Assembly: GCA_017645655.1 (NCBI GenBank)
Contig: JAGCNZ010000055.1
Coordinates: 1 to 38,137 of the forward strand
DNA length: 38,137 bases
Direction of reading: 5' to 3'
DNA from: Bacteroidaceae bacterium
Lineage (GTDB): Bacteria > Bacteroidota > Bacteroidia > Bacteroidales > Bacteroidaceae
The notes under the pieces were generated by a model. The model saw nothing but the letters and a program-made list of their open reading frames with translations, was not told where the DNA came from and did not search any database. The translations under genes were made by a program, and so were the position numbers. Shown one piece after another: positions 1 to 38,137 of this stretch; position 1 is the stretch's first letter, and every line of letters begins with the position of its first letter.

Positions 1-1791
1 GACGTGGAAGCTGCTTCCACCATCAAGAACTGCGCCTTCTACGGCTCAGTCGATGCTCCCAACGGCCAGAATATCCGCGGCTTGGCAAGCTGGTGCAGCA
101 ACAGCCCTCAGTTCACCAACTGCATCATCGCTCCGACGGAAGTCATTGCTGCTTCGTCCAGCGACTACGCCAACGGCAATTATATCAACAACAACTGCGT
201 CAAGGTTGATGCAACGGATCCAACTCTTGCCAGTGGCGAATTCTGCTACACGATGAACGGCGACCAAAGCAACATCAACTGGTACCAGAACCTCTCTGGC
301 AGCAATGTTGACCCCCTGCCCGTTCCCTTCTCTTCCCACAGCCAGGTTTATGCCAACGGTGCATTGAATTGCGACGGCACAAGCGCCGGCGGCGACCTCG
401 TCTACAGCAATTCCTCCACAAGCACCATTCCTCCACATAACGATGATGACAACGGCAGATGTACCGTCTGCGGCAAACTCGACCCAGATTTCCTGCCACG
501 TGATGCCGATGGATTCTATGCTATCAGCAACGGCTCTAAGCTGAGCTGGTTTGCCAACTTTGTGAAAGAAGTTGACCAAGCAGCCAAGGCCAAGCTGACA
601 GCCGACATCGACTACTCAACCTATGCGCAGGGCTACATCGGCATTGGTGACACGCCTTTCCGCGGAACATTCGACGGTCAGGGACATACCATTACCATCG
701 GACTCGTGAATGATGCCAGGATAAGAGGTCTCTTTGCTAAAATCAACGGAGCAACCATCAAGAACCTCATCGTCGATGGCAGCCTGACATCTTCATACAA
801 CAACCTTGGCGGCCTCGGCGGTCAAGCAGACGGCACCAACACAATAGAGAATGTTGTCGTTAAAGCAACTCTCACCTTTACTCCCGGCAGCGACGATGCA
901 TCTTGTGGCGGTTTCTTCCCCTACATCAACAACGGCACGACTAACTTCAAGAACTGCGCATTCTACGGTAAGTTCATGTTAGGCTCTGCCAATGGCAACG
1001 GAGGCTTAGTCGCTTGGAACAGCGGCTCCATGAATATCACAAACTGCCTTATTGCTCCTGCCGAGGTTCAAGCCAGCGCATTGGCTGACTATGCTCGTCC
1101 CAATGCAAGTCCTGTTAATAGCTTCAAGGTCGATCAGGCCGACACAAGGCTTGCCAGCGGCGAACTCTGCTACATGCTGAACGGCAACGCTTGCTATGCT
1201 CCTCAGTGGACACAGACCATCGGAACAGACGCTCTGCCCGTGCCTTTCCTCACGCAAGGTATCGTGAACAAGATTACTGATGCTGGTTATGCCACTCAGT
1301 TCATCCCAGCTACCGACGTCACTATCCCTGCCGGCGTGGAAGCATTTGCAGGCAAGGTTAGCGGCAACTTCCTGTCGCTCATTCCTATCGAGGGAGCTAT
1401 CTCAAAGGAAGACGCTGTTGTCGTGAAGGGAAGCGAAGGCTTCTATAGCTTCGTGCCCACTACCGGTGCAACGCCCGCAGCACAGAACGACCTCGCTGCC
1501 TCTACTGCACCAACTGTTGCCAATGGCACCCAGTACTGTCTCGCTAATGGTCTTGAAGGTGTAGGCTTCTACATAGTAACAGCCAACACAACTATTCCTG
1601 CAGGCAAGGCATACTTGGTAGTTTCCTCTGGCGTCAAGGAGTTCTATGGCTTCGAAGATGATGCGACAGGCATCTCCGTGCCTTCCGTCACTTCTGAGTC
1701 CTCTGCGAACATCTACAATATTGCAGGCCAACGCATAAACAAGATGCAAAGGGGCATTAACATTATTAATGGTAAAAAGATACTTTTCTGA
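1..1791 (+). CDS. Large secreted repeat protein, 3' part (5' end outside window)
   Basis: The frame is open from the first base, so this is the C-terminal ~596 residues of a longer protein. I do not recognise a specific function. Two copies of a long module are visible: each has an NCAFYG segment, then NC(I/L)IAP(T/A)EV, then LASGE(F/L)CY.(M/L)NG and finally DPLPVPF or DALPVPF. Between them is a GLUG-like, Gly/Asn-rich beta-helix stretch (FDGQGHTITIG, RGLFAKING, GGLGGQADG). A CTVCGK motif lies between the copies. The last ~40 residues (IYNIAGQRIN, then a GINIINGKK-type end) resemble the C-terminal tails of exported Bacteroidetes proteins, possibly a type IX secretion signal. Likely a cell-surface or extracellular adhesin-like or glycan-related protein. 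It converges on purN and shares a terminator with it. Confidence 0.75.
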   Translation, partial: DVEAASTIKNCAFYGSVDAPNGQNIRGLASWCSNSPQFTNCIIAPTEVIAASSSDYANGNYINNNCVKVDATDPTLASGEFCYTMNGDQSNINWYQNLSGSNVDPLPVPFSSHSQVYANGALNCDGTSAGGDLVYSNSSTSTIPPHNDDDNGRCTVCGKLDPDFLPRDADGFYAISNGSKLSWFANFVKEVDQAAKAKLTADIDYSTYAQGYIGIGDTPFRGTFDGQGHTITIGLVNDARIRGLFAKINGATIKNLIVDGSLTSSYNNLGGLGGQADGTNTIENVVVKATLTFTPGSDDASCGGFFPYINNGTTNFKNCAFYGKFMLGSANGNGGLVAWNSGSMNITNCLIAPAEVQASALADYARPNASPVNSFKVDQADTRLASGELCYMLNGNACYAPQWTQTIGTDALPVPFLTQGIVNKITDAGYATQFIPATDVTIPAGVEAFAGKVSGNFLSLIPIEGAISKEDAVVVKGSEGFYSFVPTTGATPAAQNDLAASTAPTVANGTQYCLANGLEGVGFYIVTANTTIPAGKAYLVVSSGVKEFYGFEDDATGISVPSVTSESSANIYNIAGQRINKMQRGINIINGKKILF

Positions 1792-1846
1792 AAAAAGAAA
1801 AATATCCTTTACTTGCAGGATTAGTATATATTTTATCCCTATAAAC

Positions 1847-1882
1847 AACAAGGAAGGAGCCTCATGAGGCTCCTTCCTTGTT
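1847..1882. terminator. Bidirectional terminator between the repeat protein and purN
   Basis: A perfect 17-bp inverted repeat (left arm 1847-1863, right arm 1866-1882) with only AT between the arms. It is followed by TTTT on the plus strand and by a T-rich stretch on the minus strand. It lies between two convergent genes and can serve both. Confidence 0.85.
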
Positions 1883-2458
1883 TTATTTCCTTAACTCAGA
1901 TATAACTTTTTCCACAACCCTGGGGAAATGCTGCATCTCGAGTTGATGCTCCTTCTCGGCAATATCGTCAACGGTATCAGAGGGCGAGAGAGGGGTGCGG
2001 AACTGGGCAATAATCTCGCCGCCATCACACACGGGGGAGACATAGTGCACCGTCATGCCCGTCTCCGACTCGCCGGCCGCCTTCACGGCCTCGTGCACGT
2101 GGTGTCCCCACATGCCTTTTCCGCCAAACTTCGGCAGCAAGGCAGGGTGAAGATTGATGATTCTGCGAGGGAAGACATCTATGAGATAAGAGGGAATGAG
2201 AGGCAGAAAACCGGCCAGCACAACGAAGCGAATGTCGTAGTTCTGCAGCAGAGGAAGCATCACGTCGGCATCGTTCAGCTCGGCCTTCGTGACCACCGCC
2301 GTCGGCACACCCAGTCGTTCGGCACGAACCAAGGCAAAGGCGTCGGCACGGTTGCTGACCACCAAAGCACACTTCACCACGTCGGAATGCTCGAAGTGGC
2401 GTATCAGATTCTCACAATTGGTGCCGCTGCCGGACACGAAGATGGCGATGCTTGTCAT
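1883..2458 (-). CDS. purN: Phosphoribosylglycinamide formyltransferase
   Basis: GAR transformylase, 191 residues, the usual family length. It transfers the formyl group of 10-formyltetrahydrofolate to GAR in purine synthesis (cytoplasm). The N-terminal FVSGSGTN phosphate-binding loop, INLHPALLP with the expected catalytic Asn102 and His104, and the CDGGEI motif with Asp145 are all present, so the protein should be active. It is the last gene of the minus-strand run after era, with a 24-bp gap. As I recall, the same cluster in many Bacteroidetes continues with the GTPase gene der; purN in this place may be a local rearrangement. Confidence 0.95.
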   Translation of the reverse strand: MTSIAIFVSGSGTNCENLIRHFEHSDVVKCALVVSNRADAFALVRAERLGVPTAVVTKAELNDADVMLPLLQNYDIRFVVLAGFLPLIPSYLIDVFPRRIINLHPALLPKFGGKGMWGHHVHEAVKAAGESETGMTVHYVSPVCDGGEIIAQFRTPLSPSDTVDDIAEKEHQLEMQHFPRVVEKVISELRK

Positions 2459-2482
2459 TTGTCTGTTGTCAGTTATCTGCTA

Positions 2483-3370
2483 TCAGTTGTCATTCAAATT
2501 ATATCCGTAAGCCTTCATGGCTCTGTCACTTTGCCGCCAGTCCTTGTCCACCTTGACAAACACTTCGAGGAATATGCTCTTGCCGAAAAACTTCTCAAGA
2601 CTCTTGCGCGCCTCCGTAGAGACTCGCTTCAAGGCAACGCCCTGGTGACCGATGATGATGCCCTTCTGGCTGTCCCGCTCAACGAAGATGACTGCGCTGA
2701 TGCGTATGTTTCGTTCTGTTTCTTTGAACTGCTCGACGACCACCTCCACGCTGTAAGGTATCTCTTTATCATAATAAAGAAGTATCTTTTCGCGTATGAT
2801 TTCTGTGACGAAGAAGCGGGCAGGCTTGTCGGTCCACTGGTCTTGGTCGAAGTAGGCGGGCGACTCGGGCAGAAGCTCCTGTATGCGCTTCAATACGTTG
2901 TCTATGTTGAAGCGGTGCAAAGCACTGATGGGAATGATTTCCGCCTCGGGCAAAGCCTCGTGCCAAAGCTCCACCTTCTCAGTCAAAGCCTTTTGCTCGC
3001 TCAGGTCTATCTTGTTGATGAGGACGAGCACGGGAGCGGCCTGCTTCTTCACCTTCTCGAGGAAATCGCTGTTCTTGTCGGGCGTCTCCACCATATCAGT
3101 GACGTAGAGCAAGACGTCGGCATCCTGCAAGGCGCTCTCGCTGAACTGCAGCATCTGCTCCTGCAGCTTGTAGTTGGGTTTCAAGACACCAGGCGTGTCG
3201 CTAAAGCATATCTGCATCTCGGGCGTGTTGAGGATGCCCATGATGCGGTGCCTCGTGGTCTGCGCCTTGAACGTAGCAATAGAAATGCGCTCACCAACCA
3301 ATAGGTTCATGAGCGTTGACTTCCCAACATTCGGGTTGCCTACGATGTTTACAAAGCCGGACTTAAACAT
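2483..3370 (-). CDS. era: GTPase Era
   Basis: Ribosome-assembly GTPase that binds the 3' end of 16S rRNA during 30S maturation. The 295-residue length is typical. G1 is GNPNVGKS (residues 11-18), G3 is DTPG (58-61) and G4 is NKID (119-122). The C-terminal KH domain carries the GIIIGHQGVALKRV signature. The start overlaps the end of fabH by 8 bp, implying translational coupling. It lies in the DUF177-rpmF-fabH-era-purN run. Confidence 0.97.
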   Translation of the reverse strand: MFKSGFVNIVGNPNVGKSTLMNLLVGERISIATFKAQTTRHRIMGILNTPEMQICFSDTPGVLKPNYKLQEQMLQFSESALQDADVLLYVTDMVETPDKNSDFLEKVKKQAAPVLVLINKIDLSEQKALTEKVELWHEALPEAEIIPISALHRFNIDNVLKRIQELLPESPAYFDQDQWTDKPARFFVTEIIREKILLYYDKEIPYSVEVVVEQFKETERNIRISAVIFVERDSQKGIIIGHQGVALKRVSTEARKSLEKFFGKSIFLEVFVKVDKDWRQSDRAMKAYGYNLNDN

Positions 3371-4448
3371 TTTGGCGAAGCTTTTTCCATTCTTCGCGTG
3401 TCATGAGCCCTTCCTTATAGAATTGGGCAGGCTCCTTGGCTGCTTCCTTTGCGCCGTCGTAGCCCCATATCATGTAGCTCGCCCCCCAGGTGAAGCCAGC
3501 GCCAAATGCAGTGAAGACAAGCTTGTCGCCTTTCTTGAGTTGCGGCTCGTACTCCCAAAGACAAAGGGGAAGCGTACCGCCACTGGTGTTGGCCATGTGG
3601 TCGATGTTAATCATGATATGGTCTTTCTCGATGCCAATGCGCTGGGCAACGGAAATCTCGATGTTGATGTTGGCCTGATGAGGCACAACCCAAGCGATAT
3701 CGTCCTTCGTCAGGTTGTTACGCTTAACGATAGTCTTGACGGCACTCGTCATGTTAAGAACGGCATGTTTATACACCGCGCGGCCTTCCTGATAGACGAA
3801 ATGCTCGCGGGCATCCACGGTCTCATGGCTAGGCATCTTTGCCGAGCCACCTGCCGCCATGTGGAGAGGCTGGTAGCCCTTGCCGTCCACACGATAATAA
3901 CCATCCATGAGACCTACTTCCTCTGTTGTGGCTTCCATCATGACGCAGGCAGCGCCATCGCCGAATATGGGACAGGAATTGCGGTCTTCATAGTTGGTCA
4001 TCGAACTCATGTGGTCGCCGCCGCAAATGATGATGCGCTTGTAGCGACCGGAACGTATGTAGGCTGCTCCTGCTTCCATTCCGTAGAGGAAGCTTGCGCA
4101 GGCTGCCTCCATGTCGTAACCGAAAGCGTTGTTCAACCCACAATTGCCAATGACGAGCGACGCCGTAGAAGGGAAATGATAGTCGGGCGTCGTGGTGGCG
4201 CAGATGACGAGTTCAATGCTGTCGGGATCTGCACCAGTCTTACGCAAAAGCTGAGCAACGGCACGCGTCATCATATACGATGTACCGCTGCCTTGCTCAG
4301 GCTTGAGAATATGGCGTGTCTTGACGCCAATACGCTCCATTATCCATTCATCGCTGGTATCCACAATCCTCGACATTTCTTCGTTGTCGAGGATGTAGTC
4401 GGGCACGTATCCGCCCACACCAGTTATGACGGCATTTATCTGTTCCAA
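3363..4448 (-). CDS. fabH: Beta-ketoacyl-ACP synthase III
   Basis: Condenses acetyl-CoA (or branched acyl-CoA) with malonyl-ACP to begin fatty-acid synthesis. The catalytic triad is readable: Cys117 in EAACASF, His257 in VVPHQAN and Asn287 in MANTSGG. At 361 residues it is longer than the ~320-residue E. coli protein. The extra length is a charged C-terminal extension after the IWGYDG segment (KEAAKEP..., MTREEWKK). It starts 3 bp after the rpmF stop codon and overlaps era. The link between rpmF and fabH is an ancient bacterial gene order. Confidence 0.95.
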   Translation of the reverse strand: MEQINAVITGVGGYVPDYILDNEEMSRIVDTSDEWIMERIGVKTRHILKPEQGSGTSYMMTRAVAQLLRKTGADPDSIELVICATTTPDYHFPSTASLVIGNCGLNNAFGYDMEAACASFLYGMEAGAAYIRSGRYKRIIICGGDHMSSMTNYEDRNSCPIFGDGAACVMMEATTEEVGLMDGYYRVDGKGYQPLHMAAGGSAKMPSHETVDAREHFVYQEGRAVYKHAVLNMTSAVKTIVKRNNLTKDDIAWVVPHQANINIEISVAQRIGIEKDHIMINIDHMANTSGGTLPLCLWEYEPQLKKGDKLVFTAFGAGFTWGASYMIWGYDGAKEAAKEPAQFYKEGLMTREEWKKLRQNV

Positions 4449-4451
4449 TCT

Positions 4452-4631
4452 TTAAGCCTCTTTCTCGATGGCCACCTTGCCGCGATAGTAACCGCAAGCA
4501 GGGCATACAGTGTGATAGATGTGGAACTCTCCGCAGTTAGGACATACTGCCAATGCGGGAGCTACTGCCTTGTCGTGAGTTCTTCTCTTGAGAGTCCTGG
4601 TCTTGGACTGTCTTCTTTTTGGATGTGCCAT
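4452..4631 (-). CDS. rpmF: 50S ribosomal protein L32
   Basis: A 59-residue protein starting MAHPKRRQSKTRTLKRRTHD, the classic L32 N-terminus. Four cysteines (C30, C33, C43, C46; CPNC and CPAC) form a zinc ribbon, so this is the zinc-binding C+ form. It lies between the DUF177 gene (32-bp gap) and fabH (3-bp gap), the standard order. Confidence 0.97.
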   Translation of the reverse strand: MAHPKRRQSKTRTLKRRTHDKAVAPALAVCPNCGEFHIYHTVCPACGYYRGKVAIEKEA

Positions 4632-4663
4632 AATCGATTTACTATTTAATTATTTACGATTTA
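4632..4663 (-). repeat. AT-rich TTTACGATTTACTATTT-type spacer
   Basis: The short gap between the DUF177 gene and rpmF, running into the DUF177 3' end, is built from variants of TTTACTATTT and TTTACGATTT. The same words recur near 30,500, so this is a dispersed low-complexity spacer repeat. Confidence 0.5.
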
Positions 4664-5143
4664 CTATTTTACGTTTACTAGTTCCCTCAAGGCTTCCCAT
4701 CTTGGGTCGCTTTCCTTCTCTTCTTGCGAAGTCAGAGAGGGGCAGTCGGGATGTACGTGCCGCAGCGGAATCTGGAGAGCAGCGAACTCGTAGATGTTCC
4801 AAGCCACGTTGATGACGCCCTCGCGCTCCGGAATGGTAACGACATCGCCGTCGTCGGCATATTCGTCGCCCATCCTGACACGCAATGTGCACTGAGCGTC
4901 GATGGGTTGAGACATGGGCTCAAGGCAACGGTCGCACGTCACTTCCACCTCACCCTTCAGCTGAAACTCCAGCTCATAGGCACCAGATGTACGCTTCACC
5001 CGTAATGCTACATCGAGTAGACCCTGCTTTATTTCCTGTCCCTGGACGGCGGAGAAGAAGTCATTGTCAGCCTGCCATTGGTACGACACAGTATCAGTGG
5101 CCATGCCTTTCAAATCAACTTTATAACCGTCCAGTTTTCCCAT
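4664..5143 (-). CDS. DUF177 (YceD-like) rRNA-accumulation protein
   Basis: About 159 residues. Family members are linked to 23S rRNA and ribosomal protein metabolism and usually precede rpmF, as here. The CDRCLEP motif and the C-terminal PLRHVHPDC segment match the family. The frame could start six codons earlier at an ATG inside the promoter box. I choose the ATG at 5143 (MGKLDGYKVDLKG) because that is the family's conserved start and because a perfect TACTTTTG box ends only 7 bp before it. It is the first gene of the ribosomal/lipid cluster. Confidence 0.9.
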   Translation of the reverse strand: MGKLDGYKVDLKGMATDTVSYQWQADNDFFSAVQGQEIKQGLLDVALRVKRTSGAYELEFQLKGEVEVTCDRCLEPMSQPIDAQCTLRVRMGDEYADDGDVVTIPEREGVINVAWNIYEFAALQIPLRHVHPDCPSLTSQEEKESDPRWEALRELVNVK

Positions 5144-5150
5144 CGGGCTG

Positions 5151-5158
5151 CAAAAGTA
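5151..5158 (-). promoter_or_regulatory. -7 box for the DUF177-rpmF-fabH-era-purN run
   Basis: TACTTTTG on the minus strand matches the Bacteroidetes -7 consensus TAnnTTTG. A possible -33 element (GTTG) lies 22 bp upstream. The box ends 7 bp before the start codon, leaving almost no room for a 5' leader. Confidence 0.7.
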
Positions 5159-5207
5159 CAAAAAAAATCAATTACTTGTGCAACTTTGGCACGAAAAAAA
5201 TGTCTTA

Positions 5208-6365
5208 TCAGTGCTTTTTGAGCTCAACGCGGAAGGTTGTGCCCTTTCCAAGCTCTGAATTTTTAACGAAAATGCGTCCGTGATGATACTCCTCGACAAT
5301 ACGTTTGGCAAGCGACAGTCCCAAGCCCCACCCGCGTTCTTTGGTTGTGTAGCCTGGAGTGAAGACTGAGGCGAAACGGTTCTTGGGGATTCCTTTGCCG
5401 GTATCACTCACTTCGACACTGATGCAGTCGGGTTCTTCCCTTGCCGTCAGCGTGATGCTTCCCTTGCCTTCCATCGCATCGATGGCGTTCTTGCATAGGT
5501 TTTCTATCACCCATTCGAACAAGGGAGCGCTGACTGGAGCGATGAGTGGATCAGCAGGCAAATTGCAGTTCATCGTGATGTGGTTGCTGGTGCGTCGGCC
5601 GATGTATTGCATCACGTTGTTAAGCACCTCGTTGAGGTTCTCGGGCTTTGGCTCGGGCTGGGAGCCTATCTTGCTGAAGCGCTCGGCAATGCGTTGCAGC
5701 CGCTGCACGTCCTTTCCCATCTCGGGAAGCAACTGGTCGTCGGGATAGGTCTCCCGCAAGACCTCGTGCCACGCCATAAGGCTGCTGATGGGTGTGCCGA
5801 GCTGGTGTGCCGTCTCCTTGCTCAGGCCTACCCAAACTTTGTTCTGTTCTGCTCTTTTACTGCTGAGGAGAGCAAAGATGGCGACCACGACGAAGATGAG
5901 CACCACGCCGAGCTGGACGTATGGCCACCAAGCAAGACGCGTCAGGATGAGGCTGTCGGCATAACATATCTCCATATAGTCTTCGTCGCCGAAATTGATG
6001 CGGATGGTCCTGCCTGCCTGTTTCATAGAGAGAGCCTCGTGCAGCACCAGCGAGTCGAGCGAGGCGCCGGATGTCGCTCCCAGCTCCATGTTTCGGTAAT
6101 CCTGCACACGCCCCTCGCTGTCGAGCACGACAACGGGAATCGTATTGTTGCTTTCGAGCACTTTCAGCACGAGTGGAAGCTCGGCGGTCTCGTCGTCGTT
6201 GTTCAACGAACGCAGTGCCTCTGCCCATATCTCCATCTTGCGTTGCTCCTCGACCTTGAGGTCGCGCACAAGAAAGTTACTGACCACGAGGGATGCCACG
6301 CAGAGCACAACCGCCAAGACAATCAGTACAATCTTGACTTGACGTATTCTGTTTATCCATTGCAT
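5208..6365 (-). CDS. Membrane sensor histidine kinase
   Basis: A 385-residue two-component sensor. A first membrane helix spans ~9-33, followed by a short extracytoplasmic region and a second helix at ~150-167. The H box LSKETAHQLGTPISSL places the phosphoacceptor at His187. The ATPase domain has an N box (ENLCKNAIDAM, Asn293), G1 (DTGKGIP, 321-327), an F box (VFTPGYTTK) and G2 (GWGLGL, 345-350), so the kinase looks intact. No response regulator gene is adjacent, so it is an orphan here and its stimulus cannot be read. It ends about 50 bp before the promoter of the DUF177 cluster, with no clear terminator between them. Confidence 0.92.
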   Translation of the reverse strand: MQWINRIRQVKIVLIVLAVVLCVASLVVSNFLVRDLKVEEQRKMEIWAEALRSLNNDDETAELPLVLKVLESNNTIPVVVLDSEGRVQDYRNMELGATSGASLDSLVLHEALSMKQAGRTIRINFGDEDYMEICYADSLILTRLAWWPYVQLGVVLIFVVVAIFALLSSKRAEQNKVWVGLSKETAHQLGTPISSLMAWHEVLRETYPDDQLLPEMGKDVQRLQRIAERFSKIGSQPEPKPENLNEVLNNVMQYIGRRTSNHITMNCNLPADPLIAPVSAPLFEWVIENLCKNAIDAMEGKGSITLTAREEPDCISVEVSDTGKGIPKNRFASVFTPGYTTKERGWGLGLSLAKRIVEEYHHGRIFVKNSELGKGTTFRVELKKH

Positions 6366-6454
6366 AACAGTATAATAACGTAAAGAAATGCCTGCTTATT
6401 GCATTATAAAGCAAAAAACTCAACTCATGGGACACTTATCTGTAATCTTTTTCG

Positions 6455-6462
6455 TACCTTTG
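6455..6462 (+). promoter_or_regulatory. -7 box of the clostripain-like gene, 5 bp from its ATG
   Basis: TACCTTTG matches TAnnTTTG exactly and ends 5 bp before the ATG at 6468. No good -33 TTTG is seen at the expected distance. Transcription would start at or beside the start codon. Confidence 0.6.
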
Positions 6463-6467
6463 CACCC

Positions 6468-7649
6468 ATGAAACGCTGCGCCCTATACATTATTATATTA
6501 TATATAGGCGGTCTCCTTTTGTCGGGATGCCACGATTCGCTGGTGCCTCCTGAAGAGCAGCCACGGGCTGAAGCCGAACGCACCGTCATTGTCTACATCT
6601 CGGGAGACAACACGCTTTCCTCTGCCGTCAGGTATGATACGACGGAGATGGCTAAGGGGAAGGATTTCATTCCTGAGAACGTCAACTTCATCATCTACCT
6701 TGACGACAAGCCGCACAATCCTGCGATATACGAGCTCTCGGCCAAGAACGGGATGCGGCTATGGAAGCAGTTCAACGAAGAGCTGTGCAGCACGGACTCC
6801 CTGACGATGCTCAGGACGCTGCGAAGCATAGAGCATTACTTCCCGGCACGTCATTACGGCATCACTTTCTGGTCCCACGCTACCGGTTGGACCCCGCGAC
6901 GAAAGACTTTTGGCAAGGACGAAATGCCCGGCACGACACAGGGTGAGAGCGAAATGGAAATACCTGTATTGCGCGACATCCTTGCCCAGCTGCCCAAGTG
7001 CGACTACCTCTTCTTCGACGCATGCTTCATGCAGAGCATCGAGGTGGCTTATGAACTGAGGAATGTCACCCAGTACATGATAGGCTCGCCGGCAGAGATA
7101 CCAGGTTCCGGAGCACCCTACGACAAGATTATCGACGCGCTATGCAGGGCGGATGTGCGGGGCATCGTAGAGGGTTACGCCAGCGGCTATCCAGGCACAT
7201 ACAACGGTTTCCAATATCCCGGAGTGCTCCTCTCGTGCATTGACTGCTCGCAGCTCGAGCCTCTTGCCCAGCTCACGGGGGAGTTCCTCACGCCTCTCTG
7301 CATGAATCGCACCGAGCGATACTCCGATGGTTTTCAGGCTTATTGCAATCACCTGACCAAGTACACGCACTACTTCGACATGCGGACCACGATGTGCCGG
7401 TTGCTTTCGGACGAGGCCTATGCTGCCTGGATGGAAGTTTTCGACAAGGCGGTGCTGCTGCACACACTTTCTCCGGGCAACCGCTGGTTTGCCAATCTTT
7501 GCGACCAACCCATTGTCTGGGACCCTGAATGCTACGGCGGCGTCTCCATGTTCATGCCCCTCTACAGGTACGACAGCTATGGTTGGAACGAGGACTTCCA
7601 TAAGACGTCGTGGTACACGGCTGCCGGTTGGGACCAGACAGGCTGGTGA
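6468..7649 (+). CDS. Clostripain-like (C11 family) cysteine protease, lipoprotein
   Basis: A 393-residue lipoprotein. The signal peptide ends in a lipobox, LLLSGC, with Cys21 as the lipidation site. The core matches family C11: YISGDNTL near the start of the domain, ITFWSHATGW carrying the expected catalytic His137, and LFFDACFMQSIEVAYE carrying catalytic Cys186. Family members cleave after basic residues; this one should act at the outer membrane or in the periplasm. The open frame extends upstream to 6399, but only the ATG at 6468 gives a signal peptide. It converges on the DUF3298 gene. Substrate unknown. Confidence 0.85.
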   Translation: MKRCALYIIILYIGGLLLSGCHDSLVPPEEQPRAEAERTVIVYISGDNTLSSAVRYDTTEMAKGKDFIPENVNFIIYLDDKPHNPAIYELSAKNGMRLWKQFNEELCSTDSLTMLRTLRSIEHYFPARHYGITFWSHATGWTPRRKTFGKDEMPGTTQGESEMEIPVLRDILAQLPKCDYLFFDACFMQSIEVAYELRNVTQYMIGSPAEIPGSGAPYDKIIDALCRADVRGIVEGYASGYPGTYNGFQYPGVLLSCIDCSQLEPLAQLTGEFLTPLCMNRTERYSDGFQAYCNHLTKYTHYFDMRTTMCRLLSDEAYAAWMEVFDKAVLLHTLSPGNRWFANLCDQPIVWDPECYGGVSMFMPLYRYDSYGWNEDFHKTSWYTAAGWDQTGW

Positions 7650-7694
7650 CGCCTCCTTCCGCTCCCTTTTTGGAAGAGTGCCGACAAAGTCCTG

Positions 7695-8459
7695 CTATGG
7701 CTTTTTCACCGTTACACTTATCAGTCCTGCTGCGTAGGGAGCGATTTCATACTGATTGAAGAGGAACAGGATGCTGTCTCCCTTCACAAGGAAATTATTG
7801 GTGAGATAGAGGTCGCCCAGCATCGTGATGCCGGTTTTCTCCTGCAGGTCGGCAAGGTCCTTTGCCCCCCAGTCCTTGCAGAGCTGTTCCTCCATCGCCA
7901 TCAGAGCGAACATCTCGGCTTCTTCGGGAATGATGTCGTGGATGTTTAGCAGTTTGCCGGTCTTCTTCTCGAAGTTGTAATACGACACGACATAGCTGCC
8001 GTGAGCGCCGCCCAGGTAGCATGAGATGTTCGACTGATAGGAAAGAATGCTGTCGTTTCCGCTTTCAACGGGGCTTCCTTCCACGGTGTAGTAGTACTGA
8101 AGGGTTTCCCTGAAATCCGACTCGGCGTCGTACATCTCGGCCAGTTCTGCCTTCCATTCCGTCTCCATGCTGTCGGCAAGGGCTGCCATCGCCTCTTGGA
8201 TGGTAGGATAATCTCCGGCGCAGAGCACACTGTCGCGGAGCACGGCAGCCAGTCGGGAAGCAAGTTCTCCGTCGCCAGCGAGTGTGTCGAGGTTGAACTC
8301 GATGTGATAGCAGAGGCTATCACCCTCGGCGATTGGGTTTTCGACGCACAGAGAGGCCTTTCTCCAGGAGAATTTAACATGACTTTCTTCTGTCGTTTTC
8401 CAATCTACGCAGGCACAGAAGAAGACTGCCAAAGTAAGGATAAAGAGGTACTTTTTCAT
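7695..8459 (-). CDS. DUF3298 (RsiV-like) lipoprotein
   Basis: A 254-residue predicted lipoprotein: a short N-terminal hydrophobic stretch ends FFCAC, with Cys at about 15-17 as the likely lipidation site. The central YLGGAHGSYVVSYYNF and the C-terminal FLFNQYEIAPYAAG are hallmarks of the DUF3298/DUF4163 fold, found in RsiV anti-sigma factors and many Bacteroidetes lipoproteins. There is no cytoplasmic anti-sigma domain, so it is probably a free surface or periplasmic protein. Function unknown. It diverges from the GH43 gene. Confidence 0.8.
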   Translation of the reverse strand: MKKYLFILTLAVFFCACVDWKTTEESHVKFSWRKASLCVENPIAEGDSLCYHIEFNLDTLAGDGELASRLAAVLRDSVLCAGDYPTIQEAMAALADSMETEWKAELAEMYDAESDFRETLQYYYTVEGSPVESGNDSILSYQSNISCYLGGAHGSYVVSYYNFEKKTGKLLNIHDIIPEEAEMFALMAMEEQLCKDWGAKDLADLQEKTGITMLGDLYLTNNFLVKGDSILFLFNQYEIAPYAAGLISVTVKKP

Positions 8460-8494
8460 TTCGGGTTTGGTTGTTAGGTTGGTTTATTTGCAGG

Positions 8495-8526
8495 CAAAAT
8501 TAGCATAATTTTCTAAGAACGGCAAG
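8495..8526 (-). promoter_or_regulatory. Promoter of the DUF3298 lipoprotein gene
   Basis: The -7 box TAATTTTG (8495-8502, minus strand) with CTTG (8523-8526) 20 bp upstream as a -33 element. The leader is about 35 nt. Confidence 0.65.
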
Positions 8527-8544
8527 GAATACATCTTTTTTTCG

Positions 8545-8552
8545 TACATTTG
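8545..8552 (+). promoter_or_regulatory. -7 box of the GH43 gene
   Basis: TACATTTG matches TAnnTTTG and lies 35 bp before the ATG at 8588. It diverges from the DUF3298 promoter, about 20 bp away. Confidence 0.6.
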
Positions 8553-8587
8553 CAAGCAAAAGATGATTAGTTAAAAGCCACACCGAC

Positions 8588-9655
8588 ATGAACCGAATCT
8601 CACTTTTCCTGCTTTTTGCTTGTATTGGAAGCCTGGCTGCAAAGGCACAGACAGAGAGCATGATTGCCGACCGAGCCCTGTTCGAACTCAGAAAAGACAT
8701 GCCCGACAAGACCGTCGCCGTGAATCCCGTGACCGATTTCGACTGCCCAGACCCATCGATAGTGCAGGTCGGCGAGTGGTTCTACTGCTTTAAGACGGGC
8801 TTTCCCATCAAGATATATCGCAGCCGGGACCTGTGCAACTGGACCTACTATCGCGATATGTTCCCGGGCCCGAACCCGCACGACCCGTTTGGCGACGGCA
8901 AGCTCGACCCGATGAAGACTGGGGCTGGCAAGCAGAACATCAACTTCTGGGCACCCAGTCCGGCACTCATCCAGGGCAAACTCGTCGTGTATCTCACCCT
9001 CTTTGTCTCAATGGAAAACGACCGCCAGGTAGTCCTCGTGGCCGACGACATCGATAGTCCCTTCCGATATGCCAACACCTTGAACGTCGGCACGCCTGAG
9101 CATCCCACACCTCAAGACGGGCAATATTTCCTCGACGACGACGGCAAGCAGTATCTCGTCTATGGCGACGTGAACAGCAAAGGCAACTTTATTCGTGAAC
9201 TTTCGAAGGACGGACTGACCTACGCGAAAGGCAGCAAGCCCCATTACATCACGACGGCCTACGAGGGGGGATACATCTATAAATACAAAGGTCTGTACTA
9301 TTTCTACTGTTCCAAAAACCATTTCAACAATTTTGAGTACACCTTGTGCCTGAGCACTTCCAGCAATCTCTTCTCCGGATGGACAGAGCCCGAGCCCGTT
9401 CTCACTTCCGCGAGCCCCGACGCCATACTGAACGGTGCCGGTCACAACGGGGAAATCATCACGGACAGGGCTGGCCGCATGTTCATGATCATGCACTCCC
9501 ACTGCGAGGGCCTCATTCCCCGCCGAGGCGATTACCGTCCCAGGCCGATGATTCTGATGGAGCTGAAGGACATCGACGGCCGCCTGACTTTCGTCGACCA
9601 TAAGGGCAACCCGACCAGCCATCCCTGCTGGATTGTCAACCGACCAAGGTTCTGA
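8588..9655 (+). CDS. Secreted GH43-type glycoside hydrolase
   Basis: A 355-residue five-bladed beta-propeller enzyme with a signal peptide (cut near AKAQ). Family GH43 includes arabinosidases, xylosidases and exo-galactosidases. Visible landmarks are DFDCPDPSIV, where Asp55 is the expected general base; WAPSPAL at 121-127; the QDGQYFLDDDG blade, where Asp177 may be the pKa modulator; and YEGGYIYKYKG, where Glu226 is the expected general acid. The C-terminus NGAGHNGEI is also typical of the fold. A single catalytic domain with no obvious binding module. The substrate cannot be assigned from sequence alone. It has its own promoter and no adjacent susCD pair. Confidence 0.83.
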   Translation: MNRISLFLLFACIGSLAAKAQTESMIADRALFELRKDMPDKTVAVNPVTDFDCPDPSIVQVGEWFYCFKTGFPIKIYRSRDLCNWTYYRDMFPGPNPHDPFGDGKLDPMKTGAGKQNINFWAPSPALIQGKLVVYLTLFVSMENDRQVVLVADDIDSPFRYANTLNVGTPEHPTPQDGQYFLDDDGKQYLVYGDVNSKGNFIRELSKDGLTYAKGSKPHYITTAYEGGYIYKYKGLYYFYCSKNHFNNFEYTLCLSTSSNLFSGWTEPEPVLTSASPDAILNGAGHNGEIITDRAGRMFMIMHSHCEGLIPRRGDYRPRPMILMELKDIDGRLTFVDHKGNPTSHPCWIVNRPRF

Positions 9656-9696
9656 AGATAAAAAACGGCCAGTCCGCCTAAAATTTTTCAATAGGA

Positions 9697-9769
9697 GGAC
9701 TGGAGTCCCACCGTGGTGGGACTGGAGTTTTCCCGTGGTGGGACTGCAGTCCTCCCACGGTGGTACTGA
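9697..9769 (+). repeat. 22-bp tandem repeat, three full copies
   Basis: Three consecutive 22-bp units begin at 9697, 9719 and 9741 (each GGACTGSAGT...), followed by a partial fourth. Units 1 and 2 end CGTGGTG; unit 3 has the inverted core CCCACGG. Unit 1 also contains GTCCCACC/GGTGGGAC (9705-9722), a near-perfect palindrome. It lies between the GH43 gene and the promoter of the outer membrane protein. Confidence 0.85.
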
Positions 9770-9802
9770 CGATGTAACTGCATGCGTCTGAAAGGTTAAC
9801 AT

Positions 9803-9810
9803 TATTTTTG
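9803..9810 (+). promoter_or_regulatory. Probable -7 box of the outer membrane protein gene
   Basis: TATTTTTG fits TAnnTTTG and lies 43 bp before the GTG start at 9854. The -33 element is weak. The box is about 40 bp downstream of the 22-bp tandem repeat. Confidence 0.5.
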
Positions 9811-9853
9811 CATCGAGATTAAACTTTTCGATGTTTCAGGCGTCTTATTAAAT

Positions 9854-12769
9854 GTGGAGAATCGACTAACCAAATACATTGCCTCGCTTCTGCTACTGCT
9901 TGCTACCACCCTGAGTTTTGCCCAGCAGAAGCAGGCGATGTTGCTTAACATACGCGGTACCGTCTTCGAGAACGAGAAGCTGCAACCGATGGAAGGGGCT
10001 GCCGTGAAGCTCTTCAACGAACGCGACTCGATGGTTGCCGGCGTGACGACGAGGCAGAACGGACAGTTCCTGCTGCCGGGCATCCCGTCGGCCAACTACA
10101 CGCTTCAAGTGTCGTTCATGGGCTTCAAGACGCAGAAGTTCAAGCTCGCGCTGCCCCAAAGGTCCGGCAACTTCAAGGTGGCCGACGTGATGATGCGCGA
10201 AGATGCGACCGTGATGGCTGAGGCCGTCGTCGAGGGCAAGCTGCCGGAAATGACCGTCATCGACGATACGGTGGCCTATAACGCTGATGCCTTCAAGCTG
10301 CCCGAAGGGTCGATGGTGGAAGACCTCATCAAGAAGTTGCCCGGCATCGTACAGGACGAGAACGGAAACTACCAGTTCAACGGCAAGAACATCAGTCAAA
10401 TCCTCGTCGACGGAAAAGAGTTCTTCGGCAACAACCGCAACCTTGTACTGCAGAATCTGCCTGCCGAGATAGTCGACAAGGTGAAGGCCTACGACCGGAA
10501 GAGCGATATGGCTCGCATCACGGGCATCGATGACGGAAACGAGAGAACTGTGCTCGACCTCGCTATCAAAAAGGACCGAAAGAAAGGATTCTTCGGCAAC
10601 GCAAGCGGAACCTACGGCTCTCACGACCGATATAGCGGGCGATTGAACATGAACAGCTTCGTCGGAGACCAGAAGTACAGCGGCTTCGGCAATGCAGGCA
10701 ATACAGGTGGCAACGGCCTCTCGGACAATCAAAGCCTTGGCGCGACGATGAATTGGGAGAACAAGAAAGTGGAGCTGAACGGAAGCCTGAACGGCAACTT
10801 CAGTCAGTCGAGCAGCGCCTCCGAGTCGAACTCCCAGAACTTCGAGCTGAAGAACTCAGCCTACTCGGCCAGCAAGAACCATAATGACAGCCACAACGGC
10901 AGCTTCGGATTCCAATATCGGGTAGAGTGGAAGCCCGATTCGACGTGGAACATCCAGTTCCGACCCGAGCTCAACTTCAGCAGGAACGGCAGTTCGGGAG
11001 GCAACGAGTCAGCCACCTGGAACGACGACCCCTTCCAATTCTCCCCCACTCCGCTTGCCGACTATCTCTCTCTCGCCAAGCAAATCGGTGTGAACCACCG
11101 CGTGGGCGACAACTGGAACAGTTCGAAGAACATCAGCGCATCTGCCTCCCTGCAGGTCAACAAAAGGCTGAAAAAGCCGGGACGAAACGTCACATTGAGC
11201 GTCGGAGGCGGCTACGGCGACTCGGACAACAACGGAAACAGCTACTCGCAAACAGATTACTATCTGCTCCAAGCACTCAGCGGCGGCGACTCCGTCTATC
11301 ATAAAGTGCAGTACAATCGCGGCTCGAACTACAACTACAACTTCAACGCGCGCTTCAGCTACAGCGAGCCGATTGCATATCAGACTTTCTTGCAACTCGA
11401 TTACAACTATCGCTACAACTTCCGCGACAATGATCGCGACGTCCGCTCTATCTTCGATCCATTCAACGACGTGTTGGGCGTCAACGCTTACAACTACGAT
11501 GATTTCTTCGATGCGCCTTATGTGGTGCAGGACAAGCAACAGTGCAGCTACACGCGCAACATCGGTCAGAACCATAGTTTGCGTACCCAAATTCGCTTCA
11601 ACCGCACCAAGTTCCGCCTGACAGTCGGGGCAACCGTGCAGCCGCAAATCAGCAAAGTGGATTACCAGAAAGGGCGTATCGACACTTTGCTGCGCCGAAC
11701 CGTCGTCAACGCCTCGCCTGTCGTGAACTTCCAATACAGGTTCAGCCGTCAGGAACAACTCGAGTTCCGCTACAACGCCGATACTGGTTGGCCCAACATC
11801 ACAGATATGATTCCCGACACGCTGAGCGACGCCAACCCTCTTAACATAAGAATAGGTAACGCGGAACTCAAGCCGAGCTTCACTCAGAACGTCCAATTCG
11901 ATTATCGACGCACGGTCAACGAGTACCAACGCACTAATGCGGTGAACATCCAGTTTCATACCACAAGGAACAGCACCACGAATCGGACGGAATACAACGA
12001 GGTGACGGGCGGTCGCGTATCGATGCCCGTCAACGTGAACGGCAATTGGAATGCGTCGGCGAACTACAATTTCAACACTGCCATCGACAGCAAAAAGCAT
12101 TGGCGCGTCGATATGAATACGTCGCTCAGCACTTCGAAAAACATCGGTTACCTGTATCGAAGCCAGGACAAGATGACGGTGGAGAACATCACACGAAGTG
12201 GAAACTTCGGTCAGCGAGCACGCTTCACCTTCCGACAAGACTGGGAAAGTGGGTGGCAGGTGGAAGCCAACGTGAACGGAAGATTCAACTATAACCTGAA
12301 CCGCAGCAACAATGCGACGGCCTCGAACCTTGACCACTACAACTTCAACTACGGCGGAAGTTTCAACATCACCTTCCCTTGGGGAATGACCATCAGCAGC
12401 GACATCGAGCAACAAAGCCGCCGAGGTTACTCGGATGCGGCTATGAACACGAACCACTTGATATGGAACGGACAAATCAGCCAAAGGTTCCTCCCCTACA
12501 AACAGCTGACGATAAGCCTTCGCGCGGTTGATATCCTCGACGAACGCGACGACGTGAATCGAAACGTGAGTGCCGTCAGCCGAACCGACACAAGGAATGA
12601 AATGGTTCGCAGCTACGTGCTGCTCTCAGCAAACTGGCGCTTCGGGCGCTTCGGCGGACGCGGCATGATGGGTCGTGGTCGCGGCGAAGGCGGCCGCGGA
12701 GAGGGTGGTCCTCGAGGTGGCGGAGGCGGTCGTGGCGGTGGCTTTGGCGGCGGAGGCGGACGATTCTGA
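9854..12769 (+). CDS. TonB-receptor-like outer membrane beta-barrel protein with Gly/Arg-rich tail
   Basis: A 971-residue outer membrane protein. After a signal peptide (ends SFAQQ) comes a carboxypeptidase-regulatory-like beta-sandwich (~32-110), a plug-like domain (~125-215, with VEDLIKKLPGIVQ and ISQILVDGKEFFG) and a long Asn/aromatic-rich barrel resembling the outer-membrane beta-barrel family of Bacteroidetes. It is not a canonical SusC and has no SusD partner. The last ~45 residues are almost only Gly, Arg, Phe and Glu (GRGRGEGGRGEGG, then GGGGGRF). The start is a GTG: the nearby ATG at 9852 is out of frame and stops after five codons, and no other in-frame start keeps the signal peptide. 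The ligand is unknown. Confidence 0.85.
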   Translation: MENRLTKYIASLLLLLATTLSFAQQKQAMLLNIRGTVFENEKLQPMEGAAVKLFNERDSMVAGVTTRQNGQFLLPGIPSANYTLQVSFMGFKTQKFKLALPQRSGNFKVADVMMREDATVMAEAVVEGKLPEMTVIDDTVAYNADAFKLPEGSMVEDLIKKLPGIVQDENGNYQFNGKNISQILVDGKEFFGNNRNLVLQNLPAEIVDKVKAYDRKSDMARITGIDDGNERTVLDLAIKKDRKKGFFGNASGTYGSHDRYSGRLNMNSFVGDQKYSGFGNAGNTGGNGLSDNQSLGATMNWENKKVELNGSLNGNFSQSSSASESNSQNFELKNSAYSASKNHNDSHNGSFGFQYRVEWKPDSTWNIQFRPELNFSRNGSSGGNESATWNDDPFQFSPTPLADYLSLAKQIGVNHRVGDNWNSSKNISASASLQVNKRLKKPGRNVTLSVGGGYGDSDNNGNSYSQTDYYLLQALSGGDSVYHKVQYNRGSNYNYNFNARFSYSEPIAYQTFLQLDYNYRYNFRDNDRDVRSIFDPFNDVLGVNAYNYDDFFDAPYVVQDKQQCSYTRNIGQNHSLRTQIRFNRTKFRLTVGATVQPQISKVDYQKGRIDTLLRRTVVNASPVVNFQYRFSRQEQLEFRYNADTGWPNITDMIPDTLSDANPLNIRIGNAELKPSFTQNVQFDYRRTVNEYQRTNAVNIQFHTTRNSTTNRTEYNEVTGGRVSMPVNVNGNWNASANYNFNTAIDSKKHWRVDMNTSLSTSKNIGYLYRSQDKMTVENITRSGNFGQRARFTFRQDWESGWQVEANVNGRFNYNLNRSNNATASNLDHYNFNYGGSFNITFPWGMTISSDIEQQSRRGYSDAAMNTNHLIWNGQISQRFLPYKQLTISLRAVDILDERDDVNRNVSAVSRTDTRNEMVRSYVLLSANWRFGRFGGRGMMGRGRGEGGRGEGGPRGGGGGRGGGFGGGGGRF

Positions 12770-12788
12770 CAGGGATATATGAAAAATA

Positions 12789-12820
12789 CAGCGTGCTGCG
12801 AAAAAAATCGCAGCACGCTG
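12789..12820. terminator. Terminator hairpin after the outer membrane protein gene
   Basis: A perfect 12-bp stem (arms 12789-12800 and 12809-12820) with an 8-nt A-rich loop. TGTTTAT follows on the plus strand and TATTTTTC on the minus strand, so it may act in both directions. The arm words CGTGCTGCG and CGCAGCACG recur at 35,633-35,719. Confidence 0.75.
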
Positions 12821-12835
12821 TGTTTATAACCTAAG

Positions 12836-12928
12836 CACGTGACAATTCAAATTGACCCACGTGATAAATTCATTTTACCCACGTGATATTTGAAATATTA
12901 CACGTAATATTTTCATTTTACCCACGTG
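12836..12928 (+). repeat. CACGTG array A, five sites at ~22-bp spacing
   Basis: CACGTG at 12836, 12858, 12880 and 12923, with a one-base variant CACGTA at 12901; start-to-start spacing is 22, 22, 21 and 22 bp. Spacers are AT-rich, most ending TTTTACC or TTGACC. It fills the gap between the convergent outer membrane protein and korB genes, just after a terminator. Part of it is nearly identical to array B at 37,842. Confidence 0.9.
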
Positions 12929-12969
12929 ACGTTTGACAACCAGGTGCGCCTCGCTTTATAAGTAAGCGT

Positions 12970-13965
12970 TTATTTCACAGTCCAGATATCGTTCGTCTCG
13001 AGCAACTCGGCGAAGGTGTGGTACTTCTTCGCTGCTTTGACTTCCTCGATTTGACTCCAGACGCAGTCGTCGTAGGTTGGTGCCTCGACGTCACGAATCA
13101 CGCCAAGAGCAACGGGCCACTCCATCTCGGCAAGCTTCAACTGCAGGGTGTTGTCCTCGCACTTCGCGTCGTGAACCAAGACGTCGGCTTCCGTGTAACC
13201 GTCCTCGCCCAGCTTCACGGCCTTTATGTTGAAGCCTTCCTGCACGATGCCATACTCGTTGTTCTCGCCGAAGAGCATCTTCTCGCCATGACGAAGGTAG
13301 ATGGCATTCTTTGCGCGACCTTCCTTAGAATAGACCGCATCGTGCGTGCCGTTGTTGAAGATAACGCAGTTCTGCAGGATTTCGCACACGCTGGCACCCT
13401 TGTGATTGTAGGCCGCCTTGAGAATCTCCACGGTTCCCGGAGCATCGGTTGCAACGGCGCGGGCAAAGAAATGACCTCTCGCTCCGAAGCACAGCTCGGC
13501 AGGACGGAAGGGATCCTCAACCGTTCCGTAAGGCGACGACTTGCTGACGAAACCGCGCGGGCTGGTGGGGCTGTACTGACCCTTCGTCAAACCGTAGATT
13601 CTGTTGTTGAGCAGAATCATGTTCAGGTTGATGTTTCGGCGATTGGCATGTATGAAGTGGTTGCCTCCGATAGCCAGTCCGTCGCCATCACCGCTGACTT
13701 GCCAAACGGCGAGACTGGGGTTGACGACCTTGCAACCAGTAGCAATCGCAGCAGCTCGCCCGTGAATCGTGTTCATGCCATACGTTGCCATGTAGTGAGG
13801 CAAGCGGCTTGAGCAACCGATACCGCTGATGACGGCAGTCTGCGAGGGAGCAATACCTATCTCTGCCATCGCTTTATGAAGGCTGGCGAGGAAGAAGTGG
13901 TCACCACATCCAGGACACCACCGCGGCTGTCCTTTCTTGAAATCTGCAGCACTATAATTACTCAT
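12970..13965 (-). CDS. korB: 2-oxoacid:ferredoxin oxidoreductase, beta subunit
   Basis: The 331-residue thiamine-diphosphate subunit, probably of 2-oxoglutarate:ferredoxin oxidoreductase, which interconverts 2-oxoglutarate and succinyl-CoA using ferredoxin in anaerobes. CPGCGDH (Cys17, Cys20) and GIGCSSR (Cys51) are the expected [4Fe-4S] ligands. GDGDGLAIGGNH (92-103) followed by Asn120-Asn121 is the TPP/Mg motif. It pairs with korA at 14427, but a GxxExxY gene separates the two. The exact 2-oxoacid is inferred from family resemblance. Confidence 0.92.
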   Translation of the reverse strand: MSNYSAADFKKGQPRWCPGCGDHFFLASLHKAMAEIGIAPSQTAVISGIGCSSRLPHYMATYGMNTIHGRAAAIATGCKVVNPSLAVWQVSGDGDGLAIGGNHFIHANRRNINLNMILLNNRIYGLTKGQYSPTSPRGFVSKSSPYGTVEDPFRPAELCFGARGHFFARAVATDAPGTVEILKAAYNHKGASVCEILQNCVIFNNGTHDAVYSKEGRAKNAIYLRHGEKMLFGENNEYGIVQEGFNIKAVKLGEDGYTEADVLVHDAKCEDNTLQLKLAEMEWPVALGVIRDVEAPTYDDCVWSQIEEVKAAKKYHTFAELLETNDIWTVK

Positions 13966-13989
13966 ATTTCTTATTTTTATTTATTTCAA

Positions 13990-14422
13990 CAACGGATTAA
14001 ACAGATTAAACAGATTTCTATCCTATTGGAAAGCGTTCTTTTACGAGTGAGGATTCGCCGAAATTAATAAGCAATGCCAGTTTGAAGCCTGCAACCTTGG
14101 CATAATTTATGGCTTGTGAGCGATGCACATCATCCAGTTCCTTCACTGCCTTTAGCTCGACAATTATCTTGTCGTAACAAATAAAGTCTGGGATGTATGT
14201 TCCCTCTAATACAACACTTTTATACGTCGCATGAATCTCCTTCTCGCGTTCAAAAGGAATTCCCTGTTCAGCAAACTCTATTGCCAAAGCCTCTTGGTAA
14301 ACCTTTTCTGTGAAGCCCGGACCAAGAACACGATGTACTTTCATCGCAGCACCAATGATTTGGTAAGTTTCGTGTTCGTATCTTAGCATTGCATTAATCC
14401 GTCAAATCCGTTTAATCCGTTG
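13990..14422. repeat. Inverted-repeat-bounded GxxExxY cassette inside the kor operon
   Basis: An 18-bp sequence CAACGGATTAAACAGATT at 13990-14007 reappears inverted at 14405-14422 with 17 of 18 matches. The repeats bracket the small GxxExxY gene precisely between korA and korB. Both ends also carry extra degenerate copies of GGATTAAAC or AATCCGT words. No transposase is present. Confidence 0.75.
14018..14389 (-). CDS. GxxExxY protein, PD-(D/E)xK-like
   Basis: A 123-residue protein of the GxxExxY family, common in Bacteroidetes and often in variable sites. The naming motif is Gly25-x-x-Glu28-x-x-Tyr31 within GPGFTEKVY. A nuclease-like core follows: IPDFICYDKIIVELKA provides Asp68, Glu78 and Lys80, matching the PD-(D/E)xK pattern. 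The biological role is not established. It is read in the same direction as korA and korB, so it is probably co-transcribed, and it is bounded by inverted repeats. Confidence 0.88.
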   Translation of the reverse strand: MLRYEHETYQIIGAAMKVHRVLGPGFTEKVYQEALAIEFAEQGIPFEREKEIHATYKSVVLEGTYIPDFICYDKIIVELKAVKELDDVHRSQAINYAKVAGFKLALLINFGESSLVKERFPIG

Positions 14423-14426
14423 TTTA

Positions 14427-16271
14427 TTAATATATATATTCTTTGTTTAATATCTTCTTGAAAGCTTCGACCAGTTCGGCGACCTTGAAGGGTTGACCTT
14501 TTACTTCATTATATTGCTGAGGTACAAACCCGTCGACTTTCATGCGGAGCCAGCCTGCGAGCTGTCCCATGTTCTGCTCTGCGACCACGACCTTCGGGTA
14601 CTTCTTGAGGACTTCGGCAGTGTTCTTTGGCAACGGGTTGATGTAACGGAAGTGTGCGAGGGCAACCTTCTTGCCCTGGGCACGCAGTTCATCCATCGCT
14701 GCATGCAGGTGACCATAGGTGCCGCCAAAGCCCACGATGAGCAACTCAGCATCGTCCTTGTCGCCGAGCACCTCGAGGTCGGGCACGGAGATGGCAGCTA
14801 TCTTAGCCTGCCGCTTACGGGTCATCAGGTCATGATTCTCAGGGTTGGTACTTATTGCGCCTGTCTTGTCGTCCTTCTCAAGGCCGCCAAGTATGTGCTC
14901 GAAGCCTTCCCTGCCAGGCACTGCCCAGTAGCGAACGCCCTGCTGATTGCGCATATAAGGAGTCCAGGAACCTTTCAAATCCTCTGGGACATAAGGGGGC
15001 GTGATGGCGGGATACTCGCTAAGATTGGGAAGTTTGAACGCCGCGGAGCCATTTGCAACGTAGGCATCCGTCATGAGAATTACGGGCGTCATGTGCTCCA
15101 ATGCCATTTTCGAAGCTGCGAAAGCCATTTCGAAGCAGTCGGTGGGACTGGCTGCGGCAACGACCGGCATTGGGCTCTCACCGTTTCGTCCAAAGAGAGC
15201 CTGCAAGAGGTCGGTCTGTTCGCTCTTCGTAGGAAGACCCGTCGCAGGTCCGCCTCGCTGCACGTCGAGCACGACGAGGGGCAGCTCCATGATGACTGCG
15301 AGGTTCATCGCCTCGCTCTTCAGGCAGATGCCCGGGCCAGAAGTGCTCGTCACGGCGAATGCTCCAGCGAAGGAAGCGCCCACTGCCGACGCGCAGCCTG
15401 CTATCTCGTCCTCACATTGAACGGTAATCACGCCGAGGCTCTTGTGCTTGGAGAGCTCGTGGAGGACGTCGGTGGCGGGTGTGATGGGATATGAGCCGAG
15501 GTAGAGCTTCAGTCCGGCCTTCTCGGCAGCAGCGATGAAACCATACGCCGTGGCCTTGTTGCCCGTGATGTCCATGTAGCGACCTGGCACTTTATGTTTG
15601 GTCTCGATGCGATAAACATTCGCCACGCTCGAGTGCGTGTTGTGTCCGTAATCGTAGCCTGCCTGGATGACTTTTATGTTTGCCTCTGCCACTTCGGGCT
15701 TCTTGGCGAACTTCTCACGCAGGAAGTTGAAGGCGACATCGAGGTCTCTGTCGAACAGCCAGCACACCAATCCGAGCGCGAACATATTGCGACACTTGAG
15801 GATGCTTTTGGCGTCGAGAATCCCTTCCAAGCAGTCCTTCACCATACTTGTCAAGGGGCAGGCGATGACGCGGTCTGGGTCGATGCCCATTTCGCCAAGG
15901 TAATCGTCCGAAGCAAACTGTGCCTTCTCCAAATCCTTCGGGCCGAAGCTGTCGGTATCGATGATGATAGCGGCGTCGGGCTTGGCGTAGCGATACTGCG
16001 TCTTGAGTGCTGCGGCATTCATTGCCACGAGAACATCGCAGAGGTCGCCAGGCGTATAGACCTGTTCGGCACCAATGTGAACCTGGAAACCGCTGACGCC
16101 CGTGAGCGAACCTTGCGGAGCGCGGATGTCGGCAGGGTAGTCCGGGAACGTACTAATGCTGTTGCCCACGGTGGCGGACACAGTAGAAAAAATATTTCCG
16201 GCGAGCTGCATGCCGTCGCCGGAATCACCAGAGAATCTTACTACTACAGATTCTTTTTCCTTTATTTCCAT
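14427..16271 (-). CDS. korA: 2-oxoacid:ferredoxin oxidoreductase, fused gamma-alpha subunit
   Basis: A 614-residue subunit combining the gamma domain (~10-205, with FSGDSGDGMQ at 13-22) and the pyrimidine-binding alpha domain (YPITPATD at 261-268; a CEDEIAG motif follows). This fused form is usual in Bacteroidetes and pairs with KorB. The C-terminal ~100 residues form the Rossmann-like domain that contacts TPP (VAEQNMGQLAGWLR). No -7 box is seen in the 40 bp between it and tRNA-Arg upstream, so read-through from the tRNA promoter is possible. Confidence 0.92.
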   Translation of the reverse strand: MEIKEKESVVVRFSGDSGDGMQLAGNIFSTVSATVGNSISTFPDYPADIRAPQGSLTGVSGFQVHIGAEQVYTPGDLCDVLVAMNAAALKTQYRYAKPDAAIIIDTDSFGPKDLEKAQFASDDYLGEMGIDPDRVIACPLTSMVKDCLEGILDAKSILKCRNMFALGLVCWLFDRDLDVAFNFLREKFAKKPEVAEANIKVIQAGYDYGHNTHSSVANVYRIETKHKVPGRYMDITGNKATAYGFIAAAEKAGLKLYLGSYPITPATDVLHELSKHKSLGVITVQCEDEIAGCASAVGASFAGAFAVTSTSGPGICLKSEAMNLAVIMELPLVVLDVQRGGPATGLPTKSEQTDLLQALFGRNGESPMPVVAAASPTDCFEMAFAASKMALEHMTPVILMTDAYVANGSAAFKLPNLSEYPAITPPYVPEDLKGSWTPYMRNQQGVRYWAVPGREGFEHILGGLEKDDKTGAISTNPENHDLMTRKRQAKIAAISVPDLEVLGDKDDAELLIVGFGGTYGHLHAAMDELRAQGKKVALAHFRYINPLPKNTAEVLKKYPKVVVAEQNMGQLAGWLRMKVDGFVPQQYNEVKGQPFKVAELVEAFKKILNKEYIY

Positions 16272-16311
16272 GTTAAATACTAACTTGAACTCTTAACTAT
16301 GAACTCCCAAA

Positions 16312-16386
16312 TGGTACTCCCGAGGGGAATCGAACCCCTATCTAAAGTTTAGGAAACTTCTATTCTATCCGTTGAACTACAGGAGC
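16312..16386 (-). tRNA. tRNA-Arg (anticodon CCT)
   Basis: A full cloverleaf can be folded by eye: 7-bp acceptor stem (GCTCCTG with CGGGAGT), D arm, anticodon stem GAAGT/ACTTT with loop TTCCTAA (anticodon CCT, reading AGG), and T arm AGGGG-TTCGATT-CCCCT. The CCA end is encoded (16312-16314). The mature body is 72 nt plus CCA. Confidence 0.95.
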
Positions 16387-16428
16387 AAATCGCCACATCG
16401 AGGTGGAACGACCTTCATAAATCGCGTG

Positions 16429-16474
16429 CAAAGGTACAACAAAAAAATGAAATGTGAAAAGTGTAAAGTGAAAA
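16429..16474 (-). promoter_or_regulatory. tRNA-Arg promoter with upstream heptad repeats
   Basis: The -7 box TACCTTTG is at 16429-16436 on the minus strand, preceded by TTTTTTGTTG and then three contiguous heptads (TTTTCAC, TTTACAC, TTTTCAC; 16454-16474). The tRNA-Leu promoter at 38,019-38,056 has nearly the same layout. The leader before the tRNA is about 40 nt and contains a small hairpin (CCACCTCGATGTGG). Confidence 0.7.
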
Positions 16475-16546
16475 ATGTTCATTATGAACGTAAAATCGTT
16501 CGATCGCATATTGTCAGTTTGTAAAGCAGAGCAGTCGATTTGCTTT

Positions 16547-16945
16547 CTTTTTGCTATTTCGATTTTTGACGCGACACGAGACGAAATAGAGAGAAACACG
16601 CCTCGAAAACCGACTCGACTGGTTGATTTTTCCAACTTGACTGGTCGCGTTTGCAAACATCACACGTGATGTTGACAATCTTCACACGTGATATTTTGCA
16701 TTTCTGCGTGTCTCGACACCCGTCCAAACAGCCCAAAACCTCCACTTTCCTGTCCTGTTTCTACCCTCTTTTCGAGTTGAATCTGGACTCGGAATTTGTA
16801 AGTCTCATAGCCTCAACAAGATACGAAAATGCACAAAAACGGCGTTCTTTTGGGCCGCGACCTGCCTCGGGCATTTTCGCGCCATTCTCAGAGGGTTAGG
16901 AAAAGTCAGAGTGTAAGCAAACCTGACGTTTTTGCTGACATAATG
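16547..16945 (+). repeat. Non-coding direct repeat, left copy (element C)
   Basis: Part of a ~700-bp gap between tRNA-Arg and susC. It aligns colinearly with 26,659-27,057 at a constant offset of 10,112 bp. Matching words occur from end to end: AAATAGAGAG, CCTCAAC, TACGAAA, TGTAAGCAAAC and TGACA.AATG. Short frames inside the two copies translate to unrelated peptides, so the conservation is non-coding. The remaining gap holds only the tRNA and susC promoters. Confidence 0.75.
16663..16690 (+). repeat. CACGTG pair inside element C
   Basis: CACGTG at 16663 and 16685, 22 bp apart, in the contexts AAACATCACACGTG and TCTTCACACGTG. A degenerate third site (TGCGTG) follows at 16705. Confidence 0.8.
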
Positions 16946-17021
16946 TTATATTTCATAAAATCTCGGGAGCAACAATTAGTTACTGCTCTTTACCTTTTTC
17001 TGACAAAATAATACCACTAAG

Positions 17022-17053
17022 TTTGGTTTTCGTACAAATTATTCGTAACTTTG
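17022..17053 (+). promoter_or_regulatory. susC operon promoter
   Basis: TTTG at 17022-17025 (-33) and TAACTTTG at 17046-17053 (-7), exactly 20 bp apart: the best full Bacteroidetes promoter in the window. The leader to the susC ATG is about 25 nt. Confidence 0.85.
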
Positions 17054-17083
17054 TATCGCAATTTCAATAAAATAACATAACTA

Positions 17084-20000
17084 ATGAAAGAAGAACAAAC
17101 ATCACGACGCACGAACGGCCTGGTCGTTCGATTCGCGTTGGCGGCTCTGCTCTTGTCGCTCCCAGCCTCAGCCTCTTCCTACCCCTCCGAAACGGGGAAG
17201 AAAGGCTCCTCGCAGGTGACGCAGAACGATGAGCCGCTGAATCCGAAGAAGAAAATCAGCGGACAACTCTTCGACGAACAGGGCGAACCCCTCATCGGAG
17301 CCAGCGTCTCCGTCAAAGGAACCAGCGAGAAAGCCGTCACGGACCTCGACGGAAACTACACTATCATGACCGGCGAGGACGCTCCCGTGCTGGTCTTTTC
17401 CTACATGGGATACGCGACAAAGGAGGTCGCCTTGAGTCAAAATTCAATGGTCGACGGCGGATGGCCAATGGTACTCACCGCCATGTCGGAAGACACGGCA
17501 CAGCTGGACGAGGTCATCGTCACGGCGCTCGGCATCAAACGCGAGAAGAAGATGCTCGGCTACGCAGTTCAAGACCTCAAGAGCGAGCAGTTGAACGTGA
17601 CCGGAGACCCTTCCGTGACGTCAGCCCTCTCAGGCAAAATCGCCGGCGTAGAAATGAATACCGCACCGACGGGACTGGGCGGCTCGACCAAGATAACCAT
17701 TCGCGGCAACTCCTCCCTCACGGACAACAACCAGCCGCTCTGGGTCGTGGACGGCGTTCCCTTCTCCGACAATCAGACGAGCGACGTGACTGCTTACGGC
17801 GGTTACGACAGGGGAGGAACCATCTTCGACCTTAATCCCGAGGACATCGAGTCGATATCCGTGCTGAAAGGCCCTAATGCGGCAGCCCTCTACGGTGCCC
17901 GCGCCGGCAATGGCGTCATCCTTGTCACCACGAAGAAGGGCGCGAAGAAGGACGGCTGGGGCATTACCTACTCCGGCTCCTTCACATGGAGTCAGGCTGC
18001 GGAAACCATCAAGTTGCAAAACAAATACGGTCAGGGCTTCAATGGCGAAAAGGACTATGTCTACGACGACGAGGGCAACATCCTCCGCATGACTGGATAC
18101 AACTCCTTCGGCCCCCTGCTCGACGGACAAGATGATTACACCTGGAACGGCAACATCATACCCTACAAAGCCTACGGCAACAAGTTGATCGACTACTTCA
18201 AAACAGGCTTCTCGCACTTCCACTCAGTCAGCATGGGCAAACAGACCGAGTCGTCGCACTTCCGACTTTCTTTCGGATACAACGACAACCGCGGTATGTT
18301 CAAGGATGAACGCCTGAACAAAATGACAATCGACCTCAACGCGGGACAGAAAATCAACAAATGGCTTTCCGTCGACGGCAAGATATCCCTGTCGAGGACA
18401 AAGGCGAACAACCGTCCGCAGACAGGTCTCTGGGGCGAAGTCGGGCAGTTGCTCCTCATCCCGGCAAACATCCGTCTCTGCGACCTGGCACAATACAGCA
18501 CCCCGCTTCGCCCGCATCAGAACTGGTTCGGACCTGACCAGCACTACAGCAACCCCTATTACATCCGCCACCAGATGCAGAATAGCGACGAGCGCCTCCG
18601 TGCCTTCGGCTACTTCGCAGGCAATCTCGACATCAAGCCCTGGCTGAAGTTCCAGGCGAAATATGCTTTCGACTATTATCACACACGCATTAAAGAGACC
18701 AACCTCAGCCTTGCAGATCAGGCCATTACTACTGGCGACGACACCTGGCAATCCAAACTAACTGAGGATGGCATGTACCGAGGAGAGACAAATCATTTCG
18801 AGCACAACATCTCCGCGATGTTCCTCGGCGACTACACTCTCAACGATAATTGGCGATTCGGATACACCCTGGGCGGCAACATCATGTATCAGAAGTACGA
18901 ACTCCTCGGGGCGTCCGTGCAGAACATGCTCGTCAAGGACACCTGGCTCTTCAATACCGCCGAGCGACTCAACAGCGCGACAGATGCCGGCAGCGACAGG
19001 GCGATGTACTCCATCTTTGCCTCCGCGCAGGTGGCCTTCAGGGAGTATCTCTCGCTCGACCTCACCGCGAGGAACGACTGGTCGTCCACTCTTCCCTCGA
19101 GCAACCGCTCGTTCTTCTATCCGTCGGCTTCGCTGAGCTACATCTTCTCCGATTTCATGAGCTCCATCGACAAGCCGCTACCCAAATGGATTACTTTCTC
19201 GAAGGCGCGCCTCTCGTGGGCACAAGTCGGTAAAGACCCGGAGCCTTACAACCTCTACAACACCCAGTTGTACAGCTTCTCGAATGGCGTCCGCCAGTCC
19301 ACCGTGCAGACCATCAAGATGAACGACAACCTGAAGCCCGAGATAAAGACCTCCTACGAGGTGGGACTCGACATGAAGTTCCTGCAGAACCGTCTCGGCT
19401 TCGACTTCACCTACTATTACAACAGCACGAGGAACCAGGCGATGCTGGTCGATGCCTCTTCTCCGTGGAGCCAGCAATGGGTTAACGCCGGCAAGATAAG
19501 CAATAAGGGCATCGAGTTCACACTCTATACGACGCCCGTCAAGACCAAGGACTTTACCTTCGACCTCAATTTGAACCTCGCTCACAACGTCAGCAAAGTC
19601 GATGAGCTGGCAGATGGCGTCGGCCGCATCTACTTCGCAGGCGACACGCACATGCCTGTCAAGGTCGGCGCCGTAGCAGGTGGCAAGCTTGGCGACATCT
19701 ATGCGAACAAGCTCATGAAACGCGACGAGGCAGGCAACGTCATACTGAATGCCAACGGACTGCCACAGCCCGAAACGGGCGACGGCAATCAGGAACAATG
19801 GCTCCTCGACCACCCAATCGGCAACATCCAACCTAAGTTGTTGATGTCCGTCATTCCCACTTTCAACTATCGTGGCATTATCCTCTCGACGATGTTCGAC
19901 ATGAAGTTTGGCGGCGACATAGTAAGCGTCTCCGAAGGTATGGCGACGATGGTGGGCACATCACAGCGCACACTCGACCGCGACTTCCCTAATGCTCAGG

Positions 20001-20308
20001 GTTATTACCAGACGATTGGCCTCTATTCTTCAGAGCAAGGCTATGCCGAGGAGTTTGTCCACGACGCTTCCTACATTAAGTTGAAGGAACTCTCTCTCGG
20101 CTACGACTTCCCCAAGAAGCTTTTCCTGAAGACGCCACTCACTTCGCTGCGACTCTCCTTTGTTGCCCGCAACCTCTGTTTCCTCAAGAAGAATGCCCCG
20201 GGCAACCCTGAAGGAGGATACGACACGACGATGTTCTCGCAGGCACTCGACTTCCTTTCCGTGCCATATGCACGTACCTATGGACTCACCCTTAACTTAG
20301 GATTCTGA
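17084..20308 (+). CDS. SusC/RagA-type TonB-linked outer membrane transporter
   Basis: A 1,074-residue TonB-dependent receptor that imports glycans across the outer membrane together with its SusD partner. An N-terminal signal segment precedes a carboxypeptidase-regulatory-like domain (~57-135, SGQLFDEQGEPLIGASVSVK). LDEVIVTALGIKREKK is the TonB-box region. The plug follows (ALSGKIAGVEMN, IRGNSSL, LWVVDGVPF, SVLKGPNAAALYG), then the barrel, ending TYGLTLNLGF with the terminal Phe expected for outer-membrane assembly. The susD gene starts 4 bp after the stop. The downstream GH85 gene suggests N-glycan import. Confidence 0.96.
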   Translation: MKEEQTSRRTNGLVVRFALAALLLSLPASASSYPSETGKKGSSQVTQNDEPLNPKKKISGQLFDEQGEPLIGASVSVKGTSEKAVTDLDGNYTIMTGEDAPVLVFSYMGYATKEVALSQNSMVDGGWPMVLTAMSEDTAQLDEVIVTALGIKREKKMLGYAVQDLKSEQLNVTGDPSVTSALSGKIAGVEMNTAPTGLGGSTKITIRGNSSLTDNNQPLWVVDGVPFSDNQTSDVTAYGGYDRGGTIFDLNPEDIESISVLKGPNAAALYGARAGNGVILVTTKKGAKKDGWGITYSGSFTWSQAAETIKLQNKYGQGFNGEKDYVYDDEGNILRMTGYNSFGPLLDGQDDYTWNGNIIPYKAYGNKLIDYFKTGFSHFHSVSMGKQTESSHFRLSFGYNDNRGMFKDERLNKMTIDLNAGQKINKWLSVDGKISLSRTKANNRPQTGLWGEVGQLLLIPANIRLCDLAQYSTPLRPHQNWFGPDQHYSNPYYIRHQMQNSDERLRAFGYFAGNLDIKPWLKFQAKYAFDYYHTRIKETNLSLADQAITTGDDTWQSKLTEDGMYRGETNHFEHNISAMFLGDYTLNDNWRFGYTLGGNIMYQKYELLGASVQNMLVKDTWLFNTAERLNSATDAGSDRAMYSIFASAQVAFREYLSLDLTARNDWSSTLPSSNRSFFYPSASLSYIFSDFMSSIDKPLPKWITFSKARLSWAQVGKDPEPYNLYNTQLYSFSNGVRQSTVQTIKMNDNLKPEIKTSYEVGLDMKFLQNRLGFDFTYYYNSTRNQAMLVDASSPWSQQWVNAGKISNKGIEFTLYTTPVKTKDFTFDLNLNLAHNVSKVDELADGVGRIYFAGDTHMPVKVGAVAGGKLGDIYANKLMKRDEAGNVILNANGLPQPETGDGNQEQWLLDHPIGNIQPKLLMSVIPTFNYRGIILSTMFDMKFGGDIVSVSEGMATMVGTSQRTLDRDFPNAQGYYQTIGLYSSEQGYAEEFVHDASYIKLKELSLGYDFPKKLFLKTPLTSLRLSFVARNLCFLKKNAPGNPEGGYDTTMFSQALDFLSVPYARTYGLTLNLGF

Positions 20309-20312
20309 CATT

Positions 20313-22178
20313 ATGAAACACCATATATATAATAAGGTAAGCCTCTTACTTCTTACCTCAGCCCTCTCACTTCTTACCTCTTGCTATGACCTCACCGAGA
20401 TGAGCCATAATCCCTATGCTTTAGAAGGCAATGGAGGAACAGCAAATGGCGAAGTCGTCGATGTGGAAGACAATACTAAATACGCCGACATCAACCTCAG
20501 TTATGCCGTCACGGCAGAAGACTCGGCCTACTGGAAAGAGTATATCAGCGCTGTGCCAAACGACTTGCGCTCCTTCCTCTATCAGAGTTATTACTCGCAG
20601 TACCAGCGAGCCACAAACCTCACGCACGATGTCTATTCCGGCTACGGAGCATACAACCAGCCGAAGCACATGAATGGCTCGCCCCGATACGGCTATACGG
20701 ATGGATGGTCGGCGTATCGTTGGGAAGATTTCTACAACTCGCGTTGCACGGAATACCGCAACATCCTGCGTGCCCTCAAGTTCAACGACACCCCGGAACG
20801 CTACAAGAACATGTTCTACAAGGTGCGTATCTACATGGCTTTCGTCCTGTTGGCTCATACAGATACTTACGGAGACATGCCTTGCAAGGAATATGTGCAG
20901 GCCAAGATACCCGAGCAGAACAACGTGGCGTACAACACTCAAGAGGAAATCTACGACTGCTTGTTCCGCATGCTCGAACAGGCTGTCGATGCCATCAAGC
21001 CCAATGATGCCAGCCAGTACAACCTTACCGACGACGATATCTGCTACTTCGGCGACGACCTGAAATGGCTTCGCTTTGCCAATACTTTGCGTCTCAGGAT
21101 GGCACTTCGCATCTCAAATGTTGACCCCGAACGCGCCAAGACGGAAGGCGAAGCAGCACTCTCGAACGAGTACGGCTTGCTTGAGTCGAACGACGACAAC
21201 ATGCAGACGGTTCCCAAATATGCTCCCGTGAGCATCGGCGGCGAGGATGCCGGCGGCGACGAGAACGGCATGGCGATGTGCTCGGTTGCCTACAGCGGCG
21301 AGTTCGTCTTGTCGTGGGACATGGAACAGTTCTACAGAAACCTCTCGACAGGCGGTGCCGAGTACACCATCAAGACAGGTCGCACGGGCAGCACGACCAG
21401 AGTCATCGACCCGCGCTGCCTGAAGTGTTGGTACAGAGCCAACATGACGTCGGAAACCCTTGCAGCAGGCGAGGAGTCACTTCGCGAGGATTATGTGGGC
21501 TGTCATCGCAATGCGCAGGACGACGAGGTGTCTATGTCTGTCCTGAGCTACAGCCTGACCAAGACGCAGCCAAAGCCCGCGTCGAAGGATTTGAATCCTG
21601 ACTTCTACTTCAACTACTGCCGTCCGCACGTCTGGCTCAGTTATGCGGAGAGCCTTTTCCTCAAGGCCGAGGCAGTTCTTCGTGGCTGGAGCGGAACGGA
21701 ACTTACTATGAGCGTAGAAGATTACGTGCGTGCCGGCATCCAGGCATCTATGGATCATTATCAGGTGGATGCTGCCGAAGCGCAATCCTACATTGATGGT
21801 GTTGTCGCTTTCAACGACGGAACTTTCCAAAGTGGAGACAACGAACGCATCCTCGAAGCACTTATCACCCACAAGTGGATGGCAGTCTTCCCCAACGGCA
21901 ATGAGGGCTGGGCTGACTTCCGACGCACGGACTATCCTGCCCTCGAGGGCATGTACAACACCGAGACAGGCGTCGTCACAAACACTTCCGGCGACCCTAT
22001 TCTCGACCGTCACCTCATCAAGCGAATCCTCTATCCCAATAGCGAAAGCCAGAACCAGTACTACCAGAACAACGCCGAGCTGCAGGAAAAGAACCGGCAG
22101 AGCACACGCCTCTGGTGGGACGTCGATGACACGATGGACGATTCCGGCAGTCGCAAGACCTATAACAACTTTAGATAA
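20313..22178 (+). CDS. SusD/RagB-family surface glycan-binding lipoprotein
   Basis: A 621-residue SusD-like lipoprotein of the alpha-helical TPR fold that caps the SusC barrel and binds substrate. The signal peptide ends LLTSC, giving a lipidated N-terminus. The middle segment FAN-TLRLRMALRISNVDP and the late HKWMAVFPNGNEGWADFRRT are family landmarks. It is translated right after susC (4-bp gap), so the two are coupled. The glycan ligand is not evident; the GH85 gene behind it points to N-linked oligosaccharides. Confidence 0.95.
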   Translation: MKHHIYNKVSLLLLTSALSLLTSCYDLTEMSHNPYALEGNGGTANGEVVDVEDNTKYADINLSYAVTAEDSAYWKEYISAVPNDLRSFLYQSYYSQYQRATNLTHDVYSGYGAYNQPKHMNGSPRYGYTDGWSAYRWEDFYNSRCTEYRNILRALKFNDTPERYKNMFYKVRIYMAFVLLAHTDTYGDMPCKEYVQAKIPEQNNVAYNTQEEIYDCLFRMLEQAVDAIKPNDASQYNLTDDDICYFGDDLKWLRFANTLRLRMALRISNVDPERAKTEGEAALSNEYGLLESNDDNMQTVPKYAPVSIGGEDAGGDENGMAMCSVAYSGEFVLSWDMEQFYRNLSTGGAEYTIKTGRTGSTTRVIDPRCLKCWYRANMTSETLAAGEESLREDYVGCHRNAQDDEVSMSVLSYSLTKTQPKPASKDLNPDFYFNYCRPHVWLSYAESLFLKAEAVLRGWSGTELTMSVEDYVRAGIQASMDHYQVDAAEAQSYIDGVVAFNDGTFQSGDNERILEALITHKWMAVFPNGNEGWADFRRTDYPALEGMYNTETGVVTNTSGDPILDRHLIKRILYPNSESQNQYYQNNAELQEKNRQSTRLWWDVDDTMDDSGSRKTYNNFR

Positions 22179-22300
22179 TGGCCGACGCCGCGCATCAAGT
22201 TCGTTGAATCATCACGTGCCACGCTTAGCAAAAGAACACGAAAAAAACACTCATTACTCACGTTAAGAACACATTATATATTAACCAAATTATATTTATC
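22179..22300 (+). other. susD-GH85 spacer with a single CACGTG
   Basis: A 122-bp gap with no -7 box or hairpin that I can see, so GH85 is probably in the susCD transcript. One CACGTG lies at 22214-22219 in the context ATCATCACGTGCCACGC, similar to sites in the arrays at 26.8 and 35.7 kb. Confidence 0.5.
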
Positions 22301-25300
22301 ATGACATTAAAACAACTCACTCTCTCAGCGGCGATGCTGCTGACGGCAACAATGGGCTTTAGCCAACAGCCCTACAATGTTTGTTGCCATCCCGAAGACA
22401 TCAAGAACTGGACGCCTGGTTCCAATCCCGACGATGCTTTCAATGTGGCAAAGGTACCCTTGCAGGCCCGATTCAAAGAACCTACTCTGATGAAAGCAAA
22501 CGTCAATCAGTTCTACGAAGGACAGATTTGCAACTCAACAATCCTGTATCCCACCTGCTCGCTCTGTCCTTCGCAAGGCGAGATAGGCAACTTCCTGGGT
22601 TATCAGCCCACGTATTGGCAGTACATGGACAAGCTGGTGTATTGGGCCGGCGCTGCCAGCGAGGGCATCATCAACATTCCTCCCGCAGGCTCGACTGACG
22701 CTGCACACCAAAGCGGCGTGAAGTCTCTCGGCAACATCTTCTTCCCTCCTGCAGCCTTCGGAGGCAATCAAGCCTGGGTTCGCGAAATGCTTGCAACGGA
22801 AGGCGGACACTATCCGATGGCCGTGAAACTATATGAGATGGCAAAGTACTACGGCTTCGATGGATGGTTCATCAACGAAGAGACAGGTGGCGGCTCACAA
22901 AGCGAATGGGAAGCATTCTGCCGTGACTTCTATGATGCCGCCATGGCCGACGACCCGAACACGCAGATGGAAATCCAATGGTACAACGCCTCGCGCTCTC
23001 CCAACGTAGGCATCCTCAAGACTCACATCAATACTTCGCAGTTCCTCGAGTACGGTGCAGTAGGCGACTACCGAGGCTATGCCTCACAACTTAACTGCAC
23101 AGAGGCCCAGACGTTCTCTAAGATTTATGCCGGCATCGAGTTGGCACAAGCTGGTCACCTCGGATGGACATCGGCCCTGAACAGTGCCATGCCTACCACA
23201 GGTCACGTGGGTTCGCTGGACCTTTTCTGTCCCGAAACGAAGATATGGGAAGACCCTGCAAAGCGTGCATTCAAGTCGGCAAGCGACTGTCACGGTGAGA
23301 CGGCATATCCCATCGGCAAGACCGTCTTCGATAACGAAGAGGACATGTGGGTCAACACATTAGGCGACCCGACACAAACTCCGTCGAATGGCTTCCCTGG
23401 TGTCTCGAACCGAGTACTGGAACGCTCAGTCATCACGTCGATGCCCTTCGTGAGCGACATGAGTGTCGGCAACGGCAAACATCGCTTCGTTCAGGGCGAG
23501 ATTCAAGGCACAGCAGACTGGTATCACTCGGGCATGCAGAGCGTATTGCCCACGTGGCGCTGGTGGATTGAGAGAAGTACGGGCCTTTCCGTGTCTATCG
23601 ACTGGGACAACGCATGGAATGTAGGTTCGAGCTTCAAGATTGCAGGCTCACTAACTGTCGGCGACCACCTGGTACGTTTGTACAAGACGCAGATTCCGGT
23701 GACCGACGGCGGCATCTTCCGCATCATTTACAAGTCGTCGCGCAACCTGACGATGACAGCAAAGATTTCCACCGAAAGCTCGGTTGAGCCTGATATAACC
23801 CTCACTGGCGAGTCAACAAAGGTGAATGGCTGGACCATTTGCGACTTCGACCTCTCCTCCCTCAACGGCAAGACGATATACATGCTGGGCTTTAGCGTCA
23901 AGGCAACAACACGTGTGGCCAACTATTCCCTGAACATCGGCCAAGTGGCTGTCCTGCCCGTCGACTATACACCAACGCCGGTTGAAGTGACCGAACTCAA
24001 CACGACAAGTGTCCTTGGCGAAGAACGCGGCGACATCCGTGTCACTTGGAAGTACACATGGACGAATGACTTCGACCATTTCGACGTATACACGCAGACG
24101 ATGGACGGCACGAAGCAACTGGTCGGCCAGACGCGCGACGAAGGTTTCTACATTCCCTATTTCGAACGCAACGGCTCGGACAGTTATGTGACGGTGCTCG
24201 TCGTGCCAGTCATGAAGGATGGCGTGCAGCAGACACCCAGCGAGTTGCAGGTGAGCTATCCTGCTCCCTCGGCTCCTAAGGTGACCTATTCCGTCACTCC
24301 GAAGAGCTACCTGTTGGTGGGCGAGACGGTCACCGTGACTGCCAACTGCACAGGTCACCCGACCAGTTATCTCTGGACGTTGCCCGAAAGCGTCGAACTT
24401 GCTTCCGGAGGTCTCGACGAGCAGTCCGTTACCGTCAGGGCAATGCAGGAAGGCAAGATTAGCCTCACGGTCGCTGCCACGAACGAGGTGGGCACGACGG
24501 AATACACAGCCGAGGCTTTCGACGTCTTTGCCGACGCTGCTGCCCAGAACTCAGTATACAACATCTTGCTGAACAAGACGGTGGTCAGCTACAGCGGCTC
24601 AACGAACTCGACCGAAGTGCCTGGCAAGATCATCGACGGCGTGACGAATCCCAGTCAAACCTCATCTAAGTGGTGCAACATCTCTCCAGATAACGAGGTT
24701 GTCTTCGATGCGGAAGGTGCTTATCGCATCTACGGCTTCGTCATTTACGATGGCAATGCAGGTCCCGAATCAGGCGTTGACCAGATTGACCGCTACACGA
24801 TTGAGCTCTCGCAGGACGGTGAGAACTGGACAACTGTCGTGGACAACAATACGCCCGGCAACGAGAAAATCAGCATAAAGAGCGACTACATTGCTCCTGT
24901 CAAGGCTCGTTACGTACGTCTTCGCCCGCACGTCAACGGCACGCTTCGCATTTGGGAGTTTGAGGTTTACGGCAAGGAAGACAACAACCTGACGATGTCC
25001 GTCGAGCCGAAGGAGATGATGATACTTGCCGGCCAGAGCAGGAACGTCACCGTCCATTACGACCTTGGCGGCGACAAGCGCGAGGACTACTTCGTCTGCA
25101 CGGCAAAGTCGACGACCGGCAAGACAGTCATCGGCACGGTTGTTGAAAATCCTGCAGAGCAGACGTTCACGTTTCCGATACATGCCAAACAAGCCATTGG
25201 CGAGGACAACATCACGATTACCATCAACAATGGAGGTTCTTATCAGGAACGCACGCTTGCCGTCACCATCAACTCCGAGTCGCAGCCCAACATTCTGGCG

Positions 25301-26551
25301 GGCATGACGGCGACCGTCCGGCACTATCAGGCTGACTATTCCTACGAGGCAGCCTTCAACACGTACAACGTCCAGACGCTCACCGACGGCGACAAACTGA
25401 CCGAGGGTCTGCTGGAGATAGAGGACTTCTCCACTCACAAACGCGACCTCTGGGCTATCTTCGAGGCTCCCACAGACGAGGGATGGAACCTGGCAAAGGT
25501 CAGCATCTACCTGCCCGACGGCAACTTCGGCGAGAACGATAACGGCAACGAAGGCACCGTGACAAAGACCGTGGAGGTTTGCGTGGGCAACGACCTGAAC
25601 TCGATGCAAACGATTAAGACGTTCACGGACCTCGATGGCGTATCCGAGCTGACCTACATCTTGCCCGAATATCGCAATACAAAGTACCTGGCAATCGTCT
25701 CGACGCTCAACGCTTACTTCTATCCCTCGATGGCTGAAGTCGAGGCATACGAGCAATACGAGAGTGCCATTCCTGTGAACAAGCCGCTCAAAATCGTCAA
25801 TTGGACCGATGATGTGCTGGCCGAGTCAACGCCTGTGACGGACTACACCGATGCCACGCTCGACAATCAGGGCTGGTGTCTCTTCACTCCGGACGTCAGG
25901 GCCAACGGCGCGCTGCAAGTCGTCGATAGCATACTGACCACGAACAGCGGCACGGAATACATCATCAAACCGGCTGAGAAGAATGCCCTCGTCCTCAAGA
26001 GCGCCAACCAGCCAAAGACGGTTCAATTCGCCGAGCCGTCCGTTTGCGAAGAGATTCACTTCATCGTCATCTCGGCAGAAGGTGCATCGACGCTCAAGGC
26101 TGAGGTGAACTACGAAGACGGCACCTCCGAAGCAGCCCAGCAGTTCTCGGTTGGCGACTGGTTCTCGGGAAGTTCCAACCAGGGTGAAGCCATCTATGGC
26201 CTCGACCGTATCAAGCGCGGCAGCGGCAGCGGATACAGCGCCAACCAGTTCGACGGACGCACTAACTTCCGCGTCTTCGAATACACGCTTGCAGCCAACA
26301 ATGGCAAACTGACTACCGGCCTCACCTTCACATCCTTGGCATCTGGCAAGATTCCCACCATCCTGGGTGTCTCTGCCAAGGGCTACACCAAACTGAACAA
26401 CGAGGATGCCATCGAGACGCCGCGCGCAACCGACGCAATCAGGATTGTGGGCATCTACTCCGTTGGCGGCCAGAAACTGTCGCACCTGCAGCCCGGCATC
26501 AACATCATCCGCTTTGCCGACGGCTCTGTGAAGAAGGTTCTCAGGAAATAG
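22301..26551 (+). CDS. GH85 endo-beta-N-acetylglucosaminidase, multidomain, secreted
   Basis: A 1,416-residue exported enzyme. GH85 hydrolyses the GlcNAc-GlcNAc core of N-glycans, releasing the oligosaccharide from glycoproteins by substrate-assisted catalysis. The catalytic domain covers ~60-350. YYGFDGWFINEETGGG gives the expected Asn192 and Glu194 pair (N-x-E; compare N171/E173 in Endo-A). A galactose-binding-like domain follows at ~440-560, then FN3/PKD-like repeats (~570-745), an F5/8 type C (discoidin) domain (~748-895), a second such region (~1000-1145), and a C-terminal tail (GIYSVGGQKL, then QPGINIIRF). The tail resembles that of the first gene in this window. It closes the susC-susD operon and is followed by a strong terminator. 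Confidence 0.92.
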   Translation: MTLKQLTLSAAMLLTATMGFSQQPYNVCCHPEDIKNWTPGSNPDDAFNVAKVPLQARFKEPTLMKANVNQFYEGQICNSTILYPTCSLCPSQGEIGNFLGYQPTYWQYMDKLVYWAGAASEGIINIPPAGSTDAAHQSGVKSLGNIFFPPAAFGGNQAWVREMLATEGGHYPMAVKLYEMAKYYGFDGWFINEETGGGSQSEWEAFCRDFYDAAMADDPNTQMEIQWYNASRSPNVGILKTHINTSQFLEYGAVGDYRGYASQLNCTEAQTFSKIYAGIELAQAGHLGWTSALNSAMPTTGHVGSLDLFCPETKIWEDPAKRAFKSASDCHGETAYPIGKTVFDNEEDMWVNTLGDPTQTPSNGFPGVSNRVLERSVITSMPFVSDMSVGNGKHRFVQGEIQGTADWYHSGMQSVLPTWRWWIERSTGLSVSIDWDNAWNVGSSFKIAGSLTVGDHLVRLYKTQIPVTDGGIFRIIYKSSRNLTMTAKISTESSVEPDITLTGESTKVNGWTICDFDLSSLNGKTIYMLGFSVKATTRVANYSLNIGQVAVLPVDYTPTPVEVTELNTTSVLGEERGDIRVTWKYTWTNDFDHFDVYTQTMDGTKQLVGQTRDEGFYIPYFERNGSDSYVTVLVVPVMKDGVQQTPSELQVSYPAPSAPKVTYSVTPKSYLLVGETVTVTANCTGHPTSYLWTLPESVELASGGLDEQSVTVRAMQEGKISLTVAATNEVGTTEYTAEAFDVFADAAAQNSVYNILLNKTVVSYSGSTNSTEVPGKIIDGVTNPSQTSSKWCNISPDNEVVFDAEGAYRIYGFVIYDGNAGPESGVDQIDRYTIELSQDGENWTTVVDNNTPGNEKISIKSDYIAPVKARYVRLRPHVNGTLRIWEFEVYGKEDNNLTMSVEPKEMMILAGQSRNVTVHYDLGGDKREDYFVCTAKSTTGKTVIGTVVENPAEQTFTFPIHAKQAIGEDNITITINNGGSYQERTLAVTINSESQPNILAGMTATVRHYQADYSYEAAFNTYNVQTLTDGDKLTEGLLEIEDFSTHKRDLWAIFEAPTDEGWNLAKVSIYLPDGNFGENDNGNEGTVTKTVEVCVGNDLNSMQTIKTFTDLDGVSELTYILPEYRNTKYLAIVSTLNAYFYPSMAEVEAYEQYESAIPVNKPLKIVNWTDDVLAESTPVTDYTDATLDNQGWCLFTPDVRANGALQVVDSILTTNSGTEYIIKPAEKNALVLKSANQPKTVQFAEPSVCEEIHFIVISAEGASTLKAEVNYEDGTSEAAQQFSVGDWFSGSSNQGEAIYGLDRIKRGSGSGYSANQFDGRTNFRVFEYTLAANNGKLTTGLTFTSLASGKIPTILGVSAKGYTKLNNEDAIETPRATDAIRIVGIYSVGGQKLSHLQPGINIIRFADGSVKKVLRK

Positions 26552-26578
26552 GAACTGGGTGAAACAATAATGCAGAGT

Positions 26579-26612
26579 GAAGCCCCGCTGCCCTTTCAGG
26601 CAGCGGGGCTTC
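26579..26612 (+). terminator. Rho-independent terminator of the susC-susD-GH85 operon
   Basis: A perfect 14-bp GC-rich stem (arms 26579-26592 and 26599-26612), a 6-nt loop and a downstream CGTTTTT. It lies 28 bp after the GH85 stop codon. Confidence 0.92.
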
Positions 26613-26658
26613 CGTTTTTCCACGACACAAAAAGAAAGCAAAACAGCCGTATCGCTAT

Positions 26659-27057
26659 CTATTTGCCATTTCGGATTCAAACGGTCCGCGGAGCAAAATA
26701 GAGAGGGAAACGCCACAAAAACTGACTTGGCAGGGTGAAAATTCCGACGCGGCACGGGATGATTTCAAACATCACAGGGGATGTTTTCAAACATCACGTG
26801 CCATATTTGCAAAAACAACGCGCCTCGTCGACCCTCAAAACACGCCGAAAAAGGAGTTTTTGCACTCAAAATCGGCTGATTTCACTCCCTGCTCCGCACC
26901 TTGCAAAACTTAAACGCCACAACCTCAACGTGTTACGAAATCCGACAAAATTCCTGTAAATCCGTACCTAGGTACAGGCCTCCGATTCCGACGCCCGTTT
27001 TGGAGCACTGGAAAAATTCAGGATGTAAGCAAACAATACACTTCACCTGACAAAATG
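26659..27057 (+). repeat. Non-coding direct repeat, right copy (element D)
   Basis: This fills most of the ~570-bp gap between the convergent GH85 and GH27 genes. It is colinear with 16,547-16,945 at a constant 10,112-bp offset, in the same orientation, with almost no insertions or deletions. With its partner it brackets the susC-susD-GH85 locus. No gene is seen in it. Confidence 0.75.
26753..26800 (+). repeat. Degenerate CACGTG array inside element D
   Basis: CACGGG at 26753, CACAGG at 26773 and an exact CACGTG at 26795 (spacing 20 and 22). The last two follow TTTCAAACATCA, the same context seen inverted in arrays A and B. Confidence 0.65.
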
Positions 27058-27065
27058 TCAAAAGA

Positions 27066-27090
27066 GAGGGACGCACTCAGCGCGTCCCTC
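27066..27090 (-). terminator. Terminator of the GH27 gene
   Basis: A 9-bp stem (GAGGGACGC at 27066-27074 with GCGTCCCTC at 27082-27090). On the minus strand TCTTTTGAC follows. It lies 35 bp beyond the GH27 stop codon. Confidence 0.65.
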
Positions 27091-27124
27091 CCCTATTGAC
27101 TTAACGTCCCTTGCGAATCCTCGT

Positions 27125-29356
27125 TCAGAACCTGATTTTCAAGAACTTCACGCCGTGAGTGGGGATGAAGTAGTTCACGTCGGCTGTGCTGAGGTCCTTC
27201 TGTCGCCAGAGGTCGCGGGCAGACTTCAGGCTGCCGATGCCCATCTGGCCGAAGTACTTCTTGAAGTCGACCCTGACATCCGTGGTGCCCACGTTGAAGA
27301 TGCCAACGGCATAGGCTCCGTCGCTGAGCGGGCGCATCCATATCTGCACGGCGCCGTCCAGGACGACGCGCTGTGCCTGCTTGCCCAGGATGTCCTGATT
27401 GACGGCATTCACCTCGTTGTTGCAGAGCACGCCGATGGTGAAGTCGTCTATCTGAGCGATGTCGCAACCGATGAGCATATTGCTTGCAAGGAGCGACCAA
27501 AGGCTGATGTGGGTGTACTGTTCGTCGGGTGTCAGTCGACTATCCCTGAGGTTGTTGCTCCAGCCCACTTTTCCGACAATCAGCATATCGGGGTCGTTCC
27601 AATGGCCCGGCTTGGCGTAGGGATAGAGTTCGGGCTGCTTGTCGAAGCCGATGTCGTAGAGGCTCTCCCAAGTGTCCGTGATGTCACCGGTGGTGCGCCA
27701 CGAGTTGGCATCCACCGCCTCGCCCCATTTCCAGACGTCGGCCATGCCGTATTGGCAAAGGCTATAGAAGATGTCGCGCGGTTGCTGACGGAGGCAACGC
27801 TCCATCAACAGGTAAGGACGGACGTAGCTGGCAACCGTCTGATTGTCCGGCTCTGTGCGATGCTTCCTGCCATACCCGCACCAATCGTACTTCAGGTAGT
27901 CGATGCCCCAGCTGTTGTAACTCTCCGCATCCTGCAGCTCGTGGTCGATAGAACCGAGATAACCGCCGCAGGTGAGGTCGCCGGGCGAGGAATAAATGCC
28001 GAACTTCAAGCCTTCCGAGTGAAGCCAGTCGCCCAAGTCCTTCATGCTGGGGAACTTCTCGTTCACGGCAATCGTGCCGTCAGCATTGCGCTTGGGTGCC
28101 TCCCAGCCGTCGTCGATGTTCATATAGCAGTAGCCATAGTCGGCGAGTCCCTTCTCGATGAGTGCCTTGGCGCTGCTGATGACCTTGTCCTGCGTCACGC
28201 TCAGGCCCCAGCAGTTCCAGCTGTTCCAGCCCATGGGAGGCGTCAGGGCAATCTTGCTGCCGCAACGAATCGTGAACCTCTGCGTCTGCTCGCCCTTCGC
28301 ATTCTTTGCCTTGACGGTAAAGGTGTAGGAGCCTGGCTTTTCGAGAGAACCGCTCAAGGCACCGTTGTCGGGATTGATGGCGAGGCCTGCGGGCAGGTCG
28401 TCCGAGGTAATCTTCATCGGACGGTCGCCACTGACGCCGAAGCGGAAGTGGATAGGCGAGCCGGGTCGCACGCCATAGAGGGGAGCGGTATTGAAGCGGG
28501 GCTCAGCCGGAGCAGCGGGCGTCAGGATGTACTTCGGGATGTATTTCGCCTCGACGCTCAGTCCGGTCTTGTCCTCGACGAAGGATGCGACGATGCGAAC
28601 CATCTGATGGTTGTCGTAAGGAAGTTGGACGACGCGGTTCTTCTTCTCGTTCACCGACACTTTCATCGACTTCTCGCTCAGCACCTTGCCCGTCTCGGGG
28701 TCTTGCACCTGCACCTTGAAGACACCACTCTTCGTGGCCTGCATCTTGCTGGTGAGTGTGCTGACACATTGGGAAGCACCCAGTTTGTCCCTACCCTCCG
28801 TGATGCCGATGCTCAGATTGTCAATCGTGTTAGGCACCCGAACCTTGACCGGTCCCGCGAACATGCCGCCGGGATCACCGCCATTATACACCCTGACGGC
28901 TATCACGTTGTCTGCATCCCACTTGATAAGAGGGCTGTCAGCCTTCACGCGATACAGTCTCTCTGTGCTCCAGGCACTTCCGTAGCCCTTCTCGTCCGAA
29001 GGGAATCTGCCAGTCTTGCCTATGAGTTTGCCATTCAGATAAGCCTCGTCGGCATCGTCTATCTTGCCTAAATTGAAATCGACGGACTCCTTGAGGTCGG
29101 ATTTCTCGAGCATAGATTTGGGAATCGTCACGTGATAGCGGTACCAGCCAAAGCCGTTCTCAATCTTCACGCCTTGCGACGTCCACGTCATCGTATTGCT
29201 GATATTGCGCCAGCTGCTCTCGTCGATGCTCACTCCAGCCCACGACATATCGTCGCCAGCATGGAACTTAGCGCTCTCCAGCTTCACCTCCTGTGCAAAG
29301 GAAGCAAGCGTCATCGTGCCCGCAAGCACAAGTAAGGAAAAGATTCGTTTCTTCAT
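27125..29356 (-). CDS. Secreted GH27 alpha-galactosidase with N-terminal accessory domains
   Basis: A 743-residue exported enzyme (signal peptide ends ASFAQE). The N-terminal ~175 residues form a jelly-roll, sugar-binding-like domain (WYRYHVTIPK, AYLNGKLIGKTG, VRVYNGGDPGG). Residues ~285-365 form a putative Ig-like (He_PIG) domain (LPAGLAINPDNGALSG). The GH27 barrel begins at ALTPPMGWNSWNCWG (370-384). YLKYDWCGYG supplies the nucleophile Asp491 and WRTTGDITDTW supplies acid/base Asp558, by analogy with human GLA Asp170 and Asp231. It removes terminal alpha-galactose. It lies 33 bp behind the NagX-like gene, probably in one transcript, and converges on GH85. Confidence 0.92.
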   Translation of the reverse strand: MKKRIFSLLVLAGTMTLASFAQEVKLESAKFHAGDDMSWAGVSIDESSWRNISNTMTWTSQGVKIENGFGWYRYHVTIPKSMLEKSDLKESVDFNLGKIDDADEAYLNGKLIGKTGRFPSDEKGYGSAWSTERLYRVKADSPLIKWDADNVIAVRVYNGGDPGGMFAGPVKVRVPNTIDNLSIGITEGRDKLGASQCVSTLTSKMQATKSGVFKVQVQDPETGKVLSEKSMKVSVNEKKNRVVQLPYDNHQMVRIVASFVEDKTGLSVEAKYIPKYILTPAAPAEPRFNTAPLYGVRPGSPIHFRFGVSGDRPMKITSDDLPAGLAINPDNGALSGSLEKPGSYTFTVKAKNAKGEQTQRFTIRCGSKIALTPPMGWNSWNCWGLSVTQDKVISSAKALIEKGLADYGYCYMNIDDGWEAPKRNADGTIAVNEKFPSMKDLGDWLHSEGLKFGIYSSPGDLTCGGYLGSIDHELQDAESYNSWGIDYLKYDWCGYGRKHRTEPDNQTVASYVRPYLLMERCLRQQPRDIFYSLCQYGMADVWKWGEAVDANSWRTTGDITDTWESLYDIGFDKQPELYPYAKPGHWNDPDMLIVGKVGWSNNLRDSRLTPDEQYTHISLWSLLASNMLIGCDIAQIDDFTIGVLCNNEVNAVNQDILGKQAQRVVLDGAVQIWMRPLSDGAYAVGIFNVGTTDVRVDFKKYFGQMGIGSLKSARDLWRQKDLSTADVNYFIPTHGVKFLKIRF

Positions 29357-29389
29357 AATTATTAGTTTTAGGTTAGTAATAGTGTCTCA

Positions 29390-30493
29390 TCAAACTTTCA
29401 GGAAGATTTTCTTCCTATAGAGGAAATACAGGAACAGCCAGCAAACAGCGATGTATGCCACCTGTGTGAAGAAGGCCTGCGACGGCTCGGGCATCAGCTT
29501 CACCAGCCCGCCGAAGAGTTTCTCCGAGGTGTAGGAGAACCTGATGAACTTTTGTGCAAGATAGATGGTGATGGAGTTCATGCCGATTACCGTGAAGAAA
29601 AGCGTCCAACGGCGCCACTGCAATACATCTATAATATAATAGAAGAGGGCGAACATCAGCACGGAATAGGCTCCGACCACCATCACGAACGAACTCGTCC
29701 ACATCTTCTTATTGACGGGGAACACTTCGTTCCAAAGCAGACCGACTGCCAGCATAATGATGCCAGCCAGAAGCATCCACAAAACCTTCTTGCCAGGAGT
29801 CAGTCCTTCGTGCTTCGACTTCACCAGTTCCCCTGTAAACATGCCAAGCAGCGCCGTGCCGATAGCAGGAATGACACTCAAGATGCCCTCAGGATCGATG
29901 TTGCCATAATAGATGCGTCCCGGCAAAAGGATGCGGTCCACATAGCCTACGATGCTGCCCTGAGCGCTGAAGATATCCTCTCCTCCCCCGTCGGGAGCAG
30001 GAATGAAACCTGCCACAAGCCAATAGCCGACGAGCAAAATGGCCGTGATTGCCACTCTGCTCTTCCATCCGGTATGTATGAAGATGAGCGCTGCAAACAT
30101 CCACGCGAGGCCGATTCGCCCGAGAACGCTAGCATAGCGAAGACTCTCGAAATTGAAATCGAGCAGCCCGTTATAGACGACTCCCAAGAAGACAAGCATC
30201 AAGCCACGCACGATGACTTTCCTATGAATGGCCCATGACGACCGCCCATTCTGGCGTTGCTTGGCCAGGGAAAACGGGAAGGAAATGCCCGCAATGAAGA
30301 GAAATAGCGGGAAAATAGTGTCGTGGTGGCGAAGACCATGCCACTCGACGTGCTCCATCTGCTCTGCCAGTGCCTGAGTAAAGTCGCAAGGGAACCATTC
30401 GGCAAGCGCCGCCAAAAGCGCCGCACCGCCCATGATAAACAGCATATCGAAGCCTCGAAGGGCATCAATGGACATTAATCTTTCGTTTTTCAT
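29390..30493 (-). CDS. DUF5009 / NagX- and HGSNAT-like membrane protein
   Basis: A 367-residue polytopic inner-membrane protein with about ten hydrophobic segments. RLMSIDALRGFDMLFI at the start, the HVEWHGLRHHDTIFPLFLFIAG segment (possible active-site histidines) and GMNSITIYLAQKF near the end fit the family related to heparan-alpha-glucosaminide N-acetyltransferase. Relatives are often placed with N-acetylglucosamine or sialic-acid use genes, but whether they acetylate or transport sugars is not settled. The pairing with GH27 and the facing GH85 operon suggests a role in handling amino sugars from N-glycans; this is inference. Confidence 0.82.
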   Translation of the reverse strand: MKNERLMSIDALRGFDMLFIMGGAALLAALAEWFPCDFTQALAEQMEHVEWHGLRHHDTIFPLFLFIAGISFPFSLAKQRQNGRSSWAIHRKVIVRGLMLVFLGVVYNGLLDFNFESLRYASVLGRIGLAWMFAALIFIHTGWKSRVAITAILLVGYWLVAGFIPAPDGGGEDIFSAQGSIVGYVDRILLPGRIYYGNIDPEGILSVIPAIGTALLGMFTGELVKSKHEGLTPGKKVLWMLLAGIIMLAVGLLWNEVFPVNKKMWTSSFVMVVGAYSVLMFALFYYIIDVLQWRRWTLFFTVIGMNSITIYLAQKFIRFSYTSEKLFGGLVKLMPEPSQAFFTQVAYIAVCWLFLYFLYRKKIFLKV

Positions 30494-30496
30494 CTA

Positions 30497-30558
30497 ATTA
30501 ATTTACGATTTGACGATTTACTATTTACTATTTATTTACGGTTTAGTAATTTAACTAT
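30497..30558. repeat. AT-rich TTTACTATTT-type spacer repeat
   Basis: The gap between the kinase and NagX-like genes is composed of TTTACGATTT, GACGATTTACTATTT and TTTAGTAATTTAAC variants, the same words as at 4632-4677. A short CCTCC-TTT-GGAGG hairpin beside it is too weak to call a terminator. Confidence 0.5.
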
Positions 30559-30595
30559 TTATTCTCCCCTCCTTTGGAGGCGTCGAGGGAGGCTT

Positions 30596-32257
30596 TTAGT
30601 ACTTGAACGAACTGCCACCGGCAAACTCTCTGAGCAAGCTTGAAGGCGGTACCTGGTCGCCTGGAATGCCATTGAAATAGGCCAGGAACTTGCGCAAACG
30701 ACTTGCCTCGGCGTATTCGACAGCCCGTTCCGGCACTTGCTCGAGGATAGGCATCACCTGGTCACGTATCACACCCAACTCGTAGAGCAAGGCACTATTG
30801 AACGTCGCGTCGGCAAACCCTTGGAAGGGGAATATCCATTTCTCCTCACCGGAACTGACGCTCGGGGCGCGCTTGATAGTCTCCACGGCAGAATAACCGC
30901 GGTGCTTATAGTCGCGAAGAATGCGGCGAAGCAATCGGATGTCGGCCGTAGGAATGTGGTTGTGGTCGTCGAGTTGAATGGTTGTCAGAGTCGAGACATA
31001 TATTCTGTACTTCTTCTCCTCGGGTATCTGTTGCGTCAGGATGGGGTTGAGAGCGTGATTGCCCTCAAGGATGATGACATCGTCGGGACCAATCTTGAGC
31101 GTCCTTCCCTCGAAGACACGCTCACCCTTTTTGAAGTCGTAACGCGGCAACTCCACCTCCTCGCCCATCAGCAATTCGTTCATCTGCTTGTTGAAGAACG
31201 TCGTATCGACAGCCCCGATGCATTCGAAATCGTACTCTCCTTTGGCATCCTTCGGCGTATCAACGCGATTGACGAAATAGTCGTCGGTACTGATGGTATG
31301 AGGTCGCAAGCCGCAAGCCATCACGAGGACTGCCAGGCGCTTTGCCGTCGTGGTCTTACCGCTACTGCTCGGGCCGGCAAGCAAGACGATGCGGGCACCC
31401 CGCTCGGCAATCTCGTCGGCAATGTTACTGAGTTTCTTCGACTGAAGAGCCTCGCTGACGTTAATGAGGTCGGTGGCATGACCTTCTTTAATGGCATAAT
31501 TCAACTCGCCAACTGTTTGCACGCCAAGTATCTCCTGCCATCTGTGGTGCTCCCTAATTACATCGAACATCTTGATGTTCTGCTCCATGACCTCTTCCAA
31601 TTGCGACGGATCTTTGCGCGACGGTGCACGAAGCAACATGCCCTCATAGAACTTGACGAGGTCGAAGAGATGCACCTGACTGGTGCGCGTTAGCAAACAA
31701 CTATAGAAATAATCGACGGTGTCGCCTAACTTATAATAATATGTATAGAGGTCGTCCTGACTTTCCAGCAACTGCACCTTGCTCTTCATGCCTCGCTTCT
31801 CGAACATCTCGATGGCCTCCTCGATGGGGCATTGGATGCGATGGATGGGCATATCCGCGTCGATGATTTCCTGCATACGCCCTTTGATGCGACAGACATC
31901 CTCGTCCTCAACGGGACGCCCCAAGCGGAGCTGACAATAATAGCCGCGACAAACGGAACCCCCAATCAGGAGTTGCGCATCGGGATAAGTGTCCTCGACA
32001 GCCTTTGCCAAGATGAAGAAGAGCGTTCGGGTATAGGTGCGCATGCCGCTTTCATCAGAAAGGGAAAGGAACTCCACGTCCTTGTTGTTGTAGAAGCGGT
32101 AGTTCATGCCCTGCACTTTATTGTTGACGCGGGCTGCCACAGGACCGTATTTCATGTGGAAGTTCGCTTTGGCAAATGCCTCGTAAAGGTTGCAGCCGAA
32201 AGGAAGACTGATTCTCTTTCCATTATTCCGGCAGCGTATTCTCAGTTCGGTTGACAT
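30596..32257 (-). CDS. TGS/ThrRS-like domain fused to a uridine-kinase-type nucleoside kinase
   Basis: A 553-residue fusion. Residues ~1-65 resemble a TGS domain and ~70-230 a threonyl-tRNA synthetase-like additional domain (MFEKRGMKSKVQLLE). Residues ~285-500 are a phosphoribulokinase/uridine-kinase P-loop domain: Walker A is GPSSSGKT (295-302), followed by TISTDDYFVNR and VIILEGNHALNP. This architecture is recurrent in Bacteroidetes and Firmicutes, and the substrate of the kinase is usually given as a nucleoside. It follows the sirtuin gene by 49 bp in the same direction. Confidence 0.88.
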   Translation of the reverse strand: MSTELRIRCRNNGKRISLPFGCNLYEAFAKANFHMKYGPVAARVNNKVQGMNYRFYNNKDVEFLSLSDESGMRTYTRTLFFILAKAVEDTYPDAQLLIGGSVCRGYYCQLRLGRPVEDEDVCRIKGRMQEIIDADMPIHRIQCPIEEAIEMFEKRGMKSKVQLLESQDDLYTYYYKLGDTVDYFYSCLLTRTSQVHLFDLVKFYEGMLLRAPSRKDPSQLEEVMEQNIKMFDVIREHHRWQEILGVQTVGELNYAIKEGHATDLINVSEALQSKKLSNIADEIAERGARIVLLAGPSSSGKTTTAKRLAVLVMACGLRPHTISTDDYFVNRVDTPKDAKGEYDFECIGAVDTTFFNKQMNELLMGEEVELPRYDFKKGERVFEGRTLKIGPDDVIILEGNHALNPILTQQIPEEKKYRIYVSTLTTIQLDDHNHIPTADIRLLRRILRDYKHRGYSAVETIKRAPSVSSGEEKWIFPFQGFADATFNSALLYELGVIRDQVMPILEQVPERAVEYAEASRLRKFLAYFNGIPGDQVPPSSLLREFAGGSSFKY

Positions 32258-32306
32258 TTGAATGGTTGTGGATTATAGGTTATAGGTTATGGGGCATTGA
32301 AATCTT

Positions 32307-33002
32307 TCAATCTTCAATTAAAGACATCAATTCTTTCATGCCTTCGCTTGCGCCCTTCATGATGTGATGAACAGGCACGTCGCTGTTCCAGGCAACGGGC
32401 TTTGGGTCGATGAGGTAGATGGGTGTGCCGGGACGAACGCAACGGGTAAGTCCTGCGGCGGGATAGACGTTGAGGCTTGTCCCGATGACGATGAGCATGT
32501 CTGCCTTCGCACATTCCTCTACGGCTTTATCTATCTCTGGAACAGGTTCGCCGAACCATACGATGAAGGGTCTGAGCTGACTCCCGTCGTCGGCAAGGTC
32601 GCCCATTTTCACCTCGTAATGCTCGGGGTCGAGCGTCTTGATGTATCGCGGGTCGTTAGGCGAAAAGCTGCTGGTCACCTTCATCAGTTCGCCATGCAAA
32701 TGTATGACGTAGCTGCTACCTGCACGCTCGTGGAGGTCGTCAACATTCTGAGTTACGACTGTCACGGCATGTTTTTCCTCGAGTTTTGCCACAAGCTCGT
32801 GTCCAAGGCAAGGCTTCACTTCTAACAATTGTTTGCGACGCACGTTATAAAAGTCCGTCACGAGTTTTGGATCCCGTGCCCACCCTTCAGGTGTTGCCAC
32901 GTCCTCAACGTTGAATGTGTCCCACAAACCTCCATTGTCCCGGAAAGTGCTGATGCCACTTTCTGCGCTCATGCCTGCTCCTGTCAACACAACAAGTCTC
33001 AT
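32307..33002 (-). CDS. cobB: Sir2-family NAD-dependent protein deacylase
   Basis: A 231-residue sirtuin that removes acyl groups from lysines with NAD+. GAGMSAESGISTFRD (8-22), TQNVDDLHERAG (84-95) and HLHGEL with catalytic His103 are intact. The pair Tyr52-x-x-Arg55 (FYNVRR) is the mark of class III enzymes, which prefer succinyl- or malonyl-lysine. The four cysteines of the usual zinc site are absent: none of the few Cys residues is in a CxxC pair. It has its own promoter, divergent from the FKBP gene. Confidence 0.92.
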   Translation of the reverse strand: MRLVVLTGAGMSAESGISTFRDNGGLWDTFNVEDVATPEGWARDPKLVTDFYNVRRKQLLEVKPCLGHELVAKLEEKHAVTVVTQNVDDLHERAGSSYVIHLHGELMKVTSSFSPNDPRYIKTLDPEHYEVKMGDLADDGSQLRPFIVWFGEPVPEIDKAVEECAKADMLIVIGTSLNVYPAAGLTRCVRPGTPIYLIDPKPVAWNSDVPVHHIMKGASEGMKELMSLIED

Positions 33003-33030
33003 AATTGCCTACTTTTTAGTTAAAGATATG

Positions 33031-33038
33031 CAAATATA
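33031..33038 (-). promoter_or_regulatory. -7 box of the sirtuin gene
   Basis: TATATTTG on the minus strand, 28 bp before the sirtuin ATG. No clear -33 TTTG. Confidence 0.55.
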
Positions 33039-33082
33039 GCAAAAAAAACGAAACGGAAGTGCGTAGAGTAAAGAAAATATGC

Positions 33083-33090
33083 TAATTTTG
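33083..33090 (+). promoter_or_regulatory. -7 box of the first FKBP gene
   Basis: TAATTTTG, 29 bp before the ATG at 33120, divergent from the sirtuin promoter. No clear -33 element. Confidence 0.55.
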
Positions 33091-33119
33091 CGGCGCATTT
33101 AATATAAGACATCGTTTAT

Positions 33120-33704
33120 ATGGACAAAATCAGTTATGCTTTGGGGCTTGGCATAGGCCAACAGATAAAGAGCATGAACATAGAAAGTTTCAGCATCGAG
33201 GACTTCGCCAGAAGCATTGTGGATGTGCTGGAAGGCAAGGAAACTGCATTCTCCAGCCGCGAGGCGCAGATGATGCTGCAAGAGTATTTCACCAAGAAGC
33301 AGAAGGAAGAGGCTCAGGCTCACATTGCTGAGGGCAAGGCTTATCTGGATGCGAACGCAAAGAGGGAAGGTGTCACCGTGACGAAGAGCGGCCTGCAATA
33401 TGAGGTGCTGCAGGAAGGTACGGGCAAGAGCCCGAAGGCAACCGACACGGTTCGCTGCCATTACGAGGGACGTCTGCTCGATGGCACAGTCTTCGACAGC
33501 AGTTACAAGCGTGGCGAACCTGCTGACTTCGGCCTCAACCAGGTCATCACAGGATGGACGGAAGGCGTTCAACTCATGAAGGAAGGCGCAAAGTTCCGCT
33601 TCACCATCCCCTACCTGCTGGCTTACGGCGAGCAAGGCGCCGGCGCAAGTATCCCGCCCTTCAGCACGCTCATCTTCGACGTGGAACTTATCAAGGTACT
33701 TTGA
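33120..33704 (+). CDS. FKBP-type peptidyl-prolyl isomerase, cytoplasmic (FklB-like)
   Basis: A 194-residue protein with no signal peptide. The N-terminal helical dimerization region (SYALGLGIGQQIKSM, ~1-85) and C-terminal FKBP domain (~90-194) match the Mip/FkpA/FklB layout. The FKBP pocket is readable: DGTVFDSSYKRGEP, QVITGWTEG and AYGEQGAGASIPPFSTLIFDVEL (split here for length). It catalyses cis-trans isomerization of X-Pro bonds and may act as a chaperone. It is first of three tandem paralogs. Confidence 0.92.
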   Translation: MDKISYALGLGIGQQIKSMNIESFSIEDFARSIVDVLEGKETAFSSREAQMMLQEYFTKKQKEEAQAHIAEGKAYLDANAKREGVTVTKSGLQYEVLQEGTGKSPKATDTVRCHYEGRLLDGTVFDSSYKRGEPADFGLNQVITGWTEGVQLMKEGAKFRFTIPYLLAYGEQGAGASIPPFSTLIFDVELIKVL

Positions 33705-33715
33705 CAATAAAGGTT

Positions 33716-33830
33716 ACAGGTTATTGGTTATAGGTTATTGAAGCCCTATAAACTCAACAACCAATAAGCAATAACCAATAAACATTCAAAAGACTCAATA
33801 ACCAATAAACAATAACCAATAAACATTCAA
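33716..33830. repeat. GGTTATTGG / CCAATAACC repeat cluster
   Basis: The gap between the first two FKBP genes holds GGTTATTGGTTATAGG (33715-33736) and, downstream, inverted copies. An exact 21-bp direct repeat lies at 33769-33789 and 33810-33830, with a third partial copy between them. The arms could pair over a ~30-nt loop. No gene here. Confidence 0.7.
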
Positions 33831-33838
33831 CAAACAAC

Positions 33839-34705
33839 ATGAAAAAGTTTTCAATTCTCGCAGCCGTTGTATTGGCTGCAATCATGGGTAGCTGCACAAA
33901 CGGCACTCCCAAAGCTGACCTTAAGAACGACATTGACACCCTGAGCTATGCTTTCGGTATTGCACAAACCCAGGGTTTGAAAGAGTACCTGACCATGCGC
34001 ATGGACGTGGACACAACCTACATCGACGAGTTCGTCAAGGGCTTGAACGAGGCTGCCAACGCTGGCGATAACAAGAAGAAGGCTGCTTACTATGCAGGCC
34101 TTCAGATTGGTCAGCAGATTAGTCAGCAAATGATTAAGGGCATTAACTACGAGATTTTTGGCGACGACAGCACTCAGACCATCAGCCTGAAGAACTTCAT
34201 GGCTGGCTTCATTTCAGGCACCACAGGCAAGAGCGCCCTCATGACCATCGACGAGGCTTCCGCTACTGCTCAGACGATGATGCAGAGCGTGAAGGCCAGA
34301 GTGATGGAAGAGAAATACGGCGACTGGAAGAAGGAGTGCGAGGCATACATGGCTAACGTTGCCAAGAAGGACGGCATCAAGGAACTGGGCGACGGCGTCT
34401 ATTACGAAGTCATCACAGAAGGTAAGGGTGATATCCCCGCCGACACCAGCCGCGTCAGCGTCAACTACGAGGGCAAGCTCCTCAACGACACCATCTTCGA
34501 CAGCAGCTACCAGCGCGGCGAGCCTGCCAAGTTCCTTGTCAAGCAAGTCATTCCAGGCTGGCAGAAGGCTCTGACCAATATGCCCATCGGCTCTACATGG
34601 ATGGTTTACATCCCTCAGGAGCAGGCATACGGCGAGCGCGACGGTGGCAAGATTCCTCCTTTCTCCTGCCTCATCTTTAAGATTGAAATGCTGGGCATTG
34701 AGTAA
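33839..34705 (+). CDS. FKBP-type peptidyl-prolyl isomerase, lipoprotein
   Basis: A 288-residue paralog of its neighbours. The signal peptide ends AAIMGSC, so Cys19 is the likely lipid anchor. The N-terminal helical part (~30-180) is longer than in the cytoplasmic copy. The FKBP domain covers ~185-288 (DTIFDSSYQRGEP, QVIPGWQKAL, YIPQEQAYGERDGGKIPPF). It probably helps fold proteins in the periplasm or at the outer membrane. The next paralog starts 12 bp after its stop. Confidence 0.92.
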   Translation: MKKFSILAAVVLAAIMGSCTNGTPKADLKNDIDTLSYAFGIAQTQGLKEYLTMRMDVDTTYIDEFVKGLNEAANAGDNKKKAAYYAGLQIGQQISQQMIKGINYEIFGDDSTQTISLKNFMAGFISGTTGKSALMTIDEASATAQTMMQSVKARVMEEKYGDWKKECEAYMANVAKKDGIKELGDGVYYEVITEGKGDIPADTSRVSVNYEGKLLNDTIFDSSYQRGEPAKFLVKQVIPGWQKALTNMPIGSTWMVYIPQEQAYGERDGGKIPPFSCLIFKIEMLGIE

Positions 34706-34717
34706 TAAGACAGAGAC

Positions 34718-35620
34718 ATGAAGAAGTTTATTCTGTTTGCACTTTGTGCCTGCATTTCTCTGGGCGCAGGTGCTGCCAAGAAGACTGGCAAGAAGAAATC
34801 AAAGCAACCCGTTGAGGTGGTCGACACGGTGTGTGTCGACACCTTCAGCTACTATTTCGGTCGCGCCAACTCCAATGGTTTGAAGGGTTACTTGGCTCAG
34901 CGCATGGGTATTGATACAGCCTATGTAGCTGATTTCCTGAAGGGCTTTGAGCAGATGACACTCTCCGAGGCCGACAAGAAGGAGAAGGCTCGTCTGGCCG
35001 GTATCGAGATTCGTCAGCAGGTGGAGAATCAGGTCTATCCAAACGCCTCGAAGCAGGTGAACGACAGTACCGACGTTCTGAACAAGGCACTTTTCGTGAA
35101 AGGATTCCGCGAGGGCTTCCAGGGCGTGAACAACGTCGTTTCGATGGACAGCACCCAGAAGCTCGTGAAGAAGCAGATGGACTACTACCACAAGGTGAAT
35201 ATGGAGAGAAAGCATGGCGCTAACCGCATCGCAGGCGAGGAGTTCCTCAAGGCCAACGCCAAGAAGGACAGCGTGAAGGTCACTCCGAGCGGTCTGCAGT
35301 ACAAGATTCTGACTCAGGGCACAGGCGAGATTCCCACTAAGGACGTCAAGGTGAAGGTGAACTACGAGGGCCATCTCATCGACGGAACCGAGTTCGACAG
35401 CTCTTACAAGAGGAACAAGCCCGTCACCTTCCCCGTCTCCGGAGTCATTGCCGGATGGACAGAGGCACTTTGCATGATGCCCGTCGGCAGCAAGTGGATG
35501 CTCTACGTCCCGCAGGAACTGGCCTACAAGGACCGCGAGCAAGCCAAGATTCCTCCCTTCTCCTGCCTCATCTTCACCATTGAGCTCCTCGATATCGAGA
35601 AGGAAGCTGCAAAGAAGTAA
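34718..35620 (+). CDS. FKBP-type peptidyl-prolyl isomerase, periplasmic
   Basis: A 300-residue third paralog. A signal peptide (ends GAGAA) is followed by a very basic stretch (KKTGKKKSKQ). A helical region with GYLAQRMGIDTAYVADFLKG resembles the lipoprotein copy (EYLTMRMDVDTTYIDEFVKG). The FKBP domain is at ~190-290 (DGTEFDSSYKRNKP, GVIAGWTEAL, YVPQELAYKDREQAKIPPF). No lipobox Cys is obvious after the hydrophobic core, so it is probably soluble. It is followed by a terminator-like element. Confidence 0.9.
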   Translation: MKKFILFALCACISLGAGAAKKTGKKKSKQPVEVVDTVCVDTFSYYFGRANSNGLKGYLAQRMGIDTAYVADFLKGFEQMTLSEADKKEKARLAGIEIRQQVENQVYPNASKQVNDSTDVLNKALFVKGFREGFQGVNNVVSMDSTQKLVKKQMDYYHKVNMERKHGANRIAGEEFLKANAKKDSVKVTPSGLQYKILTQGTGEIPTKDVKVKVNYEGHLIDGTEFDSSYKRNKPVTFPVSGVIAGWTEALCMMPVGSKWMLYVPQELAYKDREQAKIPPFSCLIFTIELLDIEKEAAKK

Positions 35621-35632
35621 GCACCGCATCTG

Positions 35633-35719
35633 AAAACGCAGCACGCCTAGTTGGCAAATATCACGTGTTAAATTTCAAATATCACACGTGAAGTTGACAA
35701 TCATCACGTGCTGCGTTTT
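35633..35719 (+). repeat. CACGTG array E within a long-loop terminator-like inverted repeat
   Basis: A perfect 13-bp inverted repeat (AAAACGCAGCACG at 35633-35645; CGTGCTGCGTTTT at 35707-35719) encloses 61 bp. The right arm runs into TTTTTT, as a terminator would. The enclosed part has CACGTG at 35662 and 35685, and a third at 35705 overlaps the right arm. TTTCAAATATCACACGTG inside matches the reverse complement of the spacers in arrays A and B. Confidence 0.8.
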
Positions 35720-35762
35720 TTGGCGTCGCCTCACAAGATTATCATCAACTAAAACCGACAAT

Positions 35763-37715
35763 ATGAAGAAGTCACTTTTCCTTGCGGTTCTGCTCCTCTC
35801 GAGTTTTGCCGCCAACGCGCAGAAGAAAGTCAGCGCGACCAGTCCCGACGGACAGACTAAGGTAACGGTAACCGTCTCCGACCGCATCTATTATGATGTG
35901 GAGAGCCACGGCGAACTGCTCTTCAAGCAGAACCATATCGGCATGACACTCAGCGACCGGACCCTCGGCGAGAAGCCCGCCTTGAAGGGCAACAAGGTGA
36001 CGAAGGTCAACGAGACCATTACCCCGATTCATCCCCTCAAGTTCAGCAAGGTCGAGAACAACTATACGCTGCTCACGCTCACCTTTGGCGGAGGCTACAA
36101 GGTCGAGTGGCGCGTCTATAACGACGGTGTGGCCTATCGCTTCGTCACCGCTCTGAAGGGCGACATCGAAGTGATGAGCGAGGACGGGACATGGCAGCTT
36201 GCCGCTCCCGCAAAACTTGTCCTGCAGCAGCCCAACGGCTTCAAGACAAGTTGCGAAGAGAACTACTCCGTCGTAGAAAGCAATGCTTGGAAGGCCGACG
36301 ACAAGATGAGCGAACTGCCCATCCTCGTCATGGGCGAGAAGCAGAAGGTGCTCATCTCCGAGTTCGACCTCTTCGACTATGCTGGCGTCTTCCTCAAGTC
36401 TGTCGGCGAAGGCACTAACGCCTTCTCCATCATCCAGCCGAAGTGCCCGCTCGAATACGAGGACGACGGCGACAGAAGACATAAGATTCTCAAGGAAGCC
36501 GAGTATGTCGCCAAGACGAAAGGCACCCGCACGTTCCCCTGGCGCTATATGCTCATCACTCAGCACGACGGACAATTGGCTGAGAGCACTATGCCGACAC
36601 GCCTCGCACCTGCAAACGCCATCGGAAACACCGATTGGATCAAGGTGGGACAAACTTGCTGGGACTGGCTCAACGGCATTCCCTTCGGCCCGGACGTGAC
36701 GTTCAAGTCGGGCATCAACCTCGATACGTACAAGTACTTCATTGATTTCGCAGCCCGCAACGGCGTGGGATACATCCTCATCGACGAGGGCTGGGCTAAA
36801 AACACACGCAATCCTTTCGAGACCAATCCCGAGGTGCATCTGCCCGAGATTATCGCCTACGGCAAGAGCAAAGGCGTGGGCGTCATCCTCTGGTTGCCGT
36901 GGCTCACGGTGGAGCACCACATGGACCTCTTCGAGAAGTTTGAGGAGTGGGGCATCAAAGGCACGAAGATCGACTTCATGGACCGTCAGGACCAATGGAT
37001 GATCAACTTTTACGAGCGCGTTGCCAAAGAGGCTGCAAAGCACCACATCTTCGTCGACTTCCACGGCGCCTTCCATCCCAGCGGCTTGGACTACAAGTAT
37101 CCCAACGTGCTGACCTACGAAGGCGTGCGCGGCATGGAGTATAACGGCAGCTGCAAACCCGATAATAGTGTGTGGCTTCCCTTCATCAGGAATGCCGTCG
37201 GACCCATGGACTACACCCCGGGCTCCATGCTTAACTACCAGCCCGAACGACATCACGGCAACCGTCCTATCTGCGCTGGCGTGGGCACAAAGGTCTTCAA
37301 CCTGGCCATCTTCGTGCTTGCCGAGAGCAATCTTCAGATGCTGATGGACAATCCGTGCCGCTACGACCAGTGGCCCGACTGCCGCGACTTCCTCACCAGC
37401 GTGCCAGTCAATTGGGACGAGACACGTGTCCTCGAAGCCGAAGCAGGCCAGTACATCGTGATGGCAAAGCGCAAAGGAAGCAAGTGGTTCATCGGTGGCA
37501 TCACCAACAGCACAGAGCGCGACCTGCAACTCAAGCTCGACTTCCTGCCCGCAGGCAAGGACTACAGGATGACTTACTTTGAGGACGGCGTCAATGCCCA
37601 CATCATCGCAATGGACTATCTCCGCAAGGAGAGCAGAGTCAACAATGCCTCCGTCCAGGCCATCCACATGGCTCGCAACGGCGGCTGGTGTGCAAGCATC
37701 GACCTCGGAAGATAA
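35763..37715 (+). CDS. Secreted GH97 glycosidase, probable alpha-galactosidase type
   Basis: A 650-residue exported enzyme with a signal peptide ending ANAQ. Family GH97 contains inverting alpha-glucosidases (SusB) and retaining alpha-galactosidases. The N-terminal beta-sandwich (~25-260) is followed by the barrel (WDWLNG onward). GTKIDFMDRQDQW supplies Asp404 where retaining members carry their nucleophile (SusB lacks it), and Glu459 (RGMEY) lies 55 residues later, the spacing I recall for the nucleophile and acid/base of the retaining alpha-galactosidase BtGal97b. The open frame extends upstream to 35688, but only the ATG at 35763 gives a signal peptide. It has no SusCD neighbours here. Confidence 0.9.
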   Translation: MKKSLFLAVLLLSSFAANAQKKVSATSPDGQTKVTVTVSDRIYYDVESHGELLFKQNHIGMTLSDRTLGEKPALKGNKVTKVNETITPIHPLKFSKVENNYTLLTLTFGGGYKVEWRVYNDGVAYRFVTALKGDIEVMSEDGTWQLAAPAKLVLQQPNGFKTSCEENYSVVESNAWKADDKMSELPILVMGEKQKVLISEFDLFDYAGVFLKSVGEGTNAFSIIQPKCPLEYEDDGDRRHKILKEAEYVAKTKGTRTFPWRYMLITQHDGQLAESTMPTRLAPANAIGNTDWIKVGQTCWDWLNGIPFGPDVTFKSGINLDTYKYFIDFAARNGVGYILIDEGWAKNTRNPFETNPEVHLPEIIAYGKSKGVGVILWLPWLTVEHHMDLFEKFEEWGIKGTKIDFMDRQDQWMINFYERVAKEAAKHHIFVDFHGAFHPSGLDYKYPNVLTYEGVRGMEYNGSCKPDNSVWLPFIRNAVGPMDYTPGSMLNYQPERHHGNRPICAGVGTKVFNLAIFVLAESNLQMLMDNPCRYDQWPDCRDFLTSVPVNWDETRVLEAEAGQYIVMAKRKGSKWFIGGITNSTERDLQLKLDFLPAGKDYRMTYFEDGVNAHIIAMDYLRKESRVNNASVQAIHMARNGGWCASIDLGR

Positions 37716-37736
37716 CAATCTGCACTCAACAACATG

Positions 37737-37774
37737 CGGGCGAAGGCTACCAATCTGCCTTCGCCCGCTTTTTC
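37737..37774 (+). terminator. Rho-independent terminator of the GH97 gene
   Basis: A perfect 12-bp stem (arms 37737-37748 and 37758-37769), a 9-nt loop and TTTTT at 37770-37774. It lies 21 bp after the stop codon. Confidence 0.92.
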
Positions 37775-37841
37775 GTTACATTATTATTATTTTTTTCATC
37801 ATCAGCGGGAACATTCTCTAATGTGAGACTTGCAAACGACA

Positions 37842-37934
37842 CACGTGATAAATTGATTTTACCCACGTGATATTTGAAATATTACACGTGATAATTTCAT
37901 TTTACCCACGTTATAAATTTTATTCACCCACGTG
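37842..37934 (+). repeat. CACGTG array B, five sites at ~22-bp spacing
   Basis: CACGTG at 37842, 37864, 37885 and 37929 and a variant CACGTT at 37907; spacing is 22, 21, 22 and 22 bp. The 65 bp from 37842 differ at about three positions from 12858-12922 in array A. Both arrays follow a terminator. The gap of ~350 bp from GH97 to tRNA-Leu holds only this array, the terminator and the tRNA promoter. Confidence 0.9.
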
Positions 37935-38018
37935 ACGTTTTGAGACTCCGCTGCCGACGTTTGTCCCCGAAACACACAAAAAAACACAAAAAGCAAGGGT
38001 AAACCAATAATTTTTCAA

Positions 38019-38056
38019 TTTTCACTTTTCACTTTTCACTTTTTGTTGTACCTTTG
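38019..38056 (+). promoter_or_regulatory. tRNA-Leu promoter with upstream TTTTCAC heptads
   Basis: Three contiguous TTTTCAC heptads (38019-38039), then TTTTTGTTG and the -7 box TACCTTTG (38049-38056). The layout mirrors the tRNA-Arg promoter. The tRNA starts 11 bp after the box. Confidence 0.7.
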
Positions 38057-38067
38057 CACCCAGTTAA

Positions 38068-38137
38068 GCCCCGATGGCGGAATCGGTTGACGCGTCGGTC
38101 TCAAACACCGATAGGGAAACCTGTGCCGGTTCGTCCC
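38068..38137 (+). tRNA. tRNA-Leu (anticodon CAA), cut by the window end
   Basis: Acceptor strand GCCCCGA, D arm, anticodon stem TCGGT/ACCGA with loop CTCAAAC (anticodon CAA, reading UUG), the long variable arm typical of class II tRNAs, and the start of the T arm (GCCGG-TTCGTCC). The 3' acceptor strand is outside the window. Confidence 0.9.

Follow-up and report, generated by a model that had tools for sequence, protein, structure and literature searches.

Arrays of two-fold symmetric DNA sites in gut Bacteroidales are helically phased, and their step is kept across different unit sequences, across genera and across orthologous gene borders. Successive units lie 22 bp, sometimes 21 bp, apart, or two helical turns, which places corresponding points on roughly one side of the double helix. 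The two-turn step is fixed and the letters vary by species, which suggests that a protein with a two-turn ruler reads or builds the arrays. We tentatively propose, at somewhat less than even confidence, that the arrays form a repeat class set by geometry: a two-turn dyad register would be kept at gene ends, its letters would be replaced lineage by lineage, and behind it would stand an undescribed protein ruler of the Bacteroidales, architectural or copying.

The window analysed here, 38,137 bp in length, is the whole of contig C49 of a 2.74-Mb draft genome (G000; 84% complete). A sequence-only reading of the window had described two arrays of five CACGTG-type sites at 21–22 bp steps, each with one site off by one base, and direct reading of the coordinates confirms both (features below are unstranded unless a strand is given). 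Array A (12836–12928) has CACGTG at 12836, 12858, 12880, and 12923 and the one-base variant CACGTA at 12901, giving steps of 22, 22, 21, and 22 bp, and lies between convergent genes for an OMP beta-barrel protein (+) and a TPP-enzyme domain protein (−). Array B (37842–37934) has CACGTG at 37842, 37864, 37885, and 37929 and the variant CACGTT at 37907, giving steps of 22, 21, 22, and 22 bp, and lies downstream of a GH97 gene. The stretch common to the two arrays, previously put at 65 bp, extends over about 70 bp with three differences, and a repeat search aligns them at 89% over 89 bp. Both arrays also lie, as had been claimed, 3' of a terminator-like hairpin: for array A, a predicted hairpin at 12789–12820 with a weak T-run and with arms, GCGTGC and GCACGC, that are themselves 22 bp apart; for array B, a terminator hairpin with a T-run at 37736–37773 (+). 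The window as a whole contains 22 CACGTG sites vs. 11.6 expected, a number matched in none of 100 shuffles. We conclude that arrays A and B are real and are part of a larger system.

Four more 22-bp features are present in the window. Array C (35636–35716), between FKBP and GH97 genes, has GCACGC at 35641 and CACGTG at 35662, 35685, and 35705, with steps of 21, 23, and 20 bp; its outer arms (35636–35645 and 35707–35716) base-pair with each other, and a T-run comes after them. Array D (16663–16690) consists of two CACGTG sites 22 bp apart, at 16663 and 16685, with a tRNA-Arg gene (−) on one side and a TonB-dependent receptor gene (+) on the other. The remaining two are 22-bp repeats that have no run of perfect CACGTG: an intergenic repeat at 9697–9768, identified by Tandem Repeats Finder as 3.3 copies of a GC-rich unit that lacks CACGTG, and a degenerate array at 26756–26813, 3' of a GH85 gene and its terminator, with one CACGTG at 26795. 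Separate short repeats, of 7, 14, 15, and 41 bp, occur in the window at 33711–33833, 2452–2492, 4637–4680, 30495–30553, and 38012–38043, and a lag-7 peak is also seen in intergenic DNA of the sample of this genome.

Genome-wide, CACGTG-N14-18-CACGTG pairs (spacing 20–24 bp) number 529, vs. 2 for a reversed control pattern. A 352-kb sample of the genome, comprising the window and further stretches and covered to 92% by called ORFs, contains 172 CACGTG sites, 124 of them outside called ORFs. A partner 20–24 bp downstream is present for 81 of the 172; the next-best of 64 palindromes has 4 such partners. Distances within these pairs are 22 bp (61 pairs), 21 bp (15), 20 bp (2), 24 bp (2), and 23 bp (1), and there are no pairs in the sample 25–41 bp apart. 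The scan of CACGTG spacing that had been suggested with the sequence-only reading therefore yields a 22-bp peak, genome-wide and also in relatives, and the accompanying comparison of intergenic with coding DNA places paired CACGTG mostly outside genes, with only 3 of the 36 arrays in the 352 kb located within called ORFs. The further suggestion that CACGTG might be a methylation-linked site is unsupported. The observed/expected ratio of CACGTG in coding DNA is 0.73, rank 15 among 64 palindromes in this genome, and ratios below this value are observed in four of nine other genomes (G005, 0.47; G004, 0.58; G121, 0.64; G070, 0.71); CACGTG is without special avoidance in coding DNA, and we reject a restriction or methylation target on this basis.

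The two-turn phasing proposed from the window is genuine: the 22-bp step is found genome-wide, is largely intergenic, and recurs in relatives. CACGTG, in contrast, does not hold as the general determinant. Relatives, sister species included, show the same step with other cores, in some cases at the same sites, and we therefore reject CACGTG as the defining element. At least one CACGTG pair is found in 46 of 120 relatives, with 0 to 92 per genome within the genus and with only three genomes outside the genus, having 1 to 7 each; the exact pattern CACGTG-N16-CACGTG is found in 41 of 251 genomes of the family. Hallella multisaccharivorax DSM 17128 contains 43 CACGTG pairs at spacings of 14–44 bp, vs. 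2 for the control, and Phocaeicola oris also carries 22-bp arrays. The control pattern in the search of the 251 genomes, GTGCAC-N16-GTGCAC, gave surprisingly high counts in four genomes from two other genera, and a search for GTGCAC pairs with spacing left free in one genome (G258) placed 44 of 50 pairs, among the matches listed, at exactly 22 bp. Another genus thus has GTGCAC cores at step 22. Autocorrelation of intergenic DNA, which requires no choice of core, peaks at lag 22 in this genome (z = 26), in G051 (21), G027 (15), G070 (13), G065 (11), G016 (8), and G005 (8), in RUG13783 (6), and in Phocaeicola oris (8); the signal is weak in G042, and neither G004 nor a small Reichenbachiella sample has lag 22 among its highest-ranking lags. 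Unit sequences are of many kinds, and a single genome, G051, holds several unrelated unit families (CCGCACGCGG, ACATGT, GGCACGTTAAG, and CTGCAG).

Evidence on the step itself was taken from searches that allowed the step to vary; one contig pattern scan had its gap fixed at 22 bp, so that the step of its matches is not evidence, and a first scan of dyad-to-dyad distances gave few peaks and is not main evidence. Scanning lags of 15–40 in 12 sampled genomes, with a simple custom ORF caller and our own identity thresholds, as also used for the steps below, we find period 22 in 125 of 164 non-coding tandem-repeat segments and lag 21 in 14, with no other lag represented by more than 5. A walk from unit to neighbouring unit, begun from segments with lags of 21–23 and with ties broken towards 22, gave 449 steps, of which 390 are 22 bp, 56 are 21 bp, 2 are 18 bp, and 1 is 25 bp; none is 20, 23, or 24 bp. 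Sites at whole helical turns, given these starting segments, account for 446 of the 449 steps, and steps of 21 or 22 bp, never 20 or 23 bp, are what one helix face would require. Where neighbouring units are identical at just 13–15 of 22 positions, the step is still 22 bp in 138 of 169 cases.

These numbers bear on a further alternative, namely that ordinary mutation, by replication slippage together with palindrome correction, generated the arrays with neither a ruler nor a function. Ordinary mutation would account for the tandem identity of units, for their local symmetry, and for a copy number that varies from 2 to 13 units per array. However, slippage spreads periods, yet here one period dominates, with 56 steps at 21 bp and none at 23 bp. 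Moreover, with identical treatment, lag-22 segments are absent from samples of six other Bacteroidales families (25–100 kb each) and from 50 kb of E. coli, and a single one is present in a seventh other family (G101). We consider ordinary mutation a very improbable explanation.

Comparison of orthologous gene borders reveals phased repeats of different sequence at corresponding places. At the array A site, at the 3' end of the neighbouring gene, phased repeats of other sequence are present in G005 and G051 and, in weaker form, in G070; with a strict array threshold of 24-of-36, G005 and G051 pass and G070 fails. No equivalent of array B occurs in the relatives compared here, and its place is empty of arrays in G070, G008, and G051. 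The sequence-only reading had named absence of the arrays from close relatives, with no conserved sites, as a refutation, and the result for array B counts against that reading. In the gap between the FKBP and GH97 genes, the site of array C, phased repeats are present in G000, G005, G070, G008, and G051 and, in weaker form, in G064, a two-arm hairpin is present in G013, and no phased repeats are present in G072 or G052; the strict threshold is passed only by G005, G070, G008, and G051. At site D, an operon-like gap, arrays of six unit families occur in 10 of 14 species and are absent in 4. At site E, between convergent genes, arrays are present in G070 and G051 and a two-arm pair in G005; G069, G012, and G024 carry arrays beside other neighbours, and there is no array in G072, G027, G008, G052, G013, or G065. 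In several species at site D (loci L394, L402, L415, L401, and L403), the array enters the 3' end of the gene and thereby gives the protein a species-specific C-terminal tail encoded by array DNA; since the reading frame continues into the array, we discard the idea that each array begins right at a stop codon. At a further site D locus (L399, in G064), a 9-bp repeat, AAGCCCCAT, replaces the 22-bp array.

Across four of these sites, units from the same genome are more alike than units from the same site. Likeness averages 14.5 of 22 positions within a genome (19 pairs), 11.6 of 22 for the same site in different genomes (69 pairs), 11.4 for unrelated units (165 pairs), and 10.1 for shuffled units, and the within-genome excess over same-site likeness was reached in 0 of 2000 label permutations; of the 27 site/genome sequences in this test, 23 passed the array threshold, those failing being site A of G070, site C of G000 and of G064, and site E of G005. 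Array positions are partly retained, and array sequences turn over separately in each genome.

According to one reading of this pattern, the arrays are a selfish, REP-like satellite, in which a putative copying enzyme with a 22-bp step spreads palindromic units in gene-end spacers with no gain to the host. Units homogenised genome by genome, multiple unit families within one genome, and presence or absence among relatives are in line with this reading, as are dispersed near-identical copies: in G051, a three-unit element with ACATGT cores occurs in near-identical form at five places in 100 kb (L297, L298, L299, and L300). Entry into gene 3' ends likewise makes the arrays look more like an invading repeat, and the arrays are depleted between divergent genes (12 of 101 arrays vs. 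73 of 331 gaps, p=0.03, both neighbours known), a REP-like distribution. At one of the G051 loci, L299, the ACATGT element is embedded in an array from a different family and, as judged by eye, keeps its register (21 and 22 bp).

REP and BIME elements, of the GTAG and CGTC superfamilies, are, in the available part of the account in PMC3733652, short palindromic units that occur in many copies, are extragenic and mainly downstream of genes, and have lineage-specific sequences; the arrays are likewise extragenic, palindromic, and mostly downstream of genes. However, REP and BIME elements are described in the same part of that account as sequence families in which many units are closely spaced and oppositely oriented, whereas the arrays are direct tandem repeats with a fixed 22-bp step and a changing sequence. 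The associated transposase, RAYT (Y1_Tnp, PF01797), has no match in the G000 draft (84% complete) or in G005, G008, G012, G016, G051, or G070, and is present in 63 of 120 genomes searched, including the array-rich G027. In-phase GTAG tags are found in 5, and CGTC tags in 15, of 111 arrays. We reject a RAYT-REP system on the grounds that several array-bearing genomes gave no RAYT match and that in-phase GTAG and CGTC tags are few. Array A has no match in plasmid and phage records, and the unit pattern of this genome has no match in viral contigs; for lack of such matches, we reject a plasmid or phage origin. A separate viral search gave 102 stretches, of which several of the longest appear from their matches to be 24-bp repeats and may be coding. 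Further points against a selfish satellite are that a step of 21–22 bp between strongly diverged units requires either constraint that is still acting or copying in the very recent past, and that an unsystematic look noticed neither defined ends of an element nor a duplicated target. Even so, we regard a selfish palindromic satellite as a distinct possibility, to which we give about one-third of our credence.

The units are dyad-symmetric, with a symmetry of 0.756 vs. 0.657 in column-permuted arrays (n=111), and the folding energy of the first 60 of the 111 arrays has z of about −3 relative to a column-permuted control. Symmetry at the level of RNA would have a different meaning: the arrays would be hairpin arrays at transcript 3' ends, serving as extended or bidirectional terminators or as mRNA-stability elements built of 22-nt half-stems. 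The location of arrays at 3' ends of genes, the presence of several arrays (in G051, in G005, and array C of the window) with an A-run first and a T-run last that fold as one stem, and the 22-bp separation of the arms of the terminator by array A all point in this direction. However, a selected RNA structure would put G-U, not A-C, on the coding-sense strand, and the arrays do not show this. In 61 arrays (24 ++, 34 --, and 3 ?-), sense-strand mismatches comprise 88 G-T and 99 A-C, vs. 57 and 32 in 63 terminator-like hairpins (Fisher p=0.01), and the better-folding strand is the sense strand in 21 of 58 arrays and the antisense strand in 37, with no sense-strand advantage in co-directional arrays. 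Six arrays outside this count, for which only a right-hand + neighbour is known, do have more G-T than A-C on the + strand (25 vs. 9). Arrays A and B, furthermore, lie beyond separate terminators, arrays also occur within the operon-like gap at site D, RNA hairpins would not forbid steps of 20 or 23 nt, and no Rfam family apart from a tRNA is matched in the window at the gathering threshold. On the mismatch and folding counts, we reject RNA hairpins as the main constraint, and consider RNA hairpin arrays an unlikely explanation overall; a secondary RNA role is possible, since many arrays belong to terminator-like stems. Because the units are dyad-symmetric without a coding-strand bias, a constraint at the level of DNA is favoured.

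In placement, the depletion of arrays between divergent genes is accompanied by a higher proportion between convergent genes (31 of 101 arrays vs. 73 of 331 gaps, p=0.08). Mean intervals between arrays are 5–14 kb in the contigs measured, and spacing is more even than in random gaps in 6 of 7 contigs (combined p=0.01; single contigs p=0.01 to 0.55; contig C8 of G000, with two arrays only, left out), which is a weak hint of evenness.

The A/T content of the arrays varies with period 22, and its 11-bp harmonic is 0.076 vs. 0.091 in permuted arrays (n=111). Nothing here thus indicates that the DNA is wrapped or bent, and we reject gyrase-like or nucleosome-like DNA with one-turn periodicity. The E. 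coli gyrase motif is likewise phased DNA, with GC content phased at 10.75 bp, and gyrase sites are enriched 3' of units with high transcription (PMC6379681, in the part available); it differs from the arrays in that the array A/T period is 22 and not 11.

The reading that we consider most likely, with a selfish palindromic satellite as its close rival, is that the arrays are a helically phased platform for a putative DNA-binding protein with a drifting sequence preference, although our confidence in it stays a little below even. According to this reading, a putative dimeric (or oligomeric) protein would sit on every second turn of the helix and would need the register, and its sequence preference would drift, such that new units would come to dominate the arrays of a lineage, with the step and many positions retained. 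More speculatively, the platform may have an architectural role, marking the ends of transcription units every ~5–9 kb in array-rich genomes. A putative protein that touches DNA at each second turn best explains the fixed step together with the strand-neutral symmetry, and the retention of the step between strongly diverged units favours a phased platform over a selfish satellite. Several observations count against a phased platform: the unrelated unit families of G051, which a single sequence-specific protein would not easily explain; the lack of an array in some close relatives at a shared site (4 of 14 for site D); the entry of arrays into gene 3' ends; the lack of an 11-bp A/T periodicity; the weak evenness of array spacing; and the steps of 21, 23, and 20 bp in array C.

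If a protein reads the arrays, it might be a factor of the nucleoid or of gene boundaries in a major lineage of the gut, and its natural sites would number in the hundreds; a simple prediction is that a half-turn shift should abolish reading. If no host protein reads the arrays, they would point to copying machinery whose ruler is fixed at two turns. With either reading, how extragenic palindromes of bacteria arose and what they do become directly testable questions. Sequence is the usual basis for defining bacterial repeat families and for searching for them, and a family in which the step alone is conserved would consequently be missed.

Several other systems share features with the arrays. 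The parS sites of chromosomal ParB have a 16-bp, dyad-symmetric consensus with a CACGTG core, and the array units share this core and the dyad symmetry; however, the arrays have other flanks and comprise hundreds of tandem sites. The parS consensus is found within two mismatches at 5 places in the draft genome, vs. 9 for a control, and on this count and on the difference in flanks we reject a parS/ParB centromere. One near-perfect parS-like site, TGTTTCACGTGAAACT, is present at C11:14419–14434 of G000 (L027), as an isolated CACGTG outside the arrays. Plasmid iterons and parC-type arrays are direct repeats at whole helical turns that hold one protein in register, but they are single-locus and keep one sequence, whereas the arrays occur about once per 5–14 kb in the contigs measured and have interchangeable sequences. 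Among the literature titles listed, none describes 22-bp phased palindrome arrays, and the available part of a paper on P. gingivalis repeats (PMC5771137) contains no such array. The TAACTGA direct repeats of Beggiatoaceae and some Bacteroidetes are abundant and intergenic (PMC4679880, in the part available); unlike the arrays, with their 22-bp palindromic units of many sequences and their bias to gene ends, they are, in the same part, a single-sequence heptamer mostly just upstream of start codons. In an unrelated actinobacterium, Nocardioides acrostichi (G138; L043 and L069), 22-bp direct repeats of the CACGTGAAAACTGGCGACGGGT type are present at many places in the genome.
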